A stretch of 53,098 bases of DNA, taken from a virus. The DNA lies in IMG/VR virus record IMGVR_UViG_3300030090_000465, positions 1-53,098 of that record. One strand, given 5' to 3'. A program made the translations under genes and the position numbers. Numbering within the stretch: position 1 is the first letter of the stretch; every line of letters begins with the position of its first letter. Below, piece after piece: positions 1 to 53,098 of the stretch. The notes beneath the pieces are model-generated. The model had not been told where the DNA came from. It made no database searches and saw nothing but the letters and a program-made list of their open reading frames with translations.

Positions 1-379
1 ATCTCCAACAGCCGTAGGATTAAAGTTAGTACCATCTGCTATTAGTAAATGTCCAGATGTATTAGTACCCATCGTAAGATCATCACCACTAATAGTAAGA
101 TCACCAGAAAGAGTAAGATTTCTTATACCTGTATAATCTTTATTAGAATCTAATACAACTGCTTTAGAAGCTATAGCTGTACCTACTGCGGTACTACCTA
201 AATCTAAATAATTTAATTCTCCTACAACTGCGGTAACACCATCTAAAGTATTAAGTTCTGCTGCTGTACTCGTTACTCCATCAAGAATATTAAGTTCTGC
301 TGCGGTGCTTGTAACACCATCAAGTATGTTAAGTTCTGCTGTGGTAGCTGTTACACCATCAAGAAGATTTAATTCTGCT
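1..379. repeat. Left copy of imperfect terminal direct repeat
   Basis: Bases 1-379 align without gaps to 52720-53098, the last 379 bases of the window. I count 15 mismatches. Fourteen lie at third codon positions of the leftward fibre frame; the exception (position 111 versus 52830) changes Leu to Ile. The last 93 bases are identical. The ends therefore overlap as in a circular or terminally redundant genome, but the two copies are real sequence variants and not copies with random errors. The fibre reading frame is preserved across the join. Confidence 0.9.
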
Positions 380-1194
380 GTAGTACTAGTTACACCATCT
401 AAAATGTTTAGCTCGGCTGTGCTTGAAGTAACTCCATCAAGTATATTTAATTCTGATGCTGTAGATGTTACTCCATCAAGGATATTAAGTTCTGCCGTAG
501 TTGCAGTAACTCCATCCATTATGTTAAGTTCTGAAGCTGTAGCAGTTACTCCATCTAGTATATTTATTTCTGCTGCTGTTGCACTAATAGCTGTGCCATT
601 AAAATTTATAGCATCTAAATACGCTGTACCATCAATATATAAATCACGCCATTCTTGACTAGAAGAACCTAAATCATAAGCACTATCTGTATTAGGAATA
701 ATATTACTGTTTACATCTGCACCAAATACAACATTGTCATCTGCTGCATCTCCTAAAGTAAGAGTACCTCCATTAAAAGTTGTAGTGCCTGTTACCGTAA
801 GATTCCCACCAACAGATACATTACCTGTAGTTGTAATACTATCTATATAAGCATCTTTAAAATATTTACTTGATGTTCCTAAATCTAAGTCACTATCAGC
901 ATTGGGTACTAACGCTCCATCTTGTAATACCATTTGTTTTGCAGCAGCACTAGAAACTTCTACATAGAACTCCCAAGTATTACTAGTAGTAAGAATTTTA
1001 TTTAAAAAATCTTGATCACCAATAGTATGTATATTGCCGCCTTCCCCGGCAGTACCATCGTGTTGATGACCTGTAGTACTACTAGAAGCATATGAAAAAG
1101 CAGTTAGTAGTCTATTAAATTCATCATTAAATAAAGCGGCAGTTATAGTATCTCCATCTGCCATTGAGCTTTGTCTTACATAACTTGTACCCAT
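1..1194 (-). CDS. Tail fibre protein, N-terminal part (runs off left edge)
   Basis: Starts at ATG 1194 behind the Shine-Dalgarno TAGGAG and is open to position 1 (398 codons seen). The N-terminal ~120 residues lack repeats and may attach to the tail (inference). The middle has the phage fibre pattern 'DSDLDLGTSSKYFKDAYID...SITTTGNVSVGG', followed by about ten tandem 11-residue units of the type AELNILDGVTA. Such units are typical of marine phage fibre shafts. If the window ends are joined, the same frame continues at 52719 and stops at 50386, giving about 1175 residues. It directly follows the tail tube gene at 1197-2807 in the late arm. Receptor binding is inferred from family and position only. 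Confidence 0.85.
   Translation of the reverse strand, partial: MGTSYVRQSSMADGDTITAALFNDEFNRLLTAFSYASSSTTGHQHDGTAGEGGNIHTIGDQDFLNKILTTSNTWEFYVEVSSAAAKQMVLQDGALVPNADSDLDLGTSSKYFKDAYIDSITTTGNVSVGGNLTVTGTTTFNGGTLTLGDAADDNVVFGADVNSNIIPNTDSAYDLGSSSQEWRDLYIDGTAYLDAINFNGTAISATAAEINILDGVTATASELNIMDGVTATTAELNILDGVTSTASELNILDGVTSSTAELNILDGVTSTTAELNLLDGVTATTAELNILDGVTSTAAELNILDGVTSTAAELNTLDGVTAVVGELNYLDLGSTAVGTAIASKAVVLDSNKDYTGIRNLTLSGDLTISGDDLTMGTNTSGHLLIADGTNFNPTAVGD
215..590 (-). repeat. 33-bp tandem repeats in fibre gene
   Basis: About ten degenerate 33-base units encode the 11-residue motif [ST]xAELNILDGVT on the leftward strand. The units differ mainly at third positions. The same unit recurs in blocks near 49430-49590 and 52075-52260, and again at the right edge of the window. 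Length change by slippage or recombination between blocks is an inference. Confidence 0.85.
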
Positions 1195-1196
1195 TA

Positions 1197-2807
1197 TTAT
1201 CTCCTACCGGAAGGTCTATAGTCTACATAGAAACCATTTATTGAATAAGGTGCATTAGTATCCTGACTAAATATTTTAAAGGCTATATTGTGTCCACTTC
1301 CTTGTACTGCCTGTCTTGCCATAGGGTCTTGAGAAGCTCCGAATACTGCTGTATTAAAAGTTGAATCTCCAAATACTGCCGGAGTTGGTATTGAATCTAG
1401 TGTATAGTTTGGAGGCTGTGGTCTATTAGTATCATCAAAATCATATGTTATCTTTAATGTAGGCTGTACTGTTCCTTCAGGTGTAAAAGATATTTTTGTG
1501 TAGTGTAATGTTTTTAATGTTCCTGCATCTCCAAAATCTAAATTAGGTGTTTTATATCTTGCATCTATATTTGTTTCTGTTCCTGCCGGATTAAAAGAAT
1601 TTCCTGTATTATGATTATAAACATAGCCATCTTTATCACCATGATATATTTGTTCTACACTATTATTATCAAAACCTGATGTAAATCCATGAGCTTGTAT
1701 TCCTATTGTTTCAGACCACTCAAAACCTTGTGGTGTTATGGTTCCTATAATTCCTTTTGCTGTATCTGTAGAAGCTGCACCTGAACTATAAAATAATCTA
1801 TATTGAGACTTACTTCTTAATACTGCACTAGATATAACTAAAGAACCTATGTTAGAAGCTAAAGAAGCAACAATAGATTGTATTTGTCTTGATACTGAAC
1901 TTAACTCTACGTCACCAATACGAGCCGTACCTGCAACTAAACGAAATCCATCAGGGCTTAAAAATATAAGATCACCACCAATCTCTTGAATACTATTACC
2001 ATCTAAACAACCTACGTTTTTAGTTATAGGTGTAATAGCTATAGAATTTGAATCATTTATATTTACTAATTTATAAATACTGTTTTTACAAAATATAATT
2101 AAATCGCCACGGAAACTTTTTAGTCCTACTACTTGATCATCTAATACAATACTTCCAGAACCCGTTGAAGTAAAATCATTTATATCACTTGTGCCACTAT
2201 AGAATATAGTATTAGGTGCTGTAGCTGCTCCTGCAACTACTAAGTGTTTGTCGTGTATAGTACAAAACTTTGGATAGTGTGTACCACTTACTGTAATTTC
2301 TTCATAGAAAAAAGTTCTATCTGATAAGCTATCACCTGTACCTGTCATTTTAAATAAAGCAGGTTTTACGCCAGAACCTTTATCAGTTATTACTACTTCA
2401 CCATAAGTAGTATTTCCTTCAAATAATGTAAAGTTTGCATACGATTGACTTGTTCTAGTTGCTGTGCTTCTTCCTGTAAATGTAGAGTAATTATCTCCTG
2501 ATCCACTTACACTAGAACGATTTATTTGTACCCAACTTGTACCGTCTAAAGTAAAATAAAGATTAGTACCTGATGCTGCAATAACACCATCGGCATAAAC
2601 AAAAAGTCCTAATATTGGATTAGAACTATTAGGTCTTGCTGCACTACTGCCACCATAAAGTGTATAACCATTTATTCTTCTGTAACCACCATCAGGGTCA
2701 ACTTCAAAGTTTTGTAACTCTGTAGCAAATCCCGGTTGCTGTAACATTTGAAACTGGTTAAGATTAGTGTTTAGACCGCCTTGACATGATAAACCAAATG
2801 CTTGCAT
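1197..2807 (-). CDS. Tail tubular protein B-like (nozzle/beta-propeller) protein
   Basis: A 536-residue protein with no signal peptide. It is rich in short beta-type repeats (for example YRLFYSSG, KDGYVYNHNTG, LVVAGAATAPNTIFYSG), suggesting a beta-propeller as in the gp12-type nozzle of short-tailed phages. The N-terminus (QGGLNTNLNQFQMLQQPG...EVDPDGGYRRINGY) is a familiar pattern for marine podovirus tail proteins. It lies between the gp11-like gene (stop-to-start gap 2 bases) and the first fibre gene, the usual gp11-gp12-fibre order. Assignment rests on position and style and not on a conserved catalytic motif. Confidence 0.65.
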   Translation of the reverse strand: MQAFGLSCQGGLNTNLNQFQMLQQPGFATELQNFEVDPDGGYRRINGYTLYGGSSAARPNSSNPILGLFVYADGVIAASGTNLYFTLDGTSWVQINRSSVSGSGDNYSTFTGRSTATRTSQSYANFTLFEGNTTYGEVVITDKGSGVKPALFKMTGTGDSLSDRTFFYEEITVSGTHYPKFCTIHDKHLVVAGAATAPNTIFYSGTSDINDFTSTGSGSIVLDDQVVGLKSFRGDLIIFCKNSIYKLVNINDSNSIAITPITKNVGCLDGNSIQEIGGDLIFLSPDGFRLVAGTARIGDVELSSVSRQIQSIVASLASNIGSLVISSAVLRSKSQYRLFYSSGAASTDTAKGIIGTITPQGFEWSETIGIQAHGFTSGFDNNSVEQIYHGDKDGYVYNHNTGNSFNPAGTETNIDARYKTPNLDFGDAGTLKTLHYTKISFTPEGTVQPTLKITYDFDDTNRPQPPNYTLDSIPTPAVFGDSTFNTAVFGASQDPMARQAVQGSGHNIAFKIFSQDTNAPYSINGFYVDYRPSGRR

Positions 2808-2809
2808 AG

Positions 2810-3580
2810 TTAATCAAACCTAACTCTGTCATCAGACATAAATGTTGGAACAGTCCCTATTAAGTTTTCCCTCATGCTTTTTAATCCCTTTCTATAATCT
2901 TCTAAGGCAAAAGCAGCCATTTGAGGGTTGTCTTTAAATTGATGTGTGTAATATCTAGCTTTAGATAATATCACTGTTTTATACAAATCAGGAAAAACTA
3001 TAGCATCGCTATGTGCAGATAGTTGTGTAGGAAGGTCGTAAGCAAAAAACCAAACCTTATAAACTTTATCGGGTATAGGACTTAATCCAAACTTTCTAGA
3101 ATCTGGACTTCTAATAACAAGATTAGGTTCTCCTCCTACTGCTTGATCAGCATCATCAGCATTTTCTCTAGCCCTTCTAAAGTCTTTCCATTTTTCTATA
3201 GTTACAAATCTTAAATTTTTAGAAACGTAAGGAGCTGATTCGCCACTTACACTTACTGTAGTTAAATAAAAATTATCCCAATCTATAGAGCCGTAGTCAT
3301 TTATTATAGATGAACTCGCAGCTTTTAATTCATACCACCTTGTACCTGCTACAGTATCTACTGATACATTGCCATACATAGGATCGGTAGCACCGCTTTC
3401 ACCTGTAGCTAAAAAAGGCCACTGAGGTTCTTCATTAACTATATCTAAGTATGATCTATTAATACAATCTTTAGCGTGTGCTTGAATACCTACAGCACTA
3501 GAAAAAGTTGAGGAAGTTAATACTACTTCATTTAACTCCCTTAATAGTTCATTTGTTAATTCTAAAAATGTAGTAGCCAT
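2810..3580 (-). CDS. Tail tubular protein A-like (head-tail adaptor)
   Basis: A 256-residue protein whose N-terminus (TFLELTNELLRELNEVVLTSS) and 'INRSYLDIVNEEPQWPFL' region resemble gp11-type tail tubular proteins of short-tailed phages. That family forms the ring between portal and nozzle. Its place, after capsid and before the nozzle-like gene, fits. Acidic overall, no membrane segment. The call is a family impression supported by gene order. Confidence 0.65.
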   Translation of the reverse strand: MATTFLELTNELLRELNEVVLTSSTFSSAVGIQAHAKDCINRSYLDIVNEEPQWPFLATGESGATDPMYGNVSVDTVAGTRWYELKAASSSIINDYGSIDWDNFYLTTVSVSGESAPYVSKNLRFVTIEKWKDFRRARENADDADQAVGGEPNLVIRSPDSRKFGLSPIPDKVYKVWFFAYDLPTQLSAHSDAIVFPDLYKTVILSKARYYTHQFKDNPQMAAFALEDYRKGLKSMRENLIGTVPTFMSDDRVRFD

Positions 3581-3582
3581 AA

Positions 3583-3753
3583 TTATTTTTCAAGCTCTTT
3601 ATGATTTACGGGATTATTAGGATTTCTAAAAACACGATCATAATTATCATCATATTTCTTTTTATCTTCAGCTTTCATATAGGCAGCACGAATTTTAACT
3701 TTATTATTAACATTAAACCGTACTGGATTTTTTTCACTTCCTATTTGTGGCAT
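3583..3753 (-). CDS. Small charged hypothetical protein, 56 aa
   Basis: ATG 3753 to TAA 3583, preceded by AAGGAAATATAGT. The product begins MPQIGSEKNPVRFNVNN and ends NPVNHKELEK; it is hydrophilic and charged with no recognised domain. It starts 11 bases after the stop of the PqqA-like gene and ends 2 bases before the gp11-like start, so it shares the late transcript. Function not recognised. Confidence 0.7.
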   Translation of the reverse strand: MPQIGSEKNPVRFNVNNKVKIRAAYMKAEDKKKYDDNYDRVFRNPNNPVNHKELEK

Positions 3754-3764
3754 ACTATATTTCC

Positions 3765-3836
3765 TTACCTATTGCTGTAATACATTGTGATTTCAAAACC
3801 AAGTCTAACATTTTCATAAGTAGGTTTAGTCCACAT
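3765..3836 (-). CDS. pqqA: PqqA-like PQQ precursor peptide, 23 aa
   Basis: ATG 3836 to TAA 3765, with a strong Shine-Dalgarno GGAGGT 8 bases upstream. The product starts [13 protein letters not shown] and ends [10 protein letters not shown]. PqqA is the ribosomal precursor of pyrroloquinoline quinone; its Glu and Tyr in an E-x3-Y motif are cross-linked by the radical SAM enzyme PqqE with the chaperone PqqD. Here the motif is E15-ITM-Y19, the same positions and the same 23-residue length as I recall for Klebsiella PqqA, with Trp2, Pro5, Arg11, Gly13 and the C-terminal SNR also shared. No pqqB-F gene is in the window, so any PQQ synthesis would use host enzymes. It is the first gene after the terminator that follows the capsid gene. 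A structural role for such a short peptide cannot be excluded. Confidence 0.8.
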
Positions 3837-3854
3837 AATAATTACCTCCAATAA

Positions 3855-3884
3855 AATTAAAGGGGGCATATTTCAGCCCCCCGT
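3855..3884 (-). terminator. Rho-independent terminator after capsid gene
   Basis: On the leftward strand GGGGGC (3881-3876) pairs with GCCCCC (3867-3862) around an 8-base loop, followed by TTTTAATTTTA. It lies 6 bases past the capsid stop and just before the PqqA-like gene. It would cap very high capsid transcription and let a fraction read through into the tail genes. Confidence 0.85.
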
Positions 3885-3889
3885 AATAT

Positions 3890-4879
3890 TTAGTCAATGC
3901 CGTAGAACGCAGAAACCAATGCTTCTGGACGTAGTACTTTAGCTCCATATACATGAAGACCTCGTACTATATCACCAAAGCTATCAGGATCACGAATTAC
4001 TTCAGTACTAGTAATAGTCTGAGCAGTTGCCGTGGATGACATATGACCTGCAATACACTTACCTGCTGCATTAGAGGTAGAAGCAATATTGTTAGTCTTG
4101 TACATATCAAATCCACGCAACTTACCAGTTGATACTAGTCCGTTACGGATTGAACCTTGACCTGCGTTGTAATCAACAGACAGAAGTTTAGAACTGCTTT
4201 GTACAAGCTGCTCATAAAACTCTGGGTTTGCTGCGAACCAACGACCTTCTTCTGGAACATTTTGCTCATCAAGAAGACGAGCCATGTGTGAAAGAACGTC
4301 AATAGGATCATGCTCACCAGAAGCAAAACCTATGTCTAGATTACCAGTACCATCAAAAGTACCTGCTGCTAGATCAGTTGCGTTGTCAGAACCTAAAATG
4401 TGATTAGGGCTAGAAGATGATACACCTGCAAACATTACTGCAAGCACACCTGCATCAAACGCATCTTTGATTGAATAAGCTGCTGAAGATGCAGCAACGT
4501 CACGAAAGTTAACGTGTGACATATTAGTTTCAATGTCATCTACGATAAACTTAAATGCGTTTGCTGTATCAACAACCAAGTTAATTTCTTGGTCTGTCAA
4601 CTTAGTCGCAGTTACGTCTTGTCCCCTTTCATACTGATAAACAGTAATTTCAGGTTCTTTGATAATTCTTACAGAATCACCATATGCCGCAATCTCTCCT
4701 GCATAATCTGTATTAGTAATTGCTTCTACTACAGATGATTTTCTAAAAAAGTTTAAAACAGTTTTAGAATAAATTGCAGGTAAGAAATACGAGTTTGTTT
4801 GACCCGATACGGAATTTGCAAAGTTTGCGTTAGTATCCGTAGACGGTTCAAAATATTGGTCAGATTGATTATAAGCCAT
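3890..4879 (-). CDS. Major capsid protein
   Basis: A 329-residue protein located directly after the scaffold-like gene and followed by a strong terminator, the classic position of the major coat protein. The sequence has the style of T7-like/marine podovirus coats: N-terminal 'SYFLPAIYSKTVLNFFRKSSVVEAI', 'GDSVRIIKEPEITVYQYERGQDV', and C-terminal 'VIRDPDSFGDIVRGLHVYGAKVLRPEAL'. These fit an HK97-fold coat with N-arm, P-domain and the usual final strand. Start at ATG 4879 follows GAGGATATTACA. Confidence 0.85.
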   Translation of the reverse strand: MAYNQSDQYFEPSTDTNANFANSVSGQTNSYFLPAIYSKTVLNFFRKSSVVEAITNTDYAGEIAAYGDSVRIIKEPEITVYQYERGQDVTATKLTDQEINLVVDTANAFKFIVDDIETNMSHVNFRDVAASSAAYSIKDAFDAGVLAVMFAGVSSSSPNHILGSDNATDLAAGTFDGTGNLDIGFASGEHDPIDVLSHMARLLDEQNVPEEGRWFAANPEFYEQLVQSSSKLLSVDYNAGQGSIRNGLVSTGKLRGFDMYKTNNIASTSNAAGKCIAGHMSSTATAQTITSTEVIRDPDSFGDIVRGLHVYGAKVLRPEALVSAFYGID

Positions 4880-4899
4880 TGTAATATCCTCTCAAAAAC

Positions 4900-5754
4900 T
4901 TATTTAGCTATTCTGCCTTCTGCCAATGCTTGTTTGATTTCATCTTCATGCTTATCAAACTGGTCAATAGACATATTAGCAATTTCTCTTTCTGTCCAAA
5001 CTTTAGGAGCTTTCGCATCCACCGCAGTAGTTTTTGTAGACACCATATCGGCAGCAGACCTATTCTCCTCTTGCTTGGACTGCCTCTTTTGTGGTGGCTG
5101 ATTTATTCCCTTTTCCATTTTGTAAAGGTCAATAGCACGACTAGCTAAAGTAGCATCACTATTGTTAGCATAAATCCATTTTTGTATATCGTCAGGTTGT
5201 TCTTTAGCCCATTCGTGAAAAGCATCATCACCCCGTATATCTTCAAAATCTGGATGACGTTCCCTAAGAACTGTTTCAGCTTCTCGTTTCATAATGTCAG
5301 CTTCCCGTTCTTGCAAAGCTGTAAGTTGCTGTCTTAATTCTTCGGTTTGATTTTCACTTTGTAAATGAGCTACAGTTTCAACTGTCTCATACAAGTCTGG
5401 ATTTTTTGCTTTGAACTCCTCTAGTTCTTCTAAAGTTTTAGGAGCCTGATACTTAGGTGCTTTTTCAGCAGCCTCCGCAAGAAGCTCTTGTTCCTTTTGT
5501 TTGAACTCAGCAATTCTATTGTCGTAATGTTTCTTTAGGTCATCATACCTTTTCTTATAATTTACATCCTTAGAATTTTTAGCAGGGGGCGTTTCTGATT
5601 CCTCAGAAGGCGTAGCCTGTTCTTCTTTAGGTCGTGCATAGAATAATCCATCGGCATCACCCATTGATGGTTTATCAGGAGTGTGCCAATCTTTCTTTGC
5701 ATTATAAGGGTTAGGTGTTTTTTCCTCCACAGGATTAGTTTGTGCTTCAGCCAT
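4900..5754 (-). CDS. Capsid assembly scaffolding protein
   Basis: A 284-residue, strongly charged protein with a long predicted coiled coil (roughly residues 65-150, rich in E, K, Q and A: EFKQKEQELLAEAAEK, LRQQLTALQEREADIM). N- and C-termini are Pro/Lys rich. It immediately precedes the coat gene, as scaffolds do. No catalytic motif. Confidence 0.75.
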   Translation of the reverse strand: MAEAQTNPVEEKTPNPYNAKKDWHTPDKPSMGDADGLFYARPKEEQATPSEESETPPAKNSKDVNYKKRYDDLKKHYDNRIAEFKQKEQELLAEAAEKAPKYQAPKTLEELEEFKAKNPDLYETVETVAHLQSENQTEELRQQLTALQEREADIMKREAETVLRERHPDFEDIRGDDAFHEWAKEQPDDIQKWIYANNSDATLASRAIDLYKMEKGINQPPQKRQSKQEENRSAADMVSTKTTAVDAKAPKVWTEREIANMSIDQFDKHEDEIKQALAEGRIAK

Positions 5755-5784
5755 AATACTTCCTCCACGGGGCTTGTAAGTTTT

Positions 5785-5839
5785 AAAAGGTAGCCATTAC
5801 AATAAATTATTTGTACGGATAATTTATAATGGTGCTTTT
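5785..5839 (-). other. Long imperfect hairpin in late intergenic gap
   Basis: In the 100-base gap between the scaffold gene and the upstream 390-aa gene, ATAAATTAT (5802-5810) pairs with ATAATTTAT (5819-5827) around TTGTACGG. The flanks CCATTA/TAATGG and AAAAG/CTTTT extend the pairing. The phrase AAGGTAGCC[AG]TTA occurs twice (about 5788 and 5845). It could be an RNA processing site or weak terminator ahead of scaffold and capsid. Confidence 0.5.
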
Positions 5840-5854
5840 ACTTCAAGGTAGCCG

Positions 5855-7027
5855 TTATCGTTGTCTAACATTTAGGCTAGGCATTTGATTAGAAGACATC
5901 ATTACTTTATTCATGTCATCTTCTAAATCAGTTTCCTCGCCCTTCTTCATTAAACCACCATCATAAGCACGTTCAGCTTCATCCATCATACGTTGAAGTC
6001 TGTCTGCACCTATTTGATCAGTGGCCTTTCTAGTCATCACAAATTCACCGTCAGATAATCTAGCGGGTATTGAATCTGAGACTCCCGTTCCCGGCCCTGT
6101 AACTTCTCCAGAGCCAGTAAACTCAGAAGCCGTTCCTACAACTTTGTCAAATATCATACTCAGTTGAGGATCGCCTTCTAAAGCGTTCATTAAATATGTT
6201 TGTTCTTCAGGTTGTAAAGCTTCGTTTACTACATAATCAATAAACTGATCTTCCATTTGTTGATCTGGAAGTTGTGAAGCTTCTACTGCTGCCATTTGTT
6301 CTGGTGGTATATTAGGGTAAGTATCTACTGGAACTTCACCACCCTCTTGAAATACATCACGGCCTTTAAGAATATCAGCCTGTGTTACTTTTCCATCACC
6401 TGTTAAGTCTGGAAACTTACCGCCTTCTGCAAAATTTCCACGAACTTCTCTAGGTCTAAGAGTAGATTGTATATCTGGAAGCTCTCCACTAAATATAGCT
6501 TTATCTTCATCTGAAAGACTATTCATAAATTTACGAGCATCTGAAGGACTAAGAGAATTAGTATATTCAAATATTTCTTCCATATCATTAAATAATTCTA
6601 AATTTTTAGCTGCATCTTCTGGATTCATTCCTTTTATTCTTTCTGCCATATTATCTAATGGATCATCTGCTAACCCCATATTAGCTCTTATTTTTTGTGG
6701 AAGAAAATCCATAACTTCTTTAAAATCTTCATCTGAAAGATCATCTAAAGCTCTAGGGTCTGACTCAGCTATTTCTGTTAATTGCCTTAAATTTTGTTCT
6801 TGATCTACCATTCGACCTTTAACATCTTTTGTTTGTTTACCTATAATTTTTTCTACAAGATCAACAACTAGTCGGCCTTTATTATAAGTTTCTCTTTCAG
6901 GAGGAACCATCATACCGCCATCCATTTTCTTTTCTTTAACTGCTACAGTTATAGCAACATCAGGAGCAGCTAGTAAGGCTTCTTTTCTTTTTCTACGTTG
7001 TCTATTTCTTTTAGATTTACTAGCCAT
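5855..7027 (-). CDS. Virion-associated protein with EF-hand-like loop, 390 aa
   Basis: Function not recognised. The N-terminus is very basic (KSKRNRQRRKRK), the middle acidic and helical. Residues 207-218 (DLTGDGKVTQAD) match a canonical calcium-binding EF-hand/dockerin loop with D1, T3, D5, T9 and D12. The C-terminal part (PARLSDGEFVMTRKATDQIGADRLQRMMDEAER) is a pattern I associate with marine phage structural proteins. It also carries two 'F-x-EGG-[KE]' motifs at 200-204 and 226-231 shared in style with other virion proteins here. Located between small basic genes and the scaffold gene. Confidence 0.65.
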   Translation of the reverse strand: MASKSKRNRQRRKRKEALLAAPDVAITVAVKEKKMDGGMMVPPERETYNKGRLVVDLVEKIIGKQTKDVKGRMVDQEQNLRQLTEIAESDPRALDDLSDEDFKEVMDFLPQKIRANMGLADDPLDNMAERIKGMNPEDAAKNLELFNDMEEIFEYTNSLSPSDARKFMNSLSDEDKAIFSGELPDIQSTLRPREVRGNFAEGGKFPDLTGDGKVTQADILKGRDVFQEGGEVPVDTYPNIPPEQMAAVEASQLPDQQMEDQFIDYVVNEALQPEEQTYLMNALEGDPQLSMIFDKVVGTASEFTGSGEVTGPGTGVSDSIPARLSDGEFVMTRKATDQIGADRLQRMMDEAERAYDGGLMKKGEETDLEDDMNKVMMSSNQMPSLNVRQR

Positions 7028-7177
7028 TTACTTTCCCCTATGAACTTTTTGTACATCAAAATTTGCATTTAACGTAGCACCTTTATGTGGCTTAAACTTA
7101 CCAGTGTGTTTCATAAGTTTATAGCCACCATTTTTTTGTTTCATCCAATGGTATCCTGCGGGAGCTTTAACTTTCAT
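7028..7177 (-). CDS. Small basic protein, 49 aa
   Basis: ATG 7177 to TAA 7028; its start overlaps the end of the next gene upstream (7174-7395), and its stop abuts the ATG of the 390-aa gene. The product is Lys/Gly/His rich (MKVKAPAGYHWMKQKNGGYK...) with no domain recognised. It is one of a run of tiny basic proteins beside the portal gene, probably virion components or DNA-associated; that role is inferred. Confidence 0.7.
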   Translation of the reverse strand: MKVKAPAGYHWMKQKNGGYKLMKHTGKFKPHKGATLNANFDVQKVHRGK

Positions 7178-7395
7178 TGTTTGGTCATGTCCTGTATTTG
7201 TAGTAAGTCGTTTACAATTTTTAATTTTTCTTCTGCTGCTGCTACTTGTTCTATTAGTTTATCTACTTCACCAACTAAGTCTGGATGTTCAGGTACACCT
7301 ACAGAACCAGATAAATAATTTTCTATATTAACAGCAAGTACTTCTAACTCTGCTGAGTATTTAGAAGCTAAAGCACTAAGTATTAAATCTCTCAC
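7174..7395 (-). CDS. Small acidic helical protein, 73 aa
   Basis: Mostly helical, with heptad-like spacing of Leu/Ile (EVDKLIEQVAAAEEKLKIVNDLLQ), suggesting a short coiled coil. It overlaps both neighbours by 4 bases, so is translationally coupled. Function not recognised. Confidence 0.7.
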   Translation of the reverse strand: MRDLILSALASKYSAELEVLAVNIENYLSGSVGVPEHPDLVGEVDKLIEQVAAAEEKLKIVNDLLQIQDMTKQ

Positions 7396-7637
7396 TTTCT
7401 TCTATACTTCCTTGTTTTCTTTGCAATACGTTTAGGTTGTTTTGAGTGTTGCTTTCCTTTTGCAGTATCTTCTCTTTTCTTTCTTGTTGTAGCAGCGTAC
7501 TCTTTAGCAGATAAAGACTTTATAGCTTTTTCTGGTAAATATCTTTCACCTGTTTTAGCACTAGGTTTTCCAGATTTAGTACGCCACTTTTGTTTAGTCC
7601 AAGATTTAAGACTTTTTTGTGATTTCTTTAATGCCAT
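7392..7637 (-). CDS. Small highly basic protein, 81 aa
   Basis: Lys/Arg-rich throughout (KSLKSWTKQKWRTKSGKPS, and C-terminal KKTRKYRRK). I recognise the pattern as a small conserved protein of marine phages, without known function. DNA or capsid-interior binding is inferred from charge. Overlaps the next gene by 4 bases. Confidence 0.75.
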   Translation of the reverse strand: MALKKSQKSLKSWTKQKWRTKSGKPSAKTGERYLPEKAIKSLSAKEYAATTRKKREDTAKGKQHSKQPKRIAKKTRKYRRK

Positions 7638-7639
7638 AA

Positions 7640-7795
7640 TTAATTAGGTTTAGCAACCTCACCACCCATTGAGTACTTCATTTTGCCACCACCCATCATT
7701 TTCTTTTTATGCATACCACCCATCATCATACCTTTTTTCTTTTTATTCATACCACCCATCATTTTCTTTTTTCTATCACCATAATGCTTTGGCAT
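7640..7795 (-). CDS. Met/Gly/Lys-repeat peptide, 51 aa
   Basis: ATG 7795 to TAA 7640 behind GGAGGACTTAATT. Twelve of 51 residues are Met, in a near-periodic pattern KKKMMGG-M-NKKKKGMMMGGMHKKK, ending YSMGGEVAKPN. Met clusters can bind Cu(I) or other soft metals, but here Lys alternates with them, so nucleic-acid binding or simple repeat expansion are also possible. The final MGGEV resembles GG motifs in several virion proteins of this phage. No known family recognised. Confidence 0.7.
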   Translation of the reverse strand: MPKHYGDRKKKMMGGMNKKKKGMMMGGMHKKKMMGGGKMKYSMGGEVAKPN

Positions 7796-7807
7796 AATTA
7801 AGTCCTC

Positions 7808-8008
7808 CTATTTATATCCACCACCTTTTGCTTTGTACTCTTTAGCTAACATTTGAGCTTTTCGAGCACTCCATTGTCCGGGCTTACCACCCTTTGAACC
7901 TGCTTTAATTCTATTAAATAAATTTTTACGCATTGTAGGTTTGGTATAATTACCTGCTTCATTCACTCTTGATGTTTTTTTCTTGGTTGTCTTTTTCTTT
8001 ACTGCCAT
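7808..8008 (-). CDS. Small basic protein resembling DUF5872, 66 aa
   Basis: Begins with a Lys/Thr tract and continues VNEAGNYTKPTMRKNLFNR...KPGQWSARKAQMLAKEYK, a pattern I recall as a conserved family in marine phages and bacteria (DUF5872-like; not verified by search). Function unknown. Its start is overlapped by the 53-aa gene at 7959-8120 in another frame. Confidence 0.8.
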   Translation of the reverse strand: MAVKKKTTKKKTSRVNEAGNYTKPTMRKNLFNRIKAGSKGGKPGQWSARKAQMLAKEYKAKGGGYK

Positions 8009-8120
8009 CAGGCCATTCCTCTTTTATCCATTCGTTATAGCACAAAAATTTTCTTTGTGGATAAGACCAATACTTTCCTTGATAGCTAGGAGTCTCTTCC
8101 TCTAGCTTCACTAATTTCAT
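7959..8120 (-). CDS. Small hypothetical protein coupled to portal gene, 53 aa
   Basis: ATG 8120 overlaps the portal stop (ATGA), and the frame runs to TGA 7959, overlapping the next gene by 50 bases. The product (MKLVKLEEETPSYQGKYWS..., YNEWIKEEWPDG) is charged and Trp/Tyr rich in its first 40 residues, like a real small protein; the last ~15 residues lie in the overlap. Long overlap lowers confidence. Confidence 0.5.
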   Translation of the reverse strand: MKLVKLEEETPSYQGKYWSYPQRKFLCYNEWIKEEWPDGSKEKDNQEKNIKSE

Positions 8121-10306
8121 CCTTCAACTGCTCTAGGCGTTCCAGAGAATTGATCCTCCCCTGACTGCGGAACATTTCCTGTTCCGATATTGCCCCCACC
8201 AGTACCCGTAACTCCAAGGTCTTGAGGTTGTTGAGGTGTTCCATCAGGGCTTCCCATAACTCCTTGTTGCTCGTTAGGAGTGAGAGGCGTTTCGCCAGTT
8301 GCTTGTCCAACATTATTTTGCATCCCTATAATTTGAGCCATAATAGCTGCTTCTTCTGGATCATTGAGTATTTCATCAGGATCAAGATCAAGCGAGTATG
8401 CAAGCTCTCCAATGAGTTTATTAATCTTAACAAACGGAGCAATAGCAGGATTCTGTACACTTTGAAGAAAAGTAGTAAGCCTTTGGCTTCGTACTTCCTT
8501 CTGCATAAGACTTGCTGTACCAGTAGCCTTAACTTCTAAGTCTCCTTCTACGCCCAACTTACTTTCTAAGAATTGCATATTCCATTGAAAGTACGCTTCC
8601 CCTAAAGGCTTTAAAAGAAAGTCATCAAGATTTTTAATAACAGTCTTTATGTTTAGTGAAGCTGCTCCAAGTAGCATCGACATACCTGATGCTGTTCTTG
8701 TCATACTTTGAACACCTGTTTGTCCATGAGAGTAACTAGGTATTCCTGTTTGTTCGTCTGCAAGTTGTCTAAACTTATCAAACATCATCATGTTTTCTGT
8801 AGATGTATTAGGAAACTTCAAACCATTTATAGCTGTACCCGGAACTCCTGCTTGTCTGCGGAATACTTTACCCGGATATATTTCCATACTCTGTCCACCT
8901 ACAAGGGCGGTTTCATCTACATCAAATACTAATGATCCTGATAGTGCTAGATTATCTATTGCCATACGAGCATGACCATTCATAATCTTTTGAGAGTCAT
9001 CCATGTTCTCAGCAACACCAATACCAAAAAAACTATAAGGATTTTTTTCATAAGAGAAAGCATGGTAAGGAATACGGTGTGGCGTAAATGGATTTACAAC
9101 TGCTCTTAATACTTTTCCATTTGAAACCCAAGCATTAATCTGTACTTCATCTAAATCATCTACATCATCACTTAGCTCCATGCCTACTTCTCTGGCATAC
9201 TGAGCATCCATAATGCCCCAATACTCTAGTACTTCATACTTAGCAGAACCCATGTCAGACATTCTATTATCGTCTTTTAGTTCATACTCATAATCTTTTT
9301 CTTCGTAGCTTGGCCCCATTTCAAGACACATTCGTATTTGATCTTTATTAAAATAAGGGAGCTTAGACAAACTTCTAAATTGTGAACGATTAAGTTTATG
9401 TCTATGAATTACATATTCACATTCATCTATGCTAGTTGCATTAGGGTCTGGAAAAAAATCCCAAATACTTACAAACTCAATTCGAGGCACACGAACTTGA
9501 ACAGGATTATAAGTACGCTCTCCATCTTCATCAGTCCATCTATTTAATGTTTTATTAAAATTAAATGGGCCTTTAACAATTCCTGTTCCAAATAGAGATG
9601 CTTCAAACAAAGAACTTCTTATTTCACTAGCACCATTAGATTCTTCTATTTGATCATGAATTAACTTTTCCATGCGTCTTGCTGCTTTTTGTGCAGGTTT
9701 TATTTCTGGAAGTTGTGGATTTGCAGAAGCTCCTTCAGTTAAAGAATCTTGGGCTTTTTTATCTAAATGTCCTTCAAACTTACCAGTACCATAAGTAGCA
9801 CCTGCTTTTAAAGTTCTACCATCTCCTTCATAACCTACATCATAAGGACTTTCTACTTCTTCTTCACCTTCTTCACCCATGCTAGTTTCAATTCCCGGCA
9901 CAGGATTATTAGTATCTAGGTGTGCAATTTCTGGAATACCTTCTGGTATTTTAGTTTCTGACACACCTATAGGAAACTTATTGCCTCCAAAGATAACATC
10001 TACTAATTGACCAAAAGCTGCAAGAACTTTTGTTTTAGTAACTTTTACAAATACTCTGGATTTTTCTGATTCTCTAAACTTTACATTTTTAGGATACAGC
10101 CCACGATAATTATGATAGGATGTCATCCATCTGTTTTCATCAGCATCTCTAGCTAACTCAGCAGAAGTAAATCTGTCTTGTATAAGTCCGGCAAGTTTAT
10201 TATTTAAATCTTCTTCAAGATTTAAGTTCATACCCTCTTCATCATCTACTGATTCAAAGTAAAGACCATCAGCGTTTTGTATTAAAGTATTTTCTTCTTC
10301 AGCCAT
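8117..10306 (-). CDS. Portal protein
   Basis: A 729-residue protein between terL-side genes and the scaffold/capsid block. It contains portal-type stretches 'VFVKVTKTKVLAAFGQLVDVIFGGNKFP', 'RIEFVSIWDFFPDPNATSIDECEYVIHRHKLNRSQ', and 'EQTGIPSYSHGQTGVQSMTRTASGMSMLLGAA'. These fit the large portal type of marine podoviruses. The C-terminus is a low-complexity Gln/Gly/Pro tail from about residue 680. It forms the packaging channel at the capsid vertex, by family knowledge. Confidence 0.88.
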   Translation of the reverse strand: MAEEENTLIQNADGLYFESVDDEEGMNLNLEEDLNNKLAGLIQDRFTSAELARDADENRWMTSYHNYRGLYPKNVKFRESEKSRVFVKVTKTKVLAAFGQLVDVIFGGNKFPIGVSETKIPEGIPEIAHLDTNNPVPGIETSMGEEGEEEVESPYDVGYEGDGRTLKAGATYGTGKFEGHLDKKAQDSLTEGASANPQLPEIKPAQKAARRMEKLIHDQIEESNGASEIRSSLFEASLFGTGIVKGPFNFNKTLNRWTDEDGERTYNPVQVRVPRIEFVSIWDFFPDPNATSIDECEYVIHRHKLNRSQFRSLSKLPYFNKDQIRMCLEMGPSYEEKDYEYELKDDNRMSDMGSAKYEVLEYWGIMDAQYAREVGMELSDDVDDLDEVQINAWVSNGKVLRAVVNPFTPHRIPYHAFSYEKNPYSFFGIGVAENMDDSQKIMNGHARMAIDNLALSGSLVFDVDETALVGGQSMEIYPGKVFRRQAGVPGTAINGLKFPNTSTENMMMFDKFRQLADEQTGIPSYSHGQTGVQSMTRTASGMSMLLGAASLNIKTVIKNLDDFLLKPLGEAYFQWNMQFLESKLGVEGDLEVKATGTASLMQKEVRSQRLTTFLQSVQNPAIAPFVKINKLIGELAYSLDLDPDEILNDPEEAAIMAQIIGMQNNVGQATGETPLTPNEQQGVMGSPDGTPQQPQDLGVTGTGGGNIGTGNVPQSGEDQFSGTPRAVEG

Positions 10307-10369
10307 ATTAAAACCTTAAACAACCACGAACGCCACCAAAGGCAGCGTCCATGATTAAACAGTTATGAT

Positions 10370-10960
10370 CTATTGATCAGGTGTTGTACCCATGTGTAAG
10401 AACTGAACTAAGTAAGTCACAGTCGTTGCTGCCGTAGCAAGATTATTTGCTAATGGCGTAAGACGAGCATGAAGTGTTCTTGCACTAGCTGTATACAAAG
10501 TACCTGCTATAACAATAGCTTCACTTGTAGCAGGGCCACCAACCACACCTGCTGTAGTAGATGTACTTACAAATTGGTTTGCTGCATGACCATGTGAGTT
10601 TTGAATAATATACAACGGTGCATTAGCTGACCAAGTTACTGCTGAACCGCCATCATCTAAGATAGCTTTTTGATCAATAATTTGACCGCCACCTGCTGAA
10701 GTACCTAAATCAAAATCAACATCATCGCCTGAAGCTCCTGCTGTAACAATGTTACCTGCCGGAATAGCAATAAGGTTACGAATAATTGTATCAGCAGGTT
10801 GTGTAAAACTAACATCAGTATTTGTATCAGCCGTAACTGCAATAGTTCCTGTAGTTACAGAAGTCCAAGAATGTACCATATTCTCAGCCATCTCTCTTAC
10901 ATCACCTGTTCTAGCAGAGTTTCTGCCTGTATCTCTAACATTATATACTGGATTTGCCAT
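10370..10960 (-). CDS. Structural/decoration-like protein, 196 aa
   Basis: An Ala/Thr/Gly-rich beta-type protein (MANPVYNVRDTGRNSARTGDV...; TLYTASARTLHARLTPLANN) between terL and portal. The composition fits a capsid decoration or head-fibre protein, but I do not recognise the family. Start ATG 10960 follows GAGGAAATAACCA. Confidence 0.65.
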   Translation of the reverse strand: MANPVYNVRDTGRNSARTGDVREMAENMVHSWTSVTTGTIAVTADTNTDVSFTQPADTIIRNLIAIPAGNIVTAGASGDDVDFDLGTSAGGGQIIDQKAILDDGGSAVTWSANAPLYIIQNSHGHAANQFVSTSTTAGVVGGPATSEAIVIAGTLYTASARTLHARLTPLANNLATAATTVTYLVQFLHMGTTPDQ

Positions 10961-10996
10961 TGGTTATTTCCTCGCTTGAGTTATAAAATTATTTTA

Positions 10997-12673
10997 CTAA
11001 TAGCCAAATTCGCTATCAGCCGGGGTATAAGCCTGTTCCAAATGTAGATTTCTTATTCTGCTAAAAGAATCTTGTATTCTTGGTCTAGACATTATTAAGT
11101 AGCGCAGAGCATCATAAGCGTGATCTGGCGCGTGAGTATCAACATCTTCAGGGTTTGAACGATCCAGAGGAATACTTTGTAGCTCCCGTATCAGGTTAGG
11201 ACAAGTATTAAATATCTGTAGTCGTGGCCTACCGCTTTGTTGCACTTTTAAGTATTCGTGGATTTGTATCTTTCCTTGTATCCTATTTTTATCGGCCCTT
11301 CGTAGTTTATGACCTGCACGAATTAAGGACTCACCTACTGTTGGGCCTGTAGTTCCTGTCCTAGCCCACGCTGCCGTGTCTAAAACCCCTTGAACTGAAT
11401 AAGGATCACTTAATTCCATTTGAGTAATCCTATCTCCTAAATCTTCTCCCGTCAAACCTTTTTGATATAATTCTCTATAAATTATAAGAGTACCGTCTGA
11501 TGGGTCTACCGTTCCCCATACACAAGAACTTTCAGAAGCATATCCATAGTCAATACCTTTTGTACGTTCCCACGATATAGGAATTTCAAAAGGTGTAATA
11601 ACGTGTACGTCTTGTTCAAACTCGGTAAAGGCTGCTCCTTCATTAACATCCCAATTACCTTCTAAAAGCTGCTTCCTTTGAGTTGGAGGCAATGCTTTTA
11701 GCATTTCTTCATATCTACCATCTTCAGCTAAGTAAGGATTGTCATCTAGCCTAGCCGGAATAAACTTTCGAGTTAGATTGTCTTCTCCAGTAAACGATTC
11801 GTTAGGTGGATGTGGATCAACATATCTCTTCTTTACCCATGTAGCTCCAACACCACCGGGGTTTGCTGTACACCGCATATAGGGTGTAATCTCAGGGTCG
11901 GTCGTTCTTAGGCGAGAAGCGAGATAATTCCATCCAAACTCAGTGGGCAAGTGAGTAATCTCGTCAAAACCAATCCAAGAATAGGCTTGGCCTTGATACC
12001 GATAGACATCGGCATCTCGCTCTAAGAAGCCGAACTCTACTTTGGCTCCGCTTGGGAAGTTCCAAAGTTTTTCAACCTCTTTGTACTTACACCCCGGAAA
12101 TGCTTTGGGGTAAAGTTCCCTACTTTTATCTATGAGTTCTCTTAACTCTGGCATAGACCTTCTAAGTATTAACGCCCTGTGTGCTGCTCTGTGTGCAAAA
12201 CGTAGCGGGTCAATAAGCATAGCATAAGACTTTCCACCACCTGCTGCACCACCATAAAGTACATCACGCTCTGGTGCTGCTAAGAAGTCTGTTTGAGGCC
12301 CAGTGTTAGGTTTAAATATAACATTGTCATCGACTTCTTGCTTTAGAGCTTTAGGTACTTTATCTAGTATATCTTCAGTAACAACTTTATTAGTTGTTTT
12401 CTTTTCTAGTTTGTTTAATGTTTCTTTAGAAGCATTTAATGAATTTCGTTTAGCTTCTAATCTTTGTTTTAATTTTTCTGTTCTTCTTTCTTTATCTTTA
12501 ACTGCTCGTCTTGCTTTAATCTTTGCCTTAGTCTCAGAGTGGTAGTTATACCCTCTACCTTTAGACCCTTTGGGCCTTCCGGTCTTTTTACGGGGAGTAC
12601 CATCTTTTTTAAGTATGAAGTTCCCATCTTCATCAGTCAGGTAGTTCTGTGGATTCTCTTTCCAATCTTCCAT
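10997..12673 (-). CDS. terL: Terminase large subunit with N-terminal AT-hook-like segment
   Basis: A 558-residue ATP-driven DNA packaging motor and nuclease. Walker A GGAAGGGKS lies near residues 140-148; a Walker B-like GFDEITHLP follows with the catalytic acid. The C-terminal RNase H-like nuclease starts at 'GIDYGYA', and 'HAPDHAYDALRYLIMS' is the usual C-terminal acidic motif. Residues 1-115 are an unusual basic extension containing TGRPKGSKGR (31-40), an AT-hook-like core, then a charged coiled region. Overlaps the recombinase-like gene by 41 bases. Confidence 0.93.
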   Translation of the reverse strand: MEDWKENPQNYLTDEDGNFILKKDGTPRKKTGRPKGSKGRGYNYHSETKAKIKARRAVKDKERRTEKLKQRLEAKRNSLNASKETLNKLEKKTTNKVVTEDILDKVPKALKQEVDDNVIFKPNTGPQTDFLAAPERDVLYGGAAGGGKSYAMLIDPLRFAHRAAHRALILRRSMPELRELIDKSRELYPKAFPGCKYKEVEKLWNFPSGAKVEFGFLERDADVYRYQGQAYSWIGFDEITHLPTEFGWNYLASRLRTTDPEITPYMRCTANPGGVGATWVKKRYVDPHPPNESFTGEDNLTRKFIPARLDDNPYLAEDGRYEEMLKALPPTQRKQLLEGNWDVNEGAAFTEFEQDVHVITPFEIPISWERTKGIDYGYASESSCVWGTVDPSDGTLIIYRELYQKGLTGEDLGDRITQMELSDPYSVQGVLDTAAWARTGTTGPTVGESLIRAGHKLRRADKNRIQGKIQIHEYLKVQQSGRPRLQIFNTCPNLIRELQSIPLDRSNPEDVDTHAPDHAYDALRYLIMSRPRIQDSFSRIRNLHLEQAYTPADSEFGY

Positions 12674-12890
12674 TCGTTATAATTTTCTTTAGCCCTGTAT
12701 GGCTTAAAGACCTCCCAGTTTTATGTTCTATCCAAAGACTTCCTTCTCGTAAAGAAAGTATACCCTCTTTTACCATAGAAGACACATTCTTTAAAACTTC
12801 TAATTGATTTTCTATAGGCTTTAAAGTTTTATTATCTTCAGATAGTTCATACCCAAATGGGATTGTACTACTCGATCTCCGCTTTTGCAT
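12633..12890 (-). CDS. Recombinase-like DNA-binding fragment, 85 aa
   Basis: The 85-residue product contains 'IPFGYELSEDNKTLKPIENQLEVLK' and 'ILSLREGSLWIEHKTGRSLSHTGLKKII'. This pattern resembles the DNA-binding/recombinase domain of serine recombinases ('PFGY...I'), without any catalytic N-terminal domain. I think it is a stand-alone small protein common beside marine phage terminases and not a decayed integrase, because it is intact and embedded between terS and terL with overlaps at both ends. Confidence 0.6.
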   Translation of the reverse strand: MQKRRSSSTIPFGYELSEDNKTLKPIENQLEVLKNVSSMVKEGILSLREGSLWIEHKTGRSLSHTGLKKIITNGRLERESTELPD

Positions 12891-13260
12891 CTATAATAAT
12901 CTCATCTTTAGCCGGGAGTATGAATAAACCACCTTCTACTTTGTGATTAACATCCATCCTTTCTTGCTTACCCAAGCCAGTTCTATCTAAGATAGTTTGA
13001 GCGGCTTGGAGCCTAATGTTAGCCTGTGGAATTGGATTATCGGATTCCATAACATCCACAAGTTTCATAGCTGCTTTAGGTGCGGATTGCGCGAGTATGT
13101 TAGAGGCTAGTTCGATTATTTCGTTTTTAAGTGCTTGTACGACTTGCCAATGTCCATTTTCGGAATATCCGGCTAACTTTGCAGCTTTCTTAGGATCACC
13201 CCCTGTTTCTATCAGATGGTCTAAAAAAGTCTGTTGCTTGACTGTTAATTCTTTTTTCAT
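12868..13260 (-). CDS. terS: Terminase small subunit
   Basis: Start chosen at ATG 13260 (MKKELTVKQQTFLDHL), because the minus-strand promoter lies at 13271-13299, inside a possible longer N-terminal frame. The 130-residue product has an N-terminal helix-turn-helix (TFLDHLIETGGDPKKAAKLAGYS) typical of terminase small subunits, then a helical oligomerisation region. It recognises the phage DNA for packaging. First gene of the late arm. Confidence 0.8.
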   Translation of the reverse strand: MKKELTVKQQTFLDHLIETGGDPKKAAKLAGYSENGHWQVVQALKNEIIELASNILAQSAPKAAMKLVDVMESDNPIPQANIRLQAAQTILDRTGLGKQERMDVNHKVEGGLFILPAKDEIIIDAKAEIE

Positions 13261-13270
13261 AATACTGTAT

Positions 13271-13299
13271 ATTATACATAGTTTTACAAGGTTTGTCAA
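13271..13299 (-). promoter_or_regulatory. Consensus sigma70 promoter for late arm
   Basis: On the leftward strand TTGACA (13299-13294), a 17-base spacer, and TATAAT (13276-13271): a perfect consensus. It lies 11 bases before the terS ATG at 13260, so the leader is very short or almost absent. Its strength suggests control by a repressor or by DNA context, as late genes are normally delayed. Confidence 0.85.
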
Positions 13300-13316
13300 G
13301 TAAATAATGTAATAAA

Positions 13317-13325
13317 GTGTAACAC
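13317..13325. promoter_or_regulatory. Possible operator (GTGT-A-ACAC)
   Basis: A small inverted repeat GTGTAACAC lies between the two divergent -35 boxes, where one bound protein could reach both promoters. It is short and could be chance. Confidence 0.25.
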
Positions 13326-13328
13326 CTA

Positions 13329-13357
13329 TTGACAAATTAAAGATTTATATGTATAAT
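13329..13357 (+). promoter_or_regulatory. Consensus sigma70 promoter for early arm
   Basis: TTGACA (13329-13334), a 17-base spacer and TATAAT (13352-13357), a perfect consensus on the rightward strand. The expected start near 13364 coincides with the first base of a stem-loop GAACCC-ACCG-GGGTTC (13364-13379). The RNA would then begin with a 5'-terminal hairpin, which often protects RNA from RNase E-type decay. Confidence 0.85.
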
Positions 13358-13363
13358 ACTATA

Positions 13364-13920
13364 GAACCCACCGGGGTTCACTACATCCCATACAGCCCCG
13401 ACTCTTCCTCTAAAGACACTCTAGAGACTTTAGAGTTCCCGCCCTAACTGGTTGACACTCTAAAACCCTCCAAAATGTATTTGTATTAGTATATATATAT
13501 GGGGAGTGGGGTGGCCTCCTGCCTAGCCCTATAGAGTATAGGATATACTCTAGAGGGCTAAGAAATCTTCAAAGTCCTTGACTTTGAAAACTCTAGAACT
13601 CTCTGGAATCTTCCAAGATTCCAAAGAAACTTTAAAGTTCTCCGTAGACCTTCGGTCTAAACTTTCTAGTTTCCATAAATCTCAAGAGATTTATAAGTCT
13701 CTAAAGTAAACTTTAGAGTCTCTTGAATCTCAAAAGATTCAATAACTTAACAACTTATCCTTCCAACTTAGAAACTCTCTGGAGAGTTTATAAATTCTAC
13801 CTGATTCTTCGCATATTTTCCACACGATTTAACTCGTTAAATTCCCGCCAAAACGCACCAAGAATAAAGAGTTCCGGCTTAATCCTAAAAAATCGCCTGT
13901 TTTCAACGCATAATGCGTAG
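13364..13920 (+). other. Non-coding hairpin array (candidate structured leader/ncRNA)
   Basis: This 0.55-kb stretch holds no convincing gene. It is filled with short, nearly perfect inverted repeats with 2-4 base loops. Positions include 13364-13379, 13408-13435, 13524-13560 (17-bp stem, one mismatch, loop GGA), 13568-13588, 13605-13622, 13628-13639, 13645-13659, 13675-13694 (9 bp), 13699-13718 (9 bp), 13723-13742 (8 bp), 13772-13789 (8 bp), 13827-13842 and 13906-13918. It is bounded by rightward promoters on both sides and would be transcribed as a chain of hairpins. It might be a long structured RNA, a replication origin region, or a decoy for RNA-binding proteins. Confidence 0.75.
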
Positions 13921-13943
13921 GAAAAATCATGCACATTTTTTTG

Positions 13944-13973
13944 TTGACAAAAATTTTTGGCTATGCCTTTAAT
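13944..13973 (+). promoter_or_regulatory. Sigma70-like promoter for first early gene
   Basis: TTGACA (13944-13949), an 18-base spacer and TTTAAT (13968-13973), one mismatch to the -10 consensus. It lies about 50 bases before the ATG of the first early gene at 14023. Confidence 0.7.
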
Positions 13974-14003
13974 AGAAACCGTCAACAACGACACCACAAC
14001 TTT

Positions 14004-14020
14004 TAAACTCAAGGAGTTTA
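14004..14020 (+). promoter_or_regulatory. Hairpin carrying the Shine-Dalgarno of the 14023 gene
   Basis: TAAACTC (14004-14010), loop AAG, GAGTTTA (14014-14020). The ribosome binding site AAGGAG overlaps the loop and 3' arm, and the ATG is at 14023. Folding would hide part of the site, so translation may respond to RNA structure or a binding protein. Confidence 0.6.
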
Positions 14021-14022
14021 TA

Positions 14023-14184
14023 ATGAAAAAACTATTAAATAGCTACGCTAAAAATCCATTTAGTATTACTTTGATTCGAAAGATTGAAGCTCATGTTAGA
14101 AAACATCCGTTTTCTATAATGGGTTTGACCCAAGCAGAACAGGATGTTCTGGATGATGTTCTGCTTTTAGCAGAAAATATTTAA
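14023..14184 (+). CDS. First early gene, small protein of 53 aa
   Basis: ATG 14023 chosen over an upstream in-frame start because AAGGAG sits 7 bases before it and the promoter at 13944-13973 overlaps the longer version. The product is MKKLLNSYAKNPFSITLIRK... with the phrase KHPFSIM echoing KNPFSIT (a possible internal duplication), ending in an acidic helix LTQAEQDVLDDVLLL. No known family. As the first gene transcribed, it is a good candidate host-takeover protein (inference). Confidence 0.7.
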   Translation: MKKLLNSYAKNPFSITLIRKIEAHVRKHPFSIMGLTQAEQDVLDDVLLLAENI

Positions 14185-14207
14185 TTTTAATTATCTATCA
14201 ATGAAAA

Positions 14208-14251
14208 GAACTTTTAAGTCCCTTTACGTAGTGAAGGGACATAAAAGGTTC
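14208..14251 (+). ncRNA. Long hairpin A with GTAGTG loop
   Basis: GAACTTTTAAGTCCCTT pairs with AAGGGACATAAAAGGTTC around loop TACGTAGTG; one bulge and one mismatch in about 17 bp. It lies between the first and second early genes. Hairpins B (15112) and C (15981) share the design and loop end but not the stem sequence. Confidence 0.7.
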
Positions 14252-14283
14252 CCAAAGTTTTCAACGGCAATTTCGCCACCAAA

Positions 14284-14298
14284 TGAACCGGAGGTTCA
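14284..14298 (+). promoter_or_regulatory. Hairpin carrying the Shine-Dalgarno of the 14302 gene
   Basis: TGAACC, loop GGA, GGTTCA. The Shine-Dalgarno GGAGG covers the loop and the start of the 3' arm; ATG 14302 follows 3 bases after the hairpin. The arrangement repeats that at 14004-14020. Confidence 0.6.
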
Positions 14299-14301
14299 AC
14301 C

Positions 14302-14850
14302 ATGTCAAATTTTGACTTCGCTACAATCGACTCAACCCGTCCTGCTTCTTTGAAGCAAATTTTTGCTGTAAGCAATAGGTTCTTAAAACCTGCTGCTAAA
14401 ACTTTAGGAGTTTCTGGAGTGCAGGTTAATAAAATCTTACGGCCCAGAATAACTGCCGTTATTCAGAGCATGGAGCCAAATCATGGAATGATTCAGAAAT
14501 GGTTCAAGTCACAGACTTGTCCCAAGAAAATCTTGGACTTAATCAAGACCGATGGTCTTGGAGATAAGCCAAAGGCTTCCAAGAAGTCAACGACTTCTAC
14601 CAAGCCAAAGGCTACCAAGAAAGTTAAAACTTCTCCCAAGCCAAAGGCTACTCCGAAAGTTTCAGAGGAGCCAGAGGCTCCTAAGTCGGCTTCTGGCAAC
14701 AAGTCTTGGAAGGCTACTTCCAAGTCTGACGAGTTTAGTCAAAGACTAACTATTCTGGAAGCCATGCAGTCTCAAACATCGGAAGATGTTCAAAGTATTA
14801 AATCTGCAATGGAATCCCTTGTAGCTTCGCTAGGCGGTCTTAACTCTTAA
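14302..14850 (+). CDS. Early Lys/Pro/Ala-rich protein, 182 aa
   Basis: Residues 1-85 look globular (PASLKQIFAVSNRFLKPAAKTLG; MEPNHGMIQKWFK). About 90-130 is a low-complexity, histone-H1-like tail of KPKA[ST]KK units, and residues 140-182 form a helix or coiled coil (FSQRLTILEAMQSQTSEDVQSIKSAMESL). I do not know the family; DNA or RNA binding is inferred from the basic tail. Its DNA is unusual: perfect inverted repeats with 3-4 base loops occur throughout (for example CAAGACC-GAT-GGTCTTG, AGAAGTC-AAC-GACTTCT, CTTGGAAG-GCTA-CTTCCAAG), matching the non-coding array upstream. Confidence 0.8.
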   Translation: MSNFDFATIDSTRPASLKQIFAVSNRFLKPAAKTLGVSGVQVNKILRPRITAVIQSMEPNHGMIQKWFKSQTCPKKILDLIKTDGLGDKPKASKKSTTSTKPKATKKVKTSPKPKATPKVSEEPEAPKSASGNKSWKATSKSDEFSQRLTILEAMQSQTSEDVQSIKSAMESLVASLGGLNS

Positions 14851-14859
14851 ATCTTAACT

Positions 14860-14880
14860 GCCCCCTTCGGGGGGCTTCTT
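14860..14880 (+). terminator. Hairpin with TTCG tetraloop, probable terminator
   Basis: GCCCCC-TTCG-GGGGGC (14860-14875) followed by TTCTT, 10 bases after the stop of the 182-aa gene. A C(UUCG)G loop is very stable. The T tract is weak, so it may act as a partial terminator or mRNA 3'-end stabiliser. Confidence 0.65.
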
Positions 14881-14891
14881 GGAGTTTTATT

Positions 14892-15098
14892 ATGTTTATA
14901 TATTTTAAATTAATTTTATGTTTGTTAAATCCTTCTCTCCGGTTAGTTAGATATAATAACTATAAGTTTTTATCGGCTTCAGATTTGTATAAAGTTGACA
15001 GATATTCAAGATCTAAAAAAATATTATCTATTCATATAGTTAAATCTACTGGGGATAACTCCCACAAAGATTGGTGTTTTAGACCTATAAAATTTTAA
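14892..15098 (+). CDS. Small basic protein, 68 aa
   Basis: ATG 14892 after TTGGAG. The N-terminus is hydrophobic (MFIYFKLILCLLNPSL), possibly a single membrane anchor or signal, followed by a basic polar region ending HKDWCFRPIKF. Function not recognised. Followed by hairpin B. Confidence 0.6.
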   Translation: MFIYFKLILCLLNPSLRLVRYNNYKFLSASDLYKVDRYSRSKKILSIHIVKSTGDNSHKDWCFRPIKF

Positions 15099-15111
15099 AT
15101 AAATATTTAAA

Positions 15112-15157
15112 TAGTCTTTTAAGTACCTTCAGGTAGTGAAGGTACTTAGAAAGACTA
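15112..15157 (+). ncRNA. Long hairpin B with GTAGTG loop
   Basis: TAGTCTTTTAAGTACCTT pairs with AAGGTACTTAGAAAGACTA around loop CAGGTAGTG: about 18 bp with a single C bulge on the 3' side. Located just before the 15179 gene. The stem differs from hairpins A and C while pairing is kept, which argues for selection on RNA structure. Confidence 0.75.
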
Positions 15158-15178
15158 CAAACACTTTGGAGAGCGATT

Positions 15179-15376
15179 ATGGCTACACAAGTTGTATTAG
15201 TAAAAAAAGTTTATTGGAATGGTTCGCTTCAAGGTTATAAACCTATGAATCGTTATGCTACTCAAGTTTTAGATTTACTAGGGCGAGGCCGTAGTAAGTT
15301 TACTGAACAAAATATAAGAGATTTAGAAAATCTTGAATTTGTAATTCAAACTGCTCAAGAGGGTCTTTATGAATAA
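15179..15376 (+). CDS. Small early hypothetical protein, 65 aa
   Basis: ATG 15179 after TTGGAGAGCGATT. A basic N-terminal half (VVLVKKVYWNGSLQGYKPMNRY) and helical C-terminal half (FTEQNIRDLENLEFVIQTAQ). No known family. Its end overlaps the next gene by 8 bases. Confidence 0.75.
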   Translation: MATQVVLVKKVYWNGSLQGYKPMNRYATQVLDLLGRGRSKFTEQNIRDLENLEFVIQTAQEGLYE

Positions 15377-15539
15377 TAATAATTTAAACGATCAAATCAT
15401 AGAGTTTTTTAAATCTGATGGTAAAATAACTAAAGTTAAGGAGGGCGAGAGATCGCTTCCAGAATACCTTTGGTATAAAGAAACTTATCCTAAAAACTAT
15501 AAACTTAGACGAACCAATAGGAGTGCCAGAAATGTCTGA
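15369..15539 (+). CDS. Small early hypothetical protein, 56 aa
   Basis: ATG 15369 to TGA 15539, overlapping both neighbours (ATGAATAA at the start, ATGTCTGA at the end). The product begins MNNNNLNDQIIEFFK and continues with a basic region (YPKNYKLRRTNRSARNV), like a small nucleic-acid-binding helix-turn protein. Function not recognised. Confidence 0.65.
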   Translation: MNNNNLNDQIIEFFKSDGKITKVKEGERSLPEYLWYKETYPKNYKLRRTNRSARNV

Positions 15540-15903
15540 ATATTTATTTAAAGATACTATTGATACAAGTAATTTCAAAGAGTATAAAAGTTTATTGCTC
15601 AGTCCTAAATCTGGAGATAAATTCTCTATAGATATTAATATTAAAAATGGTCAAAGATATTATAATGTTACTTGGGGTCGAAAATGGGCTACGTTTCGAC
15701 AGTCCTTTGGCTTTGGAGTTATTAAAATTAGCGTGGCTAAAGCCAGAGTATATTTAAAAAATTACTATTGGCGTAAAGCTGCTAGTGATGCCTTTGGCAG
15801 ATTTTGTGTAACTCAGCCATATTACCTTGATGAAACTAAAAATTATCATAAAGATAAGCCAAAGCGTAGAAGGTTACCTAAAAGATGGAGGGAGGATTAT
15901 TAA
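15532..15903 (+). CDS. Early hypothetical protein, 123 aa
   Basis: ATG 15532 preferred over GTG 15523, because the Shine-Dalgarno AGGAG is then correctly spaced by 8 bases. An acidic N-terminus and strongly basic, aromatic-rich C-terminus (KNYYWRKAAS; KPKRRRLPKRWRE). Possible RNA- or DNA-binding; no family recognised. Confidence 0.7.
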   Translation: MSEYLFKDTIDTSNFKEYKSLLLSPKSGDKFSIDINIKNGQRYYNVTWGRKWATFRQSFGFGVIKISVAKARVYLKNYYWRKAASDAFGRFCVTQPYYLDETKNYHKDKPKRRRLPKRWREDY

Positions 15904-15904
15904 T

Positions 15905-15982
15905 ATGGATAATCTAGGGGCTATGGGAATGGCCGTAGCAGTTTTGTTTGTAGTATTTATGGTAGTTAATATATTATTTTAG
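15905..15982 (+). CDS. 25-aa single-pass membrane peptide
   Basis: ATG 15905 to TAG 15982 behind GGGAGG. The product MDNLGAMGMAVAVLFVVFMV... is almost entirely one hydrophobic helix. Small membrane peptides in early arms sometimes act on host membranes or proteases, but this is speculation. Its stop codon begins hairpin C. Confidence 0.55.
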   Translation: MDNLGAMGMAVAVLFVVFMVVNILF

Positions 15983-16034
15983 AAGTCTTTAAAACCCTTC
16001 TAACGAAGTGTAGAAGGGTTATTAAAGACGTTCT
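15981..16034 (+). ncRNA. Long hairpin C with GAAGTG loop
   Basis: AGAAGTCTTTAA..AACCCTTCTA pairs with TAGAAGGGTT..TTAAAGAC.TTCT around loop ACGAAGTG: 22 bp with two single-base bulges, both on the 3' side. It lies just upstream of the tRNA and could direct RNase III-type processing of the tRNA precursor. Confidence 0.75.
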
Positions 16035-16052
16035 ACGGCTCGGTCAAACCGA

Positions 16053-16138
16053 GGACAGGTATGCAAGTGGTTAAAGCAAACAGTCTGTAAAACTGTCACC
16101 TTTAGGTTTCGTAGGTTCAAATCCTACCCTGTCCACCA
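16053..16138 (+). tRNA. tRNA-Tyr (anticodon GTA)
   Basis: Acceptor GGACAGG (16053-16059) pairs with CCTGTCC (16128-16134). There is a D arm TGC...GCA, an anticodon stem ACAGT/ACTGT with loop CTGTAAA (anticodon GTA), a long class II variable arm as expected for bacterial tRNA-Tyr, and a T arm GTAGG-TTCAAAT-CCTAC. Discriminator A and CCA are encoded. It sits between tiny early genes and probably supplements host tRNA. Confidence 0.95.
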
Positions 16139-16162
16139 CTTAATGGAAGTAGGAGAGCAACT

Positions 16163-16228
16163 ATGGAAGATTTAGACCATGATACTTTAATGGAATTAAT
16201 GGAGGAAATATATGATAAATTTTATTAA
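16163..16228 (+). CDS. 21-aa acidic micropeptide
   Basis: ATG 16163 behind AGGAG, to TAA 16228. The product MEDLDHDTLMELMEEIYDKF is acidic and helical. It overlaps the next gene, whose Shine-Dalgarno (GGAGG) lies inside it, so it may serve mainly as a leader for coupled translation. Confidence 0.5.
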   Translation: MEDLDHDTLMELMEEIYDKFY

Positions 16229-16370
16229 GGAATTAAATTTATGGTGTGAAGATCACTTTAATCATTTTGGTTTTTATCCTGTAGAATTTGAATATGAGGG
16301 GGTAGTTTATAACGATGAAGTCTTTTGGCCTTTGATTAATTTTAAAAAAATTAATAGGAGAAATATATGA
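16212..16370 (+). CDS. Small acidic/aromatic protein, 52 aa
   Basis: ATG 16212 behind GGAGGAAAT, to TGA 16370, overlapping the next start (ATGA). Aromatic-rich (MINFIKELNLWCEDHFNHFG..., EVFWPLINF). Function not recognised. Confidence 0.65.
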   Translation: MINFIKELNLWCEDHFNHFGFYPVEFEYEGVVYNDEVFWPLINFKKINRRNI

Positions 16371-16564
16371 TTAGTTTAAGACATGGTAGTCCATATGATA
16401 GAGGTGCTGCTGATAGTTATTATGGTAGACCTAAAGAACCTCATTACTATGAGGGAGCTAGTTACACCTCAAATAAAATAACAGATTTAAATACTAAAGA
16501 AATTAGTGACTACAATAAAGGTTATGATGACCAAGAAAAATCTGGAGTTAAAAAACAATATTAA
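16367..16564 (+). CDS. Small Tyr/Gly-rich protein, 65 aa
   Basis: Start overlaps the preceding stop; Shine-Dalgarno ATAGGAG. The product (SPYDRGAADSYYGRPKEPHYY...) is polar and tyrosine rich, likely disordered. Function not recognised. Confidence 0.7.
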   Translation: MISLRHGSPYDRGAADSYYGRPKEPHYYEGASYTSNKITDLNTKEISDYNKGYDDQEKSGVKKQY

Positions 16565-16579
16565 TATAGGAGAACCACA

Positions 16580-16849
16580 ATGGGTAAAGTAATAGAATGG
16601 CGTAGTGTTAAACATAAAAAAGATAGAAAAGAAGCTCAACGAGTTGTTAATGAAATTCATACTGCTAAAACTGCAATAGCTATGATAATGGGTAAGCTTG
16701 AAGTTGGTTTGCTTGAAGGTTCTTTAGCTATGCAAATTTTAGTAAATAAAATTATAGAAGATCAAGAATGGGATAAAGAAACATTTGATCTTGCAGCTAG
16801 TGAGTATAAAGTAGTAATTAATAAAGATGATGATGAGGAGTTACATTAA
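16580..16849 (+). CDS. Small helical early protein, 89 aa
   Basis: Shine-Dalgarno ATAGGAGAACCACA before ATG 16580. A basic N-terminus (KHKKDRKEAQRVVNEI), helical middle and acidic end (NKDDDEELH). The middle contains GLLEGSLAMQILVNKII. No known family. Confidence 0.7.
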   Translation: MGKVIEWRSVKHKKDRKEAQRVVNEIHTAKTAIAMIMGKLEVGLLEGSLAMQILVNKIIEDQEWDKETFDLAASEYKVVINKDDDEELH

Positions 16850-16850
16850 C

Positions 16851-17078
16851 ATGAAAACCTACATCCATGTAAACCAACACAATATTAGAGCTAATAATAA
16901 AGGGGCTAACAAGCCTGTACTAACTGTAAAAAATTATAAACAAAATATTAAATGTAATGAAGTTAAGTTTACTAATGGACGAGTTGTTTATAGTCCTGAC
17001 AAACCATTGTCATGTGGGGCTAAAGTATGGATACAAACTGAAGACCCTGTAGAAATAGTTGGAGATAGTTATGTCTAA
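16851..17078 (+). CDS. Small beta-type early protein, 75 aa
   Basis: ATG 16851 chosen because GAGGAG lies 10 bases upstream; the longer in-frame start overlaps the previous gene. The product (MKTYIHVNQHNIRANNKG..., GRVVYSPDKPLSCGAKVWI) looks like a small beta barrel. I do not recognise it. Overlaps the zinc-ribbon gene by 8 bases. Confidence 0.7.
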   Translation: MKTYIHVNQHNIRANNKGANKPVLTVKNYKQNIKCNEVKFTNGRVVYSPDKPLSCGAKVWIQTEDPVEIVGDSYV

Positions 17079-17241
17079 AGAAAAGAAAAAGTGTGTATCT
17101 TGTAGCCAAACTCAAGGCTTAGTAGTTTCTCAAAGTACTGAAGCCGGAGAAGTTTTATGGTGTGCAAGATGTTACACAGATTATTTAAGAAGAACTTCTA
17201 ATAAACGGAGAGTTCGTTATGTTTCTCAACCACAATTTTAA
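17071..17241 (+). CDS. Zinc-ribbon protein, 56 aa
   Basis: ATG 17071 after TTGGAGATAGTT. Two CxxC knuckles (CVSC at 8-11 and CARC at about 34-37) form a probable zinc ribbon, in a basic context (MSKEKKK, RRTSNKRRVR). Likely a small nucleic-acid or protein-binding regulator; partner unknown. Confidence 0.75.
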   Translation: MSKEKKKCVSCSQTQGLVVSQSTEAGEVLWCARCYTDYLRRTSNKRRVRYVSQPQF

Positions 17242-17860
17242 AATAAATTCTTTTGCTCAAAGAAACGCTGATAACTTAGCTGTAGTTATACTAATGGTTT
17301 CATTAAGTATACAACAGAAATGGTCAGCAGTTGGTGATATGTTGTCATCAGTTAAAGAATCAAAGAAAGATTCTATTTATCTTTGGGGTAACAAAGCAGC
17401 AACTTATGATTATATATCTACACATAAACATTTTATGTATGGTCAAATGATGGCTGCATTGAATTCACATTACTCCAATGATCTTAAAGCATTTTCACTT
17501 ATGAAAATATTTTTAAAGATAGATGGTTTGGGTATAGCTAAAGCCGGATTTGTTTGTCAATTAGTATCTGGTTTAGTTGGCTGTATGGATGTTCATAATA
17601 TAAAAACTTATGGTGTCGATCCTAAGTCATTGGTTTTAAACAAAAATTTAACTAGCAAGCGAGGTATTCAAAACAATGAAACTAAAATAAAACAATACAT
17701 AAAACTATGCCATGACTACGGCACTGAAAATCTTTGGAACTCTTGGTGTTCAATGATAGCAGACAAGTATCCTAAAGATTTTATTGATGCCCATCATGTG
17801 TCTGAATTACATTACACATACTTAACTGGAGACTATAATGTTTCTGAAAGAACCATTTAA
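17219..17860 (+). CDS. HhH-GPD-like DNA glycosylase-fold protein, 213 aa
   Basis: Helical protein whose centre (IDGLGIAKAGFVCQLVSG, then CMDVHN) matches the helix-hairpin-helix plus Asp of the endonuclease III/OGG family. The HhH lysine is K108 and the catalytic aspartate would be D124, a spacing of 16 (about 18-19 in known enzymes). No C-terminal 4Fe-4S cysteine cluster is seen. It may excise damaged or modified bases, or protect modified phage DNA. Fold is fairly likely; activity is inferred. Shine-Dalgarno ACGGAGAG. Confidence 0.6.
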   Translation: MFLNHNFKINSFAQRNADNLAVVILMVSLSIQQKWSAVGDMLSSVKESKKDSIYLWGNKAATYDYISTHKHFMYGQMMAALNSHYSNDLKAFSLMKIFLKIDGLGIAKAGFVCQLVSGLVGCMDVHNIKTYGVDPKSLVLNKNLTSKRGIQNNETKIKQYIKLCHDYGTENLWNSWCSMIADKYPKDFIDAHHVSELHYTYLTGDYNVSERTI

Positions 17861-18029
17861 ATATCGCACTTTAAAAGGTGCATATGATTCAATGAGGAAT
17901 CAATATGATTCTGACTATATCTATAATGTAGAACTTGTAGAATCATTAGGTATTACAGGAGACTATTGGATAGTAAAAGTATCAAACAAATCTGGTGATA
18001 CTTTTTTAGGTTACTTAGACGATTATTAA
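17838..18029 (+). CDS. Small early hypothetical protein, 63 aa
   Basis: ATG 17838 behind ACTGGAGACTATA, inside the end of the glycosylase-like gene. Aromatic and acidic (NQYDSDYIYNVELVESLGI; GDTFLGYLDDY); probably a small beta/alpha fold. Function not recognised. Confidence 0.7.
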   Translation: MFLKEPFKYRTLKGAYDSMRNQYDSDYIYNVELVESLGITGDYWIVKVSNKSGDTFLGYLDDY

Positions 18030-18052
18030 ACTTTAAAACTTGGAGATATACC

Positions 18053-19048
18053 ATGCAAAATATAACATCTTTACACGTTAATGCTCAAAACGAAGCTCGA
18101 CTAGCACTAAGAGAAGCAAGCTATAATGGTGCTGACTTTGGCGTAGAGTATTCTAATCTACGTTTAGATAATACTGGAGCTATTGTAGATAATAAATATG
18201 CTAGTGTTCGTAAAGACAACGGGCAAATACTAGGGATTCACAGTAAATCTTACAAGCCTTTGACCCACAAACAAATGATAGATAATCAGCGAGAGATTAT
18301 TATTCGATCTGGTTTAGCTGATGGCTCTATAAAAGAAACTATTTCTTTAGATAAGACAGGTAAAAAATGTTATGTTAAACATGAGTTACCTAATCATTAT
18401 CTGTATACTCCAGATGGTGACGTAGCACGTTTAAGATTTCTATCTACCAATAGCTTCAATGGTAGTTGGGCTTATATAGTTTCAGCCGGAGCCAAACAAG
18501 ATGCTTGTCAGAATGGTCAGATATTTTTAAATGATGTAGCAACTCTTTACAAATCTAGACATAATATACACTTAAACCTCGATCATGCTGCTGATGTTAT
18601 GACCAAAGCAGTTCCAATATTTATGGAGCAATCTGAGCTATGGCATAAATGGCATGGTACTAGATGTAATAATTACAAAGCCTTACGAATCTTTGCTGAT
18701 GTAGTTCAGAAACCTGAGATTGCTACTGCTTTACATAGACATATGGCTTCTAGTGAATCTGATGGCAATCATGGAGTTATAGAAGTTGTAGATGGCATAC
18801 ACTTTACTGAGCAAGAACATATCAAAAACAATAGAAACTTTTTGAGTCTTTGGAATCGTTGGAATACTCACTACAAAAATGCGTTAGGTCAGAATCTTTG
18901 GGGTGTTTACAATACTCTTACTGATTGGTCTACTCATGTTTCAAAGTCTAATGCTCCTACATACTCTGCTAGTATCCAACATACTAGAGAAAATAAAGTT
19001 CAAAAGGTCTTGAACAAAGATGAGTGGGGGTTTAAAATAGCAGTCTAA
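18053..19048 (+). CDS. DUF932-like phage/plasmid protein, 331 aa
   Basis: Contains the DUF932 pattern: 'YASVRKDNGQILGIHSKSYKPLTHKQMIDNQREII', 'FLSTNSFNGSWAYIVSAGAKQDACQNGQIF', and a C-terminal 'NLWGVYNTLTDWSTH'. Family members occur in phages and plasmids near replication genes and have no firmly proven role. Start ATG 18053 follows TTGGAGATATACC; a strong terminator follows at 19075. Confidence 0.8.
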   Translation: MQNITSLHVNAQNEARLALREASYNGADFGVEYSNLRLDNTGAIVDNKYASVRKDNGQILGIHSKSYKPLTHKQMIDNQREIIIRSGLADGSIKETISLDKTGKKCYVKHELPNHYLYTPDGDVARLRFLSTNSFNGSWAYIVSAGAKQDACQNGQIFLNDVATLYKSRHNIHLNLDHAADVMTKAVPIFMEQSELWHKWHGTRCNNYKALRIFADVVQKPEIATALHRHMASSESDGNHGVIEVVDGIHFTEQEHIKNNRNFLSLWNRWNTHYKNALGQNLWGVYNTLTDWSTHVSKSNAPTYSASIQHTRENKVQKVLNKDEWGFKIAV

Positions 19049-19074
19049 TTTCGGTGCGTGTGGTGTAGTCCTTT

Positions 19075-19103
19075 GGGGGGTGTAAAAACCCCCCGTTTTT
19101 TTT
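19075..19103 (+). terminator. Rho-independent terminator
   Basis: GGGGGG (19075-19080), loop TGTAAAAA, CCCCCC (19089-19094), then G and eight T. A textbook terminator closing the first early block after the DUF932-like gene; the next gene starts 12 bases later. Confidence 0.92.
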
Positions 19104-19114
19104 GGAGAATAAAT

Positions 19115-19423
19115 ATGAATATTTTAAAAGAGTGGCCTGATAATAAGCAACGCTACTATCGAACTATAGATCAAATGTGGCAAGTTTTCTGGCATAATAA
19201 CCATGTGTCTCCTCCTAAAAATTATATTAAAGATAAGTTTATAAAGTATATTGATAGTGCATTAGGTGTTAATAGTAATACAACTGATGAGAGATTCATT
19301 AAGTTGATAGAAAAAAAATATCCACATGAAGATACTTATCATTATTTTGAGGATATGATTTGCCATATTGTTGTTATGTTTATAAATAATAATATAAAGG
19401 AGAAAAACAATGAAGATCAATGA
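19115..19423 (+). CDS. Hypothetical protein, 102 aa
   Basis: ATG 19115 chosen because TTGGAGAATAAAT precedes it and the longer frame would run through the terminator. Aromatic-rich, helical (RYYRTIDQMWQVFWHNN; HEDTYHYFEDMICHIVVMFI). No family recognised. Overlaps the next gene by 14 bases. Confidence 0.7.
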   Translation: MNILKEWPDNKQRYYRTIDQMWQVFWHNNHVSPPKNYIKDKFIKYIDSALGVNSNTTDERFIKLIEKKYPHEDTYHYFEDMICHIVVMFINNNIKEKNNEDQ

Positions 19424-19574
19424 AGCACTAAAGATAATGCTTAACTATTCAGACTATGATCCTGATGACATAGAATGGCAGAAAGCTTTTAATGAAATTA
19501 CTGAGGCTCTTGGTGTATTCTATGAAAAAAGATCAGGCAATTTTGTAACTAAAGATACTGGAGATGTGATATAA
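19410..19574 (+). CDS. Small acidic hypothetical protein, 54 aa
   Basis: ATG 19410 behind AAGGAG, to TAA 19574, whose last A begins the next ATG (TAATG). The product MKINEALKIMLNYSDYDPDD... is helical and acidic. Function not recognised. Confidence 0.7.
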   Translation: MKINEALKIMLNYSDYDPDDIEWQKAFNEITEALGVFYEKRSGNFVTKDTGDVI

Positions 19575-19822
19575 TGAATGTATATATGTTAGCCACTGTA
19601 CAGGCATCAAACTTTATAGAAGATAAGCATAAGCTGTGTTATATAAATAAAAAAAATGCTGAGTATATTCAAAAGCTTATGAAAGATAAACATGATACTG
19701 AATTTAAACTCTTAGAGATAGAGATCATGGATACTGGTAATTTTCAAATGCAAACAAATATAAATATTAATGATGATAAATATGAGTGGGGTAATTTTAA
19801 TGAGCGCAAAGCAACGACATAA
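19574..19822 (+). CDS. Hypothetical protein, 82 aa
   Basis: Starts on the preceding stop (TAATG) and so is translationally coupled. N-terminal MNVYMLATVQASNFIED with a following Lys-rich helix. Function not recognised. Confidence 0.65.
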   Translation: MNVYMLATVQASNFIEDKHKLCYINKKNAEYIQKLMKDKHDTEFKLLEIEIMDTGNFQMQTNININDDKYEWGNFNERKATT

Positions 19823-20048
19823 AAATTTAACAAGTGACAGAAACTTTTTATTTAGTAAAAGAAAACATAAAAAAGAAGAGTTTGCAGAAAACAAAAGAGA
19901 ACTTAGTAAAAAATTAGAGGTTCAAATTAAAGCCTATGTAAACTCTGGAGGTCAAATACAGAAATGTACTCCTTGTACATATTCAGATGGTCAAAGATTA
20001 GTAATGACTAGTAGCCAAAGAAATAGAGTTTGCGGAGCTATCAAATGA
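19800..20048 (+). CDS. Small basic protein, 82 aa
   Basis: ATG 19800 preferred over an upstream in-frame start for spacing to GTGGGG. Very basic, helical N-terminal two thirds (KQRHKNLTSDRNFLFSKRKH), then a short CTPCTYSDG turn and RNRVC. Perhaps nucleic-acid binding. Function not recognised. Confidence 0.65.
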   Translation: MSAKQRHKNLTSDRNFLFSKRKHKKEEFAENKRELSKKLEVQIKAYVNSGGQIQKCTPCTYSDGQRLVMTSSQRNRVCGAIK

Positions 20049-20170
20049 TGTTAGGTTCAGTATTTTTTATACTTATTCTTTTTATTGACATAGCTATTTA
20101 TCTTATGATAGATTCTTATATGGATGGTACTTGGGATAAAATCCATAATGATACAGAAAAAAACTTATGA
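20045..20170 (+). CDS. Small membrane protein, 41 aa
   Basis: ATG 20045 overlaps the previous stop (ATGA). One transmembrane helix (GSVFFILILFIDIAIYLMI) then a polar tail. Function not recognised. Confidence 0.6.
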   Translation: MMLGSVFFILILFIDIAIYLMIDSYMDGTWDKIHNDTEKNL

Positions 20171-20438
20171 TGATTTAAGATTACTTCTAGATACTTTAGA
20201 AGGATTACCTTATGAATCTCAAAAAGATATAGCATATGTAGATGCAGTTCGGTTGATCGTAGATAGATACGAGGAAGATGATATGCGTAGAAAATCTCCA
20301 CATGAATTAATTAAAAGTAATCCTGTAGCTAAAAATGCTAGGAAGTTTAACAAATCTATGATACACTCAGATCAATATAAGGAATCAAAGAAAGGTTATA
20401 TAAAGCATAAAGGAAGAAACACAGACAAGGATGTCTAA
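20148..20438 (+). CDS. Hypothetical protein, 96 aa
   Basis: Start uncertain: ATG 20148 (MIQKKTYDDLRLLLDTLEG) or ATG 20124, both inside the preceding gene. Acidic helical N-terminal half, basic C-terminal half (SKKGYIKHKGRN). No family recognised. Ends 42 bases before the SSB gene. Confidence 0.65.
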   Translation: MIQKKTYDDLRLLLDTLEGLPYESQKDIAYVDAVRLIVDRYEEDDMRRKSPHELIKSNPVAKNARKFNKSMIHSDQYKESKKGYIKHKGRNTDKDV

Positions 20439-20459
20439 TTTAATAGAATTATCAACAAC

Positions 20460-20475
20460 ATACCTATGGAGGTAT
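20460..20475 (+). promoter_or_regulatory. Hairpin carrying the Shine-Dalgarno of the SSB gene
   Basis: ATACCT (20460-20465), loop ATGG, AGGTAT (20470-20475). The Shine-Dalgarno GGAGG spans the loop and 3' arm; ATG 20481 is 5 bases further. Third case of this arrangement in the early arm; an SSB could regulate its own translation by binding such RNA. Confidence 0.5.
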
Positions 20476-20480
20476 AACAC

Positions 20481-20912
20481 ATGGCGGTACTTAAAAACTG
20501 CAAAGTAGAGTGGGCTTCTATAACTGTCCCAAACACAACCTATGAACCAGTATATACAGTTAATGTATTATTGGATAACAATACTGCTAGTGACTTTGAG
20601 AAGCGTGGCTTCAAAGTAAAAGAAACTGAGAACGGTAAAGCAGTTGTTATTAAAAGAAAGGTTAATGGCCCGAATGGTATGACTCGTCCGGCTCCAAAAC
20701 TATTTGATAAATCTAAGAATGAAATAGATGTATCAGTAGGTAATGGATCAACCTGTAATGTTCAATACAAGGAGTGGGAAGTTCAGCGACAAGGACAAAC
20801 CTTTAAGGGTCTTGATCTTCAAGCTGTACAAGTTCTTGACTTGGTATCCTACAATCAAGCAGGTGATGAGTTTGATGTCGAAGAATCTTTAGAAGAGGAT
20901 GATGAACTATGA
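20481..20912 (+). CDS. Single-stranded DNA-binding protein
   Basis: A 143-residue beta-rich protein (VPNTTYEPVYTVNVLLDN; NVQYKEWEVQRQGQTFKGLDLQAVQVLDL) with an acidic C-terminal tail DVEESLEEDDEL, as in T7 gp2.5 and other SSBs where the tail contacts polymerase and helicase. It directly precedes the primase-helicase and polymerase. Family call by architecture and context. Confidence 0.75.
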   Translation: MAVLKNCKVEWASITVPNTTYEPVYTVNVLLDNNTASDFEKRGFKVKETENGKAVVIKRKVNGPNGMTRPAPKLFDKSKNEIDVSVGNGSTCNVQYKEWEVQRQGQTFKGLDLQAVQVLDLVSYNQAGDEFDVEESLEEDDEL

Positions 20913-21226
20913 ATGTAACTCCTGAAACTCCAAGATTCAGGACTGACGAGGGAGACTTTAATGTCTCCCTTTTCAGCGATGAAGGTAAATTAAAATTTAA
21001 ATTAGCACAGAAAGCTGTTACTGAACTGTCTGATTTAAGTGATAGAGTTATGATACAACGAGAAGCATTGCAATCATTACGCCAAAGCATTATGGATAAT
21101 GAATGTAATGATGATACACTTATTAAACCTGAAAGAGCGAGGACTGCTACAGGACAATATAAAGCTGATGATCCTTCTACACCGGATGTAAACGAAGCAT
21201 ACGTTCAGCCCGATAAAGAGGATTAG
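20909..21226 (+). CDS. Replication-block hypothetical protein, 105 aa
   Basis: Overlaps the SSB stop (ATGA) and ends 2 bases before the primase. Charged and helical in the middle (FKLAQKAVTELSDLSDRVMIQREALQSLRQS), with a polar tail. Two strong inverted repeats lie in its start (CCTGAA..TTCAGG 20921-20941; GGGAGAC..GTCTCCC 20950-20969). Function not recognised; the context suggests a replication accessory role. Confidence 0.7.
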   Translation: MNVTPETPRFRTDEGDFNVSLFSDEGKLKFKLAQKAVTELSDLSDRVMIQREALQSLRQSIMDNECNDDTLIKPERARTATGQYKADDPSTPDVNEAYVQPDKED

Positions 21227-21228
21227 AT

Positions 21229-22896
21229 ATGGGATTTGCTAAGTATCATTTACCCTGCCCTGAGTGTGGGGGAAGTGATCCTGTCTCAGTAAATGATGAC
21301 GGGTCAGGCTATTGTTTTAGTTGCACAAAGTTCTTTAAGAACTATGAGTCATCTTGTAGAAGTAGCTTTACTCCTGAAAATGATTTTTGTAAACAGCCTG
21401 TAGACATTAAACCTTACAGGAATAATGCTATGAATAATGCAGAAGGAGAGTTTGTAGCTCTTACTGATAGAGGTATATCTTTAAATTCAGCTAAGACTTT
21501 TGGAGTCAAAGCTATAAAGAACTTACAAGGAGAAATAGTTAAACATCTTTATCCTTATTATATAGCCAATGAAATTGTAGGTTATAAAGTAAGAGAACAA
21601 AACAAAATGTTTACATGGAAGGGAACTGGACAAGGTAGTGGATTGTTTGGTGAACAGCTATGTCAATCAGGCGGTAAGTTTATAACTCTTGTTGAGGGTG
21701 AGTGTGATGCAATGGCAGCATACGAATTGCTTGGTTCCAAGTGGCCTGTAGTTTCTATTAAGAATGGGGCGGGTGGTGCAGTCAAAGATGTTAAGCAATC
21801 CCTTGAGTTCCTAGAGAAGTTCGACACAGTTGTAATTAATTTTGATAATGATAAACCGGGCAGGGATGCAGCTAAGAAAGTAGCTAGGATATTAAGTCCG
21901 GGTAAAGCTAAGATAATGAATTTACCAGAGGACTTTAAAGATGCCAATGATATGCTACGCAAAGGCAGTTCCCATGCTTATACTACCGCTTGGTGGAGTG
22001 CTAAGATATATACTCCTAGCGGTGTGGTTAATGCCGGAGATTTAAAAGATAAATACTTTAACAGAGAAAAGAAAGAGTCTGTACCTTATCCGTGGGAAGG
22101 CTTAAATCAAAAGCTCTATGGCCTTAGATCGGGTGAGCTAGTTACTTTAACTGGAGGCACTGGTCTAGGTAAATCTAGTATTACTAGAGAACTAGAGCAT
22201 TGGCTTATAACTCAGACTCAAGATAATGTAGGTATTGTAGCTCTTGAAGAACATGATATGAGGACATTGGATTGTCTGATGTCTATTGAAGCTAATGATA
22301 GACTGTATATAGATCATGTTAGAGAAAACTATGATCAAAAATATTTAGATGAAATTTATAATAAAATTTATAGTGATGGTAGAGTGTGGATTCATGCTCA
22401 CTTTGGCTCTAATGATATAGACGAAATCTTTAGTAAGATTAGGTTTATGATTATAGGTTGTGACTGTAAGTGGGTAGTAGTAGATCACTTACATATGCTT
22501 GTATCAGCTACCACTGAGGGTGATGAACGTAGAACCATAGATAGTATTATGACTAAGCTACGATCTATCGTTGAAGAAACAGGGGCGGGTATGATATTAG
22601 TTTCACATCTAAGAAGGGTTGAAGGTAATAGAGGACATGAGAATGGAGTGACAGTAGGACTCAATCACCTCAGAGGTTCTCAGTCTATCGCTCAGTTATC
22701 AGATTGTGTTATAGCTCTTGAGCGTAACCAACAGTCTGATGATCCTATAGATTCTCAAACAACTCATATGCGGATACTTAAATCTAGATATACTGGTGAC
22801 GTTGGTATGGCTACTCATTTGCTGTACGATCAGGATACTGGTAGACTTAAAGAGTTAGATGCCGCAGACTTTGAAGATGATGGAGCAGAGTTATGA
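21229..22896 (+). CDS. DNA primase-helicase (T7 gp4-like)
   Basis: A 555-residue replisome protein. Zinc-binding domain C10, C13, C29, C32 (CPEC...CFSC). TOPRIM near 150-215 with E in VEGECDAM and acids in FDNDKPG. RecA-like DnaB-family helicase with Walker A GGTGLGKSS near residue 309, 'WVVVDHLHMLV' as Walker B, and 'LNHLRGSQSIAQLSDCVIALERN' as the DnaB arginine-finger region. It makes primers and unwinds DNA at the fork. Ends within the polymerase start (ATGA overlap). Confidence 0.93.
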   Translation: MGFAKYHLPCPECGGSDPVSVNDDGSGYCFSCTKFFKNYESSCRSSFTPENDFCKQPVDIKPYRNNAMNNAEGEFVALTDRGISLNSAKTFGVKAIKNLQGEIVKHLYPYYIANEIVGYKVREQNKMFTWKGTGQGSGLFGEQLCQSGGKFITLVEGECDAMAAYELLGSKWPVVSIKNGAGGAVKDVKQSLEFLEKFDTVVINFDNDKPGRDAAKKVARILSPGKAKIMNLPEDFKDANDMLRKGSSHAYTTAWWSAKIYTPSGVVNAGDLKDKYFNREKKESVPYPWEGLNQKLYGLRSGELVTLTGGTGLGKSSITRELEHWLITQTQDNVGIVALEEHDMRTLDCLMSIEANDRLYIDHVRENYDQKYLDEIYNKIYSDGRVWIHAHFGSNDIDEIFSKIRFMIIGCDCKWVVVDHLHMLVSATTEGDERRTIDSIMTKLRSIVEETGAGMILVSHLRRVEGNRGHENGVTVGLNHLRGSQSIAQLSDCVIALERNQQSDDPIDSQTTHMRILKSRYTGDVGMATHLLYDQDTGRLKELDAADFEDDGAEL

Positions 22897-24641
22897 CCTC
22901 TTTAGTATTTGACATAGAAACAGATGATTTAAATGCCACTAAGATTTGGTGTTTAAGTACCTGTGATGTCGATACAGAACACGTTTGTTCTTATTGGGGT
23001 GATAAACTTGATAAAGGTCTTCAAGCTTTACAGGATGCTGATAAACTTATAGGTCATAACATTATAGGTTTTGATATACCTGTACTGAAGAAACTTACTG
23101 GCGTTGATTTGTCCGGCAAAAAACTAATAGATACTTTAGTTCTTTCTAGATTATTCAATCCAGTACGAGAGGGCAATCATGGCCTTGAGTCTTGGGGCTT
23201 TAGATTAGATTGTCCTAAGATAGAGTTTAATGATTACCAAACATTCTCTATTGATATGGTTAAGTATTGTGAGCGTGATGTATTACTTAACAAAAGAGTT
23301 TATGATGCTTTGAGTAAAGAAAAGCATGGGTTTTCTAGAGACTCTATAAACTTAGAACAAAACATAGCAGGTATATTAACTAAACAAAGAGATAAGGGAT
23401 TCTTGTTAGACGTTAAGTTTGCTACGCTTTTGTTGGCTACATTAAAAGATAAGTTAGATGCTACAGTTGCAGAAGTACATAAAGAATTTAAACCAGAGGA
23501 ACATACTTTAATTCTTTATCCTGTTAAAACTAAAGCAGGTAAACTATCTAGGATGGCTGTAGCTGCTGATGGTACTAAGTATAGATTAAACTCTGATGAG
23601 TATGATGCTTTAGAAGCTCACGATCAAGTCGCAAGAATTAGTCGAACAGAGTTTAATCTAGGTTCTAGAAAACAAATAGGAGAATATTTACAGAAGTTTG
23701 GTTGGAAGCCTAGTAAGTTTACTCCTACTGGTCAGCCTATTGTAGATGAATCAACTCTTAAAAGAATAGATTCTATACCTCAAGCTAAACTTATAGCTGA
23801 CTATTTGATGTACCAAAAACGTATAGCTCAAATTAAATCTTGGTTAGATAATGCAGATGATGATGGTAGAGTTCATGGCTTTGTTAATCCCAATGGAACT
23901 ATAACAGGGCGTATGACTCATCGAGAACCTAACCTTGCACAAGTTCCTAGTTCTAGCTCTCCTTATGGAAAAGATTGTAGAGCTTGTTGGATAGTACCCA
24001 AAGGTTATAACCTAGTAGGTATAGATGCTTCGGGGCTAGAACTTAGGATGCTTGCACATTATATGAACGACAAGGAGTTCACTGATGAAATTTTACATGG
24101 AGACATACACTCCGCTAATCAAAAAATTGCAGGACTTAAATCTAGAAATCAGGCAAAAACTTTTATATACGCCTTCATATACGGAGCGGGAAATGAAAAA
24201 ATTGGAAGCGTGGTTGGAGGAAGCAAACAAGATGGTCAAAGACTTAAACAACGTTTCCTTGATAATCTCCCATCACTTAGAACTCTTAAAAACAGAGTTA
24301 CGAGAGCAGCAGCAAAAGGTTTCATCAAAGGGTTAGATGGTCGTAAGATTTATATTAGATCAGCACACTCAGCCCTCAATGCTTTATTACAGGGCGGTGG
24401 TAGTATAGTAATGAAGAAAGCTTTAGAGCTTTTAAACCAATATATTATAGAACATAATCTTGATGCCCACTTTGTAGCTAACATACATGATGAATGGCAG
24501 ATAGAAGTAGCTGAAAAAGATGCACAGCAGGTAGGTAAGTTAGGAGTTAAAGCTATACAACAGGCGGGACTTGAGTTTGACATGAAGTGTCCTTTAGATG
24601 GTGAATATCATATAGGAGATAACTGGAGTGAAACACATTAA
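22893..24641 (+). CDS. DNA polymerase family A
   Basis: A 582-residue replicative polymerase. The N-terminal 3'-5' exonuclease has D7-x-E9 (FDIETDDL), GHNIIGFDIPVL and YCERDVLLNK. The palm has motif A GIDASGLELRMLAHYM (near 377), motif B RNQAKTFIYAFIYGAG with catalytic K and Y, and motif C NIHDEWQIEV (near 532). It is shorter than T7 polymerase (704), and no obvious thioredoxin-binding insert is seen. Follows the primase-helicase by 4-base overlap. Confidence 0.95.
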   Translation: MTSLVFDIETDDLNATKIWCLSTCDVDTEHVCSYWGDKLDKGLQALQDADKLIGHNIIGFDIPVLKKLTGVDLSGKKLIDTLVLSRLFNPVREGNHGLESWGFRLDCPKIEFNDYQTFSIDMVKYCERDVLLNKRVYDALSKEKHGFSRDSINLEQNIAGILTKQRDKGFLLDVKFATLLLATLKDKLDATVAEVHKEFKPEEHTLILYPVKTKAGKLSRMAVAADGTKYRLNSDEYDALEAHDQVARISRTEFNLGSRKQIGEYLQKFGWKPSKFTPTGQPIVDESTLKRIDSIPQAKLIADYLMYQKRIAQIKSWLDNADDDGRVHGFVNPNGTITGRMTHREPNLAQVPSSSSPYGKDCRACWIVPKGYNLVGIDASGLELRMLAHYMNDKEFTDEILHGDIHSANQKIAGLKSRNQAKTFIYAFIYGAGNEKIGSVVGGSKQDGQRLKQRFLDNLPSLRTLKNRVTRAAAKGFIKGLDGRKIYIRSAHSALNALLQGGGSIVMKKALELLNQYIIEHNLDAHFVANIHDEWQIEVAEKDAQQVGKLGVKAIQQAGLEFDMKCPLDGEYHIGDNWSETH

Positions 24642-25110
24642 TATACTTCCTGAAGATATAAAAAAAGCAGAGCATTTAGCTAATAAAATGGGACGATTAA
24701 ATAATTCAATAACAAAAGGACAGGGAAACGTACACGGATTTTTAGGAGAAATAATAGTTTCTAATTTTTTAAAATCTGAATTATGTAATACATACGATTA
24801 CGATATAATACATAATAATTTTAAAATAGATGTAAAAACAAAAAGAGTAAACACCCCTCCAAGACTTACTTATGAATGTTCTATAGCTGCTTTAAATACT
24901 AAACAAAAATGTCATATGTATATTTTTACTAGAATATTAAATAGTATGAAAGAAGGATGGATACTTGGATATTTAAATAAAAAAGAATATTTTAAAAAAG
25001 CTACCTTCTTAAAAAAAGGACATATTGATCCCTCTAATAATTGGCAAGTATTAACAGATTGTTATAATTTACCTATAAGTATTTTAAATAATATAGAGGA
25101 ATTAATATGA
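24628..25110 (+). CDS. PD-(D/E)XK nuclease-like protein, 160 aa
   Basis: GTG start at 24628, overlapping the polymerase end, with GGAG upstream. The motif E41 (HGFLGEIIVSNFL), D59 and D68-V-K70 (NFKIDVKTKR) fits the PD-(D/E)XK nuclease core, like small restriction-endonuclease-fold proteins. Substrate unknown; roles could be host DNA degradation or recombination. First of four such genes in a row. Confidence 0.65.
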   Translation: MKHINILPEDIKKAEHLANKMGRLNNSITKGQGNVHGFLGEIIVSNFLKSELCNTYDYDIIHNNFKIDVKTKRVNTPPRLTYECSIAALNTKQKCHMYIFTRILNSMKEGWILGYLNKKEYFKKATFLKKGHIDPSNNWQVLTDCYNLPISILNNIEELI

Positions 25111-25391
25111 CAATAAAACATAATCCAAGTAGAGTAGGTGATCTAGCAGAACACTATGCTATTACATGGCTATGGGATAATGGCTATCATGTCTTTAAAA
25201 ACTGTGGGTGTACTGGCCCTGTAGATATTGTGGCTATGTCTCCAGAAGGGGAGATAACTTTAATAGATGTTAAGTCATATAAAGATACTAGGCTTTCAGG
25301 TAAAACAGATATACAGAAAAAACTAAATGTGCAATACTTACATTACAATTCAAAAAGTCGCAAGTGTAGATTTGTGAGGCATAAAAAATGA
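25107..25391 (+). CDS. Small PD-(D/E)XK (resolvase-like) nuclease, 94 aa
   Basis: E15 (GDLAEHYAITWLWDNGYHVF), D40 (CTGPVDIVAM) and D54-V-K56 (TLIDVKSYK) reproduce the compact Hjc/VSR-like PD-(D/E)XK core. 94 residues is near the minimum for the fold. It may cut branched DNA or act with the neighbouring nucleases. Overlaps both neighbours by 4 bases. Confidence 0.7.
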   Translation: MTIKHNPSRVGDLAEHYAITWLWDNGYHVFKNCGCTGPVDIVAMSPEGEITLIDVKSYKDTRLSGKTDIQKKLNVQYLHYNSKSRKCRFVRHKK

Positions 25392-26284
25392 ATGACTTAA
25401 TTAAAGACATATACGAAACTATAGAACCTCTATCAAATGGTGAAGCTATAGATATATCTGAATATCAAATAGAAGTATTTGGTAAAGCTATGGAAGCTGC
25501 GCTTCGATCTTGGGCTAACCCAACTCATAGAGATTCTAACTTTAATATTAGAATGTCTAATGTTGGTAAACCTGTTAGACGTTTATGGTTTGATAATAAA
25601 TATAAAAATACACACTCTGATTCTAAACCTAGTGCTCATACACAGATTAAATTTCTTTATGGTCATATGCTAGAAGAGTTAGTTAAATTATTTGTAATTA
25701 TATCTGGTCACGATTTAACAGGGCAACAAAAAGAAGTTGTTGTCGATGGCGTATCAGGGCATATAGATTGTATAATAGATGATGAAGTAGTAGATATTAA
25801 AACTGCATCAGGCTTTGCGTTTAACAAATTTAAAAACGGAACACTAAGAGATGACGATCCTTTTGGTTATCTAGGACAGCTTGCAGGTTATGAGGAGTCA
25901 GAAGGTACAAACAAAGGTGGTCTTCTTGTTATTAATAAAGAGAACGGTGAGCTTTGTTTCTATCAACCAGAAGATTTAGATAAACCAAACATAAGAAATA
26001 AAATTAAAATTATAGATAAAGCATTAAAGGATTCAAATCCTCCGGCAGAGTATTGTTATAACACTATACCTGATGGAGTTAAGGGTAATGAAAAGCTACA
26101 CAAAAACTGTGCTTGGTGTCCACATAAGTTTGAGTGCTATAAAGATTCTAATAATGGTAAAGGTTTAAGAATTTTTCAATACTCTAAAGGCTACGCTTTT
26201 CTTACTAAAGTTGTAGTAGAACCTAAAGTACAGGAGCTAGACCATGAATTCAAAAACTTGCAAGAAGATACGGAAGCAATCTAA
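25388..26284 (+). CDS. RecB/Cas4-like PD-(D/E)XK exonuclease, 298 aa
   Basis: Core motif: E96 (YGHMLEELVKLFV), D127 (GVSGHIDCII), D136-I-K138 (EVVDIKTAS), then a 'GYLGQLAGYEES' helix (the QxxxY motif of RecB-family nucleases). C-terminal cysteines in CAWCPHKFEC with an upstream EYCYN could hold an iron-sulphur cluster, as in Cas4/AddB relatives. It probably processes DNA ends in replication or recombination, similar in role to T7 gp6. No CRISPR array is present. Confidence 0.8.
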   Translation: MNDLIKDIYETIEPLSNGEAIDISEYQIEVFGKAMEAALRSWANPTHRDSNFNIRMSNVGKPVRRLWFDNKYKNTHSDSKPSAHTQIKFLYGHMLEELVKLFVIISGHDLTGQQKEVVVDGVSGHIDCIIDDEVVDIKTASGFAFNKFKNGTLRDDDPFGYLGQLAGYEESEGTNKGGLLVINKENGELCFYQPEDLDKPNIRNKIKIIDKALKDSNPPAEYCYNTIPDGVKGNEKLHKNCAWCPHKFECYKDSNNGKGLRIFQYSKGYAFLTKVVVEPKVQELDHEFKNLQEDTEAI

Positions 26285-26534
26285 AGTTGTACTAGTAGAA
26301 TGGTTTAAGACTTTAGTATCTGAAGAACAATCTAAAGATATAAACGAACGTAATATACTTTCGTACCTATCACATCAAACACACATCTTTGCTAACAATC
26401 AAATGAGATTAAGTGCTTACTCTTTTAAGTGGACTGTTAAGAGAATCAAAGCTTTAGTAAAGAAAACTAATATGGACGTTGACAAAGTGAGGTTAAAGGA
26501 CATTGACCAAAAAAAGAGTACGCAAAGGATTTAG
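26244..26534 (+). CDS. Small basic hypothetical protein, 96 aa
   Basis: ATG 26244 behind CAGGAG, overlapping the exonuclease end by 41 bases and the endonuclease I-like gene by 32. Basic, helical (MNSKTCKKIRKQSKVVLVEW; AYSFKWTVKRIKALVKKTN). It may partner a flanking nuclease; function not recognised. Confidence 0.65.
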   Translation: MNSKTCKKIRKQSKVVLVEWFKTLVSEEQSKDINERNILSYLSHQTHIFANNQMRLSAYSFKWTVKRIKALVKKTNMDVDKVRLKDIDQKKSTQRI

Positions 26535-26994
26535 AAAGCCTAGAGTTAAACGGCCTAAAGAAAAGAATGTTCCTCCTAGTTATGATTCTAATTGGGAACA
26601 TGAACTTCATAACGGCCTTCTTAAACAATGGGATCATCATACTAAAGAAGTAGCTTATATAATTGAGCACGTTTACGAACCTGACTTTGTTAGAATTATG
26701 GGTAATCAAATAATTCTTTTAGAAGCTAAAGGTAGGTTCTGGGACTTTGCAGAATACAGTAAATACATATGGATTAAAAAGGCTTTACCGCCCAATACTT
26801 CATTAGTATTTTTGTTTGCCAATCCTTCTGCTCCAATGCCACAGGCTAAAAGAAGAAAGGATGGTACTAAAAGAAGTCATGGTGAATGGGCTTCCGCAAA
26901 TGGATTTGATTGGTATAGTGAAGACTCATTACCTGATAAGTGGATAGACATAAACTATCGTAAAGATAATACTTTAAATATTGAAAGTGAATAG
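26503..26994 (+). CDS. Phage endonuclease I-like Holliday junction resolvase
   Basis: TTG start at 26503 with GAGG 10 bases upstream. Motifs E32/E34 (SNWEHELHNGLL), P60-D61 (VYEPDFV) and E74-A-K76 (ILLEAKGRFW) match T7 endonuclease I, which resolves branched DNA before packaging and degrades host DNA. The basic N-terminus fits DNA binding. 163 residues is close to T7 gp3 (149). Confidence 0.82.
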   Translation: MTKKRVRKGFRKPRVKRPKEKNVPPSYDSNWEHELHNGLLKQWDHHTKEVAYIIEHVYEPDFVRIMGNQIILLEAKGRFWDFAEYSKYIWIKKALPPNTSLVFLFANPSAPMPQAKRRKDGTKRSHGEWASANGFDWYSEDSLPDKWIDINYRKDNTLNIESE

Positions 26995-27002
26995 GAGACA
27001 CT

Positions 27003-27338
27003 ATGAGTATTGATGATGCAACACCTAAAGAGTGGGATAATGTTAATGAAGAATTTAAAAAGGATGGAGGAAAATCTTTTCTTGCTGACCTTTGGAACAG
27101 CCAAACGAATGATGAAGTAAATCATCCTACCCATTATAATAATGGTAAAGTTGAATGTATTGAAGCAATAGAAGCTGCTTCTACTCAGGAAGAGTTTGAA
27201 GGATATTTAAGAGGTAATGTATTAAAATATGTTTGGCGGTTTAAATACAAAGATAATATTAAAGACTTGCGTAAAGCTCGTTGGTATTTAGACAAACTTA
27301 TAGAGAAGGTAAACGAGAATGTGGGATCGGAAAGCTGA
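27003..27338 (+). CDS. DUF3310 family protein, 111 aa
   Basis: Contains VNHPTHYNNGKVECIEAIEA and 'LRGNVLKYVWRFKYKDNIKDLRKARWYLDKLI', the hallmark of DUF3310, common next to nucleotide-metabolism genes in phages and of unproven function. Shine-Dalgarno ATAGGAG. Upstream of ribonucleotide reductase here. Confidence 0.85.
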   Translation: MSIDDATPKEWDNVNEEFKKDGGKSFLADLWNSQTNDEVNHPTHYNNGKVECIEAIEAASTQEEFEGYLRGNVLKYVWRFKYKDNIKDLRKARWYLDKLIEKVNENVGSES

Positions 27339-27432
27339 AAGAACCGAAAGGTACAACAGAAAAAAGAACTCAATAAAACCTAAACCTAAGAAACAACCTA
27401 TAAAAAAGAAGGAGAAGAAATCAAATGACTGA
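27319..27432 (+). CDS. 37-aa very basic peptide
   Basis: ATG 27319 to TGA 27432, bridging the DUF3310 gene and the ribonucleotide reductase start (ATGACTGA overlap). The product is Lys/Arg rich (MWDRKAERTERYNRKKNS..., KKKEKKSND). It contains the Shine-Dalgarno AAGGAG of the next gene, so a coupling role is possible. Confidence 0.5.
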   Translation: MWDRKAERTERYNRKKNSIKPKPKKQPIKKKEKKSND

Positions 27433-29254
27433 GAAGATTGGAGTTCAGCCATACTTAGGGATAAGGATAGATTACGGCAAGGAAGATTTATTAAATACTT
27501 TTACAAAAGAAACCATAAGAGATAGATACTTATGGGAAGGAGAAACTCATGCTCAAGAGGCTTTTGCTCGTGCCAGTATATTTGGTGGAACTTATATGGG
27601 GAATACTGACTTTGATCTTGGACAGAGACTTTACGAGTACGCTAGTAATCTTTGGTTCAGCTTCAGCACTCCTATACTTTCTAACGGGGGAACCTCTCGC
27701 GGTTTACCTATCAGTTGCTTTCTTAATTATGTACCTGATTCAAGGGATGGTCTTTCTGTTCACTATGATGAGAACATATGGCTTGCAAGTGGAGGTGGAG
27801 GCATCGGTGGATATTGGGGTGATATTCGGAGCAATGGTGTGGACACTTCTAACGGTAGCAGGTCTACTGGATCAATACCATTTATGCACGTTGTAGACTC
27901 TCAGATGTTAGCCTTCAATCAAGGCGTTACAAGAAGAGGAAGCTATGCTGCTTATATGGATATATCTCATCCTGAGATAGAAGAATTTATAAACATGAGG
28001 AAAACCACTGGCGGTGATTTAAATAGAAAATGTTTGAACTTACATAACGCTGTCAATATATCTAAAGAGTTTTTAAATGCAGTAGAAAAAGATTCTGAGT
28101 GGAGACTAATAGACCCTAAAACTAATACCGCAGTTAAGATAGTATCTGCTAGAAACTTATGGTTTCAAATACTACAAACTCGTATGGAAACTGGAGAGCC
28201 TTACTTAATTAATATAGATAATTGTAACGCTGCTCTACCAGAAGAACAAAAGAAACTAGGGTTAGAGATTAAACAAAGTAACTTATGTTCTGAAATAACT
28301 TTACCTACCAATGAAGAAAGAACTGCTGTCTGTTGTTTGTCTAGTGTTAATCTAGAGCATTTTGATGAGTGGTCTAAAGTAGATACATTTATTCCTGATC
28401 TTATAACTATGCTAGATAATGTACTTCAAAACTTTATTGATGGCGTTGCAGGACAAAGTGGTTACAGTAAAGCAGCTTACTCTGCTATGCGTGAAAGGTC
28501 TGTGGGACTTGGAGCTATGGGATTCCACAGTTATTTACAAAAGAATAATATAGCTTTTGAAAGTATGTACGCATCTTCTTTTAATAACAAAGCGTTTTCT
28601 TACATAAAGGATAGAGCTTCTGCTACCACTAGGAAACTTGCAGAAGAAAGAGGGGAAGCCCCTGATATGAAGGGTAGTGGTAAACGTAATGCACACCTTC
28701 TTGCTATAGCTCCTAATGCTTCTAGCTCTATTATATGTGGAGGTACTAGCCCCTCTATAGAACCTAACAGGGCTAATGTATATACACACAAGACTTTAAC
28801 AGGGAGCTTTAAAGTTAAGAACAAATACTTAGACGATCTTTTACTTGAGCTTGTGCCTAGTAAAAAGAAACGTGATGAGATATGGAAAGATATAGCAGCA
28901 CATGAAGGATCAGTACAACATTTAGATATATTATCAGATGCACAAAAAGAGATGTTTAAAACTGCTCCTGAAATAAATCAGATATGGATAATAGAACACG
29001 CTGCTATGAGACAAAAATATGTTTGCCAAAGCCAAAGCGTAAACTTATTTTTTAAGACCCCATCAATAGAAGCTGATCAAGAAACCCATGATGTTTTCTT
29101 ACAGTATCTAAATGATGTACATTGGGCGGGAATACATAAACTTAAATCTTTATATTACTTGCGATCTAATGCTGCTCGTAATACAGAGAATGTTAATATC
29201 AAAATTCCTAAAATTAATTTAGAAGAAGAGGGGTGTCTAAGTTGTGAAGGGTAA
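27425..29254 (+). CDS. nrdA: Ribonucleotide reductase large subunit (class I alpha)
   Basis: A 609-residue enzyme reducing ribonucleoside diphosphates to dNTP precursors. Seen: 'STPILSNGGTSRGLPISCFLNYV' (first active-site Cys), 'NLCSEITLP' (thiyl Cys and Glu), 'CCLSSVNL' (partner Cys), 'LGAMGFHSYLQ' and 'NASSSIICGGTSPSIEP', and C-terminal CLSCEG, the redox-shuttling CxxC tail. The N-terminal ATP-cone is missing, so overall activity regulation by dATP is probably lost, useful to a phage. Partner is the beta gene at 29491. Confidence 0.95.
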   Translation: MTEKIGVQPYLGIRIDYGKEDLLNTFTKETIRDRYLWEGETHAQEAFARASIFGGTYMGNTDFDLGQRLYEYASNLWFSFSTPILSNGGTSRGLPISCFLNYVPDSRDGLSVHYDENIWLASGGGGIGGYWGDIRSNGVDTSNGSRSTGSIPFMHVVDSQMLAFNQGVTRRGSYAAYMDISHPEIEEFINMRKTTGGDLNRKCLNLHNAVNISKEFLNAVEKDSEWRLIDPKTNTAVKIVSARNLWFQILQTRMETGEPYLINIDNCNAALPEEQKKLGLEIKQSNLCSEITLPTNEERTAVCCLSSVNLEHFDEWSKVDTFIPDLITMLDNVLQNFIDGVAGQSGYSKAAYSAMRERSVGLGAMGFHSYLQKNNIAFESMYASSFNNKAFSYIKDRASATTRKLAEERGEAPDMKGSGKRNAHLLAIAPNASSSIICGGTSPSIEPNRANVYTHKTLTGSFKVKNKYLDDLLLELVPSKKKRDEIWKDIAAHEGSVQHLDILSDAQKEMFKTAPEINQIWIIEHAAMRQKYVCQSQSVNLFFKTPSIEADQETHDVFLQYLNDVHWAGIHKLKSLYYLRSNAARNTENVNIKIPKINLEEEGCLSCEG

Positions 29255-29510
29255 AATTGTGGAAGTAAAATGGGATGATGCTTGGATTGATACTGAAGAT
29301 GTTTTAATATCTGAAGCTAAGAAATTAAAAGCTGTGTCTCGTTCTACTGTTGGATGGTTAGTATCTGATAATGAAAATGAATTGATATTAGCTACCGATA
29401 TGTACCACAATGACAAAGACAAAGAGTATGTTAATGCAATAATGGTTATACCTAAAGGTATGATAATAGACTATTGGGAGTATGTAATAGATGAGCTTAC
29501 TAGGAACTAG
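29244..29510 (+). CDS. Small protein between nrdA and nrdB, 88 aa
   Basis: GTG start 29244 overlaps the alpha stop, and the end overlaps the beta start. Small beta-type protein (VKWDDAWIDTEDVLISEAK; ILATDMYHNDKDKEYVNAIMVIPKGMI) resembling short phage proteins of unknown function. No thioredoxin/glutaredoxin CxxC motif. Role unknown; position suggests expression with the reductase. Confidence 0.75.
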   Translation: MKGKIVEVKWDDAWIDTEDVLISEAKKLKAVSRSTVGWLVSDNENELILATDMYHNDKDKEYVNAIMVIPKGMIIDYWEYVIDELTRN

Positions 29511-30471
29511 AGATTACTATAAACCTTTTGATCATCCATGGATGTTTGATTATTACGTTCAACAAAATCAAATGATATGGTTGCCAGAAGATGTTCCGCT
29601 TCACAATGATGTGAAAGATTGGCAAGAGATGGATGACACGGAAAAGAATTTACTTACACAAATATTTAGATTGTTTACACAATCAGATGTAGATGTAGCA
29701 TCAGGATATATAGATAGATACATGAGGGTCTTTAAAAAGCCTGAGTCTAGGATGATGATGTCTTCGTTTGCTAACATGGAGTCAATACATCAACACGCTT
29801 ACAGCCTACTGTTAGATACTGTAGGGATGCCTGAGATTGAGTATAAGGCATTTGCTGAGTATGAGGCTATGGCTGACAAGCATGAATATATAAGTAGCTC
29901 TCCATTAAAAATAAATAACAAAGAATCTATTGCTAAAAACTTAGCGATCTATTCAGCGTTTACTGAAGGGCTTCAACTGTTTAGTAGCTTTGCAATACTT
30001 TTAAACTTCCCCCGATTCGGTAAGATGAAAGGTATGGGGCAGATAGTTACTTATAGTATTCGGGATGAGTCCCTCCATGTAGAAGCAATGACTAAACTCT
30101 TTAGAGAATTTATGCAGGAAAACATTAGCCTTTGGACAGATGACTTTAAGAAAGAAATATATACTGTTTGTAGGCAGATGGTTAAACTGGAAGATAAGTT
30201 TCTGGATTTAGTATTTCAAATGGGAGACATACAAGGTCTTACTAAATCTGAAATGAAAGAATATATAAGATATATAGCAGACAGGAGACTGTTGCAGCTA
30301 GGATTAAAAACTAACTTTGGGGTAAAGGATAACCCTATTGATTGGATAGATGATGTACTAGGTGTAGAACATCAAAACTTTTTTGAAGGCCGAGCAACAA
30401 CTTATATGAAGGGCGGTCTAAAGGGCAGCATGGAGTCTGTCCAATTTAAAGGAATAGCAGTAGAGGGGTAA
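29491..30471 (+). CDS. nrdB: Ribonucleotide reductase small subunit (class I beta)
   Basis: A 326-residue ferritin-like radical-generating subunit. The motif E97-S-I-H100-Q-H-A-Y104 matches the E/H metal ligands and the radical tyrosine of E. coli NrdB (E115, H118, Y122). 'SIRDESLHVEAMTKLF' carries the second E-x-x-H pair. The presence of Tyr argues for class Ia and not Ic. ATG 29491 behind GGGAG. Confidence 0.94.
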   Translation: MSLLGTRDYYKPFDHPWMFDYYVQQNQMIWLPEDVPLHNDVKDWQEMDDTEKNLLTQIFRLFTQSDVDVASGYIDRYMRVFKKPESRMMMSSFANMESIHQHAYSLLLDTVGMPEIEYKAFAEYEAMADKHEYISSSPLKINNKESIAKNLAIYSAFTEGLQLFSSFAILLNFPRFGKMKGMGQIVTYSIRDESLHVEAMTKLFREFMQENISLWTDDFKKEIYTVCRQMVKLEDKFLDLVFQMGDIQGLTKSEMKEYIRYIADRRLLQLGLKTNFGVKDNPIDWIDDVLGVEHQNFFEGRATTYMKGGLKGSMESVQFKGIAVEG

Positions 30472-30476
30472 TAAAT

Positions 30477-30704
30477 ATGGACAGCAAAGAAGAAGGGAAT
30501 CTTGTTTCTTTTAGAGTGTTTTTAGCTAGAGATGGAAATATTTTATCTGAGTTTAAATATCTACCAATAGAAGATATAGGTAAAGTATTTCCAGAAAATG
30601 AAATCCCTATTATACAAAAAGTAATTAAAGAAGGATTTCTTAAACTAGAGGGACTACACGATTACATAGAAAAAGAAGTTAAAAACTTAACGACAATTAC
30701 TTAG
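30477..30704 (+). CDS. Small hypothetical protein, 75 aa
   Basis: ATG 30477 behind GAGGGG, 5 bases after nrdB. Mixed alpha/beta (LVSFRVFLARDGNILSEFKYL; IIQKVIKEGFLKLEGL). Function not recognised. Its end overlaps the end of the converging late gene by 8 bases; no terminator hairpin is obvious at the junction. Confidence 0.7.
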   Translation: MDSKEEGNLVSFRVFLARDGNILSEFKYLPIEDIGKVFPENEIPIIQKVIKEGFLKLEGLHDYIEKEVKNLTTIT

Positions 30705-31026
30705 TAGCTTTGTGGTGCATAAATGCGGTAGCCCCCATGTATGTACCGACAATGCCACACATAGAAAAATAAAACAGCCCCAACAAATCTGACAGAGCGT
30801 TTACTCTACTATCAGATATTAGGGGCGTAAATAAAACTACCGTAGTTACTACCATGATAATGATAGCTAACCAAGCCATCATCTTTTGAGCCTCAGACTT
30901 TTCTTCTCTTAGTTCTAAGTCTACCATTTCTTTAGCTCTATCTAGTTCCTCATCACTGATGATGCCATCATTGTTTAGATCAAACTTCTCGTACTTAGAC
31001 TGTAGCTCTAGTTTCTTTGGAGACAT
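30697..31026 (-). CDS. EF-hand membrane protein, 109 aa (possible holin-like)
   Basis: Residues 16-27 (DLNNDGIISDEE) are a full calcium-binding EF-hand loop, followed by a charged helix and two transmembrane segments (about 50-68 and 78-100). Last gene of the late arm, in the region of peptidase and lipoproteins. A small two-helix membrane protein there could be a holin or lysis regulator responding to calcium, but this is an inference. Shine-Dalgarno AAGGAG lies in the preceding gene. Confidence 0.75.
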   Translation of the reverse strand: MSPKKLELQSKYEKFDLNNDGIISDEELDRAKEMVDLELREEKSEAQKMMAWLAIIIMVVTTVVLFTPLISDSRVNALSDLLGLFYFSMCGIVGTYMGATAFMHHKATK

Positions 31027-31028
31027 TG

Positions 31029-31208
31029 TTAGTGCGTATTCTCCTTACCATCAAATATTTTATGAGGTTCTGACATAGCTATAAATTGAGCTTCAAATAT
31101 TTCTCTGTAAGTTTCAAAGTCTACTATGTTTAGTCCTCTAGCAGCGTGTGTTCTAGCATATATCTGGTATGCTGCTCCTAATTGATCTTCCGTGTACAGT
31201 GCTAACAT
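31029..31208 (-). CDS. Small helical protein, 59 aa
   Basis: ATG 31208 behind GGAGAATAAT, to TAA 31029. The product MLALYTEDQLGAAYQIYART... is soluble and helical. Shares the lysis-side late transcript; function not recognised. Confidence 0.7.
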   Translation of the reverse strand: MLALYTEDQLGAAYQIYARTHAARGLNIVDFETYREIFEAQFIAMSEPHKIFDGKENTH

Positions 31209-31209
31209 A

Positions 31210-31686
31210 TTATTCTCCTACTCCCATTACGATCTTAACTATAAATACTAGAAATCCTATTCCTATTACAACTACAGAACCTATTAGTAACATATCTAAA
31301 AGAAATTTTTTATGTTCTGCTTGTCTTCTAGCTACGACTAGTCTTCTTTGTCTTTCTTTTTGTCTAGCTCTCATCATGGATTTATAAACATCTCCTTGAC
31401 CAGAATAAACAAATAGTTCTCTTAATTGTTTCTCTAATTCTTTTGCTTTATGTTCCGCTAGTGCTACCTCAAGTGCATGGGCTTCTACAGACTGAGCATC
31501 AAACATTTTTTTCCCTATGGGAGTATGATCTGAATCTGCTTTGGCTTTATCTATTTTGTCTTTTGCATCAAAGAATTGTGCAAACTGAGATGATAACTCT
31601 TGGGTGTCCTTACCTAATGCAAGACCTTTTTTTATTACTGTAATTGCTTTTGAGGCAGCAGCAATGGCTACTGTTACTTCTATCAT
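31210..31686 (-). CDS. C-terminal membrane-anchored coiled protein, 158 aa
   Basis: A long charged, helical body (AKDKIDKAKADSDHTPIGKK; ALAEHKAKELEKQLREL) then a very basic stretch and one transmembrane segment near 130-152 (LLIGSVVVIGIGFLVFIVKI). The basic residues before the membrane helix suggest an N-in, tail-anchored arrangement. Might be part of lysis or virion entry; not a typical i-spanin, whose anchor is N-terminal. Confidence 0.7.
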   Translation of the reverse strand: MIEVTVAIAAASKAITVIKKGLALGKDTQELSSQFAQFFDAKDKIDKAKADSDHTPIGKKMFDAQSVEAHALEVALAEHKAKELEKQLRELFVYSGQGDVYKSMMRARQKERQRRLVVARRQAEHKKFLLDMLLIGSVVVIGIGFLVFIVKIVMGVGE

Positions 31687-31703
31687 TACTGCCCCCTTTA
31701 AAT

Positions 31704-31886
31704 TTAATATCTTCTAAATAAATCTTCAGCAGCACAGTGATCCATAGCTCTGCAAATCCTTACATTTTGCATATATAATTGTTGATCCATCCAATTCCAC
31801 TCAGGATAATCTGACATTTGCATACTGACTTCGCTTAAAGAACATCCTGTAAGTGATAGTAAAATTATTATTAATAGTCTTCTCAT
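31704..31886 (-). CDS. Small lipoprotein, 60 aa
   Basis: Signal MRRLLIIILLSLTGC with lipobox L-T-G-C15, so processed by signal peptidase II and attached to a membrane. The mature part is ~46 residues with Met/Trp-rich text and two further cysteines (ICRAMDHCAAED). Size and position near the M15 peptidase allow an outer-membrane spanin role, but no proline-rich stretch is seen. Overlaps its neighbour by 4 bases. Confidence 0.7.
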   Translation of the reverse strand: MRRLLIIILLSLTGCSLSEVSMQMSDYPEWNWMDQQLYMQNVRICRAMDHCAAEDLFRRY

Positions 31887-32086
31887 TGTCCTGCCATCAT
31901 CCTCCTATCGACATTACAATAACTAATGTTATCGCACCCACCTGAGTTTAAAATATTTTGATTGCTTGGAATATTACGCATAAAAATATCTTGGTTTCTG
32001 GCATCTTGCATGGCCCAATCTTGAGCAGACCTTTCCGGCAAACTACTGCAACCAGTTATAACTAAAGCAATAAGTAAGTATCTCAT
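31883..32086 (-). CDS. Small lipoprotein, 67 aa
   Basis: Signal MRYLLIALVITGC-SS, lipobox ITGC13. The mature part shares features with the next lipoprotein (W-x-M-Q-x-x; QDIFMRN versus QLYMQN; two C-terminal cysteines), so the two are probably diverged paralogues. The MRYLL start equals that of the adjacent cytochrome fusion. Could be spanin-like or assist the secreted oxidoreductase; unknown. Confidence 0.7.
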   Translation of the reverse strand: MRYLLIALVITGCSSLPERSAQDWAMQDARNQDIFMRNIPSNQNILNSGGCDNISYCNVDRRMMAGQ

Positions 32087-33366
32087 TGTGCTACTAATCT
32101 CCTGTTGTTTCTTTCGGTTAGCATTTCCTGATAACCTTCTTCATCAAGATGAGTTACTGCTATCCAAGCATGAGTCATTTCATCTCCTGTTCTACTGCCT
32201 CCATAAACCCACTGATCTGCATCAGGGTTGTTAGGATTATCGTCAGTGTTGTCATACCATTGTTTAAGAACTAATACTGCCCCTGTTGGAATCAAAGGTG
32301 CAAAGTCTGGATCATATATGTGACTGTGATGCCATGTTGCACTCCAGTTAGATACCTGACTAATTTGCTCAGTTATTCCAGTATCAGGGTAAAATATTTC
32401 AAAGCTTGCTGCGTTCATTCTTAGGTGTCCATGAGGTTGCCATGAATCAATGCGAACAGGGTGATCAAAGGAGTGGAATCCCTGAGTCATGTGATAACCA
32501 TGAGGAGGAATAACAATATCATCTTGATCGCTTATCCTGTAAAGCTTGAGGTCTTGAGCATATGTAAGTGCCTTAGATTCCTCTGGAGAGTATAGCCATA
32601 GTCCTATCTCTACAACATTATCTTCAATAATAGTTCCGGGTGCTATAGCTCCTAAACCACCGGGAAACATATGAATGTCCCAAGCTATCTCAGAGTTAGC
32701 AGGTATGGTACGACAGACACCTTCAGGTACTATCTCGCCCCATTTACCCATAGCATACTCTGTCAACATCCCGTATCTTTCACCATCAACATTAACGGAG
32801 CTATTGGCATGATGCACTACACTCTTAGCATCGCCTCTTGGCTTAACTTGGATAGCTTTAATACATCTATCCTCTGTCAACCCACTAGCTACATTGTGTT
32901 TGTGCCATAGGTCATTACCACTGGCAGGTATATCTATAGGAGTAGAAGGAATAACCATTGTAGGCTCTCCAAACTCTCCGTAGAAGTTCCACTGATCGGG
33001 GTCTGAAAGGGCCGGAGGTTGTACTACAACATCTGTATTTCCATACTCTGATCCGGTATCTACCCACTCTACTATCGTGGCTATATCGGCCTCTGAGAGC
33101 CTCCAATCACCATGTAATTCCTGTATTCCTATACCCTGATCATAGGCATATGGCGGCATCTCTCTGTTAGCAACTTTAAGTTGTATCAAAGGACTCCACG
33201 GTCTGACTTGATCATAGGTTTCGAACTGCATTGGGCCAATCCCACCATCACGGTGACACACAACACAATTATTATTTATTATTTCAGCTACATCATCTAC
33301 ATAAGTAGGTGCTCCATGAGCCATAGAGCTACACAACATAGCTCCAACTAGTAGTAAATATCTCAT
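32083..33366 (-). CDS. Secreted cytochrome c-copper type II monooxygenase fusion
   Basis: A 427-residue exported protein: signal peptide about 1-18 (MRYLLLVGAMLCSSMAHG), then a c-type cytochrome domain (~22-108) with heme motif C34-VV-C37-H38 and likely axial M70 in REMPPY. The following domain fits the copper type II ascorbate-dependent monooxygenase family (PHM/dopamine beta-hydroxylase). CuH ligands are H185-H186 and probably H232 (IHMFPGG); CuM ligands are H312-x-H314 (QPHGHLRM) and M397 (GDEMTHAWI). Such enzymes hydroxylate C-H bonds with O2, here perhaps fed by the heme. Substrate unknown. It sits between the M15 peptidase and lipoproteins with 1-4 base spacing, so is a late gene acting in the periplasm. 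Host maturation of heme and copper is needed. Confidence 0.85.
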   Translation of the reverse strand: MRYLLLVGAMLCSSMAHGAPTYVDDVAEIINNNCVVCHRDGGIGPMQFETYDQVRPWSPLIQLKVANREMPPYAYDQGIGIQELHGDWRLSEADIATIVEWVDTGSEYGNTDVVVQPPALSDPDQWNFYGEFGEPTMVIPSTPIDIPASGNDLWHKHNVASGLTEDRCIKAIQVKPRGDAKSVVHHANSSVNVDGERYGMLTEYAMGKWGEIVPEGVCRTIPANSEIAWDIHMFPGGLGAIAPGTIIEDNVVEIGLWLYSPEESKALTYAQDLKLYRISDQDDIVIPPHGYHMTQGFHSFDHPVRIDSWQPHGHLRMNAASFEIFYPDTGITEQISQVSNWSATWHHSHIYDPDFAPLIPTGAVLVLKQWYDNTDDNPNNPDADQWVYGGSRTGDEMTHAWIAVTHLDEEGYQEMLTERNNRRLVAQ

Positions 33367-33367
33367 A

Positions 33368-33736
33368 TCAATAACTCCATATCCACGGTCTAGGCCGTTT
33401 GGGTGAATTTTCTATGTCATCTAAATGTATAAATCTACTGCTGCCTTTTTGGTTAATACCAATACCTGTGAACTCTCCAGACTTCATAGCAGCTTCTATA
33501 AGATTATATGCTTTCTCTCCAGAGACTCCAATATCTATTGCGTGTCCTGTTGCGTGTGCGCCCGGAACTTTTTTACGAGCTTCTATAGGATGTTCTGGAC
33601 ATCTATAGCCACTATTAACAGGGAAAGGGAAACCTAGTTGCTCTCTAAGGACTTCTACTTTCTTCATAAAGTTTTCGTCTATGTTACTCTTACCACAGTG
33701 AGAGCATTTTAGTTCATCTTCTGTGAAGTATTTCAT
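33368..33736 (-). CDS. M15 family peptidase (endolysin candidate)
   Basis: A 122-residue zinc peptidase of the M15_3/D-Ala-D-Ala carboxypeptidase-like type. 'VNSGYRCPEHP' and 'GAHATGHAIDIG' give H61 and D68; 'RFIHLDD' gives the third ligand H104. A CxxC (CSHC, 11-14) precedes the domain. It would cleave peptidoglycan stem peptides for lysis or entry. No signal peptide, so export would need a holin. Confidence 0.85.
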   Translation of the reverse strand: MKYFTEDELKCSHCGKSNIDENFMKKVEVLREQLGFPFPVNSGYRCPEHPIEARKKVPGAHATGHAIDIGVSGEKAYNLIEAAMKSGEFTGIGINQKGSSRFIHLDDIENSPKRPRPWIWSY

Positions 33737-36700
33737 TGGTTGTTCCTTTCTTTAAATGCTTGTTCTGCCCTTCCTAAACGATCCATAGTTTTAGATATAA
33801 AATCTGGAGGAACATCTCCCATATTTGTTATAAGATCACGCCCCCTTTCTAAAGGAATATTATTTTGCATTTTATATTTAGTTCCTTTACCATCTTTAAA
33901 ATCAACTAAACTATTTACTATATTAGTATATTTAAATTCTTCTCTAGGAATACCTCTTCTTCTAGCATCTATGCCAAAGCTATTGTTCCATCTATCTCCA
34001 TGTTCTGTTCTTGGGTCTTGCCCCAAGTCTATTTGTTCTTTTGCTGAAAGAAGTTCTCTGCCTTGAACAAGAGGAGTAGTTAAATAAGCATTATCATATC
34101 CTAATAAAGCGTGTTGAATTGCATTGAAAGCTTCTTCATTTCCAGATATACCCATTGCAACATTATCTCTATTAAAGTTTCTAACTTCTTGTTCACTTAA
34201 AAATCTTGCAGGTACTTTGTATCCTCTTTCATCTTTAACAGGTATGGGATTACCTTCTTTATCTTTTGTCATTTCCCATTCAGCATATCTAAGTCTTTGA
34301 TCTTCTTTTAATAAACCTTTATCTACTAATTCATTATTTAAATTTACTGCTTCTATAAAAGTATTCATTTGTTTTTCAGGCCCACGCCCTATTAATTTTG
34401 CTAGTGCATTTTTTATACGTCCACCAACACTAAACATTTTTCTATCTTCTTCATCTATATAAGCTTCACCTGCTTGCTCGTTATATGGAAAACCTGTTAG
34501 CTTATCTATACGTTCATCAGGTTCTACAGGAGCTTGAGGTACGTTATATACTTCACCGCCTATAGCAAAAGAGCCTCTAGCTTCTCTTGCTTTTTCTTCA
34601 GCTTGTTGTTTTTCAATTAAATTTTGAGTTGCTCCAAAACCAGTTGGATTTTCAGTGGGTTCAAAATTTAAAGGTACAGTAAGATATTTTGTGGCTGTTC
34701 TTGTTAATTCATCTAATTTATCTTGTGCCTGTTCTTCAAGTATTTCATCTGCAAAAGGAGTGCCTCTATCAAAAGATTGTTTTATAAAATTTAATACATC
34801 AGTTGTATCTAAAAATCTACCATCTTCCATAGACATTAAAAGTGTGGTACTAGCTCCAGAATCTTTTAATACTTGATAGGCTGTTGTAGACCTTAGTTCT
34901 AAAGGAGAAAGTTCTTCTTCTCTACCCTCTCTACTTGCAGTAAAAGCTTGTCCATATGTACTGTCTTCATCTAGTAATGACTGAACAGCTTGATATGTAG
35001 AATATAAATCTTGGGCTGCTTTATATTGTAACTGTAGATTTGTATCTACTTGTTCAATAATATCATCTGCATTTTCTCTAAAATTTGGATAAGAGGGGTT
35101 AATAAAATTTGATCTAAGTTCTCTATACTCTCTATATTTAAAACGTAAAGCTTCTACAGGATCAACTTCTTGAAATCTTATACCTAATAAAGAAGCTACT
35201 AATTCTCCTTGCCATTCTGGTAATTTACCTGAGTATTCATTTACATTACCTGCTGCTATATTATATAAATCATAAGCATCTTCTATAGTTCCGGGCATAA
35301 AAGGAGTTAGTATACTTTCAACTATTGAAGCAACAGGATTTTCTCCTATACTAAACGCTCTTGAACCATCTGGTCTTACGCCATTATTAGTTACCGAATA
35401 TTTAGCATCTAAAAGACTTTTGGCAAGCATTGATTCAGAAACAAAAGGTTCTAAAAGACTACCAACAAAATTTATACCTGCATCTGTTAATACTTTATCT
35501 AATTCTTCGCCTTGTAACTTTCCTGTTCTAACATCTTCTAATGCTTCCATTAAAGGCGCACGAATAGTATTATAAGAATTATAGTTTGTAGTATCTTGTG
35601 TATAAAACTTATCTCCTACTCTAACAATATTTCTAGTTGCTCCTCCATTCCACGGAGTTTCTGTAACTTTGTGAATATTATCTTGTTGTTCATCAGATAA
35701 ACCATAAGTTAAAGCACTAGCCGTTGCTGCTCCTTGCCAAGAACCCATAGAAAGCATATAGCCTGATAGTCTTTGAAGACCCCTTTCTTTTAATACTGGA
35801 TTACCTGACGCAATTTCTTTACTAGCTTCTGTAATTATATTATAACTTGTTCTCCATATTTCAGCAGGAAAAGAAACAAAGTTACCCATTGGTAAAAATC
35901 TTAAAGTTTTAATACCTGCCGGAACTCTATCATAATTAGGAAAAGTATTTTTTACTTTTCTCGCAGCTTCTTGTTCTAAAACATCTAGTGGTTCATTTGG
36001 AAATGCTTTTTGTAAAGTTTCTAATTCTCTTTGAAAATTATTCATTTTAAAAAAATCATCAGTAGCCATATAAACTTCTGTAGCACCATCAATAGTTTTA
36101 TCTAGTACTTGACCACCATAAGGAATTTCTCTTAATTTACTAAACCAATTATCAGCAGTAGATTCCTCACCTACTCTTAATAAATCTTTAAATTCACTTA
36201 AACGAACATTAGTATTAATAACACCTAGTCTTTGATATTTTTCATATTGAGCATCTAAAGCTTCATCTCCAGACTTTAATATTTTATTCCAAAGAACAGC
36301 GTTATTATTAACACCACCTTGAAAGGGCCATACACCATTAGCTAATCCAAACTGCACTCCACCTGCTGCGTTTCTAGCCTGAGTAGCTATGCTTAAAACT
36401 GTTTTAGATTGTTGTGAAGTACCTTTTGCAGTTGCTAAGTTCTTAAAAAAACCACTATCTATAATGCCACCGGGATTCCAAGCATTATTATTTTGCAAAC
36501 TAGCTGCTACTTCTGGTGTTGTCCACTTTCCATTTAACGGAGAGTTTGTCATATTTATTTGTGTTGTAAAAACTTCTGTATCTCTAGCTATTCCATCATC
36601 AAAAATATATTTACCATTAGCTATTTCATTTAAATTACTATGGAATCTACCTACCTCATAAAACTTAGACATTTTTTCTACAGTCTTTACAATATTTAAA

Positions 36701-38679
36701 GCGGGGTCTTCTATCTCCCCTAATAACGCTCTTATTTCTGGCGGTATATCTTTTTTTGCTTTAAATATATATTTGTTTAATGTTCGGCTTTTATCTGTAT
36801 ATTCAAAAATATTATTATCTAACATTTCATTAATAGAATCAGATACTCTAGTAGTTAAAATATCATCTACATGACCAATAAGTTCATCAGGAGATAAATT
36901 AACTCCATGTTGTTTATATACTAAATTTTCTATTTCTAACATTTCTGAACGATCATTAAGAATTTGATTCTTTAAAAAATCTTCTGCATCAAGTCTTACA
37001 TCTATACTAGGGGTGTACCCCTTAGTTTCATAAGCATGATATGATCTTCTTAAATAAGCACCTATATTTTCATTAATAACTTCTTTTACACCATCATCTA
37101 CAAAATCAGTATGTAACATTTTTCTAGACATATCATCTATAAGTAATCTAGCTTCTATTACTTCTGGAGCTATATCTCTTGGTATAGAAAATTGATCTAC
37201 TAAATCTTGTACTACATCTTCATAATTATCATCATTTATAACTCTTGGCATTTTAAAATCAGATGTTAAAACTTTTTGTATTTGTTCAGGCAAAAAATTA
37301 TTTAAAGAATTTGAAGACATTAAATCTTCTAATTTCGATTGTAATCTTCCTGCTACATTTGTAGCATTTTGCATAGCTGCTCTTTGAGCAAAGACAGATT
37401 CATCTAATAAATTTTTACCTGATCTAGAAAGAAAACCATCTGAAGAAAAAAATAATCCTCCAAGTCTTTTAAAACCACCTGTAATACCTTTATTTTGATT
37501 TAATATTTTTTGTACACCTTCATCGGTTTCAGAAATATTTATTTTAGTAGTTCCTTGTTGTTTTGCTACTGCTGCTAGTTGCCTAGCTTCATCTAATTCA
37601 CTTACAACTATATTTACCCGTTGTTCATTAGTTAAATTTTCTGCCCGAGTATCGTACATCTCATAGCCTTTCTTTCTAAAAAAACTATTACCCATCAATT
37701 CAAATGCAACACCTAAACCAATAGTATCTATTTGTTGTTTTAATCTTGCTGTAGCTCTAGAATCATCAGGGTCAGTAGATAAAAACTCAATGGCTTGTTG
37801 CGCCCAATTTAAAGACTTACCACTTTCAGAATCAACAAATACTTCTTCTAATACTGTAGCTAAATTGCCATCTTCAGGATCAAACAAAGCATTTTCCAAT
37901 ACAAATGCTTTAGTAACTTCTCTAACTATAGGACTCTTTATATTTTTTATAGCATTAATTTTTCCTAATGCACCATAGCCACTTATCATTAAACCTAAGT
38001 CTGTTGCTAGTCCTGTAAAACCTTCTGCGGGTACTACTTTACCAGTATCAGGATCATATAAGTCTTCCATTTCTACATCAGGTAACCACCCAAAAGAAAA
38101 TCCTTTAGATGCAAGAGTAGTAGTTCTTCTAGCAGCTTCTCTTCTTCTTTGTTCTCTTTCTTCTGGTGTACGACCAAACCAATCTCCATCCCTATCTATA
38201 ATAGAAGCTACATCTACTAAAGCTTGTCCTGTATTAACTCCTGCTCTAGTTATTGATTTAGCTACTTCAGTATAAGTAGAAGTTTCTTTTTCTTCTGTTT
38301 CTTCGGCTTCTTCAACTTCAGGTAAATTTAAACCTGCGGCATACACATCAGAAGCTTCAGAAAGTCTTTCAGACCTTTGTTGATCTGCTAGTATTTTATT
38401 TTCTATATCTATTTCTTCTTGGCTTCTTCTATATCTTTGTGCTTGAGATTTGCTAGGTACTACTCCCGGCATAATACTATCAGGGGCATCACGTTGCGTA
38501 GGTCTAGTAATTATCGTAGTAGAAGAATCAAGATAGTTTCCTTGTTCTCTTTGAAGTGCAATAAAATCTTTTAACTCCTGTGTAAAAGTACCATCCTCAT
38601 TATAAGGAGTAATGTTTGCACTAGCCGGAACTTCGATGGGCCTATTATCATTACCTGTATAAATAAATCTTTCAGCCAT
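33733..38679 (-). CDS. Very large internal virion protein, 1648 aa
   Basis: Largest gene of the window. Charged N-terminal region, long alpha-helical body, no membrane signal. In T7-like phages proteins of this size and position (after the tail genes) are internal core/ejection proteins; I see no clear transglycosylase motif. Near residues 1440-1510, GG motifs (FAIGGEVYN, FSVGGRIKN) recur as in other virion proteins here. A C-terminal ~180-residue domain (ALLGYDNAYLTTPLVQGREL...) may be separate. Overlaps the peptidase gene by 4 bases. Confidence 0.75.
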   Translation of the reverse strand: MAERFIYTGNDNRPIEVPASANITPYNEDGTFTQELKDFIALQREQGNYLDSSTTIITRPTQRDAPDSIMPGVVPSKSQAQRYRRSQEEIDIENKILADQQRSERLSEASDVYAAGLNLPEVEEAEETEEKETSTYTEVAKSITRAGVNTGQALVDVASIIDRDGDWFGRTPEEREQRRREAARRTTTLASKGFSFGWLPDVEMEDLYDPDTGKVVPAEGFTGLATDLGLMISGYGALGKINAIKNIKSPIVREVTKAFVLENALFDPEDGNLATVLEEVFVDSESGKSLNWAQQAIEFLSTDPDDSRATARLKQQIDTIGLGVAFELMGNSFFRKKGYEMYDTRAENLTNEQRVNIVVSELDEARQLAAVAKQQGTTKINISETDEGVQKILNQNKGITGGFKRLGGLFFSSDGFLSRSGKNLLDESVFAQRAAMQNATNVAGRLQSKLEDLMSSNSLNNFLPEQIQKVLTSDFKMPRVINDDNYEDVVQDLVDQFSIPRDIAPEVIEARLLIDDMSRKMLHTDFVDDGVKEVINENIGAYLRRSYHAYETKGYTPSIDVRLDAEDFLKNQILNDRSEMLEIENLVYKQHGVNLSPDELIGHVDDILTTRVSDSINEMLDNNIFEYTDKSRTLNKYIFKAKKDIPPEIRALLGEIEDPALNIVKTVEKMSKFYEVGRFHSNLNEIANGKYIFDDGIARDTEVFTTQINMTNSPLNGKWTTPEVAASLQNNNAWNPGGIIDSGFFKNLATAKGTSQQSKTVLSIATQARNAAGGVQFGLANGVWPFQGGVNNNAVLWNKILKSGDEALDAQYEKYQRLGVINTNVRLSEFKDLLRVGEESTADNWFSKLREIPYGGQVLDKTIDGATEVYMATDDFFKMNNFQRELETLQKAFPNEPLDVLEQEAARKVKNTFPNYDRVPAGIKTLRFLPMGNFVSFPAEIWRTSYNIITEASKEIASGNPVLKERGLQRLSGYMLSMGSWQGAATASALTYGLSDEQQDNIHKVTETPWNGGATRNIVRVGDKFYTQDTTNYNSYNTIRAPLMEALEDVRTGKLQGEELDKVLTDAGINFVGSLLEPFVSESMLAKSLLDAKYSVTNNGVRPDGSRAFSIGENPVASIVESILTPFMPGTIEDAYDLYNIAAGNVNEYSGKLPEWQGELVASLLGIRFQEVDPVEALRFKYREYRELRSNFINPSYPNFRENADDIIEQVDTNLQLQYKAAQDLYSTYQAVQSLLDEDSTYGQAFTASREGREEELSPLELRSTTAYQVLKDSGASTTLLMSMEDGRFLDTTDVLNFIKQSFDRGTPFADEILEEQAQDKLDELTRTATKYLTVPLNFEPTENPTGFGATQNLIEKQQAEEKAREARGSFAIGGEVYNVPQAPVEPDERIDKLTGFPYNEQAGEAYIDEEDRKMFSVGGRIKNALAKLIGRGPEKQMNTFIEAVNLNNELVDKGLLKEDQRLRYAEWEMTKDKEGNPIPVKDERGYKVPARFLSEQEVRNFNRDNVAMGISGNEEAFNAIQHALLGYDNAYLTTPLVQGRELLSAKEQIDLGQDPRTEHGDRWNNSFGIDARRRGIPREEFKYTNIVNSLVDFKDGKGTKYKMQNNIPLERGRDLITNMGDVPPDFISKTMDRLGRAEQAFKERNNQ

Positions 38680-38680
38680 T

Positions 38681-40075
38681 TTAGATTCCTTGTCCCTGTG
38701 CTCTTATTAATTTGTTAGCTTCAAAAATACTATTTATTCTTACATTCATTTTTGATACTATGTCATCAAAGCGTTGTTTATAGTAATCAGGATTACTAGT
38801 TTTAAATTCAAGTATACTTGCTAACATTTCAGTAACTTCTGTATTTATTAAATCAAATTGAGCTTTAAGAGCAGCATCCATTGTTTCTGATCTTAAATTA
38901 CCGGGAACTGCCGACAGTTCAGAATAAATATCTGATACAATTTTTAAATTTTCAACTATGTCATCACCCGCTTCTATATCTATTAAAGAAAGCTTACCTT
39001 TTGACTCATCACTTACTCTTTCATTAAATTCTATTACAGCTTTAGGATTTAATTGAGCAACAGCCATCATATGAAAATTAGCTGCTGCATAAACTTCTCT
39101 AGCTATATCGTCTGCTGCTTTGTCTCTCATCTCTGGACTAGAATAATCGTTAAAATTTATTTTATCTTCATCTAATTCTTGAATAAATTTACGTTCAGGA
39201 TTGTTGAGAGCGTACCATTTTCTTTGTCCTTTAAGCATTAATCTACCATCTACAACTTGTGTTTGTATCTCTTCGTCTTCTATAGCCCATAATTGTTTTT
39301 TTTCTCCTGCTATGCCAAGATCATCTTTCATATCAGTAGCAAATTTAGCAAAGTCATAACTTTTCATAACATTTCTACTTTTGTTATAGTTTTTTTCAAA
39401 AAGATTTAAAGCATCAGCATTACGAGCAAAAGGAGAATTAGCTATTGATTGTATAGCTCTAGCATCCAATTCTTCTTGAGAAGTTCCTCTAACATAATTT
39501 ACACCTTTTTGAAATAAAGCCCCAAACAAATCATCAGACCTAGCTTTGCCTCTATTTAATTTTACTAAAGATGCGTATTCTTCTGGAGTTCCTATTTTTC
39601 TTACAAGAGCCATAGCTTCGTTATGTTTATCAGCATTTTCTTGCGCCCAATCATCTACTAATTTTGTAATTTGTTCTTTATAAGGCCCGTAGTCTCCAAC
39701 ATAAATATCCATACCTTCTGATCTTAAAGCTTCTGCTGCTCTCCTTTCTGCTTCTTCTCTATCAACATTAGCATAATATTGAAAAGCATCACCACCAAAC
39801 TCTTCATTTATTCTTTTATTTATTCCTAATCTAGTTTGTGCATTTTCTAAAGCTAGTGCATAGTCTTGATTTTCTTTTACCAAAGCTGAGTTATAATCAA
39901 ATTCTTCTATATTTGAAGTTGTAAGTGCTCTAGTACCTGCATCTATAATAGGCGGTATAAGAAGTTCAGCCCAAGCTTGTCTTTTTTGAAAAGATTCTTG
40001 ACGCTTTCTAAACTTATCATCCCTAGCTCTTTTTTGAGATAATAAGCTTGCTCCTAATTCTTTTGCTTTACTCAT
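38681..40075 (-). CDS. Internal virion-like protein, 464 aa
   Basis: Highly charged, almost entirely helical (KRARDDKFRKRQESFQKRQ; EEAERRAAEALRSEGMD). It lies one base before the 1648-aa gene and probably belongs to the same internal/ejection complex. Family not recognised. Confidence 0.65.
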   Translation of the reverse strand: MSKAKELGASLLSQKRARDDKFRKRQESFQKRQAWAELLIPPIIDAGTRALTTSNIEEFDYNSALVKENQDYALALENAQTRLGINKRINEEFGGDAFQYYANVDREEAERRAAEALRSEGMDIYVGDYGPYKEQITKLVDDWAQENADKHNEAMALVRKIGTPEEYASLVKLNRGKARSDDLFGALFQKGVNYVRGTSQEELDARAIQSIANSPFARNADALNLFEKNYNKSRNVMKSYDFAKFATDMKDDLGIAGEKKQLWAIEDEEIQTQVVDGRLMLKGQRKWYALNNPERKFIQELDEDKINFNDYSSPEMRDKAADDIAREVYAAANFHMMAVAQLNPKAVIEFNERVSDESKGKLSLIDIEAGDDIVENLKIVSDIYSELSAVPGNLRSETMDAALKAQFDLINTEVTEMLASILEFKTSNPDYYKQRFDDIVSKMNVRINSIFEANKLIRAQGQGI

Positions 40076-40077
40076 CT

Positions 40078-40668
40078 TTAGTTCCTTCCTAATAGACTAT
40101 TAATGTCATCTTCAACAGCTTGATCAGGTTGTGCTAATAAACTAGCAACTTCTATATTTTCTAAATCTTCTTTTATCTCTGTAGGTAATACTCCTGCCGG
40201 AATAGTATCTTTTCTAGCAGCTTCAGCTAATTTTCTTAGCTTATCTTTTTTCATATCTACATTAAACATTTGAACTTCTTCATCTGAATCTTCATCTTCG
40301 CCATCATAAATTATAGGGTCTATATCATTTCTTTCGCATAGTGCTAGTAACATATAACATAAAGGTTCAGCTAGTATCATCATAAGATCAGGATTCCATT
40401 TACCTTCTGTAAATCCTTGAAATAATAATACTTGAGATATTTCCATTAAAGGAGTTCCTTTTGCTGTCATATCCATTAAAGATGAGTACGCATCTCGTTG
40501 AGTTATTATATTTAATAAGTATCTAAGACTTTCATCTAGATTTACAAACTCTGGAGGTTTTTCCCAAGGCCACGGATTATCAGGATCGCTAGTTAAACTT
40601 TGACCGGGAATTGATCTATTTAAAGAAACTCTAGAGTCTATAGGATTATCCATTCTCTGCATTGCCAT
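40078..40668 (-). CDS. Late structural-region protein, 196 aa
   Basis: An acidic protein (DGEDEDSDEEVQMFNVD) with a helical middle (LRYLLNIITQRDAYSSLMDM). Neighbours suggest a virion or assembly role. Function not recognised. Confidence 0.65.
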   Translation of the reverse strand: MAMQRMDNPIDSRVSLNRSIPGQSLTSDPDNPWPWEKPPEFVNLDESLRYLLNIITQRDAYSSLMDMTAKGTPLMEISQVLLFQGFTEGKWNPDLMMILAEPLCYMLLALCERNDIDPIIYDGEDEDSDEEVQMFNVDMKKDKLRKLAEAARKDTIPAGVLPTEIKEDLENIEVASLLAQPDQAVEDDINSLLGRN

Positions 40669-40679
40669 TATAAACTCCT

Positions 40680-41810
40680 TTAAGATAATCTATAAAATGC
40701 TTGTAAGTCAGCAGCGTAAGTATTAGAACCATCATATAAACCTGTAGCTTTTGGTTGTCTTAAAGAAGCTGCTAAGAATTGATCGCCTCCTATACCATAG
40801 TCTACTGCTCCACCTGCACCAGATACTTGAACAGTTCCGGCATCAACTGTATAACCAATATTAGGAGGTTCAGGAGCCGGGCCTGTTGCTAAATTAGTTA
40901 TTCCTTGTACTGCCATAGTTTTTGCAGCACTAACGCCTACATCTTTAGCAAAACCACCTACTGTAGTATCAAAAAAGCCACCTACTGCATCTTCTACTGG
41001 AGGGCTTGGCATTTTAAAAGGTACATCTACAGTTGGAGTAGGTATTATTTTTTCTCCAGTTAATAGGTTTGTATCAGGACTTAATGCTTTATCTAACAAA
41101 GAAGACCTCGGTGTTGTTGCTTGAGCTATTGAAGACCTATTAATTAAAGATGGGCCTTGTACAACATTAGAAATATTATCCATATCTAAATTTATAACTT
41201 GTCCATCAATATTGCCCCAATCAGATATTTGAGGATTCATTTTTTTAATACTATCTACAGAATGATAAGCACTATCTGATATACTTTGTAATGTTGTATT
41301 TGAACCTGCGGTTATGCTAGATTTAAAAGGGTCTAAAATTTTATTAGCATTTGCGGTTATATCTGTAGTTACTTTGCCCCAAGCTTCTGAAAAAGTACTA
41401 GAACCCACATCTCCAAATCCAAATTTAGTAGGGTCTAAACCTAATTTATTTAAACCTGTTTTAGTAAATTCTTTTAAAAAACTTCCTATTCCTTCTGTAA
41501 TAGTTCCAAAAGCATTTTTACCTGCGGTTATAAACTTACCTGCTTTACCTATTACAAATTGTGAGCCTTTAAGTACAGCATTTCCGATTGGCCCCATAGC
41601 TTTTAAAGCTCCTGCTGCTATACCTCCCATGCCTTTAAACATAGAACTAAGCATAGGCCCGACCCCCGGAATAAACATTAAAGCTATTTGACCAACAATG
41701 CCAATCTTATTCATAAACTTGCCAACGCCTTTAACAACTTTTTTAATACCCCTACCAATTTTCTTAAAGACATTTTTAACACCTTTAAATATTTTTTTAA
41801 AGAATCCCAT
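40680..41810 (-). CDS. Internal virion protein with membrane-active N-terminus, 376 aa
   Basis: Residues 1-45 are Lys/Phe/Gly amphipathic repeats (GFFKKIFKGVKNVFKKIGR...), followed by hydrophobic glycine-rich segments (IALMFIPGVGPMLSSMFKGMGGIAAGALKAMG). This resembles membrane-inserting ejection proteins of marine podoviruses. It could help form the DNA-delivery channel. Remaining part is Ser/Thr/Gly rich. Confidence 0.65.
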   Translation of the reverse strand: MGFFKKIFKGVKNVFKKIGRGIKKVVKGVGKFMNKIGIVGQIALMFIPGVGPMLSSMFKGMGGIAAGALKAMGPIGNAVLKGSQFVIGKAGKFITAGKNAFGTITEGIGSFLKEFTKTGLNKLGLDPTKFGFGDVGSSTFSEAWGKVTTDITANANKILDPFKSSITAGSNTTLQSISDSAYHSVDSIKKMNPQISDWGNIDGQVINLDMDNISNVVQGPSLINRSSIAQATTPRSSLLDKALSPDTNLLTGEKIIPTPTVDVPFKMPSPPVEDAVGGFFDTTVGGFAKDVGVSAAKTMAVQGITNLATGPAPEPPNIGYTVDAGTVQVSGAGGAVDYGIGGDQFLAASLRQPKATGLYDGSNTYAADLQAFYRLS

Positions 41811-41819
41811 TGTTTTCTC

Positions 41820-44800
41820 CTAGCTAACTACTTTGTTTTTAATAAGATCAAGAATTGGACTAATGCCGTCTGCTCCTTTACCGCCTACATCATTTGAAAT
41901 TGCTGTAGCATAAAGAGTTGTTGTTCTTTGTTCATCATTTTCATATGCCTGTCTTAAATAAGCTGCTTCATCTCTAAGTTCTTGCCAAATAAAATTTTGA
42001 TCGGCTGCTGAAATTTGAAAAGCTTTAGCTGCATTTTCTTGGTTAGCTGCATTTGTAGCTGCTGTATCAATCGTATTAGCTTGTCTACGCCATTGTATAT
42101 TAGATTGCTCTATAGCTTGAGCATTAGCAGCGTTCCATTGTTCTCGTTGTAAATCATACTGTTCATTAAAACTATCAATCTGTACTTTAATTTGATTGTT
42201 AAACTTAGCAGCATCTATAGCGTTACCTGCGTTTACTGCTGCTACTCTATTTTCTTCAGCAGTATTAAACTGAGCCATAGCATTTGTTTGACTTGTATTA
42301 AACTGTTCAATTTGTGTAGCTAAACTTTCATTAAACTGATTAACTTGATTATCTGATGTAGCATTAAATTGTCTAGCTGCATTAGTAGCTGCCTGATCAG
42401 ATAATAGTCTTTGTTGCTCTACTTGCGTATCAAGTATTAATGCTTGTTGCTCATTACTTAAATTAGCCATATCTCTACTTAAAAAGTTTTGAGCTTGAGT
42501 AATAGCTAGTCTAGTTCTTTGATCGGCTGTAGCAACATCTAGTCCTGCAAGTGCTGTAGCATTTTGCATAACAGCTTGTTGTCTTGCATTAAAGTCTGTT
42601 ATTGTTGCAGTTTGCATAAAACGACTATTAGCTAGTTCAACCTGCTGTGCATCATTAAACTTAGTTAAATCCATTCGGGCTACTGTAGCTGCATTATTAA
42701 CTGCACGTTGTTGATCTGCACTTAATAAAGCTACTCCCATTCTTTCGGCTATTCTAGCTTGAGCTAAATTAGTCTGCATCCTAGAATTTAAATTAGCTAA
42801 TTCAGTTTGTTGGGCTGCTGATAAATTTTGAGCATCAGCTTGGTTTAAAGCTGTTAAATTAGCTAGTCTTGTTTGTTGATCACTACTAAGATTAGCAAGC
42901 TCCATTTGTTGAGCGAACCCTGCATTTCTAGACAAGAAGTCTGCTGCTACTTGCATCTCAGCAAGACGCTCTTGATTTTCAGCAGTCATGTTTTGCTGTT
43001 CTGTTTGATTCTTTATTTGTAAGTTAGCAAGTTCTATTTGCTGTTCATTACCTAAGTTTTGTGATCTAGATGCAGCTTCATTCTGTGCATTAAGTTCAGC
43101 AGTTCTTTGTTGGTTCTGAAGATTCTGTAGTCTAACTTGCTGCTGTTGATTAGCAGATAAAGTATCTCTCTCTTGATTAAACTGACTTTGAAGAACATTT
43201 AAGTTCTGTGCAAACTGCGCTGACTGTGACTCTGCTGTTTGACGATTTGCTAAGTTATTCATTCTTCTAGTAGCATCTAACTGTGATCTTTGTAGATTAG
43301 CTTGTTGCTCATTAGAAAGATTTTGTGCTGCTCTAGTCTGTAAAGCCTGTGCATTACTTTGGGCTATAGGTATAGCACTTTGTATAACAGCATTAAATAA
43401 AGCATCTCGTCCTACCGTAGAAGCATCTATGCCTCGTTGAGTCATGTTTTGATTAACAGCATCATAAGCAGGTCTAGCCCATGTAGGTATATTACCAGAC
43501 TCCATACCTGCTAAAAGTGTTTCCATCTGTGAAGATACTAAAGCTTCTTGAGGTAACGCTGCTACTGCTGCAATAACTTCAGGAGTTTCATTGTCTATCT
43601 GTGCTTCTACTTTAGCGGGGTCTTCTACTATAGTCCTTGCTAAGTTAGTGGGAATGTTAGCTGTCTGTGCAGTAAACTGAACTGCTGCATCTTTAGCTGC
43701 AACTCCTGTAACTTCTCTACGTTTATAAGATTCATAGTCTATAGTGTCTGTAATTCTAGCAGCATCACCTGTAGCTGATGTACCTGTTATAGCTTCTCTA
43801 GTTTGTTTTTCAGCTTCTTTAGTTGGTGAAAGAGTAGTCATTCCTCTTGGTTCTACTTTTTCTACGAACGCAGCATCAGACAAATTAACATCTGTTGTTC
43901 TTCTGCCTAATCCAGTTTTTAATTGTTCTGCACTAAACTGTGCTGCTTGCGCTCTTTCAGTTAGTTGATTAATTTCATCTACTGTAATAGGTGGTCTATT
44001 TCTATTTTGTGCAAACTGTGGACTGTTTAAAACATTTACTAAAGCTGCGTTATAGTTTGCAGGAGTTACTGTACCTGCTTTAGCTGCTTGATCTACAGTA
44101 GCCTTTGCTGCTGTAAAAGCTGACGTAGATACTCCTGTAGGTGCTGTTATGTCTTCAAAGTCTGATACTGCCTCTACATCTGCATCTGCTGTTATACCTG
44201 TACTTGGATCAATATTTGCTGCTATTCTATCATCAAATAATAAATTAGGATCAACTCTTTGATAATCAGATATAAAAGCTCCCGGTGCTGTAGTACCATC
44301 TGCTTTTGTTGCAGTATCAACAGCAGCCATTTGTGCTTGTTGCGCTCTATCTAACAATTTAGGTCTGGTAGCTGCTTGAACTCCTCCTGCAAACGGAGCA
44401 GGAATATCAGTAGTACCTGTGTCTGCTACTTGATTTTGTCTAGCTAGTTCTGCCTCTACTTGTGCTACAGTAGCTCCAAACTTATCAGCAGCTTGGGCTG
44501 AAGTTATTGTTCCTGCATTAAGAGCATCAACTACTTGTTGTGTTTCAGCCGGAGTATATCTACCATCGGCAGGTATAGCTGCTATAGTAGAATCAGTAAT
44601 AGGTGGAATGGTAGAAGTTGTAGCCGGAGCAGGTGCAGGTGCAGGTGCAGCTTGAGTATTAGCAGCAGCTTGAGCAGCAGGAGGTGTATAGCCTGAAGCT
44701 GTATTAATAGCTGCTAAGTTTTGATTAACATAATCTTCAGTAACACCATACTCTTTTGCAAGATCAGCAGCAGTTCTTGTACCTGCATTAAGATCAGCAA

Positions 44801-45014
44801 CAGCTTTATCTATATCTGCCTGAGTAAAAGATTTAGTAGGTACATTACTAGGTTGAGGCTGTGTAGCTGTAGGCGTAGTTCTTGTATTAACATTTGAGTC
44901 AATAGCTCCAAGAGCTTCTTGCCTATCTTCATCAGTCATACCACCAATTTGATAAGAAACTCTACCACCTTTACGATAGTCTACTCTGTTCTTGTATGCT
45001 CTTTTTCTAGCCAT
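41820..45014 (-). CDS. Gln/Asn/Ala-rich repeat virion protein, 1064 aa
   Basis: N-terminal basic segment with GGRVSYQIGGMTDEDRQ, then two copies of a ~38-residue helix-turn-helix-like module (residues ~63-100 ADLNAGTRTAADLAKEYGVT; ~152-190 DALNAGTITSAQAADKFGAT) joined by Pro/Ala linkers. Residues ~560-1000 are a long helical array rich in Gln, Asn, Ala and Leu (repeats of QQxELANLNxxxQTxLA), with few charged residues. It is probably a rod or tape-like internal virion component. Exact role not known. Confidence 0.7.
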   Translation of the reverse strand: MARKRAYKNRVDYRKGGRVSYQIGGMTDEDRQEALGAIDSNVNTRTTPTATQPQPSNVPTKSFTQADIDKAVADLNAGTRTAADLAKEYGVTEDYVNQNLAAINTASGYTPPAAQAAANTQAAPAPAPAPATTSTIPPITDSTIAAIPADGRYTPAETQQVVDALNAGTITSAQAADKFGATVAQVEAELARQNQVADTGTTDIPAPFAGGVQAATRPKLLDRAQQAQMAAVDTATKADGTTAPGAFISDYQRVDPNLLFDDRIAANIDPSTGITADADVEAVSDFEDITAPTGVSTSAFTAAKATVDQAAKAGTVTPANYNAALVNVLNSPQFAQNRNRPPITVDEINQLTERAQAAQFSAEQLKTGLGRRTTDVNLSDAAFVEKVEPRGMTTLSPTKEAEKQTREAITGTSATGDAARITDTIDYESYKRREVTGVAAKDAAVQFTAQTANIPTNLARTIVEDPAKVEAQIDNETPEVIAAVAALPQEALVSSQMETLLAGMESGNIPTWARPAYDAVNQNMTQRGIDASTVGRDALFNAVIQSAIPIAQSNAQALQTRAAQNLSNEQQANLQRSQLDATRRMNNLANRQTAESQSAQFAQNLNVLQSQFNQERDTLSANQQQQVRLQNLQNQQRTAELNAQNEAASRSQNLGNEQQIELANLQIKNQTEQQNMTAENQERLAEMQVAADFLSRNAGFAQQMELANLSSDQQTRLANLTALNQADAQNLSAAQQTELANLNSRMQTNLAQARIAERMGVALLSADQQRAVNNAATVARMDLTKFNDAQQVELANSRFMQTATITDFNARQQAVMQNATALAGLDVATADQRTRLAITQAQNFLSRDMANLSNEQQALILDTQVEQQRLLSDQAATNAARQFNATSDNQVNQFNESLATQIEQFNTSQTNAMAQFNTAEENRVAAVNAGNAIDAAKFNNQIKVQIDSFNEQYDLQREQWNAANAQAIEQSNIQWRRQANTIDTAATNAANQENAAKAFQISAADQNFIWQELRDEAAYLRQAYENDEQRTTTLYATAISNDVGGKGADGISPILDLIKNKVVS

Positions 45015-45016
45015 AA

Positions 45017-45424
45017 TTATTTCTCTCTTTGAACACCTTTAACCTTTTCAAAGGTTCTTAGTCCACCTAGACCAAGCATACCTAGAAGAACAGGCATCAT
45101 AGTTTGTAAGTCAATTAATGGTATAACTATATCTGTGTCAGCTAATGCTAATGCAAAGTTAGCAAATGGGATTATAAGAAAGTTACCAACCATACCTAAA
45201 CAACAAGACCATCCTATAGCCGGACGCCATCCTGCTACAAATAAACTGTTATGTGCTGCTTCAGTTTTATTTATTTCTAATTGAGCTTGTATAGTTTCTT
45301 GAGCATGACGTTCGCTCATAGTTGCTATTTCATGTGCCAACAGTGAACGCTGATCTTTATCTTCTACAAACTTATCTAAGATGCTTGATACAGGCCCAAT
45401 TAATTTATCTACAAGTCCAATCAT
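45017..45424 (-). CDS. 3TM-type holin
   Basis: A 135-residue membrane protein with 'NSLFVAGWRPAIGWSCCLGM', the signature of the three-transmembrane holin family (GTA_holin_3TM type), preceded by a charged helix with 'LAHEIATMSERHAQETIQAQLEINKTEA'. It would form the inner-membrane hole that releases the endolysin. Confidence 0.82.
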   Translation of the reverse strand: MIGLVDKLIGPVSSILDKFVEDKDQRSLLAHEIATMSERHAQETIQAQLEINKTEAAHNSLFVAGWRPAIGWSCCLGMVGNFLIIPFANFALALADTDIVIPLIDLQTMMPVLLGMLGLGGLRTFEKVKGVQREK

Positions 45425-45437
45425 AATTTATATCCTT

Positions 45438-45593
45438 TTAAATTGCTATTGCGATTCCAAGAAGTATAACGACTACAACACCTGCATAGACTAATACTCT
45501 ATTATCTAAATTAGAGGGCGAGTCTAGTTTATCTTTAGTGCGTGTTAAAAATCCTTGAAGTTTTTCTAGTAGTGCGTGTAGTGCTGTCAACAT
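45438..45593 (-). CDS. Small membrane protein, 51 aa
   Basis: ATG 45593 behind GGGGAGAATAACT, to TAA 45438. A soluble N-terminal half (MLTALHALLEKLQGFLTRTK) and one C-terminal membrane helix (VLVYAGVVVVILLGIAIAI). Sits between the holin and another membrane protein, so a lysis accessory is plausible. Confidence 0.7.
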   Translation of the reverse strand: MLTALHALLEKLQGFLTRTKDKLDSPSNLDNRVLVYAGVVVVILLGIAIAI

Positions 45594-45595
45594 AG

Positions 45596-45835
45596 TTATT
45601 CTCCCCATCCCATGTAAATACCAACCGCTAGTGCAGTCAGTAACGCTGTTGTTACCATTCTAGCTATAGTCTGTCCTACTGTAGTTTTAGTAGCTCTCCA
45701 AGAGTCTAGTAAACTTCTAAGTTCTTTAACATCGTCATAGGCTTCTTCATCAGACAAACCTACTTCTTTGAGAGCTTCTTTAGCTCCCTCTTGGGCTGCT
45801 TTATGTATAAGTAATTCTAATTCCTGTTCAGTCAT
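45596..45835 (-). CDS. Small membrane protein resembling DUF6127, 79 aa
   Basis: Start ATG 45835 (MTEQELELLIHKAAQEGAKE) chosen because it follows the upstream stop and a GGAAG site; a longer in-frame start would overlap more. Helical charged N-terminus, then one membrane segment (TTALLTALAVGIYMGW). The pattern resembles DUF6127 proteins of alphaproteobacterial phages (unverified). Part of the holin group. Confidence 0.72.
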   Translation of the reverse strand: MTEQELELLIHKAAQEGAKEALKEVGLSDEEAYDDVKELRSLLDSWRATKTTVGQTIARMVTTALLTALAVGIYMGWGE

Positions 45836-45837
45836 GA

Positions 45838-46131
45838 TTAACACTTCCACCGTTTTCTTGCTTGACGTAACCTAGAATTAGGATTCTTAGCTGCTTTTGG
45901 AAACTTTTTCATCTGCCCCGCAGAACGAGCACAGAACGACTTACGCCTCTTTGCGTCCTTACTACCTTTCTTAACCTTGCCCGTAACTGCTGTTTGCAAC
46001 TTAGAGCCGGGATTGTCTCTACGGTATTTAGCCACACCCTTCTTGGTCATACCTGCACCAGATTTAGTTGGACGCTTATGACCACCTTTAATGGTGTGGC
46101 CTTTCATAGACCCTTTTTTCTTAGTTGCCAT
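45838..46131 (-). CDS. Highly basic small protein, 97 aa
   Basis: Start ATG 46131 behind GAGGATAAGTAGT. Very Lys/Arg rich; C-terminal 'RKSFCARSAGQMKKFPKAAK...NSRLRQARKRWKC' is a conserved marine phage pattern (DUF6321-like in my memory, unverified). Probably a virion or DNA-associated protein. Confidence 0.75.
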   Translation of the reverse strand: MATKKKGSMKGHTIKGGHKRPTKSGAGMTKKGVAKYRRDNPGSKLQTAVTGKVKKGSKDAKRRKSFCARSAGQMKKFPKAAKNPNSRLRQARKRWKC

Positions 46132-46132
46132 A

Positions 46133-46321
46133 CTACTTATCCTCACTAAATGATAAAAGTTCAATAGTTATATTAGTTTTATAAACATCTAAAAGACCTA
46201 TGATAGCTTCAAGAGGTACACCTCTATCTGCTTGAGTAACAAGATAATCTACTAGTTCTTTAGTAGCAGTTTCAATTAATTTATCTTTATTTTTAGGATT
46301 TAAATAAACAATGTTTTCCAT
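46133..46321 (-). CDS. Small hypothetical protein, 62 aa
   Basis: Start ATG 46321 (MENIVYLNPKNKDKLIETAT), spaced from AAGGTGG; the longer frame overlaps the preceding gene. Acidic and helical, function not recognised. Confidence 0.65.
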   Translation of the reverse strand: MENIVYLNPKNKDKLIETATKELVDYLVTQADRGVPLEAIIGLLDVYKTNITIELLSFSEDK

Positions 46322-46322
46322 A

Positions 46323-46520
46323 CTATTTGTACCACCTTGAGTCTTCATCAACATTAATATGCTGACAATGAGCTTTAATGTCTGGGTATTGCGGTTGATT
46401 ATTTAATCTTTGAGCAAAGTACAAACATCTGTCTATATCTTGAAAGCAAAGAGCTTGATCACAAGTTTGGTCTACTCTTTGATCACCTATAGTAACTATT
46501 AAAATAAATAAAACTTTCAT
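46323..46520 (-). CDS. Small Cys-rich, possibly secreted protein, 65 aa
   Basis: Hydrophobic start MKVLFILIVTIG, then four cysteines (CDQALC, C near 32, C near 53). May be exported with disulphides; function not recognised. Confidence 0.6.
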   Translation of the reverse strand: MKVLFILIVTIGDQRVDQTCDQALCFQDIDRCLYFAQRLNNQPQYPDIKAHCQHINVDEDSRWYK

Positions 46521-46522
46521 AG

Positions 46523-47023
46523 TTACTCAGGCTTTTCAGGCCATGTAATATCGTGGGGAAATCCTGATTGACTTGGAACATCTCTAAGAGCTTGTCTATA
46601 AGTAGCCCAATCAGAAGACATTGTAACATCTGATAGTCCTATCCAATCTGTTTCAGCTAATAAATTATTACGAGTTAATCTATTTTTTTCAGCAGCATTA
46701 GCATCTAATGTAGCTTGATAAGCTTCTTCATGTTCTGCCTTAGTTGTTGTCACACCATCAACAGTAGTGTCAGCAAACATATCTTGCTCAATCCAAGCCT
46801 GTACCCATTGGTCTTTAGCATTTTGCTCAACACCATTTCGTACAACTTTTTTATAAGCTCCGCTTGGTGTAGGTTGTGGAGTTTCAAAAACTACGTCAAC
46901 TCCTAAAGTTTCATATACACCCTCTCCCCATACTTTAGGCATAGACATATTTTTATTAGCTGCTATAAGTTCTTCTTTAGTTTTTATACTTCCGTCTGAT
47001 TTAAGACGATATTCATTTGCCAT
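46523..47023 (-). CDS. Tail fibre assembly chaperone-like protein, 166 aa
   Basis: The C-terminal ~50 residues (RNNLLAETDWIGLSDVTMSS...YRQALRDVPSQSGFPHDITW) match the phage tail assembly chaperone domain (XkdW/APC type), often encoded just after fibres. The N-terminal half carries a different module. A paralogous domain is found at 50099-50389. It likely helps fold or attach the 665-aa fibre encoded just upstream. Confidence 0.75.
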   Translation of the reverse strand: MANEYRLKSDGSIKTKEELIAANKNMSMPKVWGEGVYETLGVDVVFETPQPTPSGAYKKVVRNGVEQNAKDQWVQAWIEQDMFADTTVDGVTTTKAEHEEAYQATLDANAAEKNRLTRNNLLAETDWIGLSDVTMSSDWATYRQALRDVPSQSGFPHDITWPEKPE

Positions 47024-47032
47024 TGTTGTCTC

Positions 47033-49030
47033 CTACGAAAAAGCTAAAAATATATATGTGCCAGAGGTGAAGCTGGATGTTAGGGTAAATCCTGACGAAA
47101 GCGGGTCTATATAATCTGTATTTGTAGTCTCTGCATTATCCTTATTATTTACAAGAAAATAAGGATCATTACCACTTACAATGCCTCTTGCTGTATCCCA
47201 GACATACCAATCACCTGTTGAATCATAACGCTTCACCATTACCCATCTAGCTCCGCTACTAAATCCGCAATCCACATCAGTTGAACCAGAATGAGATACT
47301 GAGCCGACTTTTGATACTCCGGCTAATGTAGCAAATAATTGTACAGACGTAGGTTCAGTAGCAGCATTATTAAGATATTGATTTAAAGTAAATTGTGTTG
47401 AAGAGACTGATCCAAAATGCCCTGAATAATCAGCAAAAGCACTATTAGCATTTAGTCGTAAATATCCTTCAGAAGACCCTTGTGAACTATGATAAACGTA
47501 CCAATCTTTACCAAAACTACTACCACTATAAGATATATATTTCATAATTATCATTTCAGGAGTAACACCTAAAGCATGATCATGTGTTTTTGCTCCTGAA
47601 CCAGTTCCATACACTATATGATGAGCAAAAACTTTTGGAGCTGTCTTAAATGCGTAACTTATTGAAGTAGTGTCATCAATATATGTACTACTAAATTTAT
47701 TTTGTTCCTCACTAAAAACAAATGCGTTAGCAGTATCTCCAAAAGTACCATTACTATTTAGAGATGCTCCTCTGTTATAACCAATTTGTCTAGAATACAT
47801 ATATCTTTCGTTGCCAGAATTTTGAGTTTGTCTAAGTATCCAAGCAACATCAACATTAAAACCTGCACTATGGGTATCATTACTAGAATTTGTATTTTTT
47901 AAACGTGAAAATACTTCAGTACCGGCTTCAGGTGTTTTCATTCTGCCTCTAATTGCCATGTAAACATAAGTTGAGCCAGAATTACTTACATTTGACTCAT
48001 TCATAACAAAGCCTGTACTTGTTAATCTACCTCTGTATGAATTGTTATCTTCATCTTCGTTTGAGTTCCAAAACAATGTATGTTGGTCATATCCTGTTCC
48101 TGTCCATTGTCTTGTAGTATCAAAAATATTCCAAGAATTAGCCTGAGAATTTCCTGAATCATTACCAGTACTTCTTTTTATCATTAACCATTGTGGTTCA
48201 AATCCAACATCTACCGTTACATCTGTTGTACCATTTCCATTATAATAACCACACTTTATAATAGCTTCATCGCCATCATCACCAAAAATTTGACTATCTG
48301 AATCACCTTGACCTGCAAATAAATACGCAATATAGGTTGCCCCATTTTGATTTGTATCATCAACCCGACTTCCCTGACCTAAAGTAAAATTACTAGCGTT
48401 CCCATTTGCATCGTAAAATGCCGCATTATCACCACCAGTGTTAGTAAAAGCTGCGTCAGTATTTAGAACACCGTAGCTATAACTAAGTTGACTATATCTG
48501 TGCCAAACTCTCCAAGCAGCACTAGAATCTGTTCGCTTTACCATAATCATTCCGGGTTTACACCCAAGATTGTGACTTATCGTTCTAGCTGAACTGCCAT
48601 TGCCAGTGTAAGTAACAATATCAAAAAATCCTTCTTGTTTAAGAAATGTCCAAGCTACCATATTTTCATTATTATTATTTGCAGCAGCAGCATAATTATC
48701 ACCAACTGTAAAACCATTTGAATTAAATTGATAAAGTCCTGCTGTTCCACCACCGCCTGAATCGTCTTGATTACCTCCTGTCGCATTTGAAATTAACGCT
48801 TTTTGAACACCTCTTTCAGTATCATAAAGACTATTACTTCCACTTGTACTTCTAGGTTTTGCCCAAACAAGCCCACCTGTACCTGACAAATCCATTCCAT
48901 TATTTATAGATTGTGTAGTAGAACCATTACCTTTATAAAGATGTATGTTAAAAACATCTTCTACATAAACTGGATCACCACCGGCAGAACCCGCAGCAGC
49001 GTGTAATAATTTTTTAGCTGATCCTGACAT
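47033..49030 (-). CDS. Tail fibre/receptor-binding protein with repeated domains, 665 aa
   Basis: Beta-rich, with three or more copies of a module seen as 'TGNGSSARTISHNLGCKPGMIMVKRTD', 'NGNGTTDVTVDVGFEPQWLMIKRS', and 'GTGSGAKTHDHALGVTPEMIIMKY', followed by Trp/Tyr/Gly text. This is the DUF7483-like fibre module of marine phages (name from memory). Repeats give a modular adhesin. Followed by its probable chaperone at 46523. Confidence 0.8.
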   Translation of the reverse strand: MSGSAKKLLHAAAGSAGGDPVYVEDVFNIHLYKGNGSTTQSINNGMDLSGTGGLVWAKPRSTSGSNSLYDTERGVQKALISNATGGNQDDSGGGGTAGLYQFNSNGFTVGDNYAAAANNNNENMVAWTFLKQEGFFDIVTYTGNGSSARTISHNLGCKPGMIMVKRTDSSAAWRVWHRYSQLSYSYGVLNTDAAFTNTGGDNAAFYDANGNASNFTLGQGSRVDDTNQNGATYIAYLFAGQGDSDSQIFGDDGDEAIIKCGYYNGNGTTDVTVDVGFEPQWLMIKRSTGNDSGNSQANSWNIFDTTRQWTGTGYDQHTLFWNSNEDEDNNSYRGRLTSTGFVMNESNVSNSGSTYVYMAIRGRMKTPEAGTEVFSRLKNTNSSNDTHSAGFNVDVAWILRQTQNSGNERYMYSRQIGYNRGASLNSNGTFGDTANAFVFSEEQNKFSSTYIDDTTSISYAFKTAPKVFAHHIVYGTGSGAKTHDHALGVTPEMIIMKYISYSGSSFGKDWYVYHSSQGSSEGYLRLNANSAFADYSGHFGSVSSTQFTLNQYLNNAATEPTSVQLFATLAGVSKVGSVSHSGSTDVDCGFSSGARWVMVKRYDSTGDWYVWDTARGIVSGNDPYFLVNNKDNAETTNTDYIDPLSSGFTLTSSFTSGTYIFLAFS

Positions 49031-49036
49031 ACTATT

Positions 49037-50095
49037 TTATCCCATTGCTTGTCCGGCAGTAAAGCCGTACCAAATTGTACCACCATCATTAGTTAAAAAT
49101 ACAAATACATCAACTCCTGCATTTGTTGCAGTTAATGTAGGTGCAGTTGCAGAAGGCCAATCAACTGTTCCGGGCCAAGTAATTGTTCTAGCTGATGAAT
49201 CTTGAACTATTTTTAGTGTCCATATACACGCTTCAGTAGGAGGATTACTAAATGTAAAAGTAGTATTTTCAGTAAGAGTATGTAAAAAATTTGTACCATC
49301 TCTTAGATTTACAGTAGTTGCATTAGAGGAAGATGTTACAGTTACAGCTTCTTCATGTATACCACCTGTAAATCTTACAACATTATTAGCATCTGCTGAT
49401 ACAACTTTAGAAGCTGCTGTGCTTCCTAGTGTTGCTAAATCTAAATAGTTTAGCTCTGCTGTAGTTGCTGTAACCCCATCAAGAATGTTAAGTTCTGTTG
49501 CAGTACTTGTAACCCCATCAAGTATATTAAGTTCTGCTGTAGTTGATGTTACCCCATCTAATATGTTAAGTTCTGCTGCGGTACTTGTAACTGCTGTGCT
49601 GCCTATTACAAGTCCATCTTGAGGTACAACTACTCTAGCAGCACCACCTAAAATTAAATCATCGGCTGATGTATCCCACAACATATAAGCACTTGCTGTG
49701 TCTCCAAAAAACTTAACATCATATCCTGTATCATCTTCACCTACAGTAACAGTATTATCTATTTGTACTGCACCATCTATATCTACAGCATCAAGATTTG
49801 TTGTGCCATCTATATCTGCATTACCTGAAATGTCTAGAGTTGCAGCATCTAACTCGCCTGTAAGAGTTACATTTCTAAAACTTGCAATGTCTTTATTAGA
49901 ATCAACTACAACAGCTTTACTAGCTACAACTGTTCCTGCTGTAGAACCATCTATTAAATTTAATTCTGTAGCTGTAGCTGTAACTGCAACATCTTCATTA
50001 ATCTTAGGAGATGTTAATGTTTTATTAGTTAATGTATCTGTACTCGAATCTGTAACAAGATTAGAAGGAGGTAGAATATCTGATAAGTTAGCCAT
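49037..50095 (-). CDS. Tail fibre protein, 352 aa
   Basis: N-terminal STDTLTNKTLTSPKINEDVA and SKAVVVDSNKDIASFRNVTL, then DISGNADIDGTTNLDAV and three to four [ST]xAELNILDGVT repeats near 49430-49590, and a globular C-terminus (TVNLRDGTNFLHTLTENTTFTFSNPP...) of the type found at phage fibre tips. It repeats elements of the two-part fibre at the window ends, so is a shorter paralogue. Confidence 0.8.
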   Translation of the reverse strand: MANLSDILPPSNLVTDSSTDTLTNKTLTSPKINEDVAVTATATELNLIDGSTAGTVVASKAVVVDSNKDIASFRNVTLTGELDAATLDISGNADIDGTTNLDAVDIDGAVQIDNTVTVGEDDTGYDVKFFGDTASAYMLWDTSADDLILGGAARVVVPQDGLVIGSTAVTSTAAELNILDGVTSTTAELNILDGVTSTATELNILDGVTATTAELNYLDLATLGSTAASKVVSADANNVVRFTGGIHEEAVTVTSSSNATTVNLRDGTNFLHTLTENTTFTFSNPPTEACIWTLKIVQDSSARTITWPGTVDWPSATAPTLTATNAGVDVFVFLTNDGGTIWYGFTAGQAMG

Positions 50096-50098
50096 AGT

Positions 50099-50389
50099 TT
50101 ATGCCTCCGGCTTTGTAGGCCAATCGCTATCTTCTAAGTTAGGCCAGTTGCTATGAGTCGGTAAGTCTCTTAATGCTTGCCGATACGTTTTCCAGTTATC
50201 AGCCATAGTTACATCTGAATTAGCCATCCAATCTGTTTCTGCTAATAATTCATTTCTTGTTTTTCTATGTTTAACAGCCATTCTATCATCCGCTTCTGCT
50301 TCCCATTTTGCTTCCGCAGCATCCCATTCAGCTTCTTCTTCAGCAGTAAAAGGAATATTTCCATTAGCTGTTGCGTGATGTCTACTCAT
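50099..50389 (-). CDS. Tail fibre assembly chaperone-like protein, 96 aa
   Basis: Starts in the stop of the large fibre gene (ATGA). An acidic helical N-terminus (FTAEEEAEWDAAEAKWEAEA) and an APC-type C-terminal domain (RNELLAETDWMANSDVTM..., YRQALRDLPTHSNWP), clearly paralogous to the end of the 46523-47023 product. Probably a chaperone for the large fibre. Confidence 0.75.
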   Translation of the reverse strand: MSRHHATANGNIPFTAEEEAEWDAAEAKWEAEADDRMAVKHRKTRNELLAETDWMANSDVTMADNWKTYRQALRDLPTHSNWPNLEDSDWPTKPEA

Positions 50390-53098
50390 GATTTTGCCAC
50401 TCCATATAATCTAAAGTTACCAGATGTAATATTGCCTGTACTGCTTTTAAATCTTACTCCTGTTACTGCGCCTCCATTTGCATCTATTCCATGAGAAAAA
50501 CCACCTTGGGATTCACCACCTGCGTTCTTTGCACTACCATAACAGTATGCAGGTGTAGCTCTGCCTGTATCATGCACATTAGAAAGAGTTACTTTAAACT
50601 GACCAACTTCGTTATAAGCATTTCCTAAATAACGCGCTACCATTATATAACTTGTTGTACCACCTGTATTTTCAATACTTATACTACTTGAGCTGTGATA
50701 GTTATATACATAAACTGTATTATAACTTGACGATGACGATTGATATGATCCCCCAATTTTATATTGCATATATAAATCTGTTCCATCAGTAGCAGGAACA
50801 TAATCACTAATCATAATAATGTAATCATCATAAGTGCTGTCAAAAGTGGTTTCTAAATCTACTGTTGCTGAATTAGATGCGGTTACTGTAGATAAAACTT
50901 GCATACCACTAGTACCACCAGCAGCAGCATTTTCCCAAGCTACTCCGCTTCCTGTTGAGGTTAATACTTGTCCATCACTGCCTTGCGCTCCACCGATTGT
51001 AAGGTTATCTGTTTCTAGTGTTCCATCAACATCTACATTACCAGATATATCTAATGAAGCAGCATCAACTTCTCCAGTTACAGTAATGCTATCTACATAA
51101 GCATCTTTCCATCTAACTGATGAAGAACCTAAATCAACATCACTGTCTGATTGTGGGCCAAATATATTATCGCCAAGATAAACTTGTTCTACATTGTTAG
51201 CGTAGAAGTGTATTTCATCTGCTGTTTCAAAATCAATCTTAGTTTCATCGTCTTCACCAATCTTTATGTCAGTTGCAAGTAATGAAGTGATTCCTGTTTG
51301 TGCTGCGTCTACTGTAAAAGTTAAATCATACGGATCACCATCTGTACCATTATCCGTATCTGTCCAGTTTGTAGTTATTCCTGAACCAATAAATTTTACT
51401 TCTTTAGCATTAGAAACAGTAACTTCTGTACCATCATCATCTTCAAGAACAAACTCTGTACTGTCAACCTGAGAGTCTACATAAGCTTTAATAGATTGTT
51501 GTGTGGCTAATTTAGTTGCTGAATTAGAAGCCATGTTATCTTCATCAAGAACTGCTGTACCACTAACACCTGTATTTAAAACAGCACTTGTTAATGTTTT
51601 ATTTGTAAGAGTTTGTGTTGCTGTTGTATTTACAGCAGTACCACCCTTACCACCAACCTGTGCGTAAACTCTCCAAGTGCTTCCATTATAAACAAATTGA
51701 ACACTAACACCAGTTATATCTAATACAAGATTAGCAGCAGTACCATCAATAGTTTCACCATTACGAGCAACAGTTAAATTATTAGTACCAAAAGCATCAC
51801 CGGAATCAGCAACAATAACTTGCGCTCCGGCTGATGGTGAGGCAGGTAAAGTAACTGTAAATGCTCCACCACTAGTATTAGCAAGAACACCTTCTAAATC
51901 TTGAGTTGTATAATTTGCAGTTTTAGTAACATAAGTTACGCCACTTGCTGCGGGTGCAGCCCAAGAAATATCAGTACCATCAGATGTTAAAACTGTACTA
52001 GCACTACCTTTAGTAAGAAGTGCTGTTGCTCCACTAGAATTTCCATAAATTAAAGAACCTCTAGAAACTGCATCAAGTATATTAAGTTCAGCAGTAGAGC
52101 TTGTAACTCCATCAAGAATGTTTAATTCTGCTGCTGTACTTGTAACGCCATCAAGAATGTTTAGTTCAGCAGCAGTAGACGTTACGCCATCCAAAATATT
52201 AAGTTCTGCTGTAGTAGCTGTTACGCCATCAAGAAGATTAATTTCGGTAGCTGTTGCAGATACTGCTACATCTTCATTAATTTTAGGAGATGTCAGTGTT
52301 TTATTAGTAAGAGTATCTGTAGATACACGGGATACTAATGTTGAATTAGCACCTGCGGGTAACATTAAATTATTAGTAACCCCTGCTGAATGAGGTTGTG
52401 CATAAACTTTTTGACCATGACTATTATTTTCACAATTAAATACTATTGCACCTGAGTTAGTATTCCCTCTAACTACAACTGTACCTGTACCATTTGGTGC
52501 TAAATCAAGAGTAGCATTAGAAGTTGTAACAATGTCTTGACCGTTTAAATCTAAGTCACCACCTAGCTGTGGTGTAGAATCATCTGCTACATTTGAAATA
52601 GCTCCTGATGAAGCTAGTCCTGAAACCAATGTGCTTCTTGCAATTTTCTTTAGTCCACCACCAGAAGTATCTACTGCAAGTAATACATCATCATTAGCTA
52701 CTGTAGATATTTCTGACAAATCTCCTACTGCTGTAGGATTAAAGTTAGTACCGTCTGCTATTAGTAAATGTCCAGATGTATTAGTACCCATTGTAAGATC
52801 ATCACCACTAATAGTAAGATCGCCTGATATAGTAAGATTTCTTATACCTGTATAATCTTTATTAGAATCTAATACAACTGCTTTAGAAGCTATGGCTGTT
52901 CCTACTGCGGTACTACCTAAGTCTAAATAATTTAATTCTCCTACAACTGCGGTAACACCATCTAAAGTGTTAAGCTCTGCTGCTGTACTCGTTACTCCAT
53001 CAAGTATATTAAGTTCTGCTGCGGTGCTTGTAACACCATCAAGTATGTTAAGTTCTGCTGTGGTAGCTGTTACACCATCAAGAAGATTTAATTCTGCT
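50386..53098 (-). CDS. Large tail fibre protein (5' end off right edge)
   Basis: The frame is open from the right edge to stop at 50386; no true start is needed within the window, since in-frame coding continues upstream of ATG 52791. It contains [ST]xAELNILDGVT repeats (52075-52260 and at the right end), LTNKTLTSPKINEDVA twice, a DISGNVDVDGTLETDNLTIGG block, and a C-terminal beta domain (YDDYIIMISDYVPATDGTDLYM...). If the window closes on itself, codons at 3-1 connect to 52719 in the same frame, making one gene with the fibre at 1194. Acts in adsorption by family knowledge. Confidence 0.85.
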   Translation of the reverse strand, partial: AELNLLDGVTATTAELNILDGVTSTAAELNILDGVTSTAAELNTLDGVTAVVGELNYLDLGSTAVGTAIASKAVVLDSNKDYTGIRNLTISGDLTISGDDLTMGTNTSGHLLIADGTNFNPTAVGDLSEISTVANDDVLLAVDTSGGGLKKIARSTLVSGLASSGAISNVADDSTPQLGGDLDLNGQDIVTTSNATLDLAPNGTGTVVVRGNTNSGAIVFNCENNSHGQKVYAQPHSAGVTNNLMLPAGANSTLVSRVSTDTLTNKTLTSPKINEDVAVSATATEINLLDGVTATTAELNILDGVTSTAAELNILDGVTSTAAELNILDGVTSSTAELNILDAVSRGSLIYGNSSGATALLTKGSASTVLTSDGTDISWAAPAASGVTYVTKTANYTTQDLEGVLANTSGGAFTVTLPASPSAGAQVIVADSGDAFGTNNLTVARNGETIDGTAANLVLDITGVSVQFVYNGSTWRVYAQVGGKGGTAVNTTATQTLTNKTLTSAVLNTGVSGTAVLDEDNMASNSATKLATQQSIKAYVDSQVDSTEFVLEDDDGTEVTVSNAKEVKFIGSGITTNWTDTDNGTDGDPYDLTFTVDAAQTGITSLLATDIKIGEDDETKIDFETADEIHFYANNVEQVYLGDNIFGPQSDSDVDLGSSSVRWKDAYVDSITVTGEVDAASLDISGNVDVDGTLETDNLTIGGAQGSDGQVLTSTGSGVAWENAAAGGTSGMQVLSTVTASNSATVDLETTFDSTYDDYIIMISDYVPATDGTDLYMQYKIGGSYQSSSSSYNTVYVYNYHSSSSISIENTGGTTSYIMVARYLGNAYNEVGQFKVTLSNVHDTGRATPAYCYGSAKNAGGESQGGFSHGIDANGGAVTGVRFKSSTGNITSGNFRLYGVAKS
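52075..52260 (-). repeat. 33-bp tandem repeats in large fibre gene
   Basis: About five 33-base units encoding [ST]xAELNILD[GA]V[TS] on the leftward strand, the same family as the block at 215-590. Confidence 0.8.
52720..53098. repeat. Right copy of imperfect terminal direct repeat
   Basis: Aligns gap-free with 1-379 (364 of 379 identical). See the left copy for details. If removed, the closed genome would be 52,719 bp. Confidence 0.9.

Follow-up and report, generated by a model that had tools for sequence, protein, structure and literature searches.

A pqqA gene behind the capsid gene

The window, i.e. the whole stretch of 53,098 nucleotides analysed here (IMG/VR record IMGVR_UViG_3300030090_000465), is a 53-kb HMO-2011-type podovirus with head, portal and terminase PHROGs, a DNA polymerase A and a ribonucleotide reductase. 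Its capsid protein is 60% identical to that of HTVC115P and 45% to that of HMO-2011, and the DNA_pol_A domain used to assign phages to the HMO-2011 type is present; the DNA polymerase of this group has an unusual domain structure that is typical of HMO-2011-type phages (PMC10580990). A tRNA-Tyr gene (anticodon gta) lies at 16053-16138. The features discussed below are collected in Table 1.

Table 1. Features of the window considered in this study, with positions counted from its first base
Feature	Position	Strand	Basis or remark
Small conserved 'MPQIGSE' gene, other edge of the slot	3584..3754 (approximate)	-	Sequence
pqqA	3765..3836	-	23-residue PQQ precursor peptide; PF08042 and TIGR02107 matches
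Shine-Dalgarno GGAGGT of pqqA	3845..3850	-	Sequence; ~8 nt ahead of ATG
Terminator-like GC hairpin in the capsid gene/pqqA gap	3861..3882	-	GGGGGGCTGAAATATGCCCCC then U-rich tail
Major capsid protein, HMO-2011 type	3890..4879	-	PHROG 267 (major head protein); among isolates, HTVC115P matches best (60%)
cytC, 427-aa secreted protein (signal peptide) combining a CVVCH cytochrome c domain with a PHM/dopamine-beta-hydroxylase-fold domain	32083..33366	-	

A first-pass annotation of this DNA had described a 23-codon PqqA-like gene behind the capsid gene, with a strong Shine-Dalgarno sequence but with no mention of its strand. The gene is there, on the minus strand (ATG TGG ACT AAA CCT ACT TAT GAA AAT GTT AGA CTT GGT TTT GAA ATC ACA ATG TAT TAC AGC AAT AGG TAA), while the plus-strand frame of the same interval has no PqqA reading; the ribosome-binding site could be assigned to GGAGGT, and every PqqA mark that had been listed is present in the translation (M1-W2, P5, G13, E15-x3-Y19 and S21-N22-R23). 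The arrangement that marks membership of the family, a Gly two residues before the Glu of a Glu-x3-Tyr pair, is found as G13-x-E15-x3-Y19. The HMM search that had been suggested as a check gave 37.2 bits for Pfam PF08042 (E 3e-10, cut-off 21.1), with 0/14 control genomes matched, and the NCBIfam equivalog TIGR02107 agreed with 44.2 bits (cut-off 20); PHROGs holds no model matching the 23-aa peptide. These matches, the recurrence of this PqqA peptide at the corresponding site of further viral contigs and the fact that pqqA codons vary mainly at third positions confirm 3765-3836 as a real PqqA ORF, beyond chance. The usual context of PqqA, with pqqB-E on the same replicon, does not define the peptide and is absent: neither the window nor any of the virus loci tested encodes pqqB-E, and the host must therefore supply the enzymes.

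In nearly all relatives, the capsid gene or pqqA is followed by the 'MPQIGSE' gene. Among the 80 relatives closest by capsid, the slot that this gene closes is mostly empty, with pqqA in six (L002, L003, L005, L021, L062 and L066) and a different tiny ORF in a few, and over all capsid loci 21/92 are pqqA-positive, with four trait changes on the capsid tree. About 20 related contigs have the small ORF behind the capsid gene that the first-pass annotation had proposed to look for, and the disruption of its frame, which had been considered as a counter-indication, was not seen in relatives: L032 and L039 are cleanly without the whole cassette that their neighbours L003 and L021 carry, and no decayed pqqA copies were seen among the capsid relatives. 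The nearest isolate, HTVC115P, has no pqqA in the slot. As pqqA is missing from most near relatives, it is dispensable. The slot appears to serve as a landing site for tiny genes. In the HMO-2011-type phages L009, L018 and L019 it is taken, straight after the capsid gene, by very small ORFs rich in cysteine (MCECKNCTCK, MSCTNKSCECKHCTCK), and in L007 by MEITYVYRGVKYTVKR.

The hairpin that separates pqqA from the capsid gene may act as a partial terminator upstream of pqqA, which means that expression at the level of the capsid gene cannot be assumed. A G-run/C-run hairpin pattern 3' of the capsid gene is found in 81/92 relatives, whether pqqA is present or not. All computational checks named in the first-pass annotation went in its favour, but the 'high-output' part of its proposal of a late operon is weakened by the hairpin. 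A TATAAT at 4868 was set aside as a promoter, being located within the first capsid codons.

Distribution of viral pqqA

Scans of viral and prokaryote sequences with degenerate DNA patterns for the 23-codon gene revealed that standalone viral pqqA is widespread across unrelated phages and mostly unannotated. The pattern G-F-E-[VI]-T-M-Y was found in at least 120 stretches of IMG/VR, each a PqqA-like ORF, and the window-type pattern x-Y-E-x-[VI]-R-[LF]-G in at least 119 viral stretches versus 12 across prokaryote genomes totalling 257 billion bases. Nine of these 12 precede pqqB and three lie on MAG contigs without pqqB. We did not count as hosts the MAG contigs L320, L324 and L326 (bins named Neomarinimicrobiota, Verrucomicrobiales and Euryarchaeota); their pqqA is of the YE type (the phage type), pqqB-E are absent, and they are probably virus contigs in bins. 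L320 also carries a cytC gene.

A search of 50,697 phage records returned 12 PqqA matches, ten in true phages and two in bacterial contigs filed as phage. Counting positives only, 9/10 have Methylophilales/OM43 hosts and differ among themselves in kind (Venkman, MEP301, MEP401/402, P19250A and four Melnitz phages), and the tenth is a podovirus from a spring metagenome. With an alphaproteobacterial-type PqqA query no further phage group was recovered, the Melnitz phages giving weak matches at most. 'Acinetobacter phage MD-2021a', of which CAKLQF020000010.1 and CAKLQH020000055.1 match PqqA, was rejected as phage evidence, the first of these being a bacterial contig with the full pqq operon (pqqA-pqqE), ppk and fur.

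That relatives might carry pqqA unannotated had been predicted at the outset, and this is the case for Venkman, MEP301, MEP401/402 and P19250A, where nothing is annotated at the site. In Melnitz the gene was likewise overlooked, the sole annotation there (MZ577095.1, 74848-74943) being a 'hypothetical protein' on the strand opposite pqqA. With only 23 codons, pqqA is missed by standard annotation.

Selection on the peptide

Two conservation scans used patterns that stop before Glu15 and leave both E15 and Y19 free. Both residues, whose conservation in relatives the first-pass annotation had called for, were kept in 93/93 window-type and 124/124 OM43-type viral sites (217/217, the sites not all being independent). 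Codons 15-19 occur in 25 distinct DNA versions, which encode EVTMY or EITMY only, V/I16 being the sole protein change, and Thr17 is encoded by all four codons. Given this diversity at the DNA level, the invariance of E15 and Y19 must be a property of the peptide, beyond DNA kinship. The C-terminus past Tyr19 is variable (SNR, KQV, KNS).

The invariance also speaks to the possibility that phage PqqA is a decoy, which occupies PqqD/PqqE, lowers PQQ and stops periplasmic oxidation by the host. Excess substrate-like peptide could, in principle, sequester a chaperone or an enzyme, and the varied residues after Tyr19 would be in line with such a role, but in a decoy the Glu or Tyr should be lost occasionally, whereas neither the reactive residues nor the core vary across the 217 sites, which were collected without bias towards them. 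Furthermore, the secreted redox enzymes carried alongside pqqA suggest that oxidation is promoted. A working substrate is thus favoured, and we consider a decoy very unlikely.

Origin of the gene and host of the phage

A bacterial counterpart of the window pqqA is found in L327 (the marine Pseudohongiella AG-439-P13), where pqqB follows it: 67/72 bases, 22/23 residues and 17/20 comparable codons are identical. In L330, with pqqB, pqqD, E and C downstream, the match is 65/72 bases. The identity to L327 makes pqqA look like a recent acquisition from a host, and by this measure a Pseudohongiella-like bacterium was almost certainly its source. The window thus holds a host-derived metabolic gene in a genuine virus genome (capsid, terminase, portal, DNA polymerase), as expected of an auxiliary metabolic gene, which would also change the metabolism of the host during infection.

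Pseudohongiella-clade genomes encode several PQQ alcohol dehydrogenases that pass the cut-off of TIGR03075, and homologues of the 427-aa cytochrome protein are found at 68-73% in the same four Pseudohongiella-clade genomes, suggesting that its gene is host-derived as well. Both genes indicate the same host clade, and we infer that the phage infects Pseudohongiella-like bacteria, even though the isolates nearest to it in capsid sequence are phages of Pelagibacter.

A recent capture could also be a mere passenger, i.e. a host gene of no gain to the phage. The small number of codons in which it departs from the host gene and the many relatives that do without pqqA are compatible with this; however, pqqA is retained with synonymous-biased change over many divergent phages and at different genomic sites, which makes a passenger extremely improbable.

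A secreted cytochrome c-PHM protein, and an operon of its family with pqqA in other phages

The 427-aa protein encoded by cytC has invariant residues C34, C37 and H38, H185, H186 and H232, H312 and H314, and M397, and the copper-ligand residues (HH-H / HxH-M) are unchanged in 25 relatives. Its Pfam cytochrome c matches are weak and below the cut-off (E 0.002), and no Cu monooxygenase profile was found for it in Pfam, where the weak cytochrome c matches were all that appeared, or in NCBIfam. In the AF2 model (pLDDT 82) the C-terminal domain matches DBH/PHM in Foldseek with E about 1e-11 to 1e-10; the protein is thus predicted to be of PHM-type build, yet it is not filed as a family member. The family has 75 loci in IMG/VR and none in the 50,697 phage records. 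In the Pseudohongiella-type genomes G001-G004 there are 10-18 family matches each, and some distant ones adjoin PQQ dehydrogenases. In the window, two small lipoprotein-like ORFs directly follow the gene (31704-32086, minus strand) and an endolysin gene directly precedes it.

In several other phage lineages, one set of which is contractile-tailed, cytC and pqqA form a cytC1-cytC2-pqqA operon with gaps of 13-15 bp. A cytochrome c-PHM gene lies immediately 5' of pqqA at 29 of ~302 viral sites (some contigs being counted twice), the gap mostly being 13-15 bp. In L475, the gene behind pqqA encodes a 690-aa protein that was considered as a PQQ dehydrogenase but is a CHASE2-adenylate cyclase. Among HMO-2011-type phages, cytC was present in 6/6 near-complete pqqA-positive genomes (the window, G105, G106, G107, G147 and G154), three of which were found via cytC itself or share ancestry, and in 0/5 pqqA-negative contigs of at least 44 kb. 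Because of the provenance of those three genomes, and because G136 has cytC without pqqA, the tie between the two genes in this group is a loose one.

It could be argued from the operon, the co-occurrence in near-complete genomes and the distant host paralogues next to PQQ dehydrogenases that the PqqA-derived product serves chiefly the phage's own cytochrome c-PHM oxidases, the genes together making up a single phage module for a periplasmic oxidation, with general PQQ supply being secondary. G136 does not fit this, cytC is missing from most pqqA contigs tested (many of them fragments) and in the window the two genes are 28 kb apart. The PHM fold is not known to depend on PQQ, and we regard such a primary use as unlikely. 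A broader arrangement seems more plausible, if still tentative and somewhat short of an even chance: in phages of PQQ-using marine bacteria, RiPP-type PqqA, from which host enzymes would make the cofactor, and two secreted cytochrome c-PHM-type copper oxidases, encoded in one operon, might form a periplasmic oxidation module that raises both the cofactor and the capacity for electron transfer and oxidation.

Proposed role of phage PqqA

PqqE, together with PqqD, joins the Glu and Tyr of PqqA, and PqqA is consumed, one peptide per PQQ, so that PqqA made by the phage would keep up or enlarge the pool of PQQ. We think it likely that this HMO-2011-type marine phage encodes a functional, host-derived PqqA that is fed to host PqqB-E and in this way sustains or raises PQQ. 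This reading builds on the gene, its family membership, the selection on its peptide, its host-clade origin, the absence of pqqB-E from the virus and the cytC operon seen elsewhere, and we infer from there that pqqA is expressed, that PqqA is processed and that PQQ and the phage are affected. Host PqqE/PqqD would cross-link the phage peptide at Glu15-Tyr19, host proteases would trim the cross-linked product, and PqqB and PqqC would complete PQQ. The enlarged or sustained pool could then serve the numerous PQQ-dependent dehydrogenases of the host and perhaps also the phage's secreted cytochrome c-PHM-type oxidase, so that periplasmic oxidation and respiration would be kept running.

Precedents from cellular systems point in the same direction. 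The gene pqqA was among the single genes whose overexpression increased PQQ in Gluconobacter (cited in PMC7936290), 70-80% of purified PqqA added to a cell extract was converted to PQQ (cited in PMC9851590), and a methylotroph chromosome is described as carrying extra standalone pqqA copies (PMC9851590). On these grounds, a phage pqqA could plausibly sustain or raise PQQ without bringing along an enzyme gene.

If this is true, phages steer a host cofactor by providing its peptide precursor in place of an enzyme, and infection would be linked to how abundant marine bacteria oxidise methanol, alcohols and sugars in a PQQ-dependent manner. The cytochrome c-PHM operon furthermore opens an uncharacterised enzyme family. 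On a practical note, the presence of pqqA in cultured OM43/Methylophilaceae phages means that these ideas can be tested at once in isolates.

Comparison with known systems

PqqA was reported in the Lake Baikal virus VP_266 and proposed as an auxiliary gene of methylotroph viruses (PMC7678222), and viral pqqA is listed in a 2026 reservoir study (PMC13188868). A phage PqqA is therefore not entirely new. In the literature outside subscription journals we found no report of PQQ in HMO-2011-type phages or of a cytC-pqqA operon; two papers on OM43 phages do not mention PQQ, and in the Melnitz paper it is solely a medium supplement. The distribution, donor and operon of viral pqqA thus appear to be unreported so far.

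Compared with the Pseudohongiella-like PqqA (PF08042, TIGR02107), the window gene agrees with L327 in length and in the residues and bases given above, but stands alone without pqqB-E, has Tyr for Phe at position 20 and has a different ribosome-binding region. The extra methylotroph copies (PMC9851590) likewise lie apart from pqqB-E and provide more substrate for one enzyme set, but they are chromosomal whereas the window copy is viral. With PHM and dopamine beta-hydroxylase the 427-aa protein shares the C-terminal fold and the HH-H / HxH-M copper-ligand pattern at 10-15% identity, while differing from them in being fused to a cytochrome c domain, secreted and bacterial or phage-encoded. VP_266 is like the window in encoding PqqA in a virus, in a paper that also has a viral methanol dehydrogenase (PMC7678222), but it is one annotated case from a freshwater methylotroph virus, whereas here pqqA is found in HMO-2011-type and contractile-tailed marine phages, with another host clade, cytochrome c-PHM partners and a measured distribution.
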